Shown here in pieces: positions 1 to 64,000 of a DNA stretch of 64,000 bases. The notes below the pieces were generated by a model. That model was not told the DNA's origin, did not search any database, and worked only from the letters and a program-made list of their open reading frames with translations. The stretch is from NCBI GenBank assembly GCA_947503575.1, contig CANNDZ010000001.1:1736001-1800000 (forward strand). The letters run 5' to 3'. The position numbers and the translations under genes are program-made. How positions within the stretch are numbered: position 1 is the first letter of the stretch; every line of letters begins with the position of its first letter. The DNA is from an uncultured Kordiimonas sp. Lineage in GTDB: Bacteria; Pseudomonadota; Alphaproteobacteria; Sphingomonadales; Kordiimonadaceae.

Positions 1-531
1 AGTGATGTGAAGGCATTAGGACAGGTGGTAACTGTTGTATCCGCTGTTGGCGTCTTGCACGGCGATGATTTGCAGCCTGAAAAAGCCTTACGCCAGGTGA
101 ACAGCCAGAACCTGCACCATGTGTTTTCGGTTAACGCCATTGGCCCTTCGTTGCTGGCGAAACATTTTGTACCCATCATGCCGCGAAAAAGCCGGGCTGT
201 GTTTGCGGCCATTTCTGCCCGGGTAGGCAGTATTTCAGACAATCGGTTGGGTGGGTGGCATGCTTACCGTGCATCAAAGGCCGCGCTGAATATGATGTTA
301 AAAACGATTTCGATAGAGTGGCAGCGGGCAAACCCACACTCGGTTTGCATTGGTTTGCACCCAGGCACGGTGGATACCGATCTGTCCAAACCGTTCCAGC
401 GCGGGGTGCCGCCAGAGAAGTTGTTTACGCCTGAACATTCCGCGACCATGCTGGTAGGCGTGCTGGAAAACGCGACAAGTGAGCAAACTGGCGGTGTTTT
501 TGACTATGCTGGCAAAAAAGTTCCCGAATAG
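1..531 (+). CDS. Short-chain dehydrogenase/reductase, C-factor type (5' truncated by window)
   Basis: The reading frame is open from base 1, so the N-terminal Rossmann part (the GxxxGxG loop) lies outside the window; 176 residues remain. Visible SDR features are the strand ending in a serine (AAISARVGS), the YxxxK catalytic pair (AYRASKAAL) and the C-factor/CsgA-type tail LHPGTVDTDLSKPF. SDRs of this type are cytoplasmic NAD(P)-dependent oxidoreductases. The substrate cannot be told. The next gene starts about 100 bases downstream on the same strand and has its own ribosome binding site, so the two may be co-transcribed. Confidence 0.85.
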   Translation, partial: SDVKALGQVVTVVSAVGVLHGDDLQPEKALRQVNSQNLHHVFSVNAIGPSLLAKHFVPIMPRKSRAVFAAISARVGSISDNRLGGWHAYRASKAALNMMLKTISIEWQRANPHSVCIGLHPGTVDTDLSKPFQRGVPPEKLFTPEHSATMLVGVLENATSEQTGGVFDYAGKKVPE

Positions 532-632
532 GAGAGCCGATTTGCAATTATCAGTTTTAGCGACGAGCAATTTCTGTAATTGTTCTGCGCCTATACCCAA
601 ACTTTAGTGGTTTTATTGATCAGGAGGGCTAA

Positions 633-1514
633 ATGATCACCAAACTAAAAAGCCTCGGTCTTGTGACCGTTGTCTTGTCTTGTGTTGCGGGGCTAAGCGG
701 GATTTCATCTGCTGCCGAGTTGACAGCAGCAGAGAAAGCAAAGCTTGCGACAGTGCTGGAGGCTCAACCCGATGCGGTGAAAGCGCGCTACCAGTACCGT
801 CATCCAATGGAAACGCTTGAGTTTCTCGGAATAAAGCCCGGTATGACGGTGGCGGATACGCTGCCTGGCAGCTATTATGGCAATATCTTTTTGCCTTATC
901 TGGGTGATGACGGAAAACTCATTGGTGTCAGTTATTCAATCGCGCACCGCGAACTTGATTACGCCGATAATGCAGAACGTATGGCGGGCTTCCGGGCCTG
1001 GCCGCAAAAATATGTTGCCGACGCTGAGACCTGGCGCGGCGAGGGTAAAACCGAAATTGACGCCTTTTTGTTTGGTGCTATGGACGACGACATTAAGGGC
1101 ACCGTAGATGCCTTTTTGCTGTTTCGTGCCATGCATCATTTGAACAAATATGAAGACCGTGCAAACACGCGCAGCGATGCCTTCGCTGACATTTATGCAG
1201 CGCTTAAGCCAGGCGGTATTGTTGGCATCGTTCAGCACCGTGCCCCTGCAGACAGTGATGATGAATGGGCAAAAGGCTTCAACGGCTATATCAAACAAGC
1301 GCCGCTAATTGCCAACATGGAGGCGGCAGGCTTCGAGTTTGTGGGTGCGAGCGAAGTAAACGCAAACCCCAAAGATCAACCGGTATCAGGTGATTATGTG
1401 TGGCGTTTGCCGCCAAGCCTGGCAACGAGCAGAGATGATCCGGAAAAACGGGCCGAGATGCAGGCGATTGGCGAGTCTGATCGTATGACCTTGAAGTTCC
1501 GCAAGCCGGAATAG
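633..1514 (+). CDS. Exported class I methyltransferase-like protein
   Basis: 293 residues. The start follows an AGGAGG-type site (CAGGAGGGC). The first ~28 residues form a Sec signal peptide (K-K start, hydrophobic LVTVVLSCVAGL, likely cleavage after SSA). The mature part has the layout of a class I SAM methyltransferase: LEFLGIKPGMTVADTLPG, an acidic loop, and LKPGGIVGIVQH before the last strands. However, the glycine-rich motif I is altered (LPGSYYGN instead of a GxGxG loop). Homologues are usually annotated simply as methyltransferases, and none that I know of has a shown activity. It is paralogous in layout to the protein at 2151-2924. SAM is not normally available in the periplasm, so the role is unclear. 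Confidence 0.75.
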   Translation: MITKLKSLGLVTVVLSCVAGLSGISSAAELTAAEKAKLATVLEAQPDAVKARYQYRHPMETLEFLGIKPGMTVADTLPGSYYGNIFLPYLGDDGKLIGVSYSIAHRELDYADNAERMAGFRAWPQKYVADAETWRGEGKTEIDAFLFGAMDDDIKGTVDAFLLFRAMHHLNKYEDRANTRSDAFADIYAALKPGGIVGIVQHRAPADSDDEWAKGFNGYIKQAPLIANMEAAGFEFVGASEVNANPKDQPVSGDYVWRLPPSLATSRDDPEKRAEMQAIGESDRMTLKFRKPE

Positions 1515-1532
1515 GGCCCTTTTAAACCTGTA

Positions 1533-1561
1533 GACGGCGAGCTGTGACTGTGCTCGCCGTC
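1533..1561. terminator. Hairpin between convergent genes
   Basis: A perfect 10-bp stem (GACGGCGAGC with GCTCGCCGTC) encloses a 9-base loop, placed between two convergent genes. It has no T-tract on either side. It is probably a shared 3'-end hairpin; termination efficiency cannot be judged. Confidence 0.55.
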
Positions 1562-1566
1562 AGCTA

Positions 1567-2013
1567 TCACACCCAGCGACGCACCCGCGTTTTGTAGCTG
1601 TCAAACTCCTCGCCGAACACCTTTTGCATCTTCATTTCTTCAAATGGAATGTACCACCAGTTGGCGACGGCAAAGAAAAGCCCAACAAACAAAAGGCTCT
1701 CCGCAGTTCCTATGCGGATCGCGACGCCAATTATGATTAGCAGCATGCCCAAGTACATGGGATTGCGCGAAAACCGGAACGGGCCTTCGGTCACCATTTT
1801 GTCCGGGCTTTTGTATGGAATAATGTTGGTTTGCCTACGGCGGAATATCTGCGCGCTCCAGGCAGGTAGGGCAATGCCAATTATCAGGAACACATACCCC
1901 AATTCCCGTATATTGCCGGTGAGCACTTTTGTTAGTGAGCCATAGCTATCCAGCAGCATCATGCCAACGATGCATAAAACCATCATCAAAGGGGGAACAA
2001 GTATTTTCCTCAT
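1567..2013 (-). CDS. Isoprenylcysteine carboxyl methyltransferase (ICMT)-family membrane protein
   Basis: 148 residues from the ATG at 2013, which has AGGAG seven bases upstream; an upstream in-frame start at 2043 lacks a comparable site. Three to four membrane segments are visible. The family signature is present: FRFSRNPMYLGM in the middle and a C-terminal ...FDSYKTRVRRWV tail, the regions that bind SAM in ICMT/PEMT-type enzymes. Bacterial members methylate small or lipid-like substrates and most have no assigned substrate. It lies head to head (about 140 bp) with the methyltransferase-like gene at 2151 and tail to tail with the one at 633, so three methyltransferase-family genes sit together. 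Confidence 0.8.
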   Translation of the reverse strand: MRKILVPPLMMVLCIVGMMLLDSYGSLTKVLTGNIRELGYVFLIIGIALPAWSAQIFRRRQTNIIPYKSPDKMVTEGPFRFSRNPMYLGMLLIIIGVAIRIGTAESLLFVGLFFAVANWWYIPFEEMKMQKVFGEEFDSYKTRVRRWV

Positions 2014-2150
2014 GGTGCGTCTCCTGCCGTCAGCCCAAATCAATTGCTGTAAGCTAGATAGCAGATTCGTGATTGGACAGCCAATAGCTGTTCAGTATCC
2101 TTACGTTGGGCTGGGGTTAATAACCCAATAAAGCAGTGGGGAGACAGACT

Positions 2151-2924
2151 TTGAAAACAATATTTGGAAAAGCGCTTACAAGCGCAATTATGGTGGCGGG
2201 CCTATCGCTTGCCGGTATTGTCGCACCAAACGTGCAGGCGGAACAACAGGAAGCAATTGCGGCGGCTGTAGCCCATGCCGACCGACCGGATCAGGACCGA
2301 GCGCGGGACGGCGACCGTAAACCAGCTGAAGTATTATTATTTGCTGGTGTGACGCCTGGTATCACTGTGCTCGATCTGAATTCCGGCGGTGGATATTATA
2401 GCGAAATTTTGTCCCACCTTGTTGATGAAGACGGCAAGGTTATTGCCCATAATGGTCCAGTTTATTGGGCATTTATGCGCAAAACAGTGCCTGAACGGTT
2501 TACGGAGCGGTTGACGAACGTGGAACCATTGAATGTTGAAAGTGAAGCGGTTGACCTTCCGGCCGACAGCGTTGACGTCGCAATGTCTGTTTTAGCGTAT
2601 CATGATTATTTCATGAAACATGAAGCCCGCACTGAACCAGAGGATATGCCAGCCATCCTGGCGTCCATATACAATGCCTTGAAACCAGGTGGTAGCTATG
2701 TGGTGATCGACCACCAGGCACCAGACGGCAGCGGTGCCGAAATGGGGGACAAATTGCACCGGATTAATTCCGAGTTTGTAAAGGCGCAGGTTTTGGCCGC
2801 AGGCTTTAAGCTGGAAGATGAAAGCAATCTGCTTGCGAACTCTGAAGATGACCCCACGCAGTCGCCTTTCCGTCCCGAGTTTCGTGGTAAGACTGATCGG
2901 TTTATCCTGAAATTCACCAAATAG
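2151..2924 (+). CDS. Exported class I methyltransferase-like protein
   Basis: 257 residues. I chose the TTG at 2151 because GGGGAG lies just upstream and the product then starts with a clean signal peptide (MKTIFGK, hydrophobic core, VQA cleavage). A GTG at 2136 is the alternative. Motif I is well kept (ITVLDLNSGGGYYSEIL), as is LKPGGSYVVIDHQ in the late strand region, so unlike its neighbour at 633 it could still bind SAM. Family members are widespread exported predicted methyltransferases of unknown substrate in Alpha- and Gammaproteobacteria. A hairpin at 2935-2967 follows directly. Confidence 0.78.
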   Translation: MKTIFGKALTSAIMVAGLSLAGIVAPNVQAEQQEAIAAAVAHADRPDQDRARDGDRKPAEVLLFAGVTPGITVLDLNSGGGYYSEILSHLVDEDGKVIAHNGPVYWAFMRKTVPERFTERLTNVEPLNVESEAVDLPADSVDVAMSVLAYHDYFMKHEARTEPEDMPAILASIYNALKPGGSYVVIDHQAPDGSGAEMGDKLHRINSEFVKAQVLAAGFKLEDESNLLANSEDDPTQSPFRPEFRGKTDRFILKFTK

Positions 2925-2934
2925 GTGAAAGACC

Positions 2935-2967
2935 CAACTTCGGTGCGCCGCTGGGGTGCCGAAGTTG
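2935..2967 (+). terminator. Hairpin after methyltransferase-like gene
   Basis: A 9-bp inverted repeat (CAACTTCGG / CCGAAGTTG) with a 15-base centre starts 10 bases after the stop at 2924. No T-run follows, so it may stabilise the 3' end rather than terminate on its own. Confidence 0.45.
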
Positions 2968-3011
2968 CGGACACTGTGGCATATGACAGGCCTATGTGGT
3001 AGCATAAACCT

Positions 3012-3248
3012 TCACGATGTGCTGAGACCGGGTTCATACATATGCGCAATACGCTCATCTGATTGCCCTGCCGCAAGACCAATTAGACCTGAAATCCAAT
3101 ACACTTCAGCACACTGTTGTTTGTCGGCGGCTGAAAGTTCCTGCGGCCAACCAAACCACGTTACAAAGCCAGCGCGGAAATCTTCGCGTTGCAGTAGGCC
3201 TGCCATGCGTATGGAATCTGATTTGCTAAAGCCAATTTGCCCGCCTTA
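3012..3248 (-). pseudogene. Open fragment of unknown protein (possible remnant or small gene)
   Basis: An open frame of about 78 codons; from its only ATG (3206) it would give 64 residues. The product looks protein-like (mixed charged and hydrophobic, e.g. FVTWFGWPQEL and CAEVYWISGLIGLA) rather than like antisense noise, but I do not recognise it. The frame reads on upstream of the ATG to a stop at 3247-3249. No convincing ribosome binding site precedes it. It could be the 3' remnant of a lost gene or a real small protein. Confidence 0.25.
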
Positions 3249-3249
3249 G

Positions 3250-3507
3250 GCTATATCTCTCTCGCTCTCCATGCGTAAATTTCAGCGTTATCCCGTACAA
3301 AGCCTATAGATTAAAGAAATAGATAAGCAATTGATAGATAAAGATAATATGCAGCATCTCTGGAAAATGGAGGTGGTTTTCTCACTTTTTTATCGCTGTC
3401 ATAAAAGTTTAACACTACCTAAATCTGTTTTCTGCTCTATAGAACGCGCACTGCAATGTGGGACGTGTTCTCAGGTGCGGTGAAGATCAAATAAGGGGTG
3501 ATCTGCA
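3250..3507. promoter_or_regulatory. AT-rich upstream region of PiT-like gene
   Basis: 258 bases without a supported gene. It is AT-rich around 3300-3360. It holds AGTTTAACACT (about 3408-3418), also found in the palindrome at 25870-25898. It also has a spaced near-inverted repeat (AGAACGCG at 3441-3448, CGTGTTCT at 3464-3471). It presumably holds the promoter and operator of the gene at 3508; no clear -35/-10 pair was chosen. Confidence 0.35.
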
Positions 3508-4539
3508 GTGGGCGGCATTGAGCTTTTCGGTTTTGTGGGTTTTATTTTGGCTGCATACTCGATTGTAGCGAATGACGCCATCCAAACACTAGGTACCTTT
3601 TTATCCTCGAATTCTCATCGGCCGTGGATACAGCTTTGGGCATTTGCATGCACAATTATCGTTACGGTCCTGGTATACGGATTTTTCTGGAACAATGGTG
3701 ATATTGCCTATGGGCGATTGAACCAAATCCCGTATCAGGACGGTATTCAATGGTGGCATGCTGTACCGCCACTGTTCTTGTTGATTTTGACCCGTTTCGG
3801 TGTACCTGTTTCCACCACTTTTCTGGTGCTCACCATCTTTACGCTGACGGGTGGCGAGCAAACAGAAGAAGTCCTCGGTAAAATGCTTGTCAAAAGTGGC
3901 TCAGGGTATGTTGTTGCGGCTGTTTCCGGGCTTGTTGTTTACATGTTGGTTGCACGCTCGTTTGAGCGCTGGATCAGTGAAACCCCAAGAGCCAGTCATG
4001 ACTTGAAATGGACGGTTATCCAGTGGGCTTCAACAGCGTTTTTGTGGTCGCAGTGGCTGATACAGGACCTGGCCAACATATTCGTATTTTTGCCTCGGGA
4101 AACGGTGACCAATGCTGATGGAACCATAAGCGTTACTTTTCCGATCGAGCTTGTTGTGTTTGCCACCGTCGTGATGTTGATCCTGCATGCAGTTATATTT
4201 GCCCGCCGTGGCGGCAAAATTCAGGAAATTGTTCTATCCAAAACCAATACTTCAGATGTTCGGGGCGCGACACTGGTTAACGTTATTTACGGTTTGATCC
4301 TTATTTTCTTCAAGGAAATTAATGATATCCCGATGAGCACGACCTGGGTTTTCCTCGGCCTGCTTGCTGGACGGGAAGTTGCGGTAAGTTATGTGGGCGG
4401 GCTCCGGAATCGTCGTGAGGCTTTCCAAGACATCATTTCTGACGTGGGCCGTGCGCTGATCGGGTTGATAGTCAGTATTGTTCTGGCGGTTGCGTTGCCG
4501 GCCATTGCAGACGGGCGTTTGCCCTCGTTCCTGCAGTAA
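3508..4539 (+). CDS. Divergent PiT (PHO4)-like inner membrane transporter
   Basis: 343 residues from a GTG with AAGGGG 10 bases upstream. About 8-9 hydrophobic segments are visible. Two internal repeats recall phosphate permeases of the PiT family: an N-terminal ANDAIQTLGTFLSS (compare the GANDVAN signature) and two P-x-STT motifs, GVPVSTTFLVL near residue 100 and DIPMSTTWVFLG near 275. Known PiT proteins carry phosphate with H+ or Na+ and have exactly such paired motifs. The first GAND motif is weakened and the second is nearly lost (KEIND), so the substrate may differ. No phoU- or pho-type gene is adjacent. Confidence 0.5.
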   Translation: MGGIELFGFVGFILAAYSIVANDAIQTLGTFLSSNSHRPWIQLWAFACTIIVTVLVYGFFWNNGDIAYGRLNQIPYQDGIQWWHAVPPLFLLILTRFGVPVSTTFLVLTIFTLTGGEQTEEVLGKMLVKSGSGYVVAAVSGLVVYMLVARSFERWISETPRASHDLKWTVIQWASTAFLWSQWLIQDLANIFVFLPRETVTNADGTISVTFPIELVVFATVVMLILHAVIFARRGGKIQEIVLSKTNTSDVRGATLVNVIYGLILIFFKEINDIPMSTTWVFLGLLAGREVAVSYVGGLRNRREAFQDIISDVGRALIGLIVSIVLAVALPAIADGRLPSFLQ

Positions 4540-4591
4540 ACCTACAGCAACCCAAGCTTCCGACTATCTCGTTATTCAATTATGACACGCC

Positions 4592-5650
4592 TCAAGGGCA
4601 GGGCATGGGGTGTTCGGTCTCGATGCGGTTGATGTCTTTAATCAAATCTTTGGACAGCACCATGTCATGTGTGTCCAGCGCCGTTTTTAACTGGTCTAGA
4701 CTGGTTGCACCAATGATGTTTGATGTGAGAAACGGTTGCATATTAACGAAGGCGTTGGCCATTTGTGACGGATCGAGGTCATGGTCGCGAGCCAGGGCAA
4801 CATATTTTTCCATTGCCGCTTCGCCGCCTGCGTTAAGGTAACGACCAAATGTACCTGAAAACAGGGTAAAGCGTGCCCCTTTGGGCCGAGCCCCGTTCAT
4901 GTATTTGCCGGTTAAGAAGCCAGACGCAAGCGGTGAATAGGCCAACAGCCCGCAGTCTTCCCGAACACTTATTTCAGCCAAGCCCACCTCGTAGGAGCGG
5001 TTGAGAAGGTTATAGGGGTTCTGTACGCTGGCAATACGCGGCAACCCCCTGGTCTCTGACAGAGTTAATGCATGGCCCACGCCCCATGGTGTTTCGTTCG
5101 ACAGGCCAATTGCCCGCACCTTGCCTGCATCAACAAGTTCGTGCAGCGCCGAAAGCGTTTCTTCCATAGGCACGGAAGTGTCTTCCTGCGCTGGCCTGTA
5201 GCGTAATTGACCAAAAAAGTTGGTGCGGCGACTGGGCCAATGCACCTGATACAAGTCGATGTAGTCAGTGCCCAGGCGCTCAAGGCTGGCGTCACAGGCT
5301 TCCAAAATGGATTTACGGTCCAAGTCGTTTCGGCCATCCCGGTGCAGGTGCGGCCGAATATGCTTCAGGGTCGGCATAGGCCCTGCTACTTTGGTGGCAA
5401 TGACAATATCATCGCGCTTGCCACTAGCCTTCAGCCAGCTTCCAATGATTTCTTCTGTTCGGCCATATGTTTCCGGATGCGCAGGCACAGAGTACATTTC
5501 GGCTGTATCAAGGAAGTTCACGCCGTAGTCTAGCGCCATATCTATCTGAGCGTGGCCGTCAGATTCGGTATTCTGCTGACCCCATGTCATGGTCCCGAGA
5601 CAAATTTTGCTGACGTGGATGTCGGTGCGTCCGAGGCGGCGCATTTCCAT
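4592..5650 (-). CDS. tas: NADP(H)-dependent aldo-keto reductase, Tas type
   Basis: 352 residues, close to E. coli Tas (346) along its full length: start MEMRRLGRTDIHVSK, GTMTWGQQNTE, FLDTAEMYSVP (catalytic Asp and Tyr), IATKVAGP (Lys), YQVHWPSRRTNFFG (His), and the NADP-binding C-terminal ATSLDQLKTALD. Members are cytoplasmic (beta/alpha)8-barrel reductases of carbonyl compounds with ill-defined physiological substrates. It is the last gene of a minus-strand run bolA-grxD-tas, 27 bases after the glutaredoxin stop, so probably co-transcribed with them. Confidence 0.85.
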   Translation of the reverse strand: MEMRRLGRTDIHVSKICLGTMTWGQQNTESDGHAQIDMALDYGVNFLDTAEMYSVPAHPETYGRTEEIIGSWLKASGKRDDIVIATKVAGPMPTLKHIRPHLHRDGRNDLDRKSILEACDASLERLGTDYIDLYQVHWPSRRTNFFGQLRYRPAQEDTSVPMEETLSALHELVDAGKVRAIGLSNETPWGVGHALTLSETRGLPRIASVQNPYNLLNRSYEVGLAEISVREDCGLLAYSPLASGFLTGKYMNGARPKGARFTLFSGTFGRYLNAGGEAAMEKYVALARDHDLDPSQMANAFVNMQPFLTSNIIGATSLDQLKTALDTHDMVLSKDLIKDINRIETEHPMPCP

Positions 5651-5677
5651 GCAGATTTCCTTGCTGAGGGTAGGCTT

Positions 5678-6010
5678 TTACTGTTTGGTCAGGCCATTAT
5701 CAGCAAAAAGTTGCTGCAGTTCACCAGACTCGAACATCTCTTTCACGATGTCGCATCCACCAACAAACTCACCTTTAACATACAACTGCGGAATTGTTGG
5801 CCAGTCAGAATAAGCCTTGATACCTTCACGGATATCCATGTCCTCAAGCACATTATAGCTTTCGTAGGGTACGCCCAAGTGTTGCAGCACTTGCGATACC
5901 ACGCTGGAGAAGCCGCACTGGGGAAACACAGGTGTTCCTTTCATAAACAGCACAACATCGTCTTTGCCAACGTACTCTTTGATGCGGTCGAATACCGGAT
6001 TTTCACTCAT
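5678..6010 (-). CDS. grxD: Monothiol glutaredoxin, Grx4/CGFS type
   Basis: 110 residues from the third of three tandem ATGs (6016, 6013, 6010). TAGGAA lies 8 bases before the third, the best spacing; the second is also possible. The CGFS active site is present ([10 protein letters not shown]), with KGT near residue 25, [16 protein letters not shown] and GGCDIV, the residues that hold glutathione. CGFS glutaredoxins bind a [2Fe-2S] cluster as homodimers or as heterodimers with BolA and take part in Fe-S delivery. The partner bolA lies 143 bases upstream on the same strand. Confidence 0.93.
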
Positions 6011-6153
6011 CATCATGTTCCTATAATTGAAGCTTTGCTCATAGATAGGGGTGAAGGCCTGCTCTGCCAAGCAAATTTGACAAAATAGGACCATTTTCGT
6101 CAGAAAAGGCTGGTGGGCCTGCTATTTTGGTTAAACAGCGGGAGATGTCTGGC

Positions 6154-6387
6154 TTATTCAGGTACACCTGTTTGTAGGGCAAGGGCATGAAGTTCACCGC
6201 CCATACGCCCTTTCAAGCTTTTATACACCATCTGGTGCTGCTGGATCCGCGACTTGCCCCTAAACCCTTCGTAAACAACGTGTGCAGCATAATGATCACC
6301 ATCGCCGCGTAGGTCCTCAATACGAACTTCTGCGCCTGGCAAATCTTCTTTGATGAGCTTTTCTATTTCATCTGCGATCATTGCCAT
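6154..6387 (-). CDS. bolA: BolA-family Fe-S partner protein
   Basis: 77 residues, typical for the short BolA/IbaG type. The class II KH-like fold signature is seen: VRIEDLRGDGDHYAAHVVYEGFRG followed by the helix RIQQHQMVYKSLKG and the HALALQT end. The conserved C-terminal His that co-ligates the [2Fe-2S] cluster with a CGFS glutaredoxin is present (GELHALAL). The downstream gene is exactly such a glutaredoxin. In many Alphaproteobacteria bolA-grxD follow purL directly; here purL is 10 kb away. Confidence 0.92.
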   Translation of the reverse strand: MAMIADEIEKLIKEDLPGAEVRIEDLRGDGDHYAAHVVYEGFRGKSRIQQHQMVYKSLKGRMGGELHALALQTGVPE

Positions 6388-6598
6388 TTTAAATCTCCAT
6401 ACATTCGGGGGCGGACTAGCTGCGCAGGTGGTTGGCTGCCAGCATTGATGCTTTTTAAGTATTCATACTTTACCAGCATTCTCAACCGTATTCGTTGCCA
6501 GCCCTGTTCAATTGCAGCATGTGCGCTAGACCACCGAATTGCTTTTGCGATGGCCTTTTCTTAGGGTAGCTTCGCCGAGGGGGTAAAAGCGAGGCTGT
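6388..6598. promoter_or_regulatory. Divergent promoter region bolA / glycan operon
   Basis: 211 bases between divergent genes. Two short palindromes lie close together: GCAT-TG-ATGC (6442-6451) and AAGTAT-TC-ATACTT (6457-6470). They may be an operator for either direction. No clear sigma-70 hexamer pair was assigned. Confidence 0.35.
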
Positions 6599-8005
6599 AT
6601 GACATCGGTAGCGAAACTTTCTGTAAAAACAATGGGGAACGCCACCGTCCAGCTATGGGCTGACGGTAAGCCGGTTTTGACAACAGACCCCTGGCTTGTC
6701 GGACGCGCCTATTTTGATAGTTGGGCCCTTCATCACCCTATGACGCAGGAAGAAATTGATAGTGCTCTAAATAGCGATTTTCTATGGATTTCCCACGGAC
6801 ACCCTGATCATCTTCACGTCGAATCGTTGGAGATGTTCGCAAATGGAAAAAAGCTATTTGTTCCCAACCACTATCATGATGAGATCGCCAGCACGCTAGG
6901 TGATATGGGTTTTGACGTTACGGTCATGGACTACCGAAAATGGTATCGTTTAACACCGGAACTGGAAATACTCTGCCTGGATAACATCAACCAAGATGCG
7001 ATTCTGTTGATGAAATTTGGCGGTAATCTGCTTGTGAACCTCAACGACAGTCCGCTATGCGGAGAAGATAGTTTTATCCAGCAGCTTACACGCGAGCATG
7101 GGCGAGACAGGTCTTATGTCTTCAAGCTTGTCGGTATTTCGGCTGATATGTTGAATTACGTTGACGCAGACGGTAACCGCACCGCTGGTGACCCAGAGCA
7201 ATACAAGCCTGGCTGTATTAAGGACGCGGCTCGGCAAATAAATGATCTGGGTGTTGGGCATTTTTGCATGTCTTCCTCTCAGCATATTTTTGTGCGTGAC
7301 GACAGCCGTTGGGCCAACGAGTATGACTTTACATATGAGGATTTCGAGCGGCACTGGAACCAGGACCATATCGAGGTATTGCCACCGTTTGTAACCATAG
7401 ATCTGGCAACAGGGCACTATGAAGAAGACTGGCCATCCCGCACTGCAGATGCATCCCAGTATATTAACAGTAATGGAGCGGACGATTGGGACGAAACCCT
7501 ATCTGACGCTGAATGGCAGCGAGTAAAAGACTTTTTCGGCAAGTTTGAAACTATCGAGGATATCGTCGATTTTGTTGACTGCACCGTAGGGGCCGAGACG
7601 CAGCGAGTTTATGCGCGCCCCCGCCAACGTATCAAACCGCGCGGGGTGCGTTTTCATGTACCCAAAAGATCTTTGCTGGAGACAATAGAGTGGGGGTATT
7701 TTGACGACTTGCTGATCGGAAATTTCATGAAAACTGAGTTGGTTAATATGGGGCTTTACCCTGACTTTACACCAAGAATTGCCAAATACGGCGGTAATGC
7801 GAAGGTTTTTGATAATGCAGGACTTAGAAAGATGCGGATGCATTATTGGCGCCGTAACCCTGTTGGTATGAGCCGGTTTTGGCTGTCGGGTTTTTGGCGG
7901 GCGCGGGTTCAGCGTGCTATTGCTGACTGGACGGAAGCCGCCGGCATAAAGCCGCCGATAAAATGGCTTTACCACCGCGTCAGGCGATTGATACCAGGAA
8001 TTTAG
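6599..8005 (+). CDS. Metallo-beta-lactamase-fold protein of glycan cluster (CMAH/UlaG-like)
   Basis: 468 residues, ATG preceded by GCGAGG. The N-terminal ~240 residues look like an MBL-fold metal hydrolase of the UlaG/CMP-sialate-hydroxylase kind: TTDPWLVGRAYFDSW, then SHGHPDHLHVESL (HxHxDH metal motif), NHYHDE, and LVNLNDS. No Rieske iron-sulfur motif (CxH...CxxH) is present, so it is not a complete CMAH-type hydroxylase. The C-terminal ~200 residues are basic and match nothing I recognise. The next gene starts one base after its stop and is a glycosyltransferase, followed by a sulfotransferase and a flippase. A role in processing a surface sugar is therefore inferred, not shown. Confidence 0.65.
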   Translation: MTSVAKLSVKTMGNATVQLWADGKPVLTTDPWLVGRAYFDSWALHHPMTQEEIDSALNSDFLWISHGHPDHLHVESLEMFANGKKLFVPNHYHDEIASTLGDMGFDVTVMDYRKWYRLTPELEILCLDNINQDAILLMKFGGNLLVNLNDSPLCGEDSFIQQLTREHGRDRSYVFKLVGISADMLNYVDADGNRTAGDPEQYKPGCIKDAARQINDLGVGHFCMSSSQHIFVRDDSRWANEYDFTYEDFERHWNQDHIEVLPPFVTIDLATGHYEEDWPSRTADASQYINSNGADDWDETLSDAEWQRVKDFFGKFETIEDIVDFVDCTVGAETQRVYARPRQRIKPRGVRFHVPKRSLLETIEWGYFDDLLIGNFMKTELVNMGLYPDFTPRIAKYGGNAKVFDNAGLRKMRMHYWRRNPVGMSRFWLSGFWRARVQRAIADWTEAAGIKPPIKWLYHRVRRLIPGI

Positions 8006-8006
8006 T

Positions 8007-9230
8007 GTGCAGGATAAACGCTGCCTTTTTGTCGTAACGCACTATTGCCCTCTAATTGGCGGTGGACAGTCCGTTTATGATGCTTATGCACGCCAGCGGC
8101 CTGATCTGTTTCAGGTTCTTACCAGTTCCCGGGATTATGCGACCGGGCAGGAGGTGCAAGGATATCTCGATTTCGACGATGTTGCCCCTTATAAAATCAC
8201 CAGAATAGAGCATACGCGCCCGGACATAGGCGCTGAAACTGTACGCTTTCAGGACCGCGCCAGGGGCTGGCTTTTATCCCGCCAGATAGAAAAAAACCTG
8301 ATCCAGTCAATTTTGGATATCTGTGCCGCTGACGATATTGATGTTATTTGTGTTGGTGCGGCAGAGGCCTTTACCTGGTTGCCTGCAAAACTGAAGAAAT
8401 ATACCGATATCCCCATCGTTTATTACACCCACGGCGAAGAGTTTTCCCAACGGGCTCACTCTGAGCGTGCGGACCAGTCTCGTAAAAGTGCAATCCAGTC
8501 ATCAGACGGTGTTGTCGCTGTAAGCAGTTTCACGCGCGATTTGCTGATCAAGCGCTATGGCGCCCGACCGGAACGGACCCGGTTAATTCATAATGGTGTT
8601 GATTTCGCCGCTTACAGCGGCAAACCTCTCGACTCTGTAGCATTTAAAAAGGGTTTTCCAGAACAGCTTACTGTTGTGGCAGCAGGCCGAATGGTGGCTC
8701 GCAAAGGGTTTGATAAACTAATCGAAGCATGGCCTGCCATTATTGAAAAGGTTCCAACAGCTAGACTGTTTATGGCGGGAAAAGGCCCTTTGTTTGAGCC
8801 GCTGAAAGAGAGCATAGACCAATTGGGGCTATCCAACAGCGTTCAGCAGTTAGGTTACGTATCAGACGAAGCCTTGGTTGAATTGTATCGCGGTGCCGAT
8901 TTGTTTGTCATGCCGAACCGGACGCTTGAAAACGGTGATACCGAAGGCTTTGGGCTGGTGTTTTTAGAGGCTGCTGCCGCTGGCGCGCCGTCGGTTGGGG
9001 GCCGCGCAGGCGGTGCGACGGATGCAATTATTGAAGGTGAGACAGGCTTGCTGGTCGACGGGGCGAATACCGAGGAGATTGCTGCTGCTGTATCAGATTT
9101 GTTGCTGGACAATGACAAACGGCAGCGCATGGCGCAGGCTGCGAATACACATGCGCGGTCAAATGATTGGCACCATAAGTGTATTGAATTAATTGACTTT
9201 TTTGACGAACTAACAGCGAAACGTGGCTAA
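8007..9230 (+). CDS. GT4-family glycosyltransferase
   Basis: 407 residues from a GTG one base after the preceding stop. It is a GT-B fold retaining glycosyltransferase: N-terminal LFVVTHYCPLIGGGQSVYDAY (acceptor domain), HNGVDFAAY near residue 200, VVAAGRMVARKGFDKLIEAW, and the donor-binding ENGDTEGFGLVFLEAAAAGAP with the E-x7-E pattern typical of family GT4. These enzymes add a sugar from a nucleotide donor to a lipid-linked or other acceptor at the cytoplasmic face of the inner membrane. Context suggests surface polysaccharide or glycolipid assembly; donor and acceptor are unknown. Confidence 0.88.
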   Translation: MQDKRCLFVVTHYCPLIGGGQSVYDAYARQRPDLFQVLTSSRDYATGQEVQGYLDFDDVAPYKITRIEHTRPDIGAETVRFQDRARGWLLSRQIEKNLIQSILDICAADDIDVICVGAAEAFTWLPAKLKKYTDIPIVYYTHGEEFSQRAHSERADQSRKSAIQSSDGVVAVSSFTRDLLIKRYGARPERTRLIHNGVDFAAYSGKPLDSVAFKKGFPEQLTVVAAGRMVARKGFDKLIEAWPAIIEKVPTARLFMAGKGPLFEPLKESIDQLGLSNSVQQLGYVSDEALVELYRGADLFVMPNRTLENGDTEGFGLVFLEAAAAGAPSVGGRAGGATDAIIEGETGLLVDGANTEEIAAAVSDLLLDNDKRQRMAQAANTHARSNDWHHKCIELIDFFDELTAKRG

Positions 9231-9258
9231 GTGCTAATTGGTCAATACGGAGGCTTGA

Positions 9259-10272
9259 GTGCCGGAGCGATTTAGAGAGAGACTTTTACGAAATGTAATG
9301 CCGCGCTCAGCCGTATTTCAGACGTTTGCATTTTTGACGTCGCTTTACAGACCAAAAGTACAGTTACCCCTTTATGTTGCACCGGATCAGCCCTTCCCTG
9401 TCACTGCAAGGAAAACAGCGGGTGCGCCAGTTATTACAACATCTCGGTTTCGTACCGGCTCAACTTTATTGTGGCAGTGTTTTCTCAGGCTCGGTGATTT
9501 CACCGCTTATTATGAACCCTTTAATGATCGCCAGTGGTTCAGCCCTGAAAAGCGGGGTGACCAGGTGGATGCCTCCCATCGCGGCGTAGAAGACTATGCC
9601 CGCAATTATGATGGCCTGACCGATTTGTCCGACCATTATCAAATTGACTGGATAAATCGCCGTTTGGCAATGGGAGCCACCGATGCGGACCGCCACATGG
9701 TTGCCTTTATCAAACTTTTGATCGAGAGCGCACCGGGGCAACCTGTTTTGCAGTTCAATCGCATAGATTTTCGATTGGGTTTTTTGAAAGAGAAATTCCC
9801 GGAGGCTAGCTTCCTGTATCTGGGGCGCAACCCTCGGGATACGTGGCTCTCTACCCTAAGAGGGGTTGATAATGACCCTTCATGGACCTTGATGAGCTAT
9901 CAACCTTATTGTCGTTTCTATCTGTTGGAATGGTACAGGGACCTTATCCTTACTTTTCCGTGGCTTTTTTATCCGGCTCAGAAGACGCACCCTTACCAAT
10001 TACATTACATGCTGCACCGATTATCGGAACTTTTTGCAAGGCGTTACTGCGATGTTTTTATGCAATATGAAGACATGGAAACTGACCTTGTAAAAACCCT
10101 GGATGCTGCTCTTGACCAGTTGGGCCATGCTAATCGTGACCTATCTGCTGTGGCCGGGCTGTCGCAACCTCGCGCACGACGATACGATCATTCATCACAT
10201 CAGTCGTTTTATGAAGAACAGGAAAGCCGTGTCGAGGAACAGTTGAGAAGGGTGCTGGGGATTGAGGCATGA
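9259..10272 (+). CDS. Sulfotransferase family protein
   Basis: 337 residues, GTG start with ACGGAGG upstream. The PAPS-binding 5'-phosphosulfate loop is present near residue 60 (TTSRFRTGSTLLWQCF), and the 3'-phosphate site follows near residue 185 (YLGRNPRDTWLSTLRG, with the typical R-x7-S). No signal peptide. Bacterial members transfer sulfate from PAPS to sugars or small molecules. Between a GT4 enzyme and a flippase it most likely sulfates a glycan precursor in the cytoplasm. Its stop overlaps the flippase start by four bases (ATGA), so the two are translationally coupled. Confidence 0.82.
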   Translation: MPERFRERLLRNVMPRSAVFQTFAFLTSLYRPKVQLPLYVAPDQPFPVTARKTAGAPVITTSRFRTGSTLLWQCFLRLGDFTAYYEPFNDRQWFSPEKRGDQVDASHRGVEDYARNYDGLTDLSDHYQIDWINRRLAMGATDADRHMVAFIKLLIESAPGQPVLQFNRIDFRLGFLKEKFPEASFLYLGRNPRDTWLSTLRGVDNDPSWTLMSYQPYCRFYLLEWYRDLILTFPWLFYPAQKTHPYQLHYMLHRLSELFARRYCDVFMQYEDMETDLVKTLDAALDQLGHANRDLSAVAGLSQPRARRYDHSSHQSFYEEQESRVEEQLRRVLGIEA

Positions 10273-11759
10273 CCGAGGAGGATACAAGCCCCCCGCAGAA
10301 GTCATTGAGCCAACGGACCGTTGAGGGCACGGCCCTTCTCGTTGTAACGCGTTTTCTTGTGCGACTTATAGGGTTTGCTTCCGTTTCTGTTACTGCCCGC
10401 CTTTTGACCCCGGAAGACTTTGGCCTTGTTGGTGCTGCCAGTCTGGTCATTGCTTTGTTTGCGGTCCTGAACCAGATCGGTCTTAGCGAATATGTTGTAC
10501 GCTCAAAGAACATTGATACATCTGAACTGCACACTATGTGGACCATCCGACTTTTGATCTCCATCAGTATTGCAGCCATTATTTTCTTCACGGCGCCGCT
10601 AACGTCTGCTTTTTTGCAAGAACCCAGGCTGCTTGAAATTTTGCAAATACTCTGTGTTGCCACTGTTCTGGCCGCACTGCGCAGCCCGGCGGCAGAATTT
10701 TTTAACCGCGATATGCAATATACCAAGTATCTGTATCTGACTGCGGCGGATAAGGTGGTGGCCGTTACCGTGACCATCTTTGCGGCCTACTATTTTCGGA
10801 CCTATTGGGCGCTGGTTTGGGGGCAAATTGCAGGCATGTCGTTTGCCATAGTGTCGTCGCAGGTGGCCCGTCCATTTTTGCCGCGAATAACTCTGGCAAA
10901 AGTGTCGAGTGTGGGCAGCTTTGCCTTCTGGACGCTGCTTGTGGGGTTAAACGGTTATGGTATTCGCCAGATTGATGAATGGATTGCAAAGCGGTCCACC
11001 GATTCTGCGGCTTTTGGAGCATACCATGTCGCCCGGGACCTGTGCAGGCTTTTTGTGGCTGAACTGGTAGGGCCCGCAGGGCAGGTATTTTTCCCTGCGG
11101 TTGCAAAAGTGCAGGATGACAAAGCCAAGATGTCGGAGGTTGTTGGGCGTTTTTCTGCGGCTGCATACATTGCGGCGTTTGCGGTTGCTGTAGGCATTGC
11201 TGCCATTGCGGAAGAGCTGGTTTACCTTTTGTTGGGGTATCAATGGGGGCAGGCTATTCCTTACATTCCTTTTGTAGCGATTGGTACGGCAGCGATTGTT
11301 GTGGGAGACCTGTTCCAAGGTCTTTATGTGGTGGCGGACCGCCAAAATATCGCCACTCGTTTTAAGTTCCTGCGCCTTTTGTTGTTACTTGTAGGGTGTA
11401 GCCTTGCAGCGCAAACGTCAGGGGGGTTGTTAGCAATTTCCCAAGCCTTTGCCGTAATCTCCGTTATTTCAGTCGCGACTGAGCTTATCTGGCTTTTTTC
11501 CTCGAGCCGTTACAATGTGTCCATTCTCTCACATATATGGCGCCCAGCACTGGCAGCGCTTTTCATGTATCAAATGGTTCAATGGCTGGTTCTGCCGGAA
11601 AGCTGGTCACTTATTTTGATAACAGGGGTAAAGGTGCTGGCCGGTGGGGCTACTTTCGCAGCTTCCCTTTCTGTCTTGTGGTTTCTTGCCGGACGGCCCA
11701 AAGGCGGCGAGACAGAGTATCTTGACCGCCTTCGCGACTATACGGGCAAGAATGGTTAA
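10269..11759 (+). CDS. Polysaccharide flippase, PST/Wzx-like (MOP superfamily)
   Basis: 496 residues with about 12-14 hydrophobic segments. It begins with a family-typical LSQRTVEGTALLVVTRFLVR and VTARLLTPEDFGLVGAA, then AAEFFNRDMQYTKYL, as in WzxC/lipopolysaccharide biosynthesis PST proteins. These move undecaprenyl-linked oligosaccharides across the inner membrane. It overlaps the sulfotransferase gene and is the last gene of the four-gene operon 6599-11759. Its 3' end overlaps the convergent DUF1295 gene by four bases. No polymerase (Wzy) or chain-length regulator is found in the window. Confidence 0.85.
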   Translation: MTEEDTSPPQKSLSQRTVEGTALLVVTRFLVRLIGFASVSVTARLLTPEDFGLVGAASLVIALFAVLNQIGLSEYVVRSKNIDTSELHTMWTIRLLISISIAAIIFFTAPLTSAFLQEPRLLEILQILCVATVLAALRSPAAEFFNRDMQYTKYLYLTAADKVVAVTVTIFAAYYFRTYWALVWGQIAGMSFAIVSSQVARPFLPRITLAKVSSVGSFAFWTLLVGLNGYGIRQIDEWIAKRSTDSAAFGAYHVARDLCRLFVAELVGPAGQVFFPAVAKVQDDKAKMSEVVGRFSAAAYIAAFAVAVGIAAIAEELVYLLLGYQWGQAIPYIPFVAIGTAAIVVGDLFQGLYVVADRQNIATRFKFLRLLLLLVGCSLAAQTSGGLLAISQAFAVISVISVATELIWLFSSSRYNVSILSHIWRPALAALFMYQMVQWLVLPESWSLILITGVKVLAGGATFAASLSVLWFLAGRPKGGETEYLDRLRDYTGKNG

Positions 11760-12382
11760 ATAAGATACGGGATTAATAAGGCGCTGCGTTTTTTATAGTT
11801 TGCAAAAGCATCATACCGGGACAGCGACTTATCTTTTTTGATCATATTGGGTACCCAAACCGCCAGTATCATTGCCGCCAGCCAGGCGATAGGAAACCAG
11901 TGCCACGCCAAACTGGTGAAGCCCAGGTAAATCAGTAACTCGCCAAAATAGTTGGGATTACGGGTTTTTGCCCATATGCCGTCCTGTATTAGAACGCCGG
12001 GTTTAAGCGACAGTTGTGTATGCTTTTGCATGTCGGCAGCAAAATGAAAAAATACACCAATAGAATAGAAAAATATTGCTGTGCCAAGAAACCAAGCAGG
12101 TGCTTCAAAGTCTGTTGTCAGAATAAGGAAAGGGGCCGCCCAATAACCGGTGAGGGCCAGCCATATAACAATTCCGTACATAATACCCGTCGGCTGATCC
12201 CACTGTTTGTCACCAAACATGCGGCTTTTCATCATCCATAAAAAACCATAGGCACCGTGAAGCCCAAAATAGACCCACGCGGTTACATTGTCCCAATTGT
12301 TGGTCCAGGCCATAATGGCAACAATGGCAAAAGCTGTTGCGACCTTGTGGCTGTCAATGAAGTGGCGTTGTTTGAATGTCAT
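11756..12382 (-). CDS. DUF1295 / steroid 5-alpha-reductase-like membrane protein
   Basis: 208 residues, ATG preceded by ATGGAGGGACACC. Six or so membrane segments are seen. The family core is the region IWAKTRNPNYFGELLIYLGF, which in the steroid-5-alpha-reductase/ICMT superfamily forms the NADPH- or SAM-binding end. Bacterial DUF1295 proteins are of unsettled function. Its start lies about 100 bases from the divergent hydrolase gene at 12487. Confidence 0.75.
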   Translation of the reverse strand: MTFKQRHFIDSHKVATAFAIVAIMAWTNNWDNVTAWVYFGLHGAYGFLWMMKSRMFGDKQWDQPTGIMYGIVIWLALTGYWAAPFLILTTDFEAPAWFLGTAIFFYSIGVFFHFAADMQKHTQLSLKPGVLIQDGIWAKTRNPNYFGELLIYLGFTSLAWHWFPIAWLAAMILAVWVPNMIKKDKSLSRYDAFANYKKRSALLIPYLI

Positions 12383-12486
12383 GGTGTCCCTCCATGTTGT
12401 GACCCTATCATGTATGGGACCTATTTAGAATTGCATCTTGAAGCATTAAGGGAAGAGGCTATTTCATCGTGTCAAAGGGGTGTGGC

Positions 12487-13329
12487 GTGACAGAGTGGCT
12501 GCAAATTCGATCCGACAAGGGCACCATCGTACCAATTCTGCCCGTAAGAACTGCAATGCCTGCCAAAGCGGTGCTTGTTTTCTTACCAGCGCTTGGTATC
12601 CGTGGGGCATTTTATCGTAAACTCGCCAAAGGCTTGGCAGATCATCAGATTTCGACGATTATTGTGGAACAACGCGGCAATGGTGAAAGCCCATACCGGC
12701 CAGCGCGCCGCGAGACGTTCACGCTTGCGGACTATGCGTGCGACGACGTGCCTGCAGTTCTAACCTGGTGCCAATCAGAATTTCCCGGCATTCCCCTTTA
12801 TATCGGCGGACATAGTCTCGGAGGCCATATGGCAAGCATTGTTGCTGGCCTTATGCCTGGCAAGTTTGCCGGCGTTGTGCATTTGGCATGCGGCTTTCCT
12901 TACTATGGCGATTACCCAAAACCGGCTTCTATATTCATTAAAATGATTGCTGGTCTCGTTCCTGTTCTGACCGGTATTTTGGGGTATTACCCCGGCCATT
13001 GGTTCAAATTTGGCGGTAAAGAATTCCATGGTTTGATGATGGATTGGCGCGAGTGGGCGCTTACCGGTCGTTACGCTGTACCGGGTATTGATGATGCGGG
13101 TGACATGGTCGCGGCTTATGAAGGGCGCGCAATTTCAATCGCGTTTGAACGCGATAGTCTGGCAACCGATCAGGCGATTGAACGTTCGCGGCGTGCTCTA
13201 TCCGGTGCGGAATTGACCAGATTGACGTTGGGCGAAAAAGAGCAAGGGGCGTTTGTTGGTCATGTTGAGTGGGGCAAAAGGCCTGCAGGTGTTATACAGG
13301 CCCTTGCTGATTGGCTGAAACAAGCCTGA
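12487..13329 (+). CDS. Alpha/beta hydrolase
   Basis: 280 residues from the GTG at 12487, which has AAAGGGG six bases upstream; a GTG at 12469 in the same frame has no such site. Features: LVFLPALGIRGAFYRKLA (oxyanion region), RGNGESPYRP, nucleophile elbow YIGGHSLGGHMAS, and a late His (VGHVEWGK). No signal peptide, so cytoplasmic. It resembles predicted lysophospholipase/esterase-like hydrolases; substrate unknown. It ends two bases before the convergent serine hydrolase stop. Confidence 0.78.
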   Translation: MTEWLQIRSDKGTIVPILPVRTAMPAKAVLVFLPALGIRGAFYRKLAKGLADHQISTIIVEQRGNGESPYRPARRETFTLADYACDDVPAVLTWCQSEFPGIPLYIGGHSLGGHMASIVAGLMPGKFAGVVHLACGFPYYGDYPKPASIFIKMIAGLVPVLTGILGYYPGHWFKFGGKEFHGLMMDWREWALTGRYAVPGIDDAGDMVAAYEGRAISIAFERDSLATDQAIERSRRALSGAELTRLTLGEKEQGAFVGHVEWGKRPAGVIQALADWLKQA

Positions 13330-13331
13330 GT

Positions 13332-14747
13332 TTATTTTTCCAGTGCTTTCAGCACATCAGCAGCAAATTCATGCATCTGAAAACCTGGACCACCAGCGAT
13401 GTCATATCCCCGGCGCACCAAAATGAGCTTCTTGGACGGAATAATCATGAGAATTTGACCCCGGTTGCCCCGCGCCGCATATGTGTCAGCTGGCAGGCCC
13501 GGAAAGTCCTGATACAGCCACCACTGCGCGCCGTAGCCGACGGTTGGTTGTCCGTCCGTGCGGGCCGCAGGTTGCGCTGGTGCAGGGGTTGCGACATACT
13601 TCGCCCAGCCTTTTGGTAAAATCTGCTCGCTGTCCCAAACGCCGTCATTCAGATGCAGTAGGCCAAGGCGCGCCAGATCACGGGCTGTCGTCCATACCTG
13701 CGATGATAAGATAAAGTTGCCTTCCCAATCTGTTTCCAAAAACGTATGGGTCATACCTATTTTATGCAGCAGGGCGCTATAGGGATAGGCGAGGTACCTG
13801 TCATCATCATTGATCGCTGCTCGCAAGTGCCGCACCGCCAGCAGTGTATCGTTGTTGGCATATTTCCAGCGTACACTTGGCAGTGCTTCCACGGCATTGC
13901 GACTGGATGTATCGGTCACCAGCCCACCACCAATGTACAGCCGGTCGGTGCGGTTGCCTGCCCGGTTGCTGTCTAGGCCAGATGCCATATGCAACAGGTT
14001 TTCCAGCGTGATATTCCCCCGTGGGTCAAGAGGGCGCGACCATTCAGGAATGCTGGCAGGGGCTTTTACGTTCACCAGGCCGTCTTTTACCGCCGCACCA
14101 ATAACCGATGCGGCAATGCTTTTGGCCACAGACCAGGTGCGCTGGGACGTTGTGGGTGTGAAGCCTTCAATATAGTTTTCGGAAATAATTTGATCTTTTG
14201 TTGCGATCAGTACTGCAGACGTTCGCGCGTTTGCGCCGTATTCACCGCGGATGAACGCCCGGCGGATCGCTTCGTCCAGGGCGGTATTGCCTGTTTGTTC
14301 GTTGACCCCGCGTCTAACTTTCCAGGGGGCGCCATCATCGGTGCGGGTATCTGTGTCACTCAGCCCCTTGGCCATTGGCAAGTCGGCCATATCATATGTT
14401 TGGGTGCCAACCGGCAGTTGCACGCAGCCAAGATGTGGCCGCCACTGAGCGATACGCGGCGGCATAGTGTCACTGTAGGTAACGCTAACCTGTTTTGCGG
14501 AGCGGTTGATGGTTGTCGTCAACTCGGTAACGCGGGCTTGCACCAATCCATAAATACCGGTGAATTCATGCTCGTCGATGGCTGGTTGTTGTTTGTTTGC
14601 ATTGAAAACCGCACTGCACGTAAATGCGGCCTTATAGCCTGCTGCATATGCGTCCACTGTTGCCTGCGTTTCCTGACCTTTAGCCGCTGCGCCTGTGACC
14701 TGCAACAGGCCCACCATAATGGCAGTTGTTGTCAAAAATCTATTCAT
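13332..14747 (-). CDS. Exported serine hydrolase, class C beta-lactamase/DD-peptidase family
   Basis: 471 residues from the ATG at 14747 (AGGAGGGG upstream); the open frame extends 74 codons further, but that part lacks a start with a site and overlaps the promoter of the divergent gene. A signal peptide is visible (MNRFLTTTAIMVGLLQVTGAAA). The family motifs are SxxK (TWSVAKSIAAS), YxN (KYANNDTLLAV) and a C-terminal ARGNRGQ in place of HxG/KTG. A ~120-residue N-terminal region precedes the catalytic domain. Members hydrolyse esters, amides or peptides in the periplasm; the exact role is unknown and this is not evidence of resistance. Confidence 0.85.
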   Translation of the reverse strand: MNRFLTTTAIMVGLLQVTGAAAKGQETQATVDAYAAGYKAAFTCSAVFNANKQQPAIDEHEFTGIYGLVQARVTELTTTINRSAKQVSVTYSDTMPPRIAQWRPHLGCVQLPVGTQTYDMADLPMAKGLSDTDTRTDDGAPWKVRRGVNEQTGNTALDEAIRRAFIRGEYGANARTSAVLIATKDQIISENYIEGFTPTTSQRTWSVAKSIAASVIGAAVKDGLVNVKAPASIPEWSRPLDPRGNITLENLLHMASGLDSNRAGNRTDRLYIGGGLVTDTSSRNAVEALPSVRWKYANNDTLLAVRHLRAAINDDDRYLAYPYSALLHKIGMTHTFLETDWEGNFILSSQVWTTARDLARLGLLHLNDGVWDSEQILPKGWAKYVATPAPAQPAARTDGQPTVGYGAQWWLYQDFPGLPADTYAARGNRGQILMIIPSKKLILVRRGYDIAGGPGFQMHEFAADVLKALEK

Positions 14748-14901
14748 GAAAGCCCCTCCTGCTGTGATGAAGGCACCATAATGCGAGGAAGCAGGAATAC
14801 CCAATGAGAAATTTGTGAAGTTGAACAGTATGGTAGGCTCAGCAAGGCTCAACCTTTGGTGAATTGCTGACCTGTAGTTAAGCGTATATACTATTTCGAT
14901 C

Positions 14902-15804
14902 ATGTATAGATGGTTGCATATGGTCGCCGTTTTGTTGGCTGGTTTGACGGCGGCGGCACCCGAAGCCAATGCTAGTTCGAAGCCAGAACCATTGGCGTCC
15001 TTGCGATTGATGCAGGATGAGCGCGGGCCTATTAAGGTGAAAACCCGATCAGAAGAGGGTGTGCCCCTACGTGTGGTGTTTGATACAGCCGCAGCCAGTT
15101 CAATTTTGTTCGATCACAAACACACCAGCGGCGTTGGTGACCGATTGCAAGATGATCACTTCGTGTATTTTCCTTTCACGGACAGATTGGTCGATTTCCG
15201 GCAATTGGGCCTGTTTAAGCTCAGGCTTGGTAAACATGAGTTCAGCAGCAACAGCTGGGCGTATGGCCCCTGGAAAGCAACAGGGTTGTTCCCGGGTCGC
15301 GACGAGCCCAATTATGACGTGATCGCGGGGCGAGACCTGTTCGTCAATTTTACAGTCGCGGTGGACCCAAAGAAACGCAGGGTCAGGCTTTATGAAAGTG
15401 GTACAGATTTGGCCAGCACGTATGATCAAGTGATTGATATTATTGATCTAAATTCCCTGATGGCAGTGTATGTCACGGTTGGCCGGGAAGACACCGGCGA
15501 CCTGTCAGAAAAATTGATGATTATCGACACCGGCTTTCCTGGCGTTTTGCTCTTTGCAAACAATGAGGAACTTGCCCGGTTAAAGGCAGATGAATATACA
15601 GCCCCAGCCGATACGCTTGGAGATGCTTTGATTGCGCCTAGCCGAATGCAACTGGGCGATTTGCCTTTCAAGAAACAAACCGCGCTTATCGTTAGTAAAG
15701 GAACGTTTGCGGCCGACGGCGTAATAGGTACCGGTTTTCTGGCAAACTTCCGTTATGCTTTTGATCTAATGAGTAAAAAGCTTTATTTGTCCGATATTGA
15801 TTAA
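14902..15804 (+). CDS. Exported retropepsin-like aspartyl protease family protein
   Basis: 300 residues. Signal peptide at the start (MYRWLHMVAVLLAGLTAAAPEANA). Two Asp-Thr active-site motifs are seen in one chain, VVFDTAAASSIL near residue 60 and MIIDTGFPGVLL near 210, each at the start of a half resembling a retropepsin monomer. Thus it looks like a pseudo-symmetric two-lobed aspartic protease, though the first motif reads DTA rather than DTG. Function in the periplasm is unknown. Its stop overlaps the convergent lipoprotein gene stop by four bases. Confidence 0.65.
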   Translation: MYRWLHMVAVLLAGLTAAAPEANASSKPEPLASLRLMQDERGPIKVKTRSEEGVPLRVVFDTAAASSILFDHKHTSGVGDRLQDDHFVYFPFTDRLVDFRQLGLFKLRLGKHEFSSNSWAYGPWKATGLFPGRDEPNYDVIAGRDLFVNFTVAVDPKKRRVRLYESGTDLASTYDQVIDIIDLNSLMAVYVTVGREDTGDLSEKLMIIDTGFPGVLLFANNEELARLKADEYTAPADTLGDALIAPSRMQLGDLPFKKQTALIVSKGTFAADGVIGTGFLANFRYAFDLMSKKLYLSDID

Positions 15805-16265
15805 CCTGCCAGGTTCAGAATGTCGTCAAATGTCAGGCCGTCCAGTTTGTCAGCCATATTGTCATACAGGATTTCTTCCATAGACTTGCCGGAGGCAACA
15901 CTTTTTGCGGCACCCAGCAGGCCGCCTTTGCTTTCTTTCGCGGACGATTTGGCAAGATATCCAAGTGCATCCCTAAGCTGGCCAGCCTGATCGTCTGACA
16001 GAGAGCTTCGCATAGCTGACAGGCTGGATTTGAAGCTATCCAGCGAACTGGTATCCAGTGCGATCGTCTCTTTTATTTCAGCAACCTTTTCACGCACCAT
16101 TTCTTCGACATTGTCTATAACCTTTGTGCCTTTTTCTTCAACGGCGGCAGTGGTATCTGCCTCGTTTGTGGCTTGGTTATTTCCCTCGTCGCTACCGCAG
16201 GCAGCAAGTAAAAGGGTCATGGCGGTCGCGCTGATAAGCGTTGTTGTCTGGTTTGTATGTTTCAT
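15801..16265 (-). CDS. Lipoprotein of unknown function
   Basis: 154 residues. A type II signal peptide ends in the lipobox LLAAC (Cys about residue 22), followed by GSDEGNNQ, so it is probably sorted to the outer membrane (no Asp at +2). The mature part is acidic and mostly helical (VEEMVREKVAEIKETI, then SSLDSFKSSLSAMRSS). No domain is recognised. It is the next gene downstream of purL on the same strand (198-base gap), probably a separate unit. Confidence 0.7.
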   Translation of the reverse strand: MKHTNQTTTLISATAMTLLLAACGSDEGNNQATNEADTTAAVEEKGTKVIDNVEEMVREKVAEIKETIALDTSSLDSFKSSLSAMRSSLSDDQAGQLRDALGYLAKSSAKESKGGLLGAAKSVASGKSMEEILYDNMADKLDGLTFDDILNLAG

Positions 16266-16463
16266 GGCTGTCTCCCTATATCCGTTTCAACCCCAACCTA
16301 AGCGAAAGATGTAGCACAATTATGGCGAAAGTCGTGTTTGATTCCGGCGGCCACAAACCACTTTTGGTATTATATCGGGGCTTGATCTAAGTCTTCACCT
16401 TGCACATTAAAAACACGCCTTAGAGATCGATCTTACGACCAATTAACAGGTTACAAACTCGGC

Positions 16464-18680
16464 TCATCCCGCCGTCACAGTTTCCTTGGTCATAAACTTC
16501 GGCATCCAGTCAGCGTGGGCGTTTGTTAGGTCATTCATGCTTATGTCAATTGCATCGCCGTTAACAGTCAGGCGGTCTCCACCGGTGGTGCCGATGGTAG
16601 AGGCTGGAATACCTGCGGCTTTCGCTTCCTGCCTAATATTCGCCGCCGTATCCGTATCCGCTGCTACCAGATACCGCGCCTGCGTTTCGGAAAACAATGC
16701 CACGTGCAAGGGCAGGTCACTGTCGATCCTCACCTTGGCGCCATTACCACCTGCAATCGTCATGTCTGCAAGGGCAGCAATAAGGCCACCATCGGAAAGG
16801 TCATGGCAGGTTGTAATCTGGCTGTTTTCAATCAGCGCACGAACAAAATCGCCGTTGCGGCGCTCCACCGTTAAATCTACATGCGGGGGCGCACCGGCAT
16901 CTTCGCCAAGGATTTCCCGCTGGTACAGGCTTGCGCCAAGTTCATTTTTAGTTTCCCCAATTAGCACAATGGCTTCCCCTTCAGATTTAAATCCGACCGT
17001 TGCCATTTTTGAACTATTTTTCATCACGCCAACACCGCCAATGGCCGGTGTCGGCAGGATGCCGGAACCATTAGTTTCGTTGTACAAAGATACATTGCCG
17101 GACACGATCGGGTAATCAAGGGCACGACAGGCTTCGCCCATGCCTTCAAGGCACCCAACAAATTGCCCCATAATGTCTGTGCGCTCAGGGTTGCCGAAGT
17201 TAAGGCAATTGGTGATCGCAAGTGGCGTGCCGCCGACAGCCGTAATGTTTCTCCAGGTTTCTGCAACAGCCTGTCGCCCACCTTCAACCGGATCAGCATA
17301 ACAATAGCGAGGGGTCGCGTCGGTACTGATCGCCAGCGCCTTTTCAGTACCGTGCACGCGCACTACCGCCGCGTCACCGCCGGGGCGCTGAATAGTGTCG
17401 CCCATCACCATGTGGTCATATTGCTCCCAAATCCAGCGACGGGAACACAGGTTTGGCCCGCCGATCAGATCAAGCACAGCCTTGTTCAGGTCGTCGGTTG
17501 GCGGGACGTCGATGGTTTCGCGTTTTGGTGTTGCGACGTAAGGGCGCTGGTACTCCGGCGCATCTTCCACAAGACTGTTAATCGGCATATTTCCGACTAT
17601 TTCGCCGCCAAACTTTAGCGTTAGATTGCCAGTATCAGTAATATGCCCGATGACAGCAAAATCCAGTTCCCACTTTTCAAAGATTTTTTGCGCCATTTCC
17701 TCACGGCCCGGTTTCAGGACCATGAGCATACGTTCTTGGGACTCCGAGAGCATCATCTCGTAGGGAAGCATGTTTTCTTCACGCTGAGGCACTTTGTCCA
17801 GGTCCAGCTCAAAGCCAACACCGCCCTTGGATGCCATTTCAACACTCGAAGACGTGAGGCCCGCGGCTCCCATATCCTGAATAGCGATAATGGCGTCTGT
17901 GCTCATCAATTCCAGGCAGGCCTCTATCAACAGCTTTTCCGTGAAGGGGTCGCCCACCTGCACAGTTGGGCGCTTTTCCTCGCTGTCTTCAGTAAACTCG
18001 GCCGATGCCATAGTAGCACCGTGAATGCCGTCGCGGCCGGTTTTGGAACCAACATAAACCACAGGATTACCGACGCCTGCGGCGGCGCAGTAAAAAATTT
18101 TGTCCGCGTCGGCCAGACCTACGGTCATGGCGTTCACAAGGATATTGCCATTGTAGGATGGGTCGAAGTTGGTTTCGCCGCCCACTGTTGGCACGCCGAC
18201 GCAGTTACCGTAGCCGCCAATGCCTTCCACTACACCTGCCAGCAAGTGGCGGGTTTTGGGATGGTCTGGCGCACCGAAGCGCAGTGCATTCATGTTTGCC
18301 ACCGGGCGCGCTCCCATGGTGAATACATCGCGCAGGATACCGCCCACACCTGTTGCGGCACCTTGGTAGGGTTCGATATAACTGGGGTGGTTGTGGCTTT
18401 CCATTTTGAAGATAGCAGCCTGGCCATCACCAATATCTATGATCCCGGCATTTTCACCCGGTCCGCAAATAACCCAGGGGGCTTCGGTAGGAAGTTTTTT
18501 AAGATGAAAGCGCGAGGATTTGTAGGAGCAATGCTCCGACCACATCACACTATATATCCCCAGCTCAGTATAATTGGGTTCCCGGCCCATGGCATCAACG
18601 ATGCGCTGATATTCTTCGTCCGTAAGGCCGTGTTCTTTAATCATTTCGGGGGTGATCTGAATTTCATTGCCAGTTTTCAT
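16464..18680 (-). CDS. purL: Phosphoribosylformylglycinamidine synthase subunit PurL
   Basis: 738 residues, the short PurL that works with PurS and PurQ. It converts FGAR to FGAM with ATP and glutamine-derived ammonia. Visible signs: [46 protein letters not shown] and the second AIRS-like half with [13 protein letters not shown] and HDLSDGGL. The start is 11 bases after the purQ stop. It ends the purC-purS-purQ-purL run. Confidence 0.97.
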
Positions 18681-18691
18681 ATCGTGTCCCC

Positions 18692-19354
18692 CTAACTCAG
18701 GCTATTCATGACGGATTCGAACAGGCCCCGCCCATCAGAACCACCCAGTGCTGGTTCAATCATGCGTTCCGGATGGGGCATCATACCAAGCACATTGCCC
18801 TTATCATTAAGGATGCCGGCGATGCGCCGCTGGGCTCCGTTTATGTCTGCGGCGTACTTAAAGGCGATTTGGCCTTCGCCTTCGATCCGGTCCAGCGTGG
18901 TATCATCCGCAAAATAGTTGCCGTCATGATGGGCAACTGGAATGGTGATGTTTTGATTGTCGGCATAGGTGTTTGTGAACATGCTGTCGCTATTTTCTAC
19001 CTTCAGCGTCACGTCTTTACACACAAAATGCAGATTGGCGTTGCGCATCAACGCACCGGGCAGAATGCCGGTTTCTGTTAAAATCTGGAAACCGTTGCAG
19101 ATACCAAGTGTTGGTACGCCGTCATTTGTGCGCTTTATCACCTCTTTCATAACATGACTGCGTGCGGACATGGCACCGCAGCGCAGATAATCTCCGTAAG
19201 AAAATCCGCCGGGTAGGGCGATGAAATCGACAGTTTCGAAGTCATAATCCTGATGCCACACCATGAGGGGCTTCGTGCCAGTGATTTTTTCCAGCGCGAC
19301 AGCCATGTCCCGGTCGCAATTGGAGCCAGGAAAAACAATAACCGCAGATTTCAT
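18692..19354 (-). CDS. purQ: Phosphoribosylformylglycinamidine synthase subunit PurQ
   Basis: 220 residues from the ATG at 19354; the frame opens earlier but the standard N-terminus [16 protein letters not shown] begins here. Class I glutamine amidotransferase: nucleophile Cys in LGICNGFQ, and the His-x-Glu pair in MPHPERM. It supplies ammonia to PurL in the third step from PRPP. It starts 4 bases after the purS stop. Confidence 0.96.
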
Positions 19355-19358
19355 GGGC

Positions 19359-19598
19359 TTACTCCAGCTCGATGCTGTAGTTTTCGATGACCGTGTTTGC
19401 CAGCAGTTTCCGACACATTTCATCCAGTGCGGCTTCCGCTTTGGCCTTATCGGTTTCTGCAAGGTCCAGCTCGATAAACTTTCCCTGGCGGGCTTCGTTT
19501 ACGCCGTCAAATCCCATATTGCCAAGCGCATGCTCGATGGCTTTGCCTTGGGGGTCCAGGACCCCGTTTTTGAGGGTGACATGGATACGGGCTTTCAT
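19359..19598 (-). CDS. purS: Phosphoribosylformylglycinamidine synthase subunit PurS
   Basis: 79 residues, start [20 protein letters not shown], with [19 protein letters not shown] in the middle, as usual for PurS. This small subunit bridges PurQ and PurL and passes ammonia between them. It lies between purC and purQ, with gaps of 36 and 4 bases. Confidence 0.95.
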
Positions 19599-19634
19599 CG
19601 GCTATATTCCCTTCAAGCTGAATGTTGCGGGTGT

Positions 19635-20405
19635 TTAACTGCGTTTTTTATTTTTGTGGTCAGCGATTTCGGTGACATCTGCTGATGGCAATATGCCAAG
19701 GCGGCGCGCCACTTCGATATATGCTTCCATTTCACCGCCTAAGTCGCGACGGAAGCGATCTTTATCAAGCTTTTCGCCGGTCTTCATGTCCCATAGGCGG
19801 CAGCCATCGGGGCTGATTTCATCGGCGAGGATTGTCGTGCATTCGTCGCCTTCGTACAGGCGGCCAAATTCCAGTTTGAAATCCACAAGCTTGATGCCGA
19901 TACCCGCAAACATGCCGGAAAGGAAGTCGTTGACACGCAGGGCATAGAACATCATTTCGTCAATTTCCTGTTCTTCGGCCCAGCCAAAAGTAAGGATATG
20001 TTCTTCCGCGATAAGGGGGTCACCCAATTCGTCTGACTTATAGCAAAATTCGACTAACGGATTTGGTAATGGTGTACCTTCCTCAATACCAAGGCGTTTT
20101 GACATACTGCCGGCGGCGATATTACGAACGATAATTTCAACGGGGATAATTTCAACTGCTCTAACCAGTTGTTCCCGCATTGAGAGGCGCTCAATAAAAT
20201 GGTTTGGCACACCAATGTCGTCCAGCGCCTTGAACAGATATTCGGAGATGTGGTTGTTGACGACGCCTTTTCCAGACAAAGTGCCCTTCTTTTCTGCGTT
20301 AAAAGCAGTGGCATCATCTTTGAAATACTGAATGATGGTGCCGGGCTCTGGACCTTCAAAAAGGACTTTTGCCTTTCCCTCATATAGCTTGTTACGACGG
20401 GACAT
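19635..20405 (-). CDS. purC: SAICAR synthase PurC
   Basis: 256 residues from the ATG at 20405 (AAGGGGA upstream); in-frame codons further upstream give a non-homologous extension. Signature [18 protein letters not shown] at the start and [10 protein letters not shown] plus [11 protein letters not shown] later, the ATP and aspartate binding regions. It joins CAIR and aspartate in purine synthesis. First gene of the pur run; divergent from the zeta inhibitor gene with a 229-base spacer. Confidence 0.96.
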
Positions 20406-20634
20406 AAACGCTGTTCCCCTTATTAGCCAATACGTGCTGGCAGGCCTTCGAAATTTTGGCCGGACAATAGCCGAAGACGTCGCTGACGACAATGTTTGTG
20501 ATCGTCTTGCCGCAATAATTCGTTTTTACTGTTGAAATTGCCGCAAAATGGCGCGAAGAAACATCTTATGTGGTGTGATTGAAGGCGGTATTGGACTGCT
20601 TTGCCCAAAGACTCGGATACAAGGATATTTCTGA

Positions 20635-20958
20635 ATGACTACATTTGACAGCCGTGAAAAAGCCTTTGAAAACAAGTTTGCCCATGATGCTGATCTGATG
20701 TTTCGTGCCCGGGCGCGCCGTGACAGACTTTTTGGTGAATGGCTTGCTGGTGAAATGGGCTTAACCGGTGATGCGATTAAACAGTATGCGGGCTCTATTG
20801 TGACGGCCGACCTGGAAGAAGAGGGGGATGCTGACGTTGTACGCAAAGTTATGGCTGATCTTGAAAACTCCGACCTTTCCATGACCGCTGCAGAAGTAGA
20901 GAAGAAGCTTTTGTCCTTTATGGACGAAGCCAAAGCTCAAATTATGTCTGAAGTCTGA
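20635..20958 (+). CDS. F1-ATPase inhibitor zeta subunit (DUF1476)
   Basis: 107 residues, the usual size for this alphaproteobacterial family. It starts MTTFDSREKAFENKFAHD, the N-terminal part that in Paracoccus inhibits F1-ATPase hydrolysis, followed by the helical bundle with DRLFGEWLAGEMGL, AIKQYAGSIV and DVVRKVMADLE. It acts in the cytoplasm on the ATP synthase. Its position beside divergent purC is common in Alphaproteobacteria. A strong terminator follows at 20981. Its C-terminal ~80 residues are closely matched by the end of the TPR lipoprotein at 21996-24449. Confidence 0.93.
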   Translation: MTTFDSREKAFENKFAHDADLMFRARARRDRLFGEWLAGEMGLTGDAIKQYAGSIVTADLEEEGDADVVRKVMADLENSDLSMTAAEVEKKLLSFMDEAKAQIMSEV

Positions 20959-20980
20959 AGCTATATCAGTTTGAACGAAT

Positions 20981-21010
20981 AAGGGGCCCAAAAGGCCCCT
21001 TTTTATTTTG
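20981..21010 (+). terminator. Rho-independent terminator after zeta inhibitor
   Basis: Stem AAGGGGCC / GGCCCCTT (8 bp, loop CAAAA) followed by TTTATTTT, 22 bases after the stop at 20958. It also separates this gene from the convergent PEP-CTERM-like gene that ends at 21025. Confidence 0.9.
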
Positions 21011-21024
21011 CATATTCCCGCGTT

Positions 21025-21741
21025 TTACACTGCGTTAATGCGTTTGCGCTCTCGCCGGGCGATCCAGATCATGCCAGGGATTAGTAGCATTAAAGGTGCT
21101 GGCTCCGGTACGGTAACTGGTTCTGTCACTGCAAAGAAATCGCTGGACCAAGCCGCCCCGTTATTCAGGGTTCCGTTTTGATTAAGAGCGTTACTTAGCG
21201 AAGTTGTAAAATCACCACCAAATGAAGCTGTATAATTGTAGGGTGCACCACCGCTGCTGATGCTTTCGGTAAAGCTGGTATTTGTTGTCAAGCTGGCAAC
21301 ATATACGCCGATGGCATAGGTTCCGACGCTGCTGAAAAAGGTGCCAGTTCCCGTTGCTGTTGTTGTCTGCAAATTCGCTGACGCAGTGCCGTCAGGAATA
21401 GTGCTTAAATTTACGCCGCTATTGCTGCCCAATCCGCCAGTAATCCAGGAAAATGTGCTGGACGAGAAATTCCATGCAAACCAGTTTACGCTGAACAGCG
21501 AAATATTGACCAAATTGCAGAGCGAGGTACCAGGACCGGTTGGGTTGTTTGCCACTGTCAGTCTTGATCCGCAAGCATTCAAAGGAATGTCATCCCCGAG
21601 CGCTACAGGTGCAAAACTTCCCGCATCGGCCGTTACATCCCAGTAGTTGGTCGCCTTTGCAGGCATTGCCATAAGCGCGCCTAACCCGATTACCGAGAGG
21701 CCAAAGGTAAAAGGCTTTAAGATTTTTGTGTATGAAATCAC
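21025..21741 (-). CDS. PEP-CTERM-like exported protein
   Basis: 238 residues from the GTG at 21741; this gives a signal peptide (ISYTKILKPFTFGLSVIGLGALMAMPAKA). The open frame continues 39 codons upstream, but that part has no signal-like logic. The mature protein is rich in Ser, Thr, Asn and Gly. It ends in VTVPEPAPLMLLIPGMIWIA followed by RRERKR, i.e. a VPEP motif, a hydrophobic stretch and a basic tail: the tripartite PEP-CTERM sorting signal used by exosortases. No exosortase gene is in the window. It is divergent from the TPR lipoprotein gene. Confidence 0.75.
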   Translation of the reverse strand: MISYTKILKPFTFGLSVIGLGALMAMPAKATNYWDVTADAGSFAPVALGDDIPLNACGSRLTVANNPTGPGTSLCNLVNISLFSVNWFAWNFSSSTFSWITGGLGSNSGVNLSTIPDGTASANLQTTTATGTGTFFSSVGTYAIGVYVASLTTNTSFTESISSGGAPYNYTASFGGDFTTSLSNALNQNGTLNNGAAWSSDFFAVTEPVTVPEPAPLMLLIPGMIWIARRERKRINAV

Positions 21742-21995
21742 TTTACGTCCATGCCAATAAAATAAAGCAGCCCCGACACCATTTAGTGTTCGTTGACTGC
21801 CCGACATCCCAATCACAAGTAATATTTTCAAAATAACGTAATTTGTATCAATTATCAATACAGTTGTATCAATTCGGGTGCAATGGCGTGTGGTTCATCC
21901 TATGTTGCCTTTTTTGTGTTACCGGCATTTGTCGGCTAAATAGCCTGCATTGATTGCAGCAAGACAATGTAGCTATCAAGATCTGGAGCAAAAGA

Positions 21996-24449
21996 TTGAG
22001 GACGCTAAAACTCTTTTCGGTTTTTATTCTGACTGTTGCCCTCGTTGCTTGCAGCGACGATGATCAGTCGGAAAAAAGGGCAATTTTAGAAGCCTACACC
22101 ATGGAGCAGCTTGAAGCTTTTGTGGAGGCTGGCGAGGCTGAAAAAGCAATCGAAGCAATTACTTTCTACCGCGAGGAAGGCACAGCGACTGACGAGCATT
22201 TTTTGTTACTTGCGACCATATATCTTGGGTCTGGTGACGGCATTGGCGCAGAGGAGACGATATATAAACTGCGCAATCGGGATTTTCCTGAAGAAAAGAC
22301 AGCTCTGCCCTTAGCGCAGGCTTTGGTCATGCAGGGTAAGCATCATGAGGCTGAAAAAGCCCTGAAAGGGGTTGCTCTTACTGGGGAGGACCTTTTCGAG
22401 TCTTTTATTTTACGCGGTGATATTATGCTTGCGCTGGGAGATAGCGCCAGAGCTGAGTCTTTTTATCAAGCTGCAATTGACACTGATCCTGACAATTTTC
22501 TTGCCTATGCTGCCATGGCGTTGTTTCAGGTGCAGCAGGGTGATTTCCGGCAAGCGCAGGTATTTATTGACCAAGCCGAGACCCTGGAGGCAGACGGTTT
22601 TTTGCTGCATTATTCCAAGGGCATGGTGGCGCGCTACTCAGGGCAGCTTGAAGATGCCAAAACTCATTTTGTTAACGCCGTAGAGGCAAATGATGTGGAT
22701 ACTCTTTCCCGGCTGGAATTGGTGGGGCTTTACCTTGCGGCTGATGAACTTGAGCTGGCTCAACTTCAACTTGACGCGGTATATGCGATTACGCCGATTA
22801 ACCCGATGGCCAATTATTATACCGCTCTGATATTGGTTTCAGAATCCAGGTTTGATGAAGCCGAGGACCTGCTGTTGAGAACGGGTGACTTTACGCGGCA
22901 GTATCCACTGGCAGCGCAGGTCTATGGTCTGACGACCTATGAGTTAGAGAAATATTCAACTGCGATACCTTACCTTTCACGGGCTCTGTCTTTTTTCCCG
23001 AATGATGTCTCAACGCGATTGGCGCTTGCAGACTCGTTGGCCAGACGGGGCGAGTCTAAGCGATCACTTCAGGTTCTCCAGCCGCTGATTGCGGCAGAAG
23101 ACAATGTGACGGCGCTGGTGCACGCAACGGCTGCTGCTGCGGGTGTAGGTGATGTCGGAAGCGCACGCCGTTACATTGAGCGAGCCCTTAAACTTGCAGA
23201 GCAGGGTGGTATTGATGACCCCGTTTTGATGAATGCTCTCATGAGAAAAGCCGCGTTTGCTAGATTTCTTGATGATGACCTGGACGGGGCAACTGCTCTT
23301 TTAGATGCCATGTATGCCAAGGACTCTGAAGATGTCGAAAGCCTGACCAACAAGGCAAACATGTTTCTGGCATCTGGTGATCTGGAGCAAGCTCAAACGG
23401 CCTTGAACCAACTTCTTTCGTTTGACCCAGAGAGTACAGTTGCCTCAAACTTGAAGGGTGCAATTCTACATCGACAAAGGCGGTTTGACGAAGCGATTGA
23501 GGCATATACCGAAGCAATATCCAAAGTGCCGGAGTATCAATCCGCGTTGAAGAACAGAGCTTTCGCTTATATTCAAAAGGAAGATTACGATAAGGCGAAA
23601 GCTGATTTGCAAATACTGATAGACCTGTCCGTAGAAGAACCGCAGGTTCAGGCGATGTACGCGCGTTCGCTGATCGAGACCGGAGACCCGGAGGGCGCTT
23701 TGCCATTTTTGGCCCGCGCGGTTGACGGATTGCCCAATTCATCCATCGTCCGGGCCGATAGAGCCGAGGCGCTTGCAATGCTGGGGTATTACTCTCGTGC
23801 ATTGGCGTCAGCGGCCGAAGCCAGAGACTTAGCTGCATATAATCAGGACTTTGTGACCTATATCGACCAGAAGGTTGAAGAATGGAATCAGGCCCTGACC
23901 GACCAGAGCAAGCTGGCAGAGGAAGAGAGAATTAGGCGCGCGGAGGAATTTGAGAAACAGCGTGCTGCGGAACTGGAAAAACAAGAGGCGATTAAAGAGC
24001 AGTCGCGTGATGTTTTGGATGCTGAGGAAGACCAGTCCGAACTTATGGCAGAGCTTGAAAGAATTGCGGAAGATAACCGTCGTTTGCGAGAGGAAGAGCG
24101 GCAGCAAGAACTCGAGTTTAAAGAAACTTTGGCGCCCCAAATTTCAGAAGAGCAGGCTGCGCAAGAGGCGCGCGCGTTAGAAATTCGCACAACGCGAAAT
24201 CAACTTTTTGGGTTATGGTTGGCTGCTGAACTTGGCCTTGAGAAGGAGGCAGCGATCGCTTATGCGGACTCTGTAGTTAAAGCTGATGAAAGTGAGCCAG
24301 GCGATACTGATATTATTCGTAAAGCCATAACTGACCTGGAGGCCGCGGGTAAAACTATGACTATTCAGGCGATTGAACAGGCGATTGCTGAAAAGATGGT
24401 TGAGGCACAATCAAAGCGCGTTGAAGACCAATCAACAAGTCAGCAATAG
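21996..24449 (+). CDS. TPR-repeat lipoprotein with C-terminal zeta-inhibitor-like (DUF1476) domain
   Basis: 817 residues from the TTG at 21996, chosen for the GGAG 8 bases upstream; a TTG at 21954 would add 14 residues. Signal peptide with lipobox LVAC (Cys19) followed by Ser, so probably an outer-membrane lipoprotein. Residues ~25-640 are many TPR-like helical repeats (e.g. GAILHRQRRFDEAIEAYTEA). Residues ~640-725 are a charged coiled coil. Residues ~728-808 match the zeta inhibitor of 20635-20958 without gaps (LFGLWLAAELGL against LFGEWLAGEMGL, GDTDIIRKAITDLE against GDADVVRKVMADLE), about 30 identities in 80 by eye. The N-terminal inhibitory segment of zeta is absent. The TPR part recalls PrsT-type PEP-CTERM-system lipoproteins, which suits the neighbour. 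Confidence 0.8.
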   Translation: MRTLKLFSVFILTVALVACSDDDQSEKRAILEAYTMEQLEAFVEAGEAEKAIEAITFYREEGTATDEHFLLLATIYLGSGDGIGAEETIYKLRNRDFPEEKTALPLAQALVMQGKHHEAEKALKGVALTGEDLFESFILRGDIMLALGDSARAESFYQAAIDTDPDNFLAYAAMALFQVQQGDFRQAQVFIDQAETLEADGFLLHYSKGMVARYSGQLEDAKTHFVNAVEANDVDTLSRLELVGLYLAADELELAQLQLDAVYAITPINPMANYYTALILVSESRFDEAEDLLLRTGDFTRQYPLAAQVYGLTTYELEKYSTAIPYLSRALSFFPNDVSTRLALADSLARRGESKRSLQVLQPLIAAEDNVTALVHATAAAAGVGDVGSARRYIERALKLAEQGGIDDPVLMNALMRKAAFARFLDDDLDGATALLDAMYAKDSEDVESLTNKANMFLASGDLEQAQTALNQLLSFDPESTVASNLKGAILHRQRRFDEAIEAYTEAISKVPEYQSALKNRAFAYIQKEDYDKAKADLQILIDLSVEEPQVQAMYARSLIETGDPEGALPFLARAVDGLPNSSIVRADRAEALAMLGYYSRALASAAEARDLAAYNQDFVTYIDQKVEEWNQALTDQSKLAEEERIRRAEEFEKQRAAELEKQEAIKEQSRDVLDAEEDQSELMAELERIAEDNRRLREEERQQELEFKETLAPQISEEQAAQEARALEIRTTRNQLFGLWLAAELGLEKEAAIAYADSVVKADESEPGDTDIIRKAITDLEAAGKTMTIQAIEQAIAEKMVEAQSKRVEDQSTSQQ

Positions 24450-24609
24450 CCAATAAAACGAGCGCCGTTTGCAGCCGGGGTTTGTTGGTTGCCGCTAAAA
24501 CATCCGATGCTCAGTCGCAGCACGTAGAAACCAATAGTGAAACGCAGCGTTTTTGTGGCACCTCTTGTATGCTCGACGTCGTGTTAAATCAGATCAACCG
24601 GAAACCATT

Positions 24610-25803
24610 ATGCCTGTTTTGTTTGTTGCGGTGCTTGTGATCATGGGTAGTTTTGCCATGTTGCTGCCTTCCATCATGTATGTGTTGGGCAACATGGGCC
24701 TATCGAGCAGCATGTCTACACCTATTATTGCCGTTTACAGCCTGGCTCAGTTCCTAACCGGACCCCAATGGGGGCGTTTGTCAGACCTGAAAGGACGCAA
24801 GCCAGTGTTAGCGGTGGCCTTGTTTTTAGGCAGCCTGTCTTATGGTTCAATGGCGCTGTTTTCAGACAATATTGTGGCCCTGTTTCTGACCATGATTTGT
24901 GCAGGGCTTTGTGCGGGCTCTCTTGCTGTTGTGTTCGCCGCAGTGTCCGATATTACGGATGTGAAGAACAGGACACGCGGCATGGCACTGGTTGGTGCAG
25001 CAATTGGCTTGTCTTTCGTGATCGGAACCGCAATCGGTGGCTCGGTTGCCGGGTCGGATGCCGCCAGTGCTACGATGACGGGGCCTGCGACATCTGCCTT
25101 TGTTTCGTGCCTTTTGGGTTCATTGCTGGTTGCGCTGTTTATGACGGAAACCCGTCAAGGGCAACAATCAGATACAGCATCTCAGGGTAAAACTATGAAC
25201 CGATTTGCCGCTTTTCAAAGAGTCGCACGGCATCCGACACTGGTTAAGTTGTGTTTTCTGATCCTCGCATTCACTTTTAGTCTGGCCTTAATGGAGCCTC
25301 TGATCCCGAAATATATATTGGTGCACTTCCAATGGGGTCCCATCGAGATGCGCAATGTTCTGGTGTTTGTTGGCGTTATACTTGTGACGGTTCAGACAAC
25401 GTTGGTTGGACCTCTCGCCAAGCGCTTTGGCGAAATAATGCTGGTTCGTATCGGGCTGGGGCTGATGGGTAGCGGGCTCTTGCTTTTGGCTGCGGCTCCT
25501 GATCCCTACGTCATATACATAGCGCTCACTTTCACAAGCATTGGAACTGCATTCTTTAGCGCGGCTGGTTTGTCCCTTGCCTCCCTGGAAGCGGCGGACG
25601 ATGAAAAGGGTGCGGTTCTCGGTGTGGCTCAGTCAATGCAGGCGTTAGGTCGGTCATTTGGGCCACTTGTCGCGGGTGCCTTATTCGATGTGAGTGTTGG
25701 TTTGCCTTTTTTTCTGGGCTCATTTGTTGTCGTCGTTCTTCTCATCTCGTTTCAACGTCTGACACGCCAGTTTCATCTCAAGTCCGTGCGTGGCCAAGGG
25801 TAA
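24610..25803 (+). CDS. MFS transporter
   Basis: 397 residues from the ATG at 24610; a TTG at 24553 would give 416 with a polar N-terminal extension. Neither start has a strong ribosome binding site. About 12 hydrophobic segments. The MFS motif A is clear between segments 2 and 3 (GRLSDLKGRKPVLA), with SFVIGTAIGGSVAG in segment 5 (antiporter-like motif C region). It resembles drug/metabolite proton antiporters of the TetA/Bcr type; substrate unknown. No neighbour suggests a partner. Confidence 0.85.
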   Translation: MPVLFVAVLVIMGSFAMLLPSIMYVLGNMGLSSSMSTPIIAVYSLAQFLTGPQWGRLSDLKGRKPVLAVALFLGSLSYGSMALFSDNIVALFLTMICAGLCAGSLAVVFAAVSDITDVKNRTRGMALVGAAIGLSFVIGTAIGGSVAGSDAASATMTGPATSAFVSCLLGSLLVALFMTETRQGQQSDTASQGKTMNRFAAFQRVARHPTLVKLCFLILAFTFSLALMEPLIPKYILVHFQWGPIEMRNVLVFVGVILVTVQTTLVGPLAKRFGEIMLVRIGLGLMGSGLLLLAAAPDPYVIYIALTFTSIGTAFFSAAGLSLASLEAADDEKGAVLGVAQSMQALGRSFGPLVAGALFDVSVGLPFFLGSFVVVVLLISFQRLTRQFHLKSVRGQG

Positions 25804-25869
25804 CTATTGTTGTTTTTTACCCTCTAATGCCTCAAACTCGATTGTGTTAAGTTGCGGCCTTGAAATCAG

Positions 25870-25898
25870 GGAAGTGTTAAAGTTAGTTTAACACTTCC
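25870..25898. promoter_or_regulatory. Perfect 12-bp palindrome upstream of STAS/SpoIIE operon
   Basis: GGAAGTGTTAAA (25870-25881), 5-base centre GTTAG, TTTAACACTTCC (25887-25898). It lies 99 bases before the STAS start and 66 after the MFS stop. No T-run follows, so an operator is more likely than a terminator. The inner half AGTTTAACACT recurs at about 3408. Confidence 0.5.
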
Positions 25899-25997
25899 TT
25901 CCTAAAGTGGCGCTGATTTCAAGCAGCTCTTGCGGGAGCTATCACAAATGTATCGAGGTGGACATAGGCCCATCGCCGAGTAAAAGAAGGAAGCACC

Positions 25998-26297
25998 ATG
26001 GAATATCGTATCGAAAAAAATGACAGAGACATAACTGTTGTTTTTACCGGGGATATTACGTTTTCAGAGAATGTAAGTTTTCGTCAAATCCTGAAAGAAC
26101 TTGCCGAAGGTGATGTGGCAACCTGTACGTTTGATCTTTCAAACGTTGGTATGGTTGACTCCGCTGGATTGGGTATGTTTCTGATCGCTAAAGAACAGGC
26201 AGATACAGCAGGCTGGAAGTTGAGTGTGTCGGGTGCGCAAGGTCATGTGGCCAGTATGCTGAAGCTTACTAAACTATCTGACCTGCTTGCGGGCTAA
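25998..26297 (+). CDS. STAS-domain anti-sigma-factor antagonist-like protein
   Basis: 99 residues, ATG preceded by GAAGGAAG. A single STAS domain of the SpoIIAA/RsbV type: ITVVFTGDITF at the start, FDLSNVGMVDSAGLGMFL with the presumed phospho-acceptor Ser (about residue 54), and KLTKLSDLL at the end. In partner switching, the serine is phosphorylated by an RsbW-like kinase and dephosphorylated by a PP2C phosphatase. Both activities are predicted in the protein encoded 33 bases downstream, so the two form an operon and probably one circuit. Confidence 0.87.
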   Translation: MEYRIEKNDRDITVVFTGDITFSENVSFRQILKELAEGDVATCTFDLSNVGMVDSAGLGMFLIAKEQADTAGWKLSVSGAQGHVASMLKLTKLSDLLAG

Positions 26298-26330
26298 GCC
26301 ACCAAAGGCGCCTTTTATAGAGGGCTCGCC

Positions 26331-28448
26331 ATGTCTGATTTGGCTGATGAAACGATACCGGTGCCCGGGCGCAACGATGCGTTACCGGAAGGGGTTAGTA
26401 GTGCCCATATTCTTGTAGTAGACGACATGCCGATCATGCGGAAAATGATCGGCATGTGCCTGGAACGAGGCGGTTTTAGTAATATTTCCTTTGCTGAGGA
26501 CGGGGATGTCGCGCTGGCGCGCATTGCCGAAAAGTCACCAGACCTTGTTATTCTGGATATCAATATGCCCAAGCTGTCTGGGTATGATGTGTGCCGTCAG
26601 CTCAGGTCCGATCCCGCCACCGCCAGCCTGCCAATTTTGGTGCAATCGGCGTCTGAAACAGCGGAAGAACGGGTCGAAGTCTTCGCTGTAGGGGCAACCG
26701 ACTTTGTTTCAAAACCAATCAATCACCCGGAGTTGCTTGCTCGTGTCTGCATGCACCTTGAAAATAGGTTTCTGATCAGAAGCTTGAGTGACTTTCAGGA
26801 TCGCATGCACAGCGAGCTGAAAATGGCGCGGGAGATGCAACATTCCTTGTTACCAGAACAAAATGTGGTGTCTGCTGTAGAGGAAATTGGCGATGCTTCC
26901 CTTGAGGCCTTCTATAAGGCGTCTTTTGAATTAGGTGGCGACCTATGGGGAACGTGGCCGTTGCCAGGCAATAAGCTTGGTATATATGTTCTTGATGTTA
27001 CCGGTCATGGCGTGGGCGCCGCCCTCAACACATTTAGTTTGCACGCGACAATGGCCAGATTTGAGGACAAAAAACTTGATCCGGCCGAATTTTTAACAAG
27101 CCTCAACCGGTCTCTTGTCGGTGCCTTCCCCTTGGGGCGGTTTGCGACAATGTTTTATGGTGTTTTGGACTGCGATACCCACCAGCTTACATATGCCGGT
27201 GCCGGGGCACCGCGTCCCATAATTTTTTGTGGTAATCAATGCCGCACGTTGGACAGTTCCGGTTTGCCAATTGCGATCATGAAGTCAGCAACCTATGAAA
27301 ACCTTACAGATCGGCTTGAGCCTGGCGAGAGTTTGTTCTGTTACTCCGATGTTCTTGTAGAAGCTGAGCAACCCGATGGCTCTATTCTGGGTGAGGATGG
27401 CTTAATCAAATGGATTCAAGAAGCGGAGAAAGATGGCAGCAGAAAAACGTTGGTTGCCCGGCTGCTAGACCGTTTTTACGCGGTACAGGATGAGCATTTA
27501 CCAGATGACCTAACGGCTGTTGCTATTCACCGGAACGTGCAGGCCGCTGGGGAGGATACCAATAAGCCTCAACCACCTTTAGTTACTGTCATTACGGCTG
27601 AGAACAGCCCAATGGCTGCGCATTACGAATCGTTGAATGCACCGGGGCTGGATGTGCAGTGCGTAAACGTTCAAGGCCTTGAAAATGGAATTAATCAAAA
27701 GGATTTTTCTGGCCTTTCAGCAGTTGTCATTGATTGTGCTGTTGGATACGAAACCGCGCGCGATCACTTTGAGGCCATTGACCCAGCTTTCGTTGAAGCA
27801 GGTGGTCCCGTGGTGATGATTTTGAATGGGGAGCCTTCCGACGACGACCCGATACTTGGTTTTAACCGGGTCAAGTACTTTGACGGTTCAAAGGGTGCTG
27901 ATGCATTACGGCGTTTTCTTGCCGAAGAAGCCGATGATTTTGTGCGCATATGTGCGCTAAAAAAAGCGCTTGATGAGAGAGAACCAGACGAGGCTCTTGA
28001 TCTTGCGGGTGGCTATCGCTTTGCTTCGCGGAAAGAGGCGCAAAAACTGGCGATGATGTTTTCGCAGGTAAGTCGTGATCCCGTCCCATTGGCCATTGGA
28101 CTTTCCGAGCTTTTCCTAAATGCGATTGAGCATGGATGCTTGGAAATCGGCCATGATGAAAAGGGCCAACTTATAGAAAATGGTCTTTTAAACGAAGAAA
28201 TTATGCGTCGGCGGAGTTCCGAGAAATACCGCCATCGGTGCGCATCAGTTGATGTTAGGCAAACAGATCAAACGCTTTTGTTTAAGATTGAAGACCCTGG
28301 AAAAGGCTTCGATTATGACGCATATCTCAAGGATAATGCCAGCCACAGCAAAAAACATGGTCGGGGTATTGCCATGGCAAAAGGGTGTTTTTCTCGGTTG
28401 GAGTATTTTGGAGACGGCAATATCGTCGAAGCGGAGTTTAAGTTGTAG
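26331..28448 (+). CDS. Response regulator fused to SpoIIE-type phosphatase and HATPase (RsbW-like) domain
   Basis: 705 residues in three parts. Residues ~24-140 are a receiver domain (VVDDMPIMRKM, phospho-acceptor Asp76 in LVILDINMPKLSG, FVSKPIN lysine). Residues ~165-395 are a PP2C/SpoIIE phosphatase (FELGGDLWG, YVLDVTGHGVGAALN, LPDDLTAVAIH metal-binding aspartates). A linker follows. Residues ~555-705 are a GHKL ATP-binding domain (LSELFLNAIEHG N-box, KIEDPGKGFDY, HGRGIAMAKG). It joins both the phosphatase and the kinase of a partner switch under one receiver domain. The STAS target is the preceding gene. No sensor kinase or sigma factor is adjacent. Confidence 0.88.
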   Translation: MSDLADETIPVPGRNDALPEGVSSAHILVVDDMPIMRKMIGMCLERGGFSNISFAEDGDVALARIAEKSPDLVILDINMPKLSGYDVCRQLRSDPATASLPILVQSASETAEERVEVFAVGATDFVSKPINHPELLARVCMHLENRFLIRSLSDFQDRMHSELKMAREMQHSLLPEQNVVSAVEEIGDASLEAFYKASFELGGDLWGTWPLPGNKLGIYVLDVTGHGVGAALNTFSLHATMARFEDKKLDPAEFLTSLNRSLVGAFPLGRFATMFYGVLDCDTHQLTYAGAGAPRPIIFCGNQCRTLDSSGLPIAIMKSATYENLTDRLEPGESLFCYSDVLVEAEQPDGSILGEDGLIKWIQEAEKDGSRKTLVARLLDRFYAVQDEHLPDDLTAVAIHRNVQAAGEDTNKPQPPLVTVITAENSPMAAHYESLNAPGLDVQCVNVQGLENGINQKDFSGLSAVVIDCAVGYETARDHFEAIDPAFVEAGGPVVMILNGEPSDDDPILGFNRVKYFDGSKGADALRRFLAEEADDFVRICALKKALDEREPDEALDLAGGYRFASRKEAQKLAMMFSQVSRDPVPLAIGLSELFLNAIEHGCLEIGHDEKGQLIENGLLNEEIMRRRSSEKYRHRCASVDVRQTDQTLLFKIEDPGKGFDYDAYLKDNASHSKKHGRGIAMAKGCFSRLEYFGDGNIVEAEFKL

Positions 28449-28470
28449 CTAGCTGTGTTCCGCGACTATT

Positions 28471-29367
28471 TTATATCTGTCCTTCAAAGGCAGCGGCGTT
28501 TGTTGCAAATAGATCGCCTAAAAAATCGTACATGGCCCGAATGCGCGCGCTGCGACGCAGCTCTGCATGGCTCACAAGCCAAATATCTGAACTGAAGACC
28601 ACTAAATCCCCAAACAGTCTTATTAAGTTGGGATCGTTATCAGCCATAATACAACTGTATGCGCCTATGCCAAATCCTTCACGGACAGCGGAGGACAGCG
28701 AGATCAGGTTATTGGACCGAAAAGCGATATTGCCCTTCGGATGGAAAGGTCTTTTCCCAAATTTATTTGTATGTGCAAGAATTTCATCATGGGGCAAAAT
28801 GAACTGGTGGCTTGAGATGTCTTTGGTGCTCTCAGGCATACCGTATCTATCAATATAGTCTTTGCTGGCATAATAACCGTATTTCATTGTGCCAGTTTTT
28901 TTTGCAATCAAATCATTCTGTACCGGTCGAAACATTCTGATCGCTATGTCAGCTTCACGGCGTAACAGGTCAGACGTGGCATTTTCGATCTTGAATTCAA
29001 CTGTAATGCCCGGAAACTGTTCACGAAAAGGACGTGTGTGTTTCACCAGCCAGTCTGCGCCTAGTATTTCAATGCAAGAGACCATGACACTGCCCTGCAA
29101 ACTGCTGTCATGGCCAGTAATAAGCCGTTCTATAGAGTATACGTCGTCTCGCATATGCCGGGCGTGATCAATCAGGCGTTCCCCTATAGCCGTCATTTCA
29201 AGACCCGTTCGCGTTCTGGCAAACAAGTCTGACCCAACGCTTTCCTCAAGTGTTGTCAAACGCCGAGACAGGGTTGGCTGGCTAACATTCAGTTTGCGTG
29301 CTGCCGCTGACAAGCTGCCTTCCTCTGCCATCGCAAGGAAATATTTCAGGTCATCCCAGTTAAACAC
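28471..29367 (-). CDS. LysR-family transcriptional regulator
   Basis: 298 residues from the GTG at 29367, which has GGAGG seven bases upstream; the frame is open for 19 more codons without such a site. N-terminal winged HTH: DLKYFLAMAEEGSLSAAARKLNVSQPTLSRRL. The rest is a periplasmic-binding-like effector domain (LQGSVMVSCIEILGADWLV and so on). It converges on the phosphatase gene, and the divergent gene at 29535 encodes a TPR protein, but target genes cannot be assigned. Confidence 0.9.
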   Translation of the reverse strand: MFNWDDLKYFLAMAEEGSLSAAARKLNVSQPTLSRRLTTLEESVGSDLFARTRTGLEMTAIGERLIDHARHMRDDVYSIERLITGHDSSLQGSVMVSCIEILGADWLVKHTRPFREQFPGITVEFKIENATSDLLRREADIAIRMFRPVQNDLIAKKTGTMKYGYYASKDYIDRYGMPESTKDISSHQFILPHDEILAHTNKFGKRPFHPKGNIAFRSNNLISLSSAVREGFGIGAYSCIMADNDPNLIRLFGDLVVFSSDIWLVSHAELRRSARIRAMYDFLGDLFATNAAAFEGQI

Positions 29368-29534
29368 TTTGGCCTCCGATCTTTTGTATTCAGTAATGAA
29401 TAGTTCGAATGCATAACTTGTCAATTACCATCTGAAAATGTGCACCCATATCTGGTTGGTCGGCAGGTCCCCAAGGCTGTTGACGGCAAAACCCCCAAAG
29501 AGGGCAGTGCTCTCATGCAAGCGAGGAGATGAAA

Positions 29535-30008
29535 ATGTTTCGATTTGCAAAAATGTTATCCGTGGCGTTCGGTACCATTCTGGCTGCATCTACTGTCAGT
29601 CAAGCGCAAGTGATATATGGGAATGAAAACTCTCACCTGACCCGCGCCACTCAGTCGATGATGGCTGGAGAGTTTGAAACAGCCTCGCGGCACTTCAGTC
29701 GCGCGGTTCGGGCTAACCTTAGCGATGAAAAGCTGGTATCGGCGCTCAACAATTATTGTGCTGTCGAGTATGCGCTTGGCAATTTTGAAAAAGCGGATGA
29801 AATTTGTACCAAAGCGGTGGCCAAGGATCGTAGATATTGGCGTGCTTATGTCAATCGCGGGAATGCGCGTGCGGCACTAGGGCAAATTGACGATGCGAAG
29901 CATGATTTGGAACGTGCTGTCGCTCTGAAGCCTAAAAGCCGGATCGCCAAGAATACCTTGCTTAGTTTCCGGAACGGCAAAGGTACACTGTTGGCTCAAG
30001 CGCACTGA
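29535..30008 (+). CDS. Small exported TPR-repeat protein
   Basis: 157 residues from the ATG at 29535: GAGGAG ends six bases before it, whereas it abuts the earlier ATG at 29529. Signal peptide MFRFAKMLSVAFGTILAASTVSQA. The mature ~130 residues hold about three TPR units (GEFETASRHFSRAVRANL, GNFEKADEICTKAV, GQIDDAKHDLERAVALKP). Such proteins are periplasmic scaffolds; no partner is seen. A terminator follows at 30027. Confidence 0.8.
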   Translation: MFRFAKMLSVAFGTILAASTVSQAQVIYGNENSHLTRATQSMMAGEFETASRHFSRAVRANLSDEKLVSALNNYCAVEYALGNFEKADEICTKAVAKDRRYWRAYVNRGNARAALGQIDDAKHDLERAVALKPKSRIAKNTLLSFRNGKGTLLAQAH

Positions 30009-30026
30009 AACCACATGTAACAACAG

Positions 30027-30060
30027 GAAGTGCACTCCTTTTTTGGGGTGCATTTCTTTT
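30027..30060 (+). terminator. Rho-independent terminator, TPR gene / mnmC convergent
   Basis: Stem GAAGTGCACTCC / GGGGTGCATTTC (12 bp with two G-T pairs), loop TTTTTT, then TTTT. It sits in the 50-base gap between convergent genes and may serve both. Confidence 0.75.
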
Positions 30061-32026
30061 ATGTCTTGGGCATTGAGCCTCTATTGTTTTGCCGTATCAG
30101 GCTTTTGACCACGCTGCGTGCTGGATGCAATTTGGCAATGAGGGTTGATGGAATTGGAATAGCTTCCCCCGTGATCATTGCCGCCAGATAGTCGCCCAGC
30201 AATGGGCCATATTGAAACCCCTTTGATCCAAGACCGGTTAGGCAATATAAACCCTCATGAACAGCGGGTGGTCGCTCCAACTCGTTTGTCGCATCCTGGG
30301 ATAACGGGGCACAGACTTCCAGCAAATCTTCCCACACCGGCACGGGACCCGCGTATGGCATATGATCGGCAACCGTTGCGCGGACGCCAGCCCAAGACTG
30401 TATCGATCCAGTATCTTCAATTGTGCCGCCGATCATTTCGAAAAAGTTCTGGAAGATTTTGGTTTGTGTTGACTTTTTAGTTTTGTGGTTTTTAAGGCTT
30501 CTATTTTCCAACGGTTCAAAGCTGGTGCCGATTGTCCGAACGCTCTTTTTGTCCTCATTTTCGAGCGGAGCCGAGGCATACCCCCCGTACGATAGGGTTT
30601 GTTCCGACACCCCGACAAGTGCCATTGCATCGACTATTTCAAGTTGCCCGCCGGAAGGTCGTTGAGCGGGTTCAAGACCCTGGGTAGTCTCTATACCCAA
30701 GCCGGAATTATTGAGGATATGCGGTGTTGCAAGCCCCGTTGCTAGCACCACGCAGTCTGTTTCGAGGACTGTCTCGTGGTTGTGATCTTGCAGGAGCCAT
30801 TTGCTTTTGCATTTTTCAATACGCATAACCTTCGCCGTAACCTTTTTGACGTTTTTGGTCAGTTTATTGAGGACAAGCATCGGTGAAATAGTGCCGGCCT
30901 TTGGCAAAACCAGGTCATTTTCGTCCAATCCAAGCCAGTCTTCCGACCACGCATATTCTTTAAGAATTCGGTGAAAGCGTTCCTTTTTCTGTCCACTTTT
31001 GTCAATGTAACGAATGCCTTGGTGTTTTGAAAAAGTGGTTGCGTAGGCACTATGGCTTATCGAAAACGCGAAGGCTGAGGAGAAAAACCCCCTGTCTGGA
31101 GTATCATCCAGCATAAAGCGGGGGGCCATAATGGCTGCAGGTAAAGAAGAAGCCTTCGGTGCATCGGGAGACTCGATAATAGTGCATTTAACGCCGCGCA
31201 AGCCCAGTGCATAGGCAACACTTGCACCTGCAATGCCGCCACCTAAAATTGCCACGTGCCTCGAACTACAGGATACAGGGTGGGCCCATTTTGAAATATT
31301 GGCAGGAATAGGGTCCCCGTGTAGTTGCTTGGTATCAGAAAATGTTCCCACCAGTCGTTCGCGTTTTCGTCCAAAGCCGCTGGTTTTTCGCATGTCGAAG
31401 CCAACAGAAGCCAAGCCACGCTTTACAAATCCCGCAGCGGTAAAGGTGGCTAGTGTGCTTTCAGGAGCAGATAGTCTGCCGAGCTGATAAAACAGATCAT
31501 CCGTCCACATGGATTTGTTCTTGGCTGGTGCAAAGCCATCTAAATACCAGGCATCTATCCTTGCATTGAGAGTGGAGTAAGCCTCAGCCGCGTCTCCATA
31601 CATGAGTAAAAGGCTGATCCGGCCCCCGTCGAAATGTCGGATATGGAACCCTTTGGCAGGTGGTGGCATGGCTTGCCGCAGCTCGCGGCCCAATTCAGCG
31701 ATGGCAGGAAAATGACTGTGCGCCTTCGACAAATGCACCATGTCCATTGGATTGGCTTCAGCCGATACAAAAACCAATCGGGCACGGATGTTATGTCTTC
31801 GCCACGCATCCCATGTAGCAAGAAAATTCAGTCCCGACCCAAACCCTGTCTCACCAATATTGAAAAGGTCTTTGTTTGAACTGCGCCGGATAACATCTGC
31901 GCCGCTCAGGAATACAAACCGGCTTTCCTCCAGTCCATTTTCAAGGGAGTAGTATGGATCGTCAAATACCGTAGAAATAGGAACGCCGTCACGCCAACTG
32001 ACATCTGCTCTACCGAATTTTGGCAC
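30059..32026 (-). CDS. mnmC: Bifunctional tRNA modification enzyme MnmC
   Basis: 655 residues from a GTG with AGGAGGAA just upstream. The N-terminal ~240 residues are the MnmD-type methyltransferase (FNIGETGFGSGLNFLATWDAW, WYLDGFAPAKNKSMWT); the C-terminal part is the FAD-dependent oxidoreductase (VAILGGGIAGASVAYALG, GLYCLTGLGSKGFQYGPLL). It finishes the mnm5s2U modification at tRNA position 34: the oxidase removes the carboxymethyl group from cmnm5 and the methyltransferase makes mnm5. The fused form is full length. Confidence 0.93.
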   Translation of the reverse strand: MPKFGRADVSWRDGVPISTVFDDPYYSLENGLEESRFVFLSGADVIRRSSNKDLFNIGETGFGSGLNFLATWDAWRRHNIRARLVFVSAEANPMDMVHLSKAHSHFPAIAELGRELRQAMPPPAKGFHIRHFDGGRISLLLMYGDAAEAYSTLNARIDAWYLDGFAPAKNKSMWTDDLFYQLGRLSAPESTLATFTAAGFVKRGLASVGFDMRKTSGFGRKRERLVGTFSDTKQLHGDPIPANISKWAHPVSCSSRHVAILGGGIAGASVAYALGLRGVKCTIIESPDAPKASSLPAAIMAPRFMLDDTPDRGFFSSAFAFSISHSAYATTFSKHQGIRYIDKSGQKKERFHRILKEYAWSEDWLGLDENDLVLPKAGTISPMLVLNKLTKNVKKVTAKVMRIEKCKSKWLLQDHNHETVLETDCVVLATGLATPHILNNSGLGIETTQGLEPAQRPSGGQLEIVDAMALVGVSEQTLSYGGYASAPLENEDKKSVRTIGTSFEPLENRSLKNHKTKKSTQTKIFQNFFEMIGGTIEDTGSIQSWAGVRATVADHMPYAGPVPVWEDLLEVCAPLSQDATNELERPPAVHEGLYCLTGLGSKGFQYGPLLGDYLAAMITGEAIPIPSTLIAKLHPARSVVKSLIRQNNRGSMPKT

Positions 32027-32249
32027 TTGGTTCCTCCTGAGATTTCGCCAATTCTACCTTGGTTCGCAACAATTTGTTAAGCTGTCTGATTTATTTTTAA
32101 GCCAATGTTTACGTCTGAAGCTGTACGGCAGTGTCGTGCAGGTGCATATGAATTCCCTCCCGACGTCAAGTCTATTGGTAAAAGGCCGGCTAAGGTGAGC
32201 AAGAGCAGTGTGTTTTGCGCTGCTAATACCAGCAGAGAGACAACATGTC

Positions 32250-33191
32250 GTGAGTGACGTCGCAGATTTAGACGGTATTGAAATGGAAGCACGGGCTGAA
32301 ATAGCCCGGAAGGTCGGCAGAATTCTGTCTTCGACTAGTGATCCAACCGACCAAAAGGCAGCTGTGGAATTGGCTCGGGCCTTGGCTGAAGATGTAGCGG
32401 TGACCGTCCGCGAAGCACTTTCCAAAGAGCTGAGAGCGTGTGTATTCCTGCCTAAAGACATCGTTTCCCTGATTTCAAAAGATATAGAACAAGTGTCGAT
32501 GCCATTTCTGATTGCATCCAAGGCAATTGATGACGCTTTTTTGGAAGAAATTGTGCTGAGTTGCGGTGACAGCCATCAGGAAGCCATCGCAATGCGTGAG
32601 GGCTTGTCAGAAGCAGTCAGTTTTGCGATTTCGGACAAAGGGTGCCTTGAAGCGGTTAACAAGTTGTCAGACAATGATACTGCCGACTTGTCGGCTCGCA
32701 GTTATCGCAGGGTGGTGGACCGTTTTCCTGAAGACGTGGGTTTGATGGAAAAGTTGGCCTCGCGCGCAGACATACCCTTAGAGATTATTGAAACGCTGAT
32801 CTTCAAGGTTTCGGAGGCCTATGGCCAACGCTTGATAGAGAAGTTTGGCGTGTCCCAAGACTATTCATCTTATTTGGTGTCACTTGCCAACCGACAGGTG
32901 TTTTCCCGAACACTTGAGATGGCTCCCCGTTCTGAAATCAGAAATTATCTGACTCAGTTGCATGAAAGGCATGGTTTAGGCTCGGATATTCTTCTTACAT
33001 ATTTGCAAAACAATAACCTTCGATTGTTTTGCATGTCGCTGTCAGTGATTTTGAGCAAACCTTATGAACAGATAGAGCAGCTTGTTGCCCAGCGCGACAA
33101 AAGGTTATTGGCACGGTTGCTTGATACGACTGGTTTTTCCAAATCTGTTATTGGTGTTCTGCTTATTTCATACGAGCGGCTTGCGCCGTAA
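32250..33191 (+). CDS. DUF2336 domain-containing protein
   Basis: 313 residues from the GTG at 32250; a start at 32208 has no better site and would overlap the promoter side of divergent mnmC. All-helical, with HEAT-like repeats, no membrane segment or signal peptide. Sequence such as ELRACVFLPKDIVSLISKDIEQVSMPFL and LRACVFL-like spacing is typical of alphaproteobacterial DUF2336 proteins, whose function is unknown. No operon partner. Confidence 0.75.
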   Translation: MSDVADLDGIEMEARAEIARKVGRILSSTSDPTDQKAAVELARALAEDVAVTVREALSKELRACVFLPKDIVSLISKDIEQVSMPFLIASKAIDDAFLEEIVLSCGDSHQEAIAMREGLSEAVSFAISDKGCLEAVNKLSDNDTADLSARSYRRVVDRFPEDVGLMEKLASRADIPLEIIETLIFKVSEAYGQRLIEKFGVSQDYSSYLVSLANRQVFSRTLEMAPRSEIRNYLTQLHERHGLGSDILLTYLQNNNLRLFCMSLSVILSKPYEQIEQLVAQRDKRLLARLLDTTGFSKSVIGVLLISYERLAP

Positions 33192-33566
33192 TCTACAGGC
33201 TGGGTCAATCTGTTCCAGCTTGGTATTTGTCCCAATATGAAACATTCAATGTGTACCAACATTGGTCATCTCGCCGCGCTGGTTTTTTAAAGCATTGATA
33301 TTATTGAGCAAAAAACATGGTATGCAGATTGCTATTGTAAGTGTGTTCTGCTCGTTTTTGCCTGAAACGGAATGAACATTGAAAATACCAAAATCTCGTT
33401 TTGCCTGAGCGAGTTTTGGACACAAACGGAGGTGGGTACGCATCGCGTGCCCACCTTTTTGTTTCCTTGGCAGCAATTGTTGGTTTCTCATCCACATGCC
33501 GGTTCAGATACTTGAGTTTTGCCTGAACTTTGATAGGGGGCACTTCGCTTTTGGGGAGCATCGCTT
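33192..33566. other. 375-base gene-free stretch with two hairpins
   Basis: No supported coding sequence on either strand. It holds a bulged hairpin at about 33389-33418 (CAAAATCTCG / CGAGTTTTG) and a strong terminator at 33431-33462, 240 bases after the DUF2336 stop. The distance suggests either a long 3' UTR or a separate small RNA ending there. Confidence 0.4.
33431..33462 (+). terminator. Rho-independent terminator
   Basis: Stem GGTGGGTACGC / GCGTGCCCACC (11 bp, one G-T pair), loop ATC, then TTTTTGTTT. It is the only strong terminator between the DUF2336 gene and the convergent oxidase gene. Confidence 0.8.
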
Positions 33567-34988
33567 TTAGGGGAGCAGGCATCTTGGGTTCATGATGTTG
33601 TTCGGGTCCAAACCGCGCTTAATCGCCTTCATTGCGGCCAGATGCGAATAGGGCGCTGTTCGCTGCAATTCCTGTTTTTTGAGCACGCCAATACCGTGCT
33701 CTGCAGAAATTGACCCATCATGATCCATGACGATATCGTGCACAAGCTGGTTCATCAGTTCCCAGTTTTGAAGAAACTGGGTTTTATCTCCATCAACAGG
33801 CTGCATAACATTGAAATGCAGATTGCCATCGCCAAGGTGGCCAAATGGCGTAACGCGGGAGCCGGGGAACCGGGTTTCAATTTCTGCTGTCGCGCGGTTA
33901 ATGAAACTCGGGATTTTGCTCAAGGGCACAGAAATATCATGTTTGATGCTTCCTCCTTCCAGTTTCTGTGCTTCCGAAATGCTTTCTCTGTTGCGCCAAA
34001 ACTGCTGTCGTTGCTTCAACGACTGAGCGATGGCCCCGTCGCTTACAATACCGCGGGCAAATGCCGCATCCAAAAGCTTGTCCATGTTGCTTGAAACAGA
34101 ACTTTCCGCCCCAGCTGATGCTGTTTCAATCAAAACAACCCAAGGTGCATCGGACTGTATCGGCGAGTTACAGCCAGGAATATGCGTGTAAGCAAAGTCT
34201 AGGGCTTCGCGGCACATCAGTTCATAAACACTCACCTGATCTTCACAGATTTCGCGCGCCATACTCAACAGTTCAAGGGCTTTTGACGGACTATCAAGCG
34301 CCAGCCATGCCGTTGAACGGGACTTCTCTGACGGAAACAGCCTAAAGCAAACCTTGGTAATAAAGCCCAGTGTCCCTTCGGATCCGGCTAGCAAATGAGA
34401 CAGGGCATATCCGGTATTATCCTTTCGCAGACCGGACAGTTCGTTAACCAATGTTCCGTCAGGTAAGACAGCTTCAATTCCCAGCATTAATTCACGGGCT
34501 GTGCCGTAGCGGATAACATGAACGCCGCCGGCATTTGTGGCGACAACTCCGCCTGCTGTACAACTGCCCTCGGATGCCAACGATAGCGGGAATAGACGAT
34601 CTTTGGCGGCTGCAGCTTCCTGCATGCGAATAATGGGCACACCCGCATCTGCGACCAGCTTATAGGCTTCAGCATCTACTTCCACGTCACTGGTTAAGCG
34701 GCGGCTGCTTAAAAGCACTTCTTCGCTGCCTTCAAGGCCAGGTATGCCGCCACCAACAAGTCCCGTATTGCCACCTTGCGGCACCACCGCAATGCGATTG
34801 GCATTGCAATAAGCCAGTATTTCAGACACTTGGTTTGTGCTCGACGGCATTAGCACCAAAGGTGTGCTGCCGAAGAATTTGTCGCGCCATTCAGTAACAA
34901 ACGGTTGTTGATCATGGGGCGTGGTTATAGCACCCGACGCACCAACAATGTTCGACAGCCTGTCTATGTGACGTGTATCAATCATCAT
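33567..34988 (-). CDS. FAD-linked oxidoreductase, GlcD / D-2-hydroxyglutarate dehydrogenase type
   Basis: 473 residues from the ATG at 34988 (GAAGAAG just upstream; 34985 and 34997 also possible). It overlaps the end of the tsaC/sua5 gene by 11 bases. FAD-binding type 4 domain at the N-terminus (VVPQGGNTGLVGGGIPG, VATNAGGVHVIRYG), and the FAD-oxidase C domain with FGHLGDGNLHFNV and SAEHGIGVLKKQEL. Such enzymes oxidise D-lactate, glycolate or D-2-hydroxyacids; which one cannot be told. Confidence 0.87.
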   Translation of the reverse strand: MMIDTRHIDRLSNIVGASGAITTPHDQQPFVTEWRDKFFGSTPLVLMPSSTNQVSEILAYCNANRIAVVPQGGNTGLVGGGIPGLEGSEEVLLSSRRLTSDVEVDAEAYKLVADAGVPIIRMQEAAAAKDRLFPLSLASEGSCTAGGVVATNAGGVHVIRYGTARELMLGIEAVLPDGTLVNELSGLRKDNTGYALSHLLAGSEGTLGFITKVCFRLFPSEKSRSTAWLALDSPSKALELLSMAREICEDQVSVYELMCREALDFAYTHIPGCNSPIQSDAPWVVLIETASAGAESSVSSNMDKLLDAAFARGIVSDGAIAQSLKQRQQFWRNRESISEAQKLEGGSIKHDISVPLSKIPSFINRATAEIETRFPGSRVTPFGHLGDGNLHFNVMQPVDGDKTQFLQNWELMNQLVHDIVMDHDGSISAEHGIGVLKKQELQRTAPYSHLAAMKAIKRGLDPNNIMNPRCLLP

Positions 34989-35979
34989 CTTCTTCATGCC
35001 TTGGCGCAGCAGCACGCTTCAGACGATCGTTAATGGCTATTCCCACACCCTGTTTGGGAATAGGTGAAATGCTAATTTCACCTGAAGATTCCGCATCTGC
35101 CATTCGCAGAACTTCAAACAGATTGTGAGCGGCCTCATGAAGGTCACCACTTGGACTTAGATTGTATTCGGCATCTTCATTACCAAACCCTATGTGCGTT
35201 CTTTTGCCAGGGTAGGGTATATCCAAACATACTCTAGCCTTTGGGGCATAGTGGCTTGCCAATTGGCCGGGTGCCGTGATGGATTTCTCAGTTCTGCCCA
35301 TCACTTCCTGTCCGGTTTTCGCGGTGATTTCATCAGGCGTTATGATGCCCGGCCGCAAAAGCGTGACTTGGTCATCGATGACCGACACGATTGTGGACTC
35401 GATCCCAATATCAGTTTGCCCACCGTCAATAACAAGTGCTATTTCTTTGCCCAGGCCCGCAATCACGCTTTGGGCTGTGGTGGGTGACAACCGACCAGAT
35501 TTGTTGGCACTGGGTGCAGCAAGCGGGGCGCCTATACCCTCAATAATGCTACGCATTACCGCATTATTCGGGCAACGCACAGCCAGCGTTCCCAGGTTGG
35601 CTGAAACGGCATTGACGATTTTTGTTTCTGGTTTTTGGGGCGCAACAATTGTTAAGGGGCCGGGCCAAAATGCCTGAGCCAGTGTTTTGGCAGTGGCCGA
35701 TAAATTGACGTAACGTTCCGCCATGTCGATCGAGGACACATGACAGATCAGGGGATTGAAGGAGGGGCGGCCCTTAACGTTAAAGATTTTGGCGACAGCT
35801 TTTTCGTCCAATGCGTTTGCTGCTAGCCCGTAAACCGTCTCAGTTGGCAGGGCAACAAGTTTACCTGCCAATAATTTCTCGACAGCGAGGGCAATCGCAC
35901 CATCTTGAGAGGCAGAAACCAGAGACGCTTCTATAGACATAAAGGGCTGCACCGGTTGGTTTAGATCATTTCGCGACAC
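34978..35979 (-). CDS. Threonylcarbamoyl-AMP synthase, Sua5 type
   Basis: 333 residues from a GTG at 35979; an ATG at 35940 (MSIEASLVSA) is an alternative, and neither has a strong site. The YrdC domain spans residues ~25-210 (ALPTETVYGLAANA, KGRPSFNPLICHV, APSANKSGRLSPT), followed by a C-terminal Sua5 domain (PGQLASHYAPKARV), so it is the long Sua5 form. It makes threonylcarbamoyl-AMP for t6A37 in tRNAs that read ANN codons. Divergent from the acyl-CoA dehydrogenase at 36079. Confidence 0.93.
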   Translation of the reverse strand: MSRNDLNQPVQPFMSIEASLVSASQDGAIALAVEKLLAGKLVALPTETVYGLAANALDEKAVAKIFNVKGRPSFNPLICHVSSIDMAERYVNLSATAKTLAQAFWPGPLTIVAPQKPETKIVNAVSANLGTLAVRCPNNAVMRSIIEGIGAPLAAPSANKSGRLSPTTAQSVIAGLGKEIALVIDGGQTDIGIESTIVSVIDDQVTLLRPGIITPDEITAKTGQEVMGRTEKSITAPGQLASHYAPKARVCLDIPYPGKRTHIGFGNEDAEYNLSPSGDLHEAAHNLFEVLRMADAESSGEISISPIPKQGVGIAINDRLKRAAAPRHEEDDD

Positions 35980-36078
35980 TTTCAGGTTATATACACAGCC
36001 TGACCGAAAGGGAATGCCTGTTAATTGAACTCACTTCTGACGGGTTTGATATAGAGATATAACGACGGAATTGAATTT

Positions 36079-37872
36079 ATGAGTAATTATCGCGCGCCGC
36101 TTGAAGACATCAGCTTTGCTTTGGAAACTGTCGCTGGTATGCGGCATTGGTCTGCTATCCCGCAATACCAGGAAGCTGGCGAGGACCTTGTCCACGCTGT
36201 CCTTGAAGAGGCTGGAAAACTGGCAAGCGACGTTATTGCGCCAACAAACGCCATTGGTGACGCTGAGGGTGCGGTGCTGACAGGCAACGACGTCAAAACG
36301 CCCGATGTTTTCAAACCAATGCATAAGGCATTTGTTGAAGGCGGTTGGTCTACTTTAAGTGCTGATCCCGAGCTGGGGGGGCAAGGTCTGCCTGCATCAC
36401 TGGAAATTGCAGTGACTGAAATGGTGACGTCAGCCAATATGGCTTACAGTCTTCAGCCGTTGCTCACCAGCGGGGCGATTCAGGCGATTGATGCGCATGC
36501 CAGCGATAAATTGCGCATGACCTATCTGCCGAAAATGATCACGGGTGAATGGTCTGGTGCCATGAATTTGACAGAACCCGCTGCAGGCTCCGATGTTGGA
36601 GCCTTGCGGGCAAAAGCTGAAAGGCAACCCGACGGCACTTACAGGATTTCCGGTCAAAAAATATACATCACATGGGGCGAGCATGATCTGTGTGATAATA
36701 TTGTTCACTTGGTGCTGGCGCGTCTACCAGATAGCCCACCCGGCACCAAAGGTATTTCCATGTTTATTGTTCCGAAGTTCCTGGTGAACGAAGATGGGTC
36801 ACTGGGCGATCGTAACGATGTCAAATGCGTCAGTATCGAGCACAAGCTGGGCATCCACGCCAGCCCCACGTGTACAATGGCGTTTGGCGAAAATGACAAT
36901 TGCATCGGATATCTGGTCGGTGAAGAAAACTGCGGTATGCGCAATATGTTCACCATGATGAACCACGCCCGCATAGGTGTTGGCTTGCAGGGGGTCGCAA
37001 TCGCCGAAAGAGCTTATCAGCAGTCAGTTGCTTTTGCAAAAGACCGTGTTCAATCTGCAGCGATTGGAGCTACGACCAGAGAATCGGTCGCTATCATCAA
37101 TCATCCAGATGTTCGGCGTATGTTGATGACAGTTCGCGCAACGGCTGAGGCCGCAAGAGCGATTATATACCGCAACGTGTGGGCGCTTGACCGTGCGCAT
37201 ACGGCGACAGAAAAACATGAAAAAGCGAGTGCTGTTGGAGAAGCTGATCTGCTGACGCCCATTTCAAAAGCCTATGCAACAGACATTGGGGTTGAAGCTG
37301 CATCGCTTGCGGTGCAAATCCATGGCGGGATGGGATTTGTTGAAGAAACGGGTGTTGCCCAACACTACCGCGACAGCCGGATCGCCCCGATTTACGAAGG
37401 CACAAACGGTATTCAGGCACTTGATCTTGCAGGGCGTAAGCTGAACGCTGATGGCGGGGCGCACTGGCGTGCTCTGATACAAGAGATGAGCGTATCAGCC
37501 AATGACCTTGGCAGGTCAATGGAAGGGTCTAAAGAGGTGCTTTTGCAGGGCATCAACGCCCTTGAAGATGCCGCGAACACCTTGTTTGCGAATGGTTTCG
37601 AGAAGATCGTCGATACAGCAGGGGCGGCTACTCCCTATCTGCGTTTGTTTGGGACTGTCCTCGGAGCGCATCTGTTGACGCAACAGGCGGTTGAAGCAGA
37701 ACGCAGACTTGCTTCCAACGAAGGCGACCCGGCCTTTCTAAAAAGCAAAATCTCTATCGCGCGGTTTTACGTTGAACAATTGTTGCCATCCGCCACAGCA
37801 TTGGTTGGTCCGATCAAAGCGGGCGCTCAGTCACTTACTGCGATGGACAATGCCGATTTTGAAAGGGCCTGA
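36079..37872 (+). CDS. Acyl-CoA dehydrogenase, long DmdC-like type
   Basis: 597 residues, about 200 longer than ordinary acyl-CoA dehydrogenases. Features: MNLTEPAAGSDVGALRAKA (FAD/substrate contact), RIGVGLQGVAIAERAYQQ, QIHGGMGFVEETGVAQHYRD and PIYEGTNGIQALDLAGRK with the catalytic Glu; then a ~120-residue C-terminal extension domain. This class includes the 3-methylmercaptopropionyl-CoA dehydrogenase DmdC of marine bacteria and many fatty-acyl-CoA dehydrogenases, and I cannot separate them by eye. An MBL-fold hydrolase gene follows two bases after the stop. Confidence 0.88.
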   Translation: MSNYRAPLEDISFALETVAGMRHWSAIPQYQEAGEDLVHAVLEEAGKLASDVIAPTNAIGDAEGAVLTGNDVKTPDVFKPMHKAFVEGGWSTLSADPELGGQGLPASLEIAVTEMVTSANMAYSLQPLLTSGAIQAIDAHASDKLRMTYLPKMITGEWSGAMNLTEPAAGSDVGALRAKAERQPDGTYRISGQKIYITWGEHDLCDNIVHLVLARLPDSPPGTKGISMFIVPKFLVNEDGSLGDRNDVKCVSIEHKLGIHASPTCTMAFGENDNCIGYLVGEENCGMRNMFTMMNHARIGVGLQGVAIAERAYQQSVAFAKDRVQSAAIGATTRESVAIINHPDVRRMLMTVRATAEAARAIIYRNVWALDRAHTATEKHEKASAVGEADLLTPISKAYATDIGVEAASLAVQIHGGMGFVEETGVAQHYRDSRIAPIYEGTNGIQALDLAGRKLNADGGAHWRALIQEMSVSANDLGRSMEGSKEVLLQGINALEDAANTLFANGFEKIVDTAGAATPYLRLFGTVLGAHLLTQQAVEAERRLASNEGDPAFLKSKISIARFYVEQLLPSATALVGPIKAGAQSLTAMDNADFERA

Positions 37873-37874
37873 GT

Positions 37875-39062
37875 TTGGAAGCGCATCCTGAAAAAGACAT
37901 CCCGGTAACGGAAGGTGAAACGGTTGATCACCGGGTGCCCGGTAGTGGCCGCGATACCGGTGTTCAAGAATACCCTTTCAAGGACAAGGTGCCTGGCGGC
38001 ACGGATGTAATCGAAGTTGCAGAGGGTATTTACTGGGCACGCATTCCGCTGCCATGGTCACTGGATCATATAAATGTTTACCTTTTCGATGAAGGTGACG
38101 GCTGGACGGTTATCGACACTGGCGCACGTGGCAACACCGGTAAAGAGGCGTGGGAAGCAATTGAAAAAGCGGTTTTGAAAGGGCGGCCACTTAAGCGCGT
38201 GATTGCAACACATATGCACCCCGACCATCTTGGCCTCGCTGGTTGGCTGGTTGAGCGCCGCAACGCCGAATTCTGGATAACCCAGGCAGAGTATTTGCTG
38301 GCAAATACGCTTTGGCTCAGCGCAGGTGCAGAATTCCCTGAAAATGAATTAACATATTTGTTCCGCAACGGCGTTGACCGCAAGTATGAGCCTATGATCC
38401 GGGCCGCTGGTTACGGTAACTTCAAAAAAGGCGTCCATACCCTTCCATCCAGTTATATACGAATGGAGGATGGCATGGAACTGGAGCTTGGAAACCGGCG
38501 ATGGCGGGTGGTGATTGGGCGTGGGCATTCGCCAGAGCATGCTTGCTTGTTGTGTCTTGATGAGCCGCTGTTTATTGGGGGCGATCAGATTTTGCCAGAG
38601 ATCACGTCAAACGTTTCGGTTTATGCTCGCGAGCCTCACGGTAACCCTTTGGCGCATTGGCTTTCCAGTCTGGACCGCATGCGGGCGATCACTGGCAATC
38701 CGATGGTGCTGCCATCTCATGGCCGGGTATTCTTTGGCCTGCGCACGCGCCTGGATGCATTGATTGAAGGTCATCTGGTTAAACTTGAGAGACTGCATGA
38801 CTGGTGCAAGGAACCGAAAACCACTGTCAAAACTTTCAAGGCTCTATATCGGCGTAAAATTGAAGGGATGGACTTTTATCTCGCGCTGGGTGAAGCCGTT
38901 GCGCATCTGCATCTGCTTGAGTCGTTGAATGTTCTAAATCGGAGTTTTGATGGGGATGTCTATCAGTTCACTTCAATCAATGTTTTTAACAAAGATACTG
39001 CCCTCCAACAGGTAAATGCGCAAACTGGCGTGTCTCTGCGTGACTTGTCTGATTTTGAATAA
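37875..39062 (+). CDS. MBL-fold metallo-hydrolase, large type
   Basis: 395 residues from a TTG at 37875, directly after the dehydrogenase stop. Metal site: THMHPDHLGLAGWL (HxHxDH), GRGHSPEHACLL (His) and GGDQILPEI (Asp). After ~310 residues comes a helical C-terminal domain (KLERLHDWCKEPKTT), as in glyoxalase-II-like proteins next to acyl-CoA dehydrogenases. Known family members hydrolyse thioesters or related bonds; linkage to the dehydrogenase suggests an acyl-CoA-derived substrate, which is inference. Confidence 0.82.
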   Translation: MEAHPEKDIPVTEGETVDHRVPGSGRDTGVQEYPFKDKVPGGTDVIEVAEGIYWARIPLPWSLDHINVYLFDEGDGWTVIDTGARGNTGKEAWEAIEKAVLKGRPLKRVIATHMHPDHLGLAGWLVERRNAEFWITQAEYLLANTLWLSAGAEFPENELTYLFRNGVDRKYEPMIRAAGYGNFKKGVHTLPSSYIRMEDGMELELGNRRWRVVIGRGHSPEHACLLCLDEPLFIGGDQILPEITSNVSVYAREPHGNPLAHWLSSLDRMRAITGNPMVLPSHGRVFFGLRTRLDALIEGHLVKLERLHDWCKEPKTTVKTFKALYRRKIEGMDFYLALGEAVAHLHLLESLNVLNRSFDGDVYQFTSINVFNKDTALQQVNAQTGVSLRDLSDFE

Positions 39063-39153
39063 CATTGTTCTATATTCTCCTTTACGCACAGTGTTCTAGC
39101 GCCCTATAACAAATACAGGTGTAAATCTGACTTTGAAGTTGGCGGGGCATGTA

Positions 39154-39411
39154 ATGGGTCAGGATACAGAAGATACAAGCGTTGAAACACTAAGCTTTGA
39201 GCAAGCGATGGCAGAATTAGACCGCGTCGTAGAGCAGTTGGAGTCTGGTGCCGCACCCTTGGAACGCTCCATCGAACTATACACACGCGGCACCGCGTTA
39301 AAGGCGCGCTGTGAAGCACTTCTAAAAGATGCTCAGGCCAAGATCAAAAAAATCACACTTGATGAAAAAGGCGGCGCCACGGGTACCGAAGCCTTCGATC
39401 CGGACGCTTGA
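39154..39411 (+). CDS. xseB: Exodeoxyribonuclease VII small subunit
   Basis: 85 residues from the ATG at 39154 (GGCGGGG upstream); an in-frame TTG at 39133 is less likely. The typical XseB core is SFEQAMAELDRVVEQLESG followed by LERSIELYTRGTAL and CEALLKDAQAKI. With XseA it degrades single-stranded DNA. XseB-IspA-Dxs is a classic proteobacterial order. Its stop overlaps the ispA start (ATGA). Confidence 0.92.
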   Translation: MGQDTEDTSVETLSFEQAMAELDRVVEQLESGAAPLERSIELYTRGTALKARCEALLKDAQAKIKKITLDEKGGATGTEAFDPDA

Positions 39412-40319
39412 TGAACGCTGAAATGACCGAAAACCAAGCCCTTAAAAATGCGATGGCTGCCACATCGCAGGCCGTTGAACGCACCATAGAACCCTTTTTG
39501 GCTGTCCCGAGTGGGCCGGAAGCCCGGGTTGTAGAGGCGATGCGTTATGCCTTTTTTTCCGGTGGTAAGCGGCTACGCCCCTTTTTAGTTCTTGCTAGCG
39601 CTGACTTATTTGGTGTCGACAAAAAGCAGGCACTGCGGGTTGCGGCTGCTGTGGAATGTGTTCACTGTTATTCGTTAATTCACGATGATTTACCCGCAAT
39701 GGACGACGATGATGTGCGCCGGGGTAAACCCACAGTGCACAAGGCGTTTGACGAGGCAACAGCTATACTAGCTGGGGATGCGCTTATGACGTTGGCGTTT
39801 GAAATCCTGAGCAATGAACACTCTCATCCAGACCCAAATGTCCGGTTGAGACTTATTCAGGAATTAGCAAAGGCCTCAGGCCACCATGGTATGGTGGGTG
39901 GTCAGATGATTGATTTGACGGCAGATGAGCATGCCCTTGGTGAAGCCGACATTCATCGTCTTCAACAGATGAAAACTGGTGCGCTGATTAGTTATGCAAC
40001 AGAAGCAGGGGCGATCCTTGGCCATGCAAGCTCTCAGGCAATTTCCTCAATTCAGGGCTACGCACGGGATCTTGGGTTAGCATTTCAAATCGCTGATGAT
40101 TTGCTGGATGTTGAAGGTGACGCCTCGGAAGTTGGCAAAGCAACGGGCAAGGATGCTGACGCTGGTAAGGCTACTCTCGTCAGCATTATGGGTGTTGATC
40201 GTGCCCGCAACCAAGCCGCGATACTGGCCGACCAGGCCATTGAACATTTATCAAGTTTTGATGATAAGGCGGCGCTTTTGCGAGCAGTCGCGCACTTTGC
40301 TATATTTCGCCGCACCTGA
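39411..40319 (+). CDS. ispA: Polyprenyl synthetase, farnesyl diphosphate synthase type
   Basis: 302 residues from the ATG overlapping the xseB stop. First aspartate-rich motif HDDLPAMDDDDVRRGKPT and second QIADDLLDVEGD are intact, as is GKRLRPFLVL. It condenses IPP with DMAPP/GPP to farnesyl diphosphate in the cytoplasm. It lies just upstream of dxs, so both ends of the isoprenoid route are co-located. Confidence 0.93.
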   Translation: MNAEMTENQALKNAMAATSQAVERTIEPFLAVPSGPEARVVEAMRYAFFSGGKRLRPFLVLASADLFGVDKKQALRVAAAVECVHCYSLIHDDLPAMDDDDVRRGKPTVHKAFDEATAILAGDALMTLAFEILSNEHSHPDPNVRLRLIQELAKASGHHGMVGGQMIDLTADEHALGEADIHRLQQMKTGALISYATEAGAILGHASSQAISSIQGYARDLGLAFQIADDLLDVEGDASEVGKATGKDADAGKATLVSIMGVDRARNQAAILADQAIEHLSSFDDKAALLRAVAHFAIFRRT

Positions 40320-40376
40320 AGACGATTATAACAAAAGTGCCATAAAAAGAAGACAAACTAGGGAAGTTGAAAAGCC

Positions 40377-42302
40377 GTGAGCAATACGCAAGATACTCCG
40401 CTGCTTGATAAAGTCCAAACACCTGAAGACCTGCGTAAGGTGCCCAAAGAGCACCTTCAAAGTCTTGCTGATGAGTTGCGTTCAGAGATTATCAGCGCAG
40501 CATCAGAGTCAGGTGGCCATTTTGGCGCAGGGCTTGGTGTTGTTGAACTGACGGTGGCGCTGCACTATGTGTTCAACACCCCAGACGACCGCCTGATTTG
40601 GGATGTGGGGCATCAGGCTTATCCTCATAAAATTCTGACAGGTCGGCGTGATAGCATTCGGTCTATTCGCCAGCCGGGTGGCTTGTCACCTTTTACCAAA
40701 CGGAGCGAAAGTGAATTTGATCCGTTTGGCGCAGGGCATTCTTCCACGTCTATCAGTGCAGCGCTTGGTATGGCGGTGGCCAACAAGCTGAATGATAATC
40801 CAGGACGAGCGATTGCAGTAATTGGCGACGGTGCAATGAGTGCTGGCATGGCCTATGAGGCCATGAATAACGCCAGGCAGGCCGGCAACCGGCTCATTGT
40901 AATCCTGAATGATAACGACATGTCCATTGCGCCTGCTGTTGGCGGATTAAGCGCATATTTGGCTCGGATTATCAGTTCTGAAACCTTTTTAAGCTTGCGG
41001 GGTTTTGGAAAAAAAATCCTTGAAAAGTTGCCAAAACCGCTTGCCGACCGAGCGCGCATTGCAGAAGAAACAGCCCGTGGCATGGCCGCCGGTGGCGGTA
41101 CGCTTTTTGATGAGCTCGGGTTCTATTATGTCGGGCCTATAGACGGCCATAATATGGATCACCTGTTACCGGTGCTGGAAAATGTGCGGGATGCATCTGC
41201 TGGCCCAATGCTTATTCATGTGGTGACAGAAAAAGGCAGGGGACACCCGTTTGTAGAGCCACATCAGGAAAGATATCATGCGGTTCCACAATTTGATCTT
41301 GTAACCGGCAAACAGAAGAAGTCTAAGCCCAAGGCACCGACGTTTACTAATGTGTTTGCCGAAGCGCTGATTGATGAAGCCCGGCGTGACGACAAGATTG
41401 TGGCAATCACGGCCGCAATGCCATCGGGTACTGGCGTTGACAAGTTTGAAAAAGAATTTCCTGACCGGTCGTTTGACGTCGGGATTGCCGAGCAGCACGC
41501 TGTCACCTTTGCTGCAGGTCTGGCGAGCGAAGGATACAAACCTTTTGCAACCATATATTCCACTTTTTTGCAGCGCGCCTATGACCAAATTGTTCATGAT
41601 GTGGCGGTGCAAAACCTACCTGTACGTTTTGCAATTGACCGGGCGGGGCTGGTTGGTGCCGATGGCCCAACGCACGCCGGTAGTTTTGACGTGACCTATT
41701 TGGCAAGCCTTCCAAACATGGTTGTGATGGCGGCTGCTGATGAAGCCGAATTGAAGCATATGGTGGCTACTTGTGTTGCCATTAATGATCGCCCCTCAGC
41801 AGTGAGGTACCCACGCGGTGAGGGGTCAGGTGTTGAAATGCCTGCTCACGGGGAAGTGCTGGAAATTGGTAAGGGCCGGATCGTTAAAAAAGGCTCCAAA
41901 GTTGCGATCTTGTCACTTGGGGCGCGGTTGTCTGAGGCGCTTGAGGCAGCAAAACAGTTGGATGCACGGGGTCTTTCTACAACTGTGGCCGATGCGCGGT
42001 TTGCAAAGCCGGTTGATCACCAGCTTATTCGTGACCTTGCTGCCACACATGACCTTTTGTTGACCGTGGAAGAAGGGTCAATTGGTGGTTTTGGAGCGCA
42101 TGTGATGGATTTCTGCGCTGACGAGGGCATCCTTGACGGCCAGTTACGTGTGCGGGCACTTAAACTACCTGATGAATTTATTGACCACGGTAAGCCTGAT
42201 CAAATGTATGAGGCAGCCGGTCTGAATGCATCCGGTATTTTGGCAGCAGTCCTAAAAGCGCTTGGGCACAATAGCTTTGACCAGTCAGTGTCTAACACCT
42301 AA
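40377..42302 (+). CDS. dxs: 1-deoxy-D-xylulose-5-phosphate synthase
   Basis: 641 residues from a GTG. Thiamine diphosphate motif [35 protein letters not shown] at the N-terminus, [15 protein letters not shown] with the catalytic Glu, and [15 protein letters not shown]. It makes DXP from pyruvate and glyceraldehyde 3-phosphate, the first step of the MEP route. It lies 57 bases after ispA and 23 before the tlyA-type gene. Confidence 0.97.
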
Positions 42303-42325
42303 TCCTTCTGCGAAAGGCCTATGCC

Positions 42326-43069
42326 TTGGCTAAAGTGCGGGTAGATGTTGCGCTTGTGGACCGCGGACTGGTTGAGTCGCGCGCAAAAGCTCAAGCATTG
42401 ATTATGGCCGGCCATGTTTTTTCTGGCGAAATCAAAATTACTAAGGCCGGGCACCAAGTTAAAGAGGACCAGCCTCTTGAGGTGCGCGGTAAGGAACACC
42501 CCTGGGTAAGCCGAGGTGGGCTGAAGCTTGAAAAAGGCTTGGATGTATTTTCTGTTGATGTGCAGGGCGCTGTTGTTGTTGATGTAGGGGCATCTACCGG
42601 TGGCTTTACGGATGTTCTGCTTACTAATGGTGCTGATTTTGTTTACGCTGTGGATGTTGGACGGGGGCAACTGGCCTGGAAGCTGCGCAACGATGAACGC
42701 GTCGAGGTTATGGAAAAAACCAACGCACGATATTTGACTACGGAGCAAATTCCGCAGTCGATTGATCTGGTCGTGTGTGACGCTAGCTTTATCTCCCTGA
42801 AAACTGTTTTACCCGCGTCCCTAAACCTGGTGAAGCCGGGAGGCCAGCTTATTGCCTTGATCAAACCACAGTTTGAAGTGGGCCGCGAAAACGTTGGTAA
42901 AGGCGGTGTTGTGCGGGATACTGCTTTGCATAAAGCAGTTTGCAAGGATATCTCGGCATGGCTTGATGATTTGCCGGGCTGGCGGTCGGTTGCCATCACT
43001 GAAAGCCCGATTAAGGGACCAGAGGGAAACATTGAGTTTCTAATCCACGGCGTGAAGTCTGATGAGTAA
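42326..43069 (+). CDS. tlyA: TlyA-family rRNA 2'-O-methyltransferase / hemolysin A homologue
   Basis: 247 residues from a TTG (GAAAGG upstream). N-terminal S4 RNA-binding domain (VRVDVALVDRGLVESRAKAQ), then an FtsJ-type SAM domain (VVDVGASTGGFTDVLL, LIALIKPQFEVGREN). In Mycobacterium TlyA methylates 16S C1409 and 23S C1920; short proteobacterial forms probably do only part of this. Overlaps the next gene by 8 bases. Confidence 0.9.
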   Translation: MAKVRVDVALVDRGLVESRAKAQALIMAGHVFSGEIKITKAGHQVKEDQPLEVRGKEHPWVSRGGLKLEKGLDVFSVDVQGAVVVDVGASTGGFTDVLLTNGADFVYAVDVGRGQLAWKLRNDERVEVMEKTNARYLTTEQIPQSIDLVVCDASFISLKTVLPASLNLVKPGGQLIALIKPQFEVGRENVGKGGVVRDTALHKAVCKDISAWLDDLPGWRSVAITESPIKGPEGNIEFLIHGVKSDE

Positions 43070-44339
43070 AAACGTTTTCGTTATGATCAATGCGCTTGGA
43101 GCTCGCGGTGACGGTGTCGGCGAACTGGGTGGAAAGCCGGTTTATGTGCCGTTTGCATTGCCGGGAGAGAGGGTTACGGCATCCATAGACGAGGAGCGAA
43201 AAAACGGCCTCTATGCAAGTCTAGTGAGTGTAAAGCGTGCGTCAGAACTCCGGAATACGCCGGCCTGCGGTCATTTTGCAGAATGTGGTGGATGCCAGCT
43301 TCAGCATTTGAACCCTGAAACCTACCGGGAATGGGTTCGTGACCGGGCCGCTTTTGCCCTAAAGCAACATGGTATTGAAGGCATTTCAGTTGATGATCCT
43401 TTCATCACGCCGCCTGCAACGCGTCGCCGTGTCGCCATGAAGGCAATCAATACAGTTGATGGCGTAGTTATGGGGTTTAATCGGCACGCCAGCCACCAGC
43501 TGGTTAACCTACAGTCTTGCCCCGTTACACGGTCTGAAATCGTGGGCTTATTGCCATCACTTCGAGAGCTCCTGGGGGCAATTTTACCAAAGGGAAAAAT
43601 GACGGGCGTTCACATAACGGTGGCAGATTCTGGCATCGATGTGGTTGTTGAGGCGCAGAATGAGCTGAGCCTGCATCAGCGTGAAATGTGCGCTGCCTTC
43701 GCGAACGATCATGACCTTGGCGCTATGCATTGGCAAGTTGGTGGATTTCTGGACCCTGTGATCATCCGGCGTGAGCCTGTAATGAAATTCGCGGGGGCGA
43801 TTGTGCCATTGCCTCCCGCAATTTTTATCCAGGCAACCGCTGAGTGCCAGCAAGTCATGCAGGAAATGGCAGTAAAATCCTGTGAAGGAGCAGGGCGTGT
43901 TGCCGACCTTTTTTCTGGTATCGGGACTTTTACGTTTCCGCTGGCAAAAGCGCATCAGGTGCTGGCTGTCGAAGGCGCAAAAGGTGCATTGCAGGTTTTG
44001 GAAGCCGGTCGTAACAGCGCCCAGCGCACGGGTCACTCTTTTAAACAGATTGTAACCCGGCACCGCGACTTGTTCCGTCGTCCCCTTACGGCCGGAGAAT
44101 TGGCAGGTTTTGATGCTGTTGTTATTGACCCGCCTCGTGCTGGTGCACAGGCACAGATGGAACAACTAGGTCAATCTGCTGTGAAAAAGATTGTATCTGT
44201 ATCTTGCAATCCAAATACATTCGCTCGGGATGCCAAACTATTGGTTGATGGCGGCTATACCTTGCAACATTTGTTGCCGGTTGGGCAGTTTCTTTGGTCA
44301 TCTCATATCGAACTTGTTGGCGTTTTTGAACGTGTCTAA
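43062..44339 (+). CDS. RNA m5U methyltransferase, TrmA/RlmD (RumA) family
   Basis: 425 residues. A short TRAM-like N-terminus (GDGVGELGGKPVYVPFALPGE) is followed by the [4Fe-4S] cysteines CGHFAECGGCQLQH and a later QSCPV. The SAM domain has VADLFSGIGTFTFPLA, VIDPPRAGAQ and the catalytic Cys in SVSCNPNTFARD. Members make m5U in 23S rRNA or tRNA; the target here is not assigned. Coupled to the tlyA-type gene by overlap. Confidence 0.9.
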   Translation: MSKNVFVMINALGARGDGVGELGGKPVYVPFALPGERVTASIDEERKNGLYASLVSVKRASELRNTPACGHFAECGGCQLQHLNPETYREWVRDRAAFALKQHGIEGISVDDPFITPPATRRRVAMKAINTVDGVVMGFNRHASHQLVNLQSCPVTRSEIVGLLPSLRELLGAILPKGKMTGVHITVADSGIDVVVEAQNELSLHQREMCAAFANDHDLGAMHWQVGGFLDPVIIRREPVMKFAGAIVPLPPAIFIQATAECQQVMQEMAVKSCEGAGRVADLFSGIGTFTFPLAKAHQVLAVEGAKGALQVLEAGRNSAQRTGHSFKQIVTRHRDLFRRPLTAGELAGFDAVVIDPPRAGAQAQMEQLGQSAVKKIVSVSCNPNTFARDAKLLVDGGYTLQHLLPVGQFLWSSHIELVGVFERV

Positions 44340-44344
44340 TCCGC

Positions 44345-45310
44345 TTAAGGCCAGTTAGTTTTCAGAAAAGCTCTCACGGCTTCAGCACTTTCTTTCGCCA
44401 CTTCTTCCATTGGGAGGTGTCCAACACCGTTAAATACCTTCAGTTCGCTATTGGGGATGCGGCTATCCAGTGCATACCCCAACTCTACCGGGATTAATTT
44501 GTCCTCATCGCCCCATATGATGAGCGTAGGCAGCGCAATCCCCTCTACAGGCAGGTCGCGGCGCCCGGCATCCCTGTAGCCTGCGAACCGAATGCCTGTG
44601 GCGCGTCTGCTGCCAGGGTAACGGGCCAGTTCCCAGTAACGGTCAATCATATCTTCGGTTAAGATTTCCTTCACACTGACGCTGGCAAGCAACCCTTCAG
44701 ATGCGAGGCTGCGGGGTGTTATATATTCAATAATCCAACTGCTGTACCAGCGACCAGCAAGCTCAAACGCCAGTGGGTAATCGACCTCACCCTTTGGCGG
44801 TGTCGGTAATTGGGTCCCGCCTGCATCAACCAGAAGCAGGTGCGTTGGATCATCGGGGTACTGAAGTGTGTAGGCAAGCGTTACACCGCCACCCATGCTG
44901 TTGCCGCCCAGAATAAAGGTATTTATCTCAATAGCTTCTGTGAATTCTTTCACGAAATTTACCATGCCCTGATAGCTGTAATCATCGGATGGTACTGGCC
45001 CCGTTAGGCCGTGGCCCGGCAGATCAACAGTCACAATCAGATAGTCATCAGACAACTGGGCAACCCATGGCTCCCATGTATGCAGCGATGCGTTTGACCC
45101 ATGAAGTAAAACAATTGACTGCCCTTCCGGATTTCCCTGTATGCGGTAATGCGCTCGCGCTCCCGAAGGCAGGTCAATAAAATCAGACGCGCCAGTTGCG
45201 TACTTGGCGATCAATTCATCACGCGGGATGTCGGATGCCCAACCCAAGTATAAAAGTGCACCAATAAGCGCCAAAAGCGCCAATCCAGCATACTTAAGCC
45301 ATTTGAGCAT
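44345..45310 (-). CDS. Membrane-anchored alpha/beta hydrolase
   Basis: 321 residues. An N-terminal hydrophobic anchor (YAGLALLALIGALLYLGWA) is followed by an alpha/beta hydrolase: IVLLHGSNASLHTWEPW, VTVDLPGHGLT, nucleophile elbow ILGGNSMGGGVTLAY, LIIWGDEDKLIPVEL (acid) and GVGHLPMEEV (His). Similar to esterases and C-C hydrolases; substrate unknown. It follows aroC on the same strand with a 32-base gap. Confidence 0.83.
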   Translation of the reverse strand: MLKWLKYAGLALLALIGALLYLGWASDIPRDELIAKYATGASDFIDLPSGARAHYRIQGNPEGQSIVLLHGSNASLHTWEPWVAQLSDDYLIVTVDLPGHGLTGPVPSDDYSYQGMVNFVKEFTEAIEINTFILGGNSMGGGVTLAYTLQYPDDPTHLLLVDAGGTQLPTPPKGEVDYPLAFELAGRWYSSWIIEYITPRSLASEGLLASVSVKEILTEDMIDRYWELARYPGSRRATGIRFAGYRDAGRRDLPVEGIALPTLIIWGDEDKLIPVELGYALDSRIPNSELKVFNGVGHLPMEEVAKESAEAVRAFLKTNWP

Positions 45311-45342
45311 GATATCTCACCTCTTGGTGTGAATTGGTGGGG

Positions 45343-46419
45343 TCAACTGCCGCACTGAGCGCGGTGCAGCATCATATGGTCGGCCAGTACAATCGCCATC
45401 ATGGCCTCTGCGATAGGCACTGCGCGTATGCCAACGCACGGGTCGTGGCGACCTTTAGTTACCACATCTGTCGCTTTGCCTGCGCTAGTGACGCTTTTGC
45501 GTGGTGTGAGAATGGAGCTGGTTGGCTTCACTGAAAACCGGGCCACAATTTGCTGACCTGTGGAAATGCCGCCCAGGATACCGCCGGCATTATTCGAGAG
45601 AAATTCGGGCTTTCCGTCCGTGCCAGGGCGCATCTGATCGGCGTTTTCTTCGCCAGTTAAGGCAGCTGCGCCCATACCGGCACCGATTTCAACACCTTTT
45701 GCTGCATTTATGCTCATCATTGCGCTTGCAAGGTCAGCGTCCAGTTTACCATACACAGGCGCACCCCAACCAGCGGGAACACCGTCTGCTACTACTTCAA
45801 TGATGGCGCCAACAGAACTCCCAGATTTGCGAATTTTATCAAGCGCTGACGCCCATTCATCAGCGGCCAACGGGTCAGGGCAGAACAAGGGGTTATTCCT
45901 AACTTCGCCCCAATCAAGCCGACCACGGTCAATCGTGTGTGTGCCCATCTGCACCATTCCAGCCCGAACGGTAATACCATCGCCCAGTATCTTGCGAGCA
46001 ATGGCACCGGCACCAACACGTGCTGCTGTTTCCCGTGCGCTGGACCTGCCGCCGCCGCGAAAGTCGCGGATGCCGTATTTTGCGTCATAGGTGAAGTCGG
46101 CATGACCTGGCCTGTATGACTTGGCTATATCTCCGTAGTCTTTTGACCGTTGATCTACATTCTCAATCGTCAGTTGGACGGGCGTGCCAGTTGTCTGGCC
46201 CTCAAAAACCCCTGACAGGATTTTTACTGCGTCGGGTTCGCGCCGTTGTGTTGTATATTTGGATTGGCTAGGTTTGCGTTCATCCAGATACTTTTGAATG
46301 TCAGCTTCGCACAGCGGTATGCGCGGCGGCACACCATCAACTGTGCAACCAATGGCGGGTCCATGGCTTTCCCCCCAACTGGTAAACCGAAACAAACGTC
46401 CAAAAGTATTGTAGGACAT
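45343..46419 (-). CDS. aroC: Chorismate synthase
   Basis: 358 residues, full length. Signatures are [16 protein letters not shown] at the start, [27 protein letters not shown] and the C-terminal [18 protein letters not shown]. It makes chorismate from EPSP with reduced FMN at the end of the shikimate route. fabI is 11 bases upstream on the same strand, so the two may be co-transcribed. Confidence 0.97.
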
Positions 46420-46430
46420 AATCGACCCCG

Positions 46431-47246
46431 TTAATCCAGCAACGAAACGACAGCCTTCATCGAGGCATCGTCAGTTGGCATGCAGGTGGTATTGAAACCG
46501 GCATCAACATAATGGGTTTCGCCGGTAACACCGGAAGACAGGTCAGACAGCATATAAATCCCTGCACCGGCGACATCTTCAAGTGTGATATTGCGTTTCA
46601 GAGGGGAGTTTTTCTCATTGTATTTCAGAAGCATGCGGAAGTCACCTACACCTGATGCCGCAAGCGTTCGCATTGGTCCTGCCGATATGGCGTTTACGCG
46701 AATACCCTGTTCGCCAAGGTCCCGCGCCATATACCGTGTACTGGCTTCCAGCGCGGCTTTTGCTACACCCATAACATTATAGCGCGGCACAACTTTTTCG
46801 GCACCATAGTAGCTTAGCGTCAGCATGCTTCCACCATTGGACATCATTTTTTCAGCTCGTTGTGCGACCGCCACAAAACTGTAGGCCGAGACATTCATCG
46901 TCATCAGAAAGTTATCGAGACTAGTGTCAACGTAGCGGCCCTTTAGTTCATTTTTGTCGGAGTAGCCAATCGCGTGAACCAGAAAATCAAGCCGGTCCCA
47001 TTTTTTGTTCAATTTTTCAAACAGGGCATCGATAGACTCGCCTTTAGACACGTCACATTCCTCAAGGAAGTCAGACCCAAGAGACGATGACAAAGGTTCC
47101 ACACGCTTTTTCAGCGCGTCACCGACATATGTAAAAGCTAGTTCCGCTCCTTGTTCTGCGCATGCTTTTGCAATGCCCCATGCCATTGATCTTTCGTTGG
47201 CAACTCCCATGATAAGGCCGCGTTTGCCTTCCATCAATTTTGTCAT
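46431..47246 (-). CDS. fabI: Enoyl-[acyl-carrier-protein] reductase, FabI type
   Basis: 271 residues. SDR-like with the FabI nucleotide loop [17 protein letters not shown], the VHAIGYSD strand, the catalytic Tyr-x6-Lys ([12 protein letters not shown]) and [14 protein letters not shown]. It reduces trans-2-enoyl-ACP with NAD(P)H, the last step of each fatty-acid elongation round. Upstream on the same strand lie the BrkB and DnaJ family genes. Confidence 0.96.
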
Positions 47247-47327
47247 TTTATGCCCCTTCTTTAAGTCTTCTTGTGGCTTTGGTCTTATTCTGGTTTGCTG
47301 GTACCACAGCGTTGAGCGCTTCGCACC

Positions 47328-48263
47328 CTATATCTCGCTATCTACAGCGACCGTTTGCGCTGGCAAGTCTGCTGTTGTCTGTCCCTTTGCTTTTGAACGT
47401 ATGTTCCGCCGTCGACGGTTCATCACCGTATAGGCTGCATTCAATTCAGCACCGATCACAAAGCCAATGCTGACGAAAAAGCAAAACAGCTGAAGGATGA
47501 CAACGCCAGCCAGTGAGCCATAGGTCAGGTCATAATTGTCAACATACTTCAGATATACCGAAAGTCCTTTGGCAGTTGCCAGTAGCACCAGAAGGCTAAA
47601 CAGTGTTCCGGGTAGCCTGGATGCTTTTTTTACGCGCCGGGGTGTTAGCGACAGGTACATGGCATAAAGCCCCAGCATGATAAATGCCGGGCTAATCAGA
47701 AGGCTGAGGTAACGCCATAGTGCATCGACGCCCTCTGTTAAAAAGTCCGGAACCTGGCTGCTGGCCGCCATCAGCGGTGGCCCTAAAACCTGTATGGACA
47801 TGGCAATAATCACTGCGATCGCACCCAAAACAATAATTGCCAGGCTCTCCAGCCGTCTTATCCAGGCGGCGTTTGCATGTTCACGGCCGAAGGCTTTGAT
47901 AAGGGCGTCGCGCGCAGCTTCAACGCCAAATGCTGCTGTCCATATGGCGAACAGGATAGAACCGGTTAGAATGCGTGGGCCAGTGTTGGCGATGATGCCC
48001 TTTACTGGGCCATCAATCACGGAAGACACTTCAGGGGGCAAGACCTCAAACAAGAAGGTTATGGCTTCTAGTCCGCGCTCTGTCTGCCCAAGAAAGCCTG
48101 AAAGAGCGACCAAAAAGATAATGAAGGGAAACAGCGACAGCATGGTCAGAAAGGCCATATTGCCCGCCGCTGCCATGCCATGGTTGCGGCCAAACTGCTT
48201 TAAGGTGCGTTGGACGGCAAACATGTGCCGTTCCAGCAGCGGCATGTCGGCATTTTCTGTCAA
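47328..48263 (-). CDS. YihY/BrkB-family inner membrane protein
   Basis: 311 residues with about six membrane segments. Family markers: NHGMAAAGNMAFLTMLSLFPF at the first segment, VEAARDALIKAFGREHANAAW, and SLAGVVILQLFCFFVSIGFVIGAELNA near the C-terminus. The function is not settled (once called RNase BN, later refuted). Its start overlaps the DnaJ-family stop by four bases, so the pair is coupled. Confidence 0.87.
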   Translation of the reverse strand: MTENADMPLLERHMFAVQRTLKQFGRNHGMAAAGNMAFLTMLSLFPFIIFLVALSGFLGQTERGLEAITFLFEVLPPEVSSVIDGPVKGIIANTGPRILTGSILFAIWTAAFGVEAARDALIKAFGREHANAAWIRRLESLAIIVLGAIAVIIAMSIQVLGPPLMAASSQVPDFLTEGVDALWRYLSLLISPAFIMLGLYAMYLSLTPRRVKKASRLPGTLFSLLVLLATAKGLSVYLKYVDNYDLTYGSLAGVVILQLFCFFVSIGFVIGAELNAAYTVMNRRRRNIRSKAKGQTTADLPAQTVAVDSEI

Positions 48264-49189
48264 TTCAATCCTGCTTTCTTGCGCAAATCATTGCCGCCTT
48301 TGCCGTCCCAGTCTTTAATTGCTTTTTCCAATGCTGGATCACGCTGTGCCGGAGCCATTATTTTTAAGGCAACATACATATTACCGGTACCGGATTTTGC
48401 TTCCACACCTTTGCCTTTCAACCTCAGGCGAGTGCCACTAGATGAGTTGCGAGGAATGCGGATAGTTAGTTTCCCGCGTGGTGTGGGCACCTGAATATCT
48501 CCGCCCAGAATAGCTTCATCAATGGAAATGGGTAACTCCAGATGGATGTCGTTACCTTCGCGGCGAAAATGAGGGTGGGGTGCCACACGTATTTCTACCA
48601 GCGCATCGCCCTTTGGTCCGCTGCCCAACCCAGCTCCACCTTGGCCACTTAATCGGATGACCTGGCCGTTTTTTATACCTGCGGGAATTTTGATGTCGAC
48701 ACTACGGCCATCATTCAGGGTCAACCTGCGTGTTCCCCCGGTAATTGACTCCTCAAAGCCAATTGTCACTTCGTAACTGATATCCAGACCTTTGGATCTG
48801 GGCGCTTGTTGGCGTGTTCCAGGTCCACGCCGCCCCCGTGTAGACTTACCCGCGCCAGTAAACCTAAAAAACTCGGAAAAGACACTTTCTGCATCTTCCA
48901 TATCGAATTCATGCTGGGCACCACCAAAACCGCCGCGCCTGCCGCCGCCGAAAGTGGGTGCTTTTTCATTGCCGTTTTCGTCAATTTCTCCGCGGTCATA
49001 ACGACGGCGCTTGTCCTCATCACCAAGGATGGCATAGGCCGCGGATACTTCCTTGAACCTCTCAGCAATACGCTTGTCGTCCTTGTTCAAGTCCGGGTGC
49101 AGTTTTTTCGCTAGCGTGCGGTAAGCCTTTTTTATCTCGGCCGGGCTTGCTTGCTTCTCGATGTCTAAAATACTGTACAGATTTCGCAT
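48260..49189 (-). CDS. DnaJ-class co-chaperone, CbpA-like
   Basis: 309 residues. J domain at residues 1-65 with the HPD motif (LAKKLHPDLNKDDKR), a Gly-rich linker (GGGRRGGFGGAQ), then the two DnaJ C-terminal beta domains (ISYEVTIGFEESITGGTRRL, DIQVPTPRGKLTIRIP). No zinc finger, so it is the CbpA/type II kind. It stimulates a DnaK-type Hsp70. Divergent from pdxH. Confidence 0.9.
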   Translation of the reverse strand: MRNLYSILDIEKQASPAEIKKAYRTLAKKLHPDLNKDDKRIAERFKEVSAAYAILGDEDKRRRYDRGEIDENGNEKAPTFGGGRRGGFGGAQHEFDMEDAESVFSEFFRFTGAGKSTRGRRGPGTRQQAPRSKGLDISYEVTIGFEESITGGTRRLTLNDGRSVDIKIPAGIKNGQVIRLSGQGGAGLGSGPKGDALVEIRVAPHPHFRREGNDIHLELPISIDEAILGGDIQVPTPRGKLTIRIPRNSSSGTRLRLKGKGVEAKSGTGNMYVALKIMAPAQRDPALEKAIKDWDGKGGNDLRKKAGLN

Positions 49190-49383
49190 GATATTGTTTC
49201 TACTGACAAAACAGATTGTCGCTTAGTTTGCAGCGACTATATACTGCTGCATATCGTCGCTGCAATCGCCGCATTCAAGGTAACTTGTTATTCCGCTACT
49301 ATGCGCGACACTAAGCGCAGATATTGGTAGACATCCCGTGCCGTGCAAAGAACGGTAAAAGGATCAGAACAGAGAGGCTAACT

Positions 49384-49980
49384 ATGGGCAGTGCAACATT
49401 TCTGGAGCCCTTTACCCAAGCCAAAGAGTGGCTAACACACGCGGAAAAATCAGAAGTTAACGACCCAACCGCCATGGCGGTGGCGACTGTTAATAAGAGT
49501 GGTGCACCCAGCCTGCGGATGGTGCTTTTGAAGGCCTGTGACGAAAACGGTTTCGTTTTTTACACTAATTTTGAAAGCCGTAAGGGCGAAGAATTGCTGG
49601 CAAACCCTAATGCTGCACTGTTGTTTCACTGGAAAACATTGCGCCGCCAGATTCGCATAGAAGGCAAAGTGGAGGTTGTGAGCGACGAAGAGGCTGACGC
49701 CTACTTTGCCTCTCGTCCGCGCACAAGCCGTATCGGGGCATGGGCATCCAAGCAATCGCGGCCTATGGAAGGTCGGTTTGAGTTCGAGTCAGAGATTGCA
49801 CGTTACACGGCGAAGTTTGGCACTGGTGATATTCCCCGCCCCAACTTTTGGTCTGGGTTTCGTCTCGTACCGAGCTATTTTGAGTTTTGGCGTGACCGGA
49901 AATACCGGCTGCATGAACGCAAAACCTTCAAGCTCATCGACAAGCAAGACGGTTGGGAAACGGAAGAAATCTATCCTTGA
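49384..49980 (+). CDS. pdxH: Pyridoxamine 5'-phosphate oxidase
   Basis: 198 residues from the ATG at 49384 (AGAGAGG upstream); the frame opens at 49324 but the family start is near MGSATFLEPF. FMN-binding split-barrel: LRMVLLKACDENGFVFYTN, ESRKGEEL, SRIGAWASKQSRPM and the C-terminal FEFWRDRKYRLHER. It oxidises PNP/PMP to pyridoxal phosphate. Confidence 0.95.
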   Translation: MGSATFLEPFTQAKEWLTHAEKSEVNDPTAMAVATVNKSGAPSLRMVLLKACDENGFVFYTNFESRKGEELLANPNAALLFHWKTLRRQIRIEGKVEVVSDEEADAYFASRPRTSRIGAWASKQSRPMEGRFEFESEIARYTAKFGTGDIPRPNFWSGFRLVPSYFEFWRDRKYRLHERKTFKLIDKQDGWETEEIYP

Positions 49981-50092
49981 TGCTTTGACCCGGAAGGCAA
50001 TAGCGTTAGTTTAGGATCAAACTGACTGTGCCACTAATTCTGGCGCTTATTACGGGCCTTCCTTTCGGGCCATTCTTTCTGGGGAGAAGATC

Positions 50093-51544
50093 ATGGACGG
50101 CATGCATTACGTCGAAACACCCGAAGAAGATATCGCGGGCGTGCTTGCACGCCAACGGGAAGCCTACCTTGCCGAGGGCGAGGTAACGTTGGCCACACGT
50201 CAGGACAGATTAAAACGAGCCTTGGCCGTATTAATGGAGAACAAAGACGAATTTATTCGTCTGATTTCGGAAGATTTTGGCAATAGATCTGACGATACCA
50301 CGCTGTTTGCGGACATTGGGGGGAGTGCAAGCGCCTTAAAGGATGCCATCAAACACGTTGGTAAATGGATGCGGCCTGAAAAACGCCCGTTACAGTTTCC
50401 GCTTGGTCTTTTGGGTGCAAAAGCGCAGGTGGTGCCGCAGCCAAAAGGGGTTGTGGGTCTTATCACGCCATGGAACTTCCCATTGACAATGGTTTTTGTA
50501 CCGTTGGCGCAGATGCTGGCTGCCGGTAACCGGGTCGTCATCAAACCATCGGAGCACACGCCGCAAACGTCTGCCTTTTTTGCCAAGGTCTTTGCCGAAA
50601 AATTTGAAGAGACAGAGGTGGCGGTCATTAACGGTGCGGTTCAAACCAGTCAGGCGTTCGCCAAACAGCCATGGGACCATTTAATGTTCACAGGCGCGCC
50701 AGTTGTCGGCAAATTGATTATGCGTGCTGCCGCTGAAAACCTGACACCTGTTACGCTTGAACTAGGCGGAAAAAGCCCGGTTGTTGTCGGCGAGAGTGCC
50801 GACCTTGATATGGTTGCAGAGCGTGTCGCGACGATGAAGTTGCTCAACGCCGGTCAGATATGCCTCGCGCCTGATTATATTAATCTTAAGAAGGACAAGC
50901 GTGACGCTTTTGTCGACAGCTATTCTAAGACTGTTGAGCGCATGTACCCCAGCATGCTGGCTAACGACCAATATACGTCGATCATTTCGCCCCGACACCG
51001 TGAGCGACTTGAGGGGTATTTGGACGATGCGCGCGAGAAGGGGGCTGATGTAAGGGTTATTAACCCGGCGAATGAAGATTTCATCGGGCAAAACCAAGGC
51101 AACAAATTGCCTGCTGCGCTGATCTTGGACCCGACGGACGATATGAAAGTGATGCAGGAGGAAATTTTTGGTCCCATCCTGCCGGTTCGTACCTATGATA
51201 CCACAGACGAAGTCGTTGATTATGTTAATGAGCATGAACGGCCGTTGGCGCTGTATTATTTCGGTGAAGACGCTGCCGAGCAGAACAAGGTTCTGACCAA
51301 AACAACATCGGGCGGTGTTACCGTGAATGATGTTCTTTGGCACGGTGGGCATGAAAGTCTGCCATTTGGCGGCGTTGGCAATAGCGGTATCGGCGCTTAT
51401 CATGGTTACGATGGTTTCAAAGAGTTTAGCCATATGAAACCTGTGCTGAAGCACCCCTCCAAAACGAGTATTGGTCGCCTGCTGGGTGTCGTACCGCCTT
51501 ATACTGATAAGCTGAAGAAAAATGTTGATCGCATGACCAAATAG
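50093..51544 (+). CDS. Aldehyde dehydrogenase, coniferyl-aldehyde-dehydrogenase type
   Basis: 483 residues. ALDH fold with LITPWNFPLTMVFVPLAQML, VTLELGGKSPVVV (catalytic Glu) and NAGQICLAPDYI (catalytic Cys), and a hydrophobic tail with ESLPFGGVGNSGIGAYHG. The CAPDY-type active site is typical of the CalB/medium-chain-aldehyde group. It oxidises an aldehyde to the acid with NAD(P). An iron-type alcohol dehydrogenase follows 33 bases downstream, so an alcohol-aldehyde-acid sequence is suggested. Confidence 0.9.
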   Translation: MDGMHYVETPEEDIAGVLARQREAYLAEGEVTLATRQDRLKRALAVLMENKDEFIRLISEDFGNRSDDTTLFADIGGSASALKDAIKHVGKWMRPEKRPLQFPLGLLGAKAQVVPQPKGVVGLITPWNFPLTMVFVPLAQMLAAGNRVVIKPSEHTPQTSAFFAKVFAEKFEETEVAVINGAVQTSQAFAKQPWDHLMFTGAPVVGKLIMRAAAENLTPVTLELGGKSPVVVGESADLDMVAERVATMKLLNAGQICLAPDYINLKKDKRDAFVDSYSKTVERMYPSMLANDQYTSIISPRHRERLEGYLDDAREKGADVRVINPANEDFIGQNQGNKLPAALILDPTDDMKVMQEEIFGPILPVRTYDTTDEVVDYVNEHERPLALYYFGEDAAEQNKVLTKTTSGGVTVNDVLWHGGHESLPFGGVGNSGIGAYHGYDGFKEFSHMKPVLKHPSKTSIGRLLGVVPPYTDKLKKNVDRMTK

Positions 51545-51577
51545 ACTTGGTTGAGCCTGCTTTTGAGGGTGGGGAGT

Positions 51578-52732
51578 ATGTCTGACAGTTTCACATTTGA
51601 CGGTGTCGCTTCGATCATGGTTGAAGACGGGGCGGCGGCCAATCTTGGCAGGATAATGGCTGACCGCTATGCGCCAGTTAAAACGTTGATCGTGACCGAT
51701 GCGGGTATCACAAGTCTGGGTTTGGCAGATGCGACCCTTGCTTCACTTGAAAAAGAAGGGTTTACGCCCCTTGTTTTTGATCAAGTTATGGCCGATCCGG
51801 CAGAGAGCATCGTTCTGTCCGCCGCAGACCTTGCCGTACAGCATGGTGTAGGGCTGGTTATCGGTTTTGGTGGTGGCAGTTCCATGGATGTGGCGAAGCT
51901 GGTTGCCATTCTGGCACGCGGCGAACAAGCCCTTTCGGATATGTATGGTGTTGGCAATGTGCGCTCTTCCCGCTTGCCGCTCGTCCTAGTCCCTACAACA
52001 TCCGGTACAGGGTCGGAAGTAACCCCCATTTCGGTTGTAACAACCGGCGAGCATATCAAAATGGGCGTCTCTGACCGTGCCTTGTTTGCCGATATGGCCG
52101 TTATCGACGCTGTCCTAACCGCAGGTTTGCCGCGGCATGTCACTGCGGCCACCGGCATAGACGCTATGGTGCATGCCATTGAGGCTTACACCTCGCGCAT
52201 AAAGAAAAACCTGTTGTCAGACACACTTGCCATTCAGGCGCTTAAGATGCTGAGCGGCAACATTGTCCGCGCGTGTGAGTACCCGAACGACCTGGACGCG
52301 CGCCGCGCGATGCTGACCGGAGCAATGATCGCGGGCCAAGCGTTTGCCAATGCGCCTGTTGGCGCTGTTCACGCGCTGGCCTATGCATTGGGGGGGCGGT
52401 TCCATATCCCTCATGGTCATTCAAACTCGCTGGTTTTACCACATGTCCTGCGTTTCAATGCTTCTGTCGCAGCGCCGCTTTATGCAGAGCTAGCGACTGC
52501 TCTTGGATTGCCCGGGCAGGATGCGGCGCAAAAAACACAATCCTTCATTAACTGGTTGGTTGATTTGACCGCAGCAACCGGCATCGAAACACGCTTGCGC
52601 GATATGAAGATTGGCGAAACAGACCTGCCAATGCTTGCCGCGGATGCGATGGATCAAACACGGTTGCTTGTAAACAACCCCTGTGATGTGAGCGAAAGCC
52701 AAGCGCTCGAAATCTATCAGCAGGCCTGGTAA
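51578..52732 (+). CDS. Iron-containing alcohol dehydrogenase
   Basis: 384 residues from the ATG at 51578 (GGGGAG just upstream); 51551 in frame lacks a site. Group III ADH: VIGFGGGSSMDVAKLVA (NAD), PTTSGTGSEVTPISV, and metal ligands in MVHAIEAYTS and AVHALAYALGGRFHIPHGHSN. It oxidises or reduces an alcohol/aldehyde. The thioesterase gene starts directly after the stop. Confidence 0.92.
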   Translation: MSDSFTFDGVASIMVEDGAAANLGRIMADRYAPVKTLIVTDAGITSLGLADATLASLEKEGFTPLVFDQVMADPAESIVLSAADLAVQHGVGLVIGFGGGSSMDVAKLVAILARGEQALSDMYGVGNVRSSRLPLVLVPTTSGTGSEVTPISVVTTGEHIKMGVSDRALFADMAVIDAVLTAGLPRHVTAATGIDAMVHAIEAYTSRIKKNLLSDTLAIQALKMLSGNIVRACEYPNDLDARRAMLTGAMIAGQAFANAPVGAVHALAYALGGRFHIPHGHSNSLVLPHVLRFNASVAAPLYAELATALGLPGQDAAQKTQSFINWLVDLTAATGIETRLRDMKIGETDLPMLAADAMDQTRLLVNNPCDVSESQALEIYQQAW

Positions 52733-53167
52733 GTGTCTGAGAAAAGAGAAATATCAGGATATGCGCATCGCTGTGATATCCCGACCAGGTGGATGGATAA
52801 TGATGTGTATGGCCATATCAACAATGTCCAGTATTACAGTTTTTTCGACACAGCTGTGAACCAGTATCTAATCAATGAAGGGGTTCTGGATATCAATGCT
52901 GGCGATACGATTGGTCTGGTTGTCGAAACCGGCTGCCAGTATTACGCCCCCTTGGCATTCCCCGAAACAATCACCGCGGGCATAGGTGTGCAACATATCG
53001 GCACCAGCAGCGTGCGTTATGAGATTGGCCTTTTTAAAAAAGGTGAGCGAGAACCCGCCGCACAGGGATTTTTTGTCCATGTTTATGTGGACAGAGAGAC
53101 GCGCCGCCCCACTTCATTACCGGAAAACATGAGGAACGCGCTGGAAGCGATCAGGTTGCCTGATTAA
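52733..53167 (+). CDS. Acyl-CoA thioesterase, 4HBT hotdog family
   Basis: 144 residues, GTG start abutting the preceding stop. Single hotdog fold with the 4-hydroxybenzoyl-CoA thioesterase motif RWMDNDVYGHINNVQYYSFF (active Asp and the His-Ile-Asn-Asn turn). It hydrolyses acyl-CoAs; the substrate is not fixed. It belongs to the run 50093-55877. Confidence 0.87.
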   Translation: MSEKREISGYAHRCDIPTRWMDNDVYGHINNVQYYSFFDTAVNQYLINEGVLDINAGDTIGLVVETGCQYYAPLAFPETITAGIGVQHIGTSSVRYEIGLFKKGEREPAAQGFFVHVYVDRETRRPTSLPENMRNALEAIRLPD

Positions 53168-53201
53168 GCCCTGCGCATACTAGTAGTTACGGGGGAGTTT
53201 C

Positions 53202-54005
53202 ATGGACGTTAAGGATAAAGTGATTGTTGTGACAGGCGGCGCCAGCGGTATTGGCAAAGCACTCGCAGAGCTTTTTGCCGCTGAAGGCGCAAAATTTGTT
53301 GCTGTTGCTGATATGGACGATGACGGTGCAAAAGCTGTAGCGGACGGCATTGGTTCGCAGGCCAAGGCTTACAAGCTGGACGTCACCAATGAGGCAGCAG
53401 TTAAAGCCATGGTCGACGATGTCGCCGCAGTCGCCGGGCCGGTAGATTTGTATTTCTCCAATGCTGGTATCTTCTTTTCGGACGCGCCGGACTGGACAGT
53501 TATTTCGCAAACTAACGAGCAATGGCAAAAAATATGGGAAGTGAATGTTTTTGCTCATATTCTGGCATTGCGGGCCGTACTGCCGGACATGCTGGAACGT
53601 GAGGGCTGTGGCTTTATCGTCACCGCATCAGCAGCGGGGCTATTAAGCCAAATTGGTGATAGTTCCTATTCCACTACCAAACATGCTGCACTGGGTTTTG
53701 CCGAAAGCGTGGCTATCAATCACGGCGACGACGGCTTGTATGTTGCTGCCCTTTGCCCACAGGCGGTAAAGTCCAAAATGACCGCTGGTGGCGAAAATGC
53801 ATCGGCAGCAGGAGATGGAATGCTGGAAGCCGACGAATTTGCCCGACGCGTGCTGACGCAAATGCGGGAAGGGCGCTTCATGATCCGCACCCACCCCGAA
53901 GTTGAAGGCTACTTCAAGCATAAGGCAAATGATTATGATCGCTGGATTGGTGGCATGCGCAAAATGCGTCGTATGCAAATCGAAAAAACCGGCCGCCCGA
54001 TATAA
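53202..54005 (+). CDS. SDR-family oxidoreductase
   Basis: 267 residues, site GGGGGAG upstream. Classical SDR: VTGGASGIGKALAELFA, FSNAGIFFSD, a Ser in ITASAAGLL region and YSTTKHAALGFAES (YxxxK). NAD is more likely than NADP as the second strand ends in Asp (VAVADMDDD). Probably oxidises a hydroxyacyl compound in the same pathway as its neighbours; not shown. Confidence 0.9.
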   Translation: MDVKDKVIVVTGGASGIGKALAELFAAEGAKFVAVADMDDDGAKAVADGIGSQAKAYKLDVTNEAAVKAMVDDVAAVAGPVDLYFSNAGIFFSDAPDWTVISQTNEQWQKIWEVNVFAHILALRAVLPDMLEREGCGFIVTASAAGLLSQIGDSSYSTTKHAALGFAESVAINHGDDGLYVAALCPQAVKSKMTAGGENASAAGDGMLEADEFARRVLTQMREGRFMIRTHPEVEGYFKHKANDYDRWIGGMRKMRRMQIEKTGRPI

Positions 54006-54019
54006 AAGAGGACAGATAA

Positions 54020-54787
54020 ATGGATTATACCAAACTCATGGATTTCACCGATAAGGTGGTTTTTGTTAGCGGTTCTTCTCGTGGTATTGGCGAGGCAATC
54101 GTGCGGGCTTTTGCGGCTAATGGGGCCAGCGTAATTGTATCAAGCCGGGATCAGGCTGCGTGTGAAAAGGTTGCTGAGAGCATTCGTGAAAATGGTGGCA
54201 AGGCCCAGGCGAAAGCAGCGCATGCAGGCCGGATGGAGGATGTGGAATCTGTCTTCGAATGGATACAAAGTGAATATGGCCGACTGGATGTTCTGGTAAA
54301 CTGTGGCGGCACCAACCCATTTTACGGCTTGATTGGCGATACCCCGGAAGCAGCCTTCGATAAAACCATTGATGTGAACCTGAAAGGCCCGTTTTATCTG
54401 TCTTCCAGGGCGGTTAAAATGATGCAGAAGCAGGGTGGCGGTGCCATTGTGAATGTGGCGTCTATTAATGGTATTACACCCGGTCACCTGCAGGGTATAT
54501 ATTCCATGACCAAGTCCGCCATGATCAACATGACCAAGGCCTTTGCCAAGGAATACGGCGTTGATCATATCCGGGTAAATGCCATTTGCCCCGGTTTGAT
54601 AGACACCAAAATGACGGCAGTGTTCACCGCTCAGGAAGATCAGCTAAAACAATACACAGATACTTTTGCCATCAAACGCGCAGGCGTGCCCGATGATATG
54701 GTCGGCGGTGTATTGTATCTGGCATCTGACGCAGCAGCCTTCACAACCGGCACGACGCTTGTGATGGACGGTGGGCACTTGGCTTAG
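54020..54787 (+). CDS. SDR-family oxidoreductase, FabG-like
   Basis: 255 residues, AGAGGACAG upstream. FVSGSSRGIGEAIVRAFA, NCGGTNPFYG (an NCGG in place of NNAG), VNVASINGITPG and YSMTKSAMINMTKAFA, then ICPGLIDTKMTAVF and a DGGHLA end typical of FabG-like enzymes. The second strand ends VIVSSRDQ, suggesting NADP. It starts 14 bases after the previous SDR, whose cofactor is probably different, and its stop overlaps the upstream region of the kinase gene. Confidence 0.9.
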   Translation: MDYTKLMDFTDKVVFVSGSSRGIGEAIVRAFAANGASVIVSSRDQAACEKVAESIRENGGKAQAKAAHAGRMEDVESVFEWIQSEYGRLDVLVNCGGTNPFYGLIGDTPEAAFDKTIDVNLKGPFYLSSRAVKMMQKQGGGAIVNVASINGITPGHLQGIYSMTKSAMINMTKAFAKEYGVDHIRVNAICPGLIDTKMTAVFTAQEDQLKQYTDTFAIKRAGVPDDMVGGVLYLASDAAAFTTGTTLVMDGGHLA

Positions 54788-54800
54788 GATTAAGATAAAT

Positions 54801-55877
54801 ATGTCTGACGAACTTAACAAAACTACTCAGGTCCGCGAAGGCGAAGAACTGGATACGGCGATCGTTGATGGCGTGATGAAAGACCACATCGATGGCTTAA
54901 CCGGTGAGCCCGTTATCCGGCAGTTTGCGGGTGGTAACTCGAACCTGACCTACTCAATTCAATACGCAGACAGAAAATTTGTGCTTCGGCGACCTCCTTT
55001 TGGCACGCGGCCAAAATCGGGCCACAGCATGATCCGCGAATTCAAAGTTATGAATGCGCTGAAACCTGTTTTTCCGGCGGTGCCAGATACTTATTTCCAT
55101 ATCAGCGACGAAGACAGCCCTCTTGGGGCAGAATTTTATGTGATGGAACAGGTGCTGGGCCGCAAGCTGGAGCGCGATATCCCCAAAGAATGGGGCTTTG
55201 GTGAAGAAGAGGGACGCAAGCTGTGTCTGTCATTTTTCGATAAACTGATCGACCTGCATCAGGTGGATTTCAAGGCCATTGGTCTTGGTGATTTTGGTAA
55301 ACCCGAAGGCTATGTCGAGCGCCAGGTTATGGGTTGGAACAGGCGGTACGAAAAAGCCCTTACGGATGATGTTGAAACATTTGAAGACGTGCGGGGGTGG
55401 CTTGAAACCAATATGCCGGCAGGTGAAGTTGGTCATGCAATTCTGCATGGTGACTTCCGGCTTGATAACGTCATTCTGGATGAAAAAAATCCGTTTGAAA
55501 TTATCGCGGTTCTGGACTGGGAAATCAGTGCTCTTGGGGACCCGTTAATGGACCTTGGCAACACGCTGGCCTATTGGAGCCAGCCCAGCGACCCGGATGA
55601 GGTCAAGATGATGCGGATGCAGCCGTGTCTAGAGCCCGGTATGTTGACGCGTGAAGAAATTTGCGAACTTTATGCCAACAGAACGGGTTATGACCTGTCG
55701 TATTTCGACTATTATCATGTCTACGGCGTGTTCCGCCTTGCAGTCATTTTGCAGCAAATTTATTACCGCTACTATCATGGGCAGAGCAAAAACCCTGCGT
55801 TTGCGGCGTTTGCGGGTCGCACCAACTTGTTGGGCAATTATGCGCGTCAGCTCATCGAAAAATCCAGCATTGGCTAA
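54801..55877 (+). CDS. Phosphotransferase family protein, ACAD10/11- and LvaA-like
   Basis: 358 residues from the ATG at 54801; an earlier in-frame ATG (54771) overlaps the SDR end. Aminoglycoside-phosphotransferase fold: GGNSNLTYSI (P-loop-like), VLRRPPFGTRPKSGHSM, catalytic HGDFRLDNVILDE and metal-binding VLDWEISALGDPLMDLG. The RRPP...SAH-type region is that of the kinases linked to acyl-CoA dehydrogenases (the N-terminal half of ACAD11; bacterial LvaA phosphorylates 4-hydroxyacyl-CoA). Here SDR and acyl-CoA dehydrogenase genes are nearby, so an acyl-CoA kinase is a fair inference. Confidence 0.85.
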   Translation: MSDELNKTTQVREGEELDTAIVDGVMKDHIDGLTGEPVIRQFAGGNSNLTYSIQYADRKFVLRRPPFGTRPKSGHSMIREFKVMNALKPVFPAVPDTYFHISDEDSPLGAEFYVMEQVLGRKLERDIPKEWGFGEEEGRKLCLSFFDKLIDLHQVDFKAIGLGDFGKPEGYVERQVMGWNRRYEKALTDDVETFEDVRGWLETNMPAGEVGHAILHGDFRLDNVILDEKNPFEIIAVLDWEISALGDPLMDLGNTLAYWSQPSDPDEVKMMRMQPCLEPGMLTREEICELYANRTGYDLSYFDYYHVYGVFRLAVILQQIYYRYYHGQSKNPAFAAFAGRTNLLGNYARQLIEKSSIG

Positions 55878-55893
55878 ATTGTATCAACATTGT

Positions 55894-55899
55894 TATAAT
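55894..55899 (+). promoter_or_regulatory. Perfect -10 hexamer TATAAT
   Basis: TATAAT lies at 55894-55899, just after the kinase gene stop (55877). The -35 position (TGGCTA, 55871-55876, 17-base spacing) matches only partly. Transcription from here would start near 55906 and give a ~155-base leader before the gene at 56062. Confidence 0.45.
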
Positions 55900-55905
55900 T
55901 TGATT

Positions 55906-56061
55906 GTTTTCATTAGGCCCCGGTTAATGGGCTTGTTGTAGAAACAACGTCGGCAACGCAAAGGCAGATTGTATGCTAAAACCGTGGTAACCGCTCAGGG
56001 AAAGGGGCGCAGTATCCACACTGACGGGATAACCCGAAACCAGTGAGGGAGTGCAACTCTT
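55906..56061 (+). ncRNA. Structured 5' leader of unknown class
   Basis: Several nested helices can be drawn. CGGTTA (55921-55926) pairs with TAACCG (55988-55993) and encloses the hairpin GTTGT-AGAA-ACAAC (about 55934-55947). Downstream, CACTG / CAGTG (about 56019 and 56041) encloses CGGG-ATAA-CCCG. The string ACGCAAAGGC lies inside the first closed loop. It resembles no riboswitch class well enough to name. No T-tract is present before the AUG. Confidence 0.35.
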
Positions 56062-56811
56062 ATGACTGAAGATCTGGCATTTTCTATGGCTATGGACCTT
56101 TTATTCAATGGTCAAAACGTAGATTATTGCGAACGTCCACTGAGCCTTGACGTGATTGACACCATGGCGATGTTTTCTGACTTGCCAGAGCGCGCCCATG
56201 TGGGTGTTGTTGGGCCGGGCGGTGGTCGGCTGGTAAAAACACTGGCCAGTCGGGGTTATATTGTCGACGCGTATGAAGGCCGCAAGGAATGTCTGGACCA
56301 TCTGGACGCCATGTTCAGCAAAAATAGCGCTGTGCGTCTTTACCCAGTCAAACATCTGAATGACCCAATTATGCGCGGGAAAATGCGCTTTCATGCCCTT
56401 TTCTGCATGGATGACCTGCGGGCGTTTCGGGAAAATCAGGAATGGACGGAAAACGTTCAACGCATGGTTCGCCCAGGCGGATATTTCGTCTATTCGCAGG
56501 TATCGAACAAGCTGCCGGGCAAACAAAACACACTGGCAAAATACTTTAATCTATCAGGCAATTACGACGTTAGCGAACGCACAGCGCAGCAAATCCGGAG
56601 CAGTTATATGGCGTTAGATGACTGGGACCCAGATTTGGATAAGAAGAAAATGGCAATAGAAACGCTGGGTATTGTTAAGTCTGGGTCCGGGTTGCGCCGT
56701 AATATCATGAGCGGCGTAGAAGTTCGGTATGTCGTTTGGCGACGCAAAATGACCGCGCAACAACTCGAAGATGCTTCGATGCCCATCAAGCTGACGGTTC
56801 CAGTAAGCTGA
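56062..56811 (+). CDS. Predicted SAM-dependent methyltransferase
   Basis: 249 residues, start preceded by GAGGGAGTG. Rossmann-like order: HVGVVGPGGGRLVKTLASRGY (motif I), a strand ending in acidic YEGRKE, HALFCMDDL and MVRPGGYFVYSQVSNK (late motif). No signal peptide. Substrate unknown. It sits alone behind a structured leader and converges on the thioesterase gene at 56821. Confidence 0.65.
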   Translation: MTEDLAFSMAMDLLFNGQNVDYCERPLSLDVIDTMAMFSDLPERAHVGVVGPGGGRLVKTLASRGYIVDAYEGRKECLDHLDAMFSKNSAVRLYPVKHLNDPIMRGKMRFHALFCMDDLRAFRENQEWTENVQRMVRPGGYFVYSQVSNKLPGKQNTLAKYFNLSGNYDVSERTAQQIRSSYMALDDWDPDLDKKKMAIETLGIVKSGSGLRRNIMSGVEVRYVVWRRKMTAQQLEDASMPIKLTVPVS

Positions 56812-56820
56812 TAAGGTTGC

Positions 56821-57684
56821 TTAGTCGTCCTTCTTCATCCGCAGCAGACTTTCTTGGGCGGTGGAGGCAAGCAACCGTCCATCGCGCCCGTACATGGCAC
56901 CGCGTGCCAGCCCGCGCCCTTTGCCTGACCAATAGCCTTCCGTGCGGTAGAAAATCCAATCATCGACGCGGAAGGTATCGCGGTGAAACCACATGGCATG
57001 GTCAAGGCTGGCAACAGTTTTCAGGCGCTTGTCACGCGGGATCATGGCATGCGGTCGCAGGTTGGATGACAGGAAGGCAAAATCAGAAATATAGGCCAGC
57101 AATCGCCGGTGTAGCGCCTGATCATCACCAATTGGTTCCTTCAGTCGAAGCCAATATCCTGTTACCGGGTCCTTTGGTTTGATGTTTTCAAGGTCCATCC
57201 GATCAATGGCGCGCGTTTCAAACGGCAGGTAAGCACCCTTTTTCTGCCCCGAATTGAAGGCGCGTAGTACTTTTTCATAGTAGGCTTCATCGTCATCCAG
57301 GTCTTCGGGTTGGGGTACATCGGGCATATCGATCTGATGCGATACGCCGTCTTCGCCTACATGAAATGAGGCCGCAAGCGTAAAGATAGCCTCGCCGTTC
57401 TGGATGGCTACAACTCGCCGGGTCACAAAGCTGCGACCATCGCGGATTGGATCTACATCATAAATGATCGGTTGGTCTGCAATACCGGGACGCAAAAAAT
57501 AACCATGAAGCGAGTGCAATTTATAGTCAGCAGCGACTGTTTTTTCTGCAGCTTCCATTGCTTGCGCAACCACATGGCCGCCAAATACATGTTTGTTTGG
57601 CCAATCATTGGGTAGACCCCTGAACAACAGACGATCAAGCTGCTCGACCTGCAGCAGGTCGACGACGTGAGCAACAGAAGACAT
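56821..57684 (-). CDS. tesB: Acyl-CoA thioesterase II
   Basis: 287 residues, double hotdog fold as in E. coli TesB (286). HVFGGHVVAQAMEAAEKTV, the first-lobe LHSLHGYFLRPG and YDVDPIRDGRSFVTRRV, and second-lobe YISDFAFLSSNLRPH and AMYGRDGRLLASTAQESLLR with the catalytic Asp, Ser/Thr and Gln region. It hydrolyses a broad range of acyl-CoAs. A class II aldolase-type gene ends five bases upstream. Confidence 0.93.
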   Translation of the reverse strand: MSSVAHVVDLLQVEQLDRLLFRGLPNDWPNKHVFGGHVVAQAMEAAEKTVAADYKLHSLHGYFLRPGIADQPIIYDVDPIRDGRSFVTRRVVAIQNGEAIFTLAASFHVGEDGVSHQIDMPDVPQPEDLDDDEAYYEKVLRAFNSGQKKGAYLPFETRAIDRMDLENIKPKDPVTGYWLRLKEPIGDDQALHRRLLAYISDFAFLSSNLRPHAMIPRDKRLKTVASLDHAMWFHRDTFRVDDWIFYRTEGYWSGKGRGLARGAMYGRDGRLLASTAQESLLRMKKDD

Positions 57685-57689
57685 ATGGC

Positions 57690-58469
57690 TTAATTCCTAA
57701 AGCTTGAGTCCATCCGGTCCAGCTTGCGCAGGATCGCGGGCCAGACAAAATTATCAGCACCGCCGGCACCCGCAACGACACGCAAATCCCTCAGTGCGTT
57801 GCTAATCGAGTCCTTGCTTGGGCTGTGCAAGGGCATGCCGGTCGCTCGTGTAAGGACTTGAATTTTGCACGCCTTTTCCAGAAAGAACATGCCTTCAAAT
57901 GCTTGTGCGACTGTTGGGCCAACTGTCAGGGTGCCATGGTTCCTGAGGATGAGGGCACTCTTGTCGCCCATGTCTTCAACCAGGCGTTCTTTCTCACCAT
58001 CATTTACAGCAAAGCCCTCATAATCATGATAAGCAACTTGCGCCCAGGCAGGTATTGAACTCTGCGCCAGTGGTTCCAGCCCACTTTCGAGGTTGGACAC
58101 GGCGATACCATAGTCTGTATGAAGGTGCAGCACGCAGCCAGCATCTTCGCGGGCTTCATGAATGGCACTGTGGATCACAAAACCAGCAGCATTTGGTATG
58201 AAAGGAGTGTCCATCATGGCGTTGCCATTCAGGTCAACCTTGATCAGACTTGACGCTGTCATTTCTTCAAACATTAAACCAAGTGGGTTGATCAGAAAGT
58301 GATGATCTGTATTGGGTACACGCGCAGAAATATGGGTGTAGATAAGGTCATCCCATCCAAAATAGGCGCACATGCGATACGCCGCCGCCAGATTGACGCG
58401 AGCCTCCCATTCTTCTTCGCTAACCTGATCCTTCACTGAGGGAATATCAAGAACGCCGAGTTTGCTCAT
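57690..58469 (-). CDS. Class II aldolase/adducin family protein
   Basis: 259 residues from the ATG at 58469 (AAGGAG 10 bases upstream). Zinc-site histidines of the family are seen in YTHISARVP, LHLHTDYGIAVSNL and ILRNHGTLTVG. Members include fuculose-phosphate-type aldolases and many of unknown reaction; this one is closer to the uncharacterised adducin-like group that accompanies catabolic genes. It is read before tesB in the same direction. Confidence 0.87.
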   Translation of the reverse strand: MSKLGVLDIPSVKDQVSEEEWEARVNLAAAYRMCAYFGWDDLIYTHISARVPNTDHHFLINPLGLMFEEMTASSLIKVDLNGNAMMDTPFIPNAAGFVIHSAIHEAREDAGCVLHLHTDYGIAVSNLESGLEPLAQSSIPAWAQVAYHDYEGFAVNDGEKERLVEDMGDKSALILRNHGTLTVGPTVAQAFEGMFFLEKACKIQVLTRATGMPLHSPSKDSISNALRDLRVVAGAGGADNFVWPAILRKLDRMDSSFRN

Positions 58470-58589
58470 GGGTTTTCTCCTTAACGTCGCTGGCATGCTG
58501 TTGGAAATCAAAAAACAGTTTTCCTCGCGCTTAACCTAGTGCGAAAAGCGATCACGTCCAAGCGAGGTTTTGACTATTTGCGAAAGACT

Positions 58590-59996
58590 TTATTTGCGGG
58601 GTCGGCGGGAAAAATACCGCCGAACAGGGGCCCGCACCAGTCCTGCAACCGACTGTACGGCTAGTGGTGCGTGATCTTCAGCATCTTTAATCCAGCCATC
58701 CGAGCGGAAGCGCAGAATAAGAAGCACAGACTTTACCAGGTAATCAGCAATGATGACCGCGTACATGGCCTCTACCGGACCATCAAGCGCGAGCACAAGA
58801 AAGCCCAGACTAAACCGCCCGATGATGATCCCGGCGAACGTGACAATAAGGGGGTACCGTGTTTCGCCGCCGCCCCTAAGCGCGCTGCCAATAGCAAACT
58901 CGATGGCCATTAAGGGCTGTACAATTGCCAAAATGATAATGAAGTATTCTGTGTAGGACCTCACCTCTGGGTCGATAGACAGCAATGCCGCTAATTCAGC
59001 TTTGAAAATCAGGGACACCAGCGCCATTGCGCTCATGATGACAATAGCCATTTTCATAGCCAGCCAGCCGTTGGCGCGGGCGGCCTCTGGGTCCTTTGCA
59101 CCCAGGTTTTGGCCAGACAACGTCGCGCTGGCAGCACCAAAACCCATACCAACGACGATACAAATACTCAGAATTGTGATCCCGATACCGTATGCCGCAA
59201 ACGCAGCCGTACCGTAACCCGCCACCAATATCATGAACAAAACGAAGCTGGTTTGAATGATAACCTGCTCTAGTGCTGCGGGTGCACCGATACGCGCCAA
59301 CTGCGTCAGGCGGGTGGTGTCAAAGAGCGCGTGTGTGGTTGGAAACAAAGGATATGAGCGGAAAACCCATCTTAAAATGAACCAACCAACAACAAAAAGC
59401 TGACCAAACGCCGTACCCCATGGGATGCCGCTAACACCCATTTCGGGCAAGCCGAAGCTGCCGTGTACCAAAGCATATGAGCCAATCGTGCCAAAGATGG
59501 TAGCAAACGCGCTGTAGCGAAGAGGCCGAACGACATCCCCGATTGCGCGGAATGCGGTTGCTATTGTCAGGGCCAGCGAAAAGATAACGTTCAAGATGGC
59601 CGTCGGGCGGATATAGTCTACCGCAAGTTTGCTGGATATCGGATCAAGGCTAAACAAACCCACAATCCACTCGGCAAGTAAAAAGGCAGCTGCACCGAGG
59701 ATCAGGGAAATCAAAATCGCCAAAGTTAGGGAACTGGTGGTGGCTTCTGACGCCTCCTGCCGGTCTTCAGCGCCCCAGGCGCGGGCAACAACAGCTGTTG
59801 TAGCAACCGATAGGGCCATAGATGCAGACATCAGCAGAAAATGTACACGCCCACCGGTCACAACCGCTGCGCTGGCCTCTGGCCCGAAAGGCGCAACAAT
59901 CCACAGGTGAGCAAAGGAAATTGAGACCATCAGAATGTTGGCAGCGATGTTAGGTCCAGCAAGCTGCCACACGCGTTTATATGAAAGTTGGTCCAT
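58590..59996 (-). CDS. MATE-family efflux transporter
   Basis: 468 residues from the ATG at 59996 (MDQLSYKRVWQLAGPNI); the open frame adds 52 codons without a site. About 12 membrane segments. Two-fold MATE repeat with VARAWGAEDRQEASEATTSS and GQNLGAKDPEAARANGW, the typical GxxxGAxD loops. Exports organic cations or drugs with Na+ or H+; substrate unknown. Divergent from the acyl-CoA dehydrogenase gene at 60209. Confidence 0.9.
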   Translation of the reverse strand: MDQLSYKRVWQLAGPNIAANILMVSISFAHLWIVAPFGPEASAAVVTGGRVHFLLMSASMALSVATTAVVARAWGAEDRQEASEATTSSLTLAILISLILGAAAFLLAEWIVGLFSLDPISSKLAVDYIRPTAILNVIFSLALTIATAFRAIGDVVRPLRYSAFATIFGTIGSYALVHGSFGLPEMGVSGIPWGTAFGQLFVVGWFILRWVFRSYPLFPTTHALFDTTRLTQLARIGAPAALEQVIIQTSFVLFMILVAGYGTAAFAAYGIGITILSICIVVGMGFGAASATLSGQNLGAKDPEAARANGWLAMKMAIVIMSAMALVSLIFKAELAALLSIDPEVRSYTEYFIIILAIVQPLMAIEFAIGSALRGGGETRYPLIVTFAGIIIGRFSLGFLVLALDGPVEAMYAVIIADYLVKSVLLILRFRSDGWIKDAEDHAPLAVQSVAGLVRAPVRRYFSRRPRK

Positions 59997-60208
59997 GAAA
60001 CCTGTATTTCCTGTTGGTCGGGCTCTTAAAAAGGGACGAAATTCGCCAAAAAACTGAAAACTTTGTGCCGTTCTTGACACCAAATACTTAAAAATTGGTA
60101 TTGCGCTTGACTTAGGGCGTCTCTGACCGATGTCACTCTGGAAACAGAACAAAATTCCGTACAGTCGCTATCGTGTCCGGAATGACCTGTCCAGAGTGGG
60201 AGAGAGTA

Positions 60209-61381
60209 ATGACGGACCTGGAAACCTTCCGTAGTGAAACCAGAGCCTGGCTTGAAGAAAACTGCCCGGCATCCATGCGAACACCAATGCGCGGTGATGA
60301 TGACGCTTGTTGGGGTGGGCGCAAATTCAAATTTGCCTCTGATGATCAGAAGACCTGGCTGGACCGCATGGCATCGCGTGGTTGGACAGTACCAACCTGG
60401 CCAACAGAATATGGCGGTGGCGGCCTATCTAAAGACGAAGCCAAAATCCTGGCGGCTGAAATGCGCCGCATCAAAGCGCGGTCGCCTCTTACGTCTTTTG
60501 GCATCTGGATGCTTGGCCCAGCTTTGTTGAAGTTTGGTACGCACGAGCAAAAACTGGAGCATTTGCCAAAGATCGCTCGTGGTGAAATTCGCTGGTGTCA
60601 GGGGTATTCAGAGCCAAACGCCGGGTCAGACCTTGCGTCATTGGCGACCAAGGCGGAAGATCAAGGCGACCACTGGATTGTGAATGGCCAGAAGGTTTGG
60701 ACATCATACGCCGACCAAGCGGACTGGATATTCTGTCTGGTGCGCACTGACAACACAGGCACAAAACACCATGGCATCAGCTTCGTGCTATTCGACATGG
60801 AAAGCGAAGGTGTTTCAACCAAGCCAATCAAGCTGATTTCAGGCAATTCGCCGTTTTGTGAAACCTTCTTTGATGACGTGAAAGTGCTCAAATCCAACTT
60901 GGTAGGTGAAGAAAACAAAGGCTGGACCATTGCTAAATACCTGCTGACCCATGAGCGCACCGGCATCAGTGATATGGGAATGCCAACGCCCCTTAATATG
61001 CTGGCAAAAGACAAACTGGGCACCAACGAAGATGGCAAATTGCCAGAGTCGATGCTGCGCCACCAGATCGCGGAGCATGAAATCGATGCGGCGTCATTTG
61101 TTTTCACGCTGGAGCGCGCCAAAGACGAGGCCAAGGCAGGTGGCGATATGGGTGCATTTTCGTCCATGCTTAAGTATTACGGCACAGAATTGAATAAACA
61201 GCGTCATGAGTTGATTGTGAAGACAAACGGTTCTGATGGCCTGGAATGGGAAGGGCAATATTCCAACGAGGGCGACATCGCCCGCAGTTGGTTGCGGACC
61301 AAAGCCAACTCTATTGAAGGGGGCACCTCCGAGGTGCAGCTCAATATCATTTCCAAACGCATTCTAGACCTGCCAGCCTAA
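60209..61381 (+). CDS. Acyl-CoA dehydrogenase, large (catalytic) partner
   Basis: 390 residues from the ATG at 60209 (GGGAGAGAG just upstream); 60173 in frame is unlikely. FAD and substrate signs are QGYSEPNAGSDLASLATKA and the C-terminal SIEGGTSEVQLNIISKRILD. Glu249 in LLTHERTGIS sits where isovaleryl-CoA-type dehydrogenases carry their base. Enzymes of this type, such as PimC, pair with a smaller dehydrogenase; here the gene 13 bases downstream fits. Together they probably form a mixed tetramer. Confidence 0.88.
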   Translation: MTDLETFRSETRAWLEENCPASMRTPMRGDDDACWGGRKFKFASDDQKTWLDRMASRGWTVPTWPTEYGGGGLSKDEAKILAAEMRRIKARSPLTSFGIWMLGPALLKFGTHEQKLEHLPKIARGEIRWCQGYSEPNAGSDLASLATKAEDQGDHWIVNGQKVWTSYADQADWIFCLVRTDNTGTKHHGISFVLFDMESEGVSTKPIKLISGNSPFCETFFDDVKVLKSNLVGEENKGWTIAKYLLTHERTGISDMGMPTPLNMLAKDKLGTNEDGKLPESMLRHQIAEHEIDAASFVFTLERAKDEAKAGGDMGAFSSMLKYYGTELNKQRHELIVKTNGSDGLEWEGQYSNEGDIARSWLRTKANSIEGGTSEVQLNIISKRILDLPA

Positions 61382-61394
61382 GGAGTATTGAGTT

Positions 61395-62531
61395 ATGGCT
61401 TTGATTTTAAATGAAGAACAACAGCTCCTTAAAGAATCAGCAGATGGCTTTTTCGCAGAAAAAGCGCCTATCAGCCAATTGCGGGAACTGCGCGATAGCC
61501 GCAGTGAAACAGGGTTCTCCGAGGCTCTGTGGAACGAAATGGCTGAAATGGGTTTTGCCGGTCTTCTGGTCGACGAAGACAATGGCGGTACCGATTTTGG
61601 TGTGATGGGCGCAGGCATTGTTGCTGAAGCCATGGGGCGCACGCTCTCAGCATCACCGTATCTGGCAAGCGGTGTTATCAGTGCGAGTGTGATCAAGGCA
61701 GCGGCGTCAGATGCTCAGAAAGCAAATCTGTTACCAGCAATAGCCTCGGGCGAGAAAATTATCGCACTCGCGATTGATGAAAACGCGCATCACAGACCAG
61801 AAAGCACTGCGCTGAAGGCAACTGCTGACGGCGACGGTTATGTGCTGTCTGGTATGAAAACCTTTGTGTGTGACGGCCATGTTGCTGATGCATACCTTGT
61901 GCTTGCCCGCACATCAGGTGCTCCTGGTGATACATCTGGTCTAAGTGTATTTCTGGTTGAGAAAGGCGCTGGTGGTCTTATCGTAGACCGCACAGTGATG
62001 ACGGACAGCCGCAATTGGGCAAAGCTGACGTTTGAAGGTGTTCGTGTTGGCGCTGACGCGCTTGTTGGGCCGCTTGATGGCGCGTTTGACGCGATTGAAC
62101 CGGCGCTCGATCGTGCCCGCATCATTGTGGCGGCAGAATTGCTGGGTATCGCGCAGGAGTGTCTGGATCGTACGGTGGAATACCTTCGCGAACGCAAACA
62201 GTTTGGCACCGTGATTGGGTCCTTCCAGGGGCTGCAGCACCGGGCGTCGCACCTGTTCAGTGAAATTGAAGTCACGCGGTCTGCCGTTCTGAAGGCGATG
62301 CAGGCAGCTGACACAGGCGGTGACGTGCGCTGGTTCGCAAGCCTGGCAAAGGCCAAAGCGTGTAAAACAGCAGAACTTGCGACCAACGAAGCCATACAAA
62401 TGCATGGCGGGATCGGAATGACCGACGAATTTGATATTGGTTTCTTTATCAAGCGTGCGCGCATTTTGCAGACATTCCTTGGCGACTTTAATTATCACGC
62501 GGACCGGTTTGCAGCCTGTTCCAGCTACTGA
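61395..62531 (+). CDS. Acyl-CoA dehydrogenase, small (non-catalytic?) partner
   Basis: 378 residues. Acyl-CoA dehydrogenase fold with GFAGLLVDEDNGGTDFG, RVGADALVGPLDG and IQMHGGIGMTDEFDIGFF. The usual catalytic Glu is missing from both known places: LDRARIIVAAELLG has Asp at the isovaleryl type site, and the C-terminus reads LQTFLGDFNY instead of YEG. It matches the PimD-like small subunits that need a large partner. The partner is the preceding gene (13-base gap). Confidence 0.85.
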   Translation: MALILNEEQQLLKESADGFFAEKAPISQLRELRDSRSETGFSEALWNEMAEMGFAGLLVDEDNGGTDFGVMGAGIVAEAMGRTLSASPYLASGVISASVIKAAASDAQKANLLPAIASGEKIIALAIDENAHHRPESTALKATADGDGYVLSGMKTFVCDGHVADAYLVLARTSGAPGDTSGLSVFLVEKGAGGLIVDRTVMTDSRNWAKLTFEGVRVGADALVGPLDGAFDAIEPALDRARIIVAAELLGIAQECLDRTVEYLRERKQFGTVIGSFQGLQHRASHLFSEIEVTRSAVLKAMQAADTGGDVRWFASLAKAKACKTAELATNEAIQMHGGIGMTDEFDIGFFIKRARILQTFLGDFNYHADRFAACSSY

Positions 62532-62566
62532 CGCACCAGCGTCATTCAATTGTTTGGGGAGAGACA

Positions 62567-64000
62567 ATGTTTGATAGTTTGGAACTACCAAAGGTAGACC
62601 CGAAAACGCCGATTGATCAGTTGATCGGCATGCTGACGGCACCGAACATGCCGTTTGCAACCAAAACCGAAAATGTTCAGGGGCAAGACCTGACGGTTTT
62701 CGCCAACCAGCCTGCAACGCTGCGGGATGTTTTTATGCTGTTCCTCGGCCATGCGGACAAGGAATATATGGTGTATCAGGGGGAGCGCATAACCTTCGCG
62801 CAAACCTTGGCAAAAGCATCCCAGCTTTCGCAAGCTCTTGTCGATGACTTTGGTCTTAAAAAGGGTGACAGAGTTGCGCTCGCTATGCGCAACTATCCCG
62901 AATGGCCTATCGCCTATATGGCAATTGTCGCTGCTGGCGGTATCGCGGTTCTGATGAATGCCTGGTGGAAAGAACAAGAACTTTCCTGGGCTTTGAAAAA
63001 TTGCGGCGCTAAACTTGCCATTGCAGACGCGCCGCGCGCCGCCTGCATGATGGACTGCGCTGACGAACTGGATCTTAACATCATCGTTGCCCGCGACGCG
63101 TTCGACGCGCATGACCGATTGTCGGCGATGGACGCTGTTGTCGCCGACAAAAAGCCCATGGTGTGGCCAACTGTCGATGTCGACACCGACGACTATGCCA
63201 TGATGCTTTATACCTCGGGGTCGACAGGGTTCCCTAAGGGGGCTCCGTCTACCCACCGCGCCGTGATCAGCGTACTTTTTAACTGGGTTGTTATTGCGCT
63301 GTGCCTCAAAATGCTGGGACGGGTGCCGGAAGATGAGGACTATCAGCCAATTATGCTGGTGGCTGTGCCTTTCTTCCACGTGACAGGTCTTTTGCCTGTC
63401 ATGTTGGTGTCGGCACTTGTCGGGCGCAAGCTGGTTATCATGCACAAATGGGATGCTGATGATGCCTGCCGTCTTGTGGAAGAAGAGGGTGTTACAACCT
63501 TCACCGGTGTTCCGACCATGAGCTACGAGATGGCGCAGCTTGCTAAAACCGGCAAATATGACATGTCGACACTATTGGATATGGGCGGCGGCGGCGCTGC
63601 GCGTCCGGCGGAGCATGTGAAGCTGATCAAGGAAGTGCTGCCGAACTCAAGCCCGGGAATTGGGTACGGCCTGACGGAAACCAATGCCATGGCAGCTCTG
63701 CTGTCAGGCGATGAGTATCTGGAGCGCCCGGCAAGTGTGGGCAAGCCCACGCCGCCTTTGATGCAAATCCGCCTTGTGGATTCTGCGGGTAATGAAGTGC
63801 CGCAGGGTGAACGCGGCGAAATCTGCATGAAGTCTGTAATGAATGTTACGCACTATTGGAACAACCCAGAAGCCACAGAGCGTGCCTTTACGGACGGCTG
63901 GTTCCATTCGGGTGATGTCGGCTATCAGGATGAAGAAGGATATATCTTCATCGTGGATCGCCTGAAAGATATCATCATTCGAGGCGGTGAAAACATCAGC
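62567..64000 (+). CDS. Acyl-CoA ligase / AMP-binding enzyme (3' end beyond window)
   Basis: 478 codons visible from the ATG at 62567 (GGGGAGAGAC upstream); the frame is open to the last base. ANL-family signs: LYTSGSTGFPKGAPSTHRA (P-loop), VPFFHVTGLLPV, GYGLTETNAMAALLSG (A5) and WFHSGDVGYQDEEGYIFIVDR followed by LKDIIIRGGENIS (hinge). It activates a carboxylic acid to acyl-AMP and then acyl-CoA. It follows the acyl-CoA dehydrogenase pair by 35 bases, so it is probably the entry enzyme of that route. The C-terminal lid domain is outside the window. Confidence 0.92.
   Translation, partial: MFDSLELPKVDPKTPIDQLIGMLTAPNMPFATKTENVQGQDLTVFANQPATLRDVFMLFLGHADKEYMVYQGERITFAQTLAKASQLSQALVDDFGLKKGDRVALAMRNYPEWPIAYMAIVAAGGIAVLMNAWWKEQELSWALKNCGAKLAIADAPRAACMMDCADELDLNIIVARDAFDAHDRLSAMDAVVADKKPMVWPTVDVDTDDYAMMLYTSGSTGFPKGAPSTHRAVISVLFNWVVIALCLKMLGRVPEDEDYQPIMLVAVPFFHVTGLLPVMLVSALVGRKLVIMHKWDADDACRLVEEEGVTTFTGVPTMSYEMAQLAKTGKYDMSTLLDMGGGGAARPAEHVKLIKEVLPNSSPGIGYGLTETNAMAALLSGDEYLERPASVGKPTPPLMQIRLVDSAGNEVPQGERGEICMKSVMNVTHYWNNPEATERAFTDGWFHSGDVGYQDEEGYIFIVDRLKDIIIRGGENIS

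Follow-up and report, generated by a model that had tools for sequence, protein, structure and literature searches.

Our results support reuse of the fold of the ATP synthase zeta subunit in an uncultured Kordiimonas sp., where it forms the end of a TPR lipoprotein and lacks the inhibitory N-terminus. The reuse is supported by Pfam, by sequence matches in the PDB, by structure prediction, by the pattern of lost and retained residues and by recurrence in six genomes. As far as sequences can establish it, the two parts are fused, the fused proteins form a single clade, the domain is under selective constraint and the inhibitory positions have been lost. The relevant features of the window (the whole stretch of 64,000 nucleotides that was analysed) are:

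20635..20958, + strand, free gene of the zeta inhibitor, N-terminus complete, possible donor of the domain (PF07345)
21025..21774, - strand, neighbouring gene in divergent orientation, product with a PEP-CTERM-like tail (by eye: VPEP, hydrophobic stretch, RR)
21996..22052, + strand, lipoprotein signal peptide, residues 1-19, lipobox L-V-A-C (signal by eye)
22050-22052, + strand, codon of the lipobox Cys19, which is invariant in the aligned proteins
22059..23831, + strand, TPR array, modelled as helices between residues 22 and 612 (Pfam TPR families, model)
23844..24128, + strand, long charged helices forming a coiled-coil-like stalk, residues 617-670 and 681-711 (model; coiled coil by eye)
24156..24413, + strand, zeta-like domain, Pfam stretch of residues 721-806 (PF07345, PDB sequence matches, Foldseek)
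24177-24413, + strand, gap-free core of the zeta-like domain, residues 728-806

The fused gene (21996-24449, + strand; ORF limits 21954/21996-24449) is a single uninterrupted frame of 817 aa. It begins with a TTG at 21996, and a GGAG at 21985-21988 lies upstream at a spacing of seven bases. From N- to C-terminus the protein consists of a lipoprotein signal, a TPR array, a coiled coil and the zeta-like domain. The original prediction had placed the domain behind just these parts, and the Pfam TPR matches, the helices of the model and the lipobox Cys, invariant in 12/12 aligned TPR lipoproteins (12 of the 17 rows in the TPR tree, the other five being absent from the alignment), agree with that placement. 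Because both signal and lipobox are present, the lipoprotein is probably exported and would face the periplasm or the cell surface.

The zeta profile of Pfam (PF07345, ATPaseInh_sub_z, also DUF1476), proposed beforehand as a check on the C-terminus, matched residues 721-806 at 62.4 bits (E 5.8e-17), well above the gathering score of 25. The free ORF at 20635-20958 matched over all 102 positions at 127.3 bits (E 3.7e-37), and these two were the only PF07345 matches in the genome. A gap-free likeness between the tail and the free zeta, with about 30 identical positions, had been claimed by eye; BLASTP gave 33/77 identical and 49/77 positive residues with no gaps (E 3e-18). The local score of the pair was 164, while 5000 shuffles of the tail gave a mean of 30.9 (sd 5.6) and a maximum of 62. 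A PDB sequence search with the fused domain returned the zeta structures 2kzc, 2ll0 (also 2mdz and 5dn6) and 7vkv with E values between 8.8e-10 and 8.1e-9, and the first entry after them stood at E 0.17. Chance likeness of helical, charged sequence is ruled out by the Pfam score, by BLASTP with the shuffles and by the PDB matches. A frameshift within 24150-24200, which the original prediction had named as the flaw to look for, is excluded because five further genomes hold the fusion in one frame each (828-848 aa, no internal stop); with the same open fusion in six genomes, an assembly artefact joining two genes is likewise ruled out.

Structure prediction was carried out with AlphaFold2 on the C-terminal 230 residues, using the six fused sequences as the only input. 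The model had a mean pLDDT of 83.1 and a pTM of 0.42 and ended in four helices; block means of pLDDT were 80-94 in the zeta-like domain and 64 over the last ten residues. The predicted fold is thus a four-helix bundle, and Foldseek matched it to two zeta NMR structures, 2kzc (rmsd 1.6 Å, TM 0.87 by target length, E 3.3e-3) and 7vkv (rmsd 3.5 Å, E 3.5e-3), both at a probability of 1.00. No Foldseek match to this model reached E 0.001 or better, the remaining matches had probabilities of at most 0.14, with 2ll0 and 5dn6 missing from the list. Since the PDB was part of the training data of AlphaFold2, a zeta-like model supports the fold rather than proves it. A full-length model built from 12 proteins (mean pLDDT 87.3) placed the helices of the domain at residues 718-745, 751-764, 771-783 and 790-815; its pTM was 0.51, so how its parts lie relative to each other cannot be relied on. 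For the full-length model, the 50 Foldseek matches listed were TPR and other helical-repeat proteins, with no zeta among them.

A search of related genomes for the same fusion, also suggested at the outset, found the fused domain in 6/19 genomes of the genus. Free zeta was present in 18/19, including all six that carry the fusion, and the exception was a genome that is 80% complete. In a sample of the order the fusion occurred in 6/396 genomes, all of them Kordiimonas; in the other 18 genomes matching at E 1e-19, the match started at profile position 110 or later, which is the zeta part. In a sample of the class (385 genomes) 226 matched at 1e-5. Among the matches listed there (to about E 4e-14), the stalk was matched only in the genome of the window itself, and none elsewhere started before position 112 of the 230-position profile without an in-frame stop. 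The PF07345 search of the class sample was listed to about E 2e-37, and weaker or differently fused class copies could be missed because the listed matches end at these values. Nine class matches among those listed lay in open frames of at least 300 aa, and all were free zetas with their own Met and a full N-terminus, as were four further rows that were read; a wider fusion overlooked by annotation was thus rejected as far as the matches listed extend. With the whole protein as query, 51/59 relatives matched, including TPR paralogues, free zetas and frames of 925-1000 aa, the last taken by their length as PrsT-like. A wider contig scan added two loci of uncultured Kordiimonas sp. (63 and 61% identity), which were taken as the already sampled G006 and G018 and counted once; its other three loci, which matched weakly through TPR and belong to other groups, were set aside.

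In pairwise comparison of the six fused proteins (15 pairs), the TPR part averaged 57% identity and the zeta domain 55%, the coil 44% and the linker 28%, and the C-terminal tail only 11% (10 pairs). The domain is therefore conserved about as much as the TPR part, unlike the linker. The free zeta of the same six genomes is 77% identical over the whole protein with a pN/pS of 0.20, compared to 55% over 79 positions and a pN/pS of 0.42 in the fused domain, where pS (0.79) is near saturation. By these measures the fused domain is retained, under looser or different constraint than the free inhibitor.

Positions were compared between the six fused domains and 58 free zetas. The near-invariant free-zeta residues F4, E12, D18 and F23 were absent in 6/6 fused domains and R28 in 5/6, although the N-terminal end of the fused rows aligns loosely; the loss of the inhibitory segment that the original prediction described is thus supported at the level of residues. 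Thirteen core consensus positions (R29, N30, G34, W36, A38, D59, E62, G64, D67, R70, K71, D75 and A99) were retained in 6/6. The family residue N30 is D in the free zeta of the window, and L32, Y51 and V68 vary among the fused domains. Three further positions, T771, A777 and Q791, were invariant in the fused group and had a frequency of 0 to 2% among free zetas. It is likely from this comparison that the residues kept in the fused copies serve the fold, while those lost (F4, E12, D18, F23 and R28) serve F1.

For Paracoccus it is reported that zeta with a truncated N-terminus had no inhibitory effect, that the stretches of zeta resolved on the enzyme were residues 1-32 and helix 4 (82-103), and that deletion of zeta was insufficient to activate hydrolysis (PMC5795051). 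The inhibitory domain has been put within the first 14 residues (PMC10469736); the fused domains lack the corresponding segment (first 14-18 residues). They also differ from a functional zeta in not being free cytoplasmic proteins, as they are joined behind a lipobox signal, TPR repeats and charged helices, a location deduced from these parts. The likeness to the ATP synthase zeta subunit (PF07345; 2LL0/2MDZ/5DN6, 7VKV, 2KZC) lies in the above-cut-off Pfam score, the predicted four-helix bundle and the core motif R-N...G.W.A, D..E.G..D..RK...D, while the fused domain has no IF1-like N-terminal segment, sits on a lipoprotein, is predicted to be extracytoplasmic and has the invariants T771, A777 and Q791.

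TPR families cover most of the protein, the best in the array being TPR_19 (E 4.8e-35). TPR domains bind proteins and were proposed as adaptors in the paper on PrsT (PMC1569441). Like PrsT, the TPR lipoprotein of the XrtA/PEP-CTERM system (TIGR02917), our protein has a lipoprotein signal, a long TPR array, an adjoining PEP-CTERM-like gene and a genomic exosortase. In contrast to PrsT, it scores 191.2 bits where the TIGR02917 cut-off is 312.2, below the full-length equivalog score (best stretch positions 9-393 of 899); it ends in a coiled coil and a zeta domain, and the genome encodes a separate PrsT above the cut-off in a frame of 964 aa. Three more TPR paralogues occur in the same genome in frames of 660-740 aa (G000:C2:672230-674269, C1:1602828-1604654 and C1:1099731-1101629). 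The unfused relatives within the genus (e.g. L067 and L069) share the lipobox, the TPR array, a charged helix, the PEP-CTERM-like neighbour and a similar gene order, whereas they stop after the charged helix at 689-739 aa (a cut-off copy in G009 left out) and have no zeta domain.

The stalk of the fused protein is modelled as two helices, 617-670 and 681-711, with pLDDT under 50 at 669-680 between them. Ahead of the zeta domain, at 24036-24086, lies a stretch like DQSELMAELERIAEENRKLR in which E686, L687, A691, E692, N694 and R695 are invariant in the six fused proteins. It has no counterpart in the unfused relatives and may belong to the acquired module.

The gene order purL-purQ-purC-zeta-(PEP-CTERM-like, TPR lipoprotein)-MFS-STAS-PP2C regulator-LysR was wholly or partly retained in the fetched loci of the genus. 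A PEP-CTERM-like ORF adjoins the TPR lipoprotein in 15/15 TPR-bearing loci (14 fetched plus the window), that of L078 being weak at 46 bits. In the other 3/3 judgeable loci, those of G010, G012 and G015, the pair is missing and zeta adjoins the MFS gene (L077:8858-10612 for G010, L068:6632-8453 for G012, L075:7283-9141 for G015). Three of the 20 fetched stretches were not counted: L076 stops after zeta, L079 comes from a different locus and L071 holds only the zeta side in G014. A simple pattern found a PEP-type tail in 17/20 such ORFs; in the remaining three, SEP or AEP stands in place of PEP or the frame runs past the motif. None of eight neighbour proteins reached the PF07589 (PEP-CTERM) cut-off of 20.7 bits; weaker matches occurred in 5/8 (best 19.5, in L073), and the neighbour in the window itself had no Pfam match, PF07589 included. 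The genome does encode an exosortase (PF09721, E 1.7e-56), so the TPR lipoprotein resides in an exosortase genome. Tandem copies of the PEP-CTERM-like gene and the TPR lipoprotein in G001 (L060:6140-11485) and G008 (L065:6542-12687) suggest that both genes are duplicated together.

In a tree of 17 rows, tandem copies included, the six fused proteins group as one clade by their TPR parts (100/100), and the six fused domains form one clade against 18 free zetas (97/97) or 58 (100/99). The PurL/Q/C tree covered 17 genomes, of which G010 and G009 had less than a third of the columns, and did not include G002 and G005; in it the six fall within a clade of eight (95/97), the other two members, G010 and G015, being without the pair. 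The simplest history is a single fusion with later loss of the pair. Within the six, G006 groups with G018 in the TPR tree (100/100) and with G000 and G003 in the PurL/Q/C tree (100/99). The proteins of G006 (L064:6716-9235) and G018 (L074:6385-8868) are 82% identical in the TPR part and 58% in both coil and zeta domain. From the conflict of the trees and these unequal identities, exchange of cassettes or gene parts within the genus is possible and seems likely too; recombination inside the gene is possible for G006 and G018.

The original prediction combined local duplication with reuse of the fold; the reuse stands, while duplication of the neighbouring zeta gene is a possible origin that the trees do not prove. 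Capture of the domain from the zeta of another lineage, with the same module and location, is the competing origin. It draws on a 64-row zeta tree (76 columns) in which the fused clade joins a distant class row, G188 (99/83), beside same-family zetas and outside those of the genus. Branches in that tree are long and columns few, and constraining the fused clade with the genus zetas was 14.8 log units worse without being rejected (AU 0.271). When three long rows were dropped and a quicker search was used, the fused clade came to lie next to same-family zetas, and a tree that nests it among the free zetas of the eight genomes scored 7.1 log units better (AU 0.655). Considering also that a zeta gene is the immediate neighbour, a foreign donor is possible but doubtful.

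The docking role, its partners and the donor gene are what we infer from these data, and the reading that we slightly favour is that of a short PrsT-like, PEP-CTERM-associated TPR lipoprotein whose zeta bundle is reused as an extracytoplasmic docking head. The lipid-anchored protein of the PEP-CTERM/exosortase system would face the periplasm or cell surface. The coiled coil at its C-terminus would have gained a copy of the zeta domain in the ancestor of one subclade of Kordiimonas, perhaps from the adjacent gene, with the inhibitory segment dropped and the four-helix bundle retained. The TPR array would hold one partner, for which the co-encoded PEP-CTERM-like protein or polysaccharide machinery is the likeliest choice; the coiled coil would serve as a stalk, and the bundle would dock a second extracytoplasmic partner or a further copy of itself. 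Several results count against this: the faster evolution of the fused domain than of free zeta, the sub-threshold scores of all eight neighbours with PF07589 and of the lipoprotein with the PrsT model, and the conflict of the TPR and PurL/Q/C trees within the six. In addition, no sigma-54 site was found near the fused gene, and the window as a whole gave 8 matches to the literature consensus (up to two mismatches) against 17.7 expected. The fuller statement, that an inhibitor fold was exapted, with loss of its inhibitory segment, into a conserved docking head on an exported PEP-CTERM-system lipoprotein and so separates the fold from the F1-binding residues, has in our estimate an even chance.

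If the bundle merely stabilised the end of the coiled coil and had no partner, its faster evolution would be accounted for, as would the unfused relatives, which are maintained with just a short charged tail in place of the domain. The domain and the TPR part have similar identities although linker and tail drift, and three new positions have become invariant, which makes an inert cap distinctly doubtful. A ligand-sensing head, keeping a low-affinity nucleotide site and reporting extracytoplasmic nucleotides to the TPR lipoprotein, would fit the retention of R70, K71 and D75, but nucleotides are scarce outside the cytoplasm. The low-affinity nucleotide site described for the Paracoccus zeta also has no defined motif (PMC9317440), and we regard this role as improbable. 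Lastly, the domain might still act on cytoplasmic F1, through failure of export, proteolytic release or an internal start. The core residues are kept, and helix 4 of zeta contacts an F1 alpha subunit (PMC5795051). Yet the lipobox Cys is invariant, free zeta is present in all six genomes, and start codons between coil and domain lie at differing positions, none common to the six, on which ground an internal start yielding a free cytoplasmic domain was rejected. With the N-terminal part lost and a lipoprotein signal in front, action on F1 is therefore very unlikely.

The domains are known, but we found no description of their arrangement or probable compartment in the open-access papers searched, in keeping with the earlier statement that no described protein of this layout was known. 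No word starting with fused or fusion occurs in PMC10469736, which apparently mentions Kordiimonas as a zeta sequence in a tree, and none starting with fused in PMC9317440. Zeta has so far been studied as an F1-ATPase inhibitor; a conserved copy without the inhibitory positions, probably in another compartment, would mean, if true, that the bundle can carry another job. The fused copies sort the conserved residues of zeta into fold and F1 roles and give a way into studying the TPR lipoproteins of the PEP-CTERM system. If annotated by PF07345 only, the fused proteins could be mislabelled as ATPase inhibitors.

Two further observations concern the flanks of the pair. The MFS transporter at 24553-25803 scored best with Tet-type efflux models, far under their cut-offs. 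In G006 a 752-aa ORF (L064:10283-12541), by eye like the large subunit of a molybdenum hydroxylase, lies between zeta and the PEP-CTERM-like gene, and G018 has a gap of similar size.
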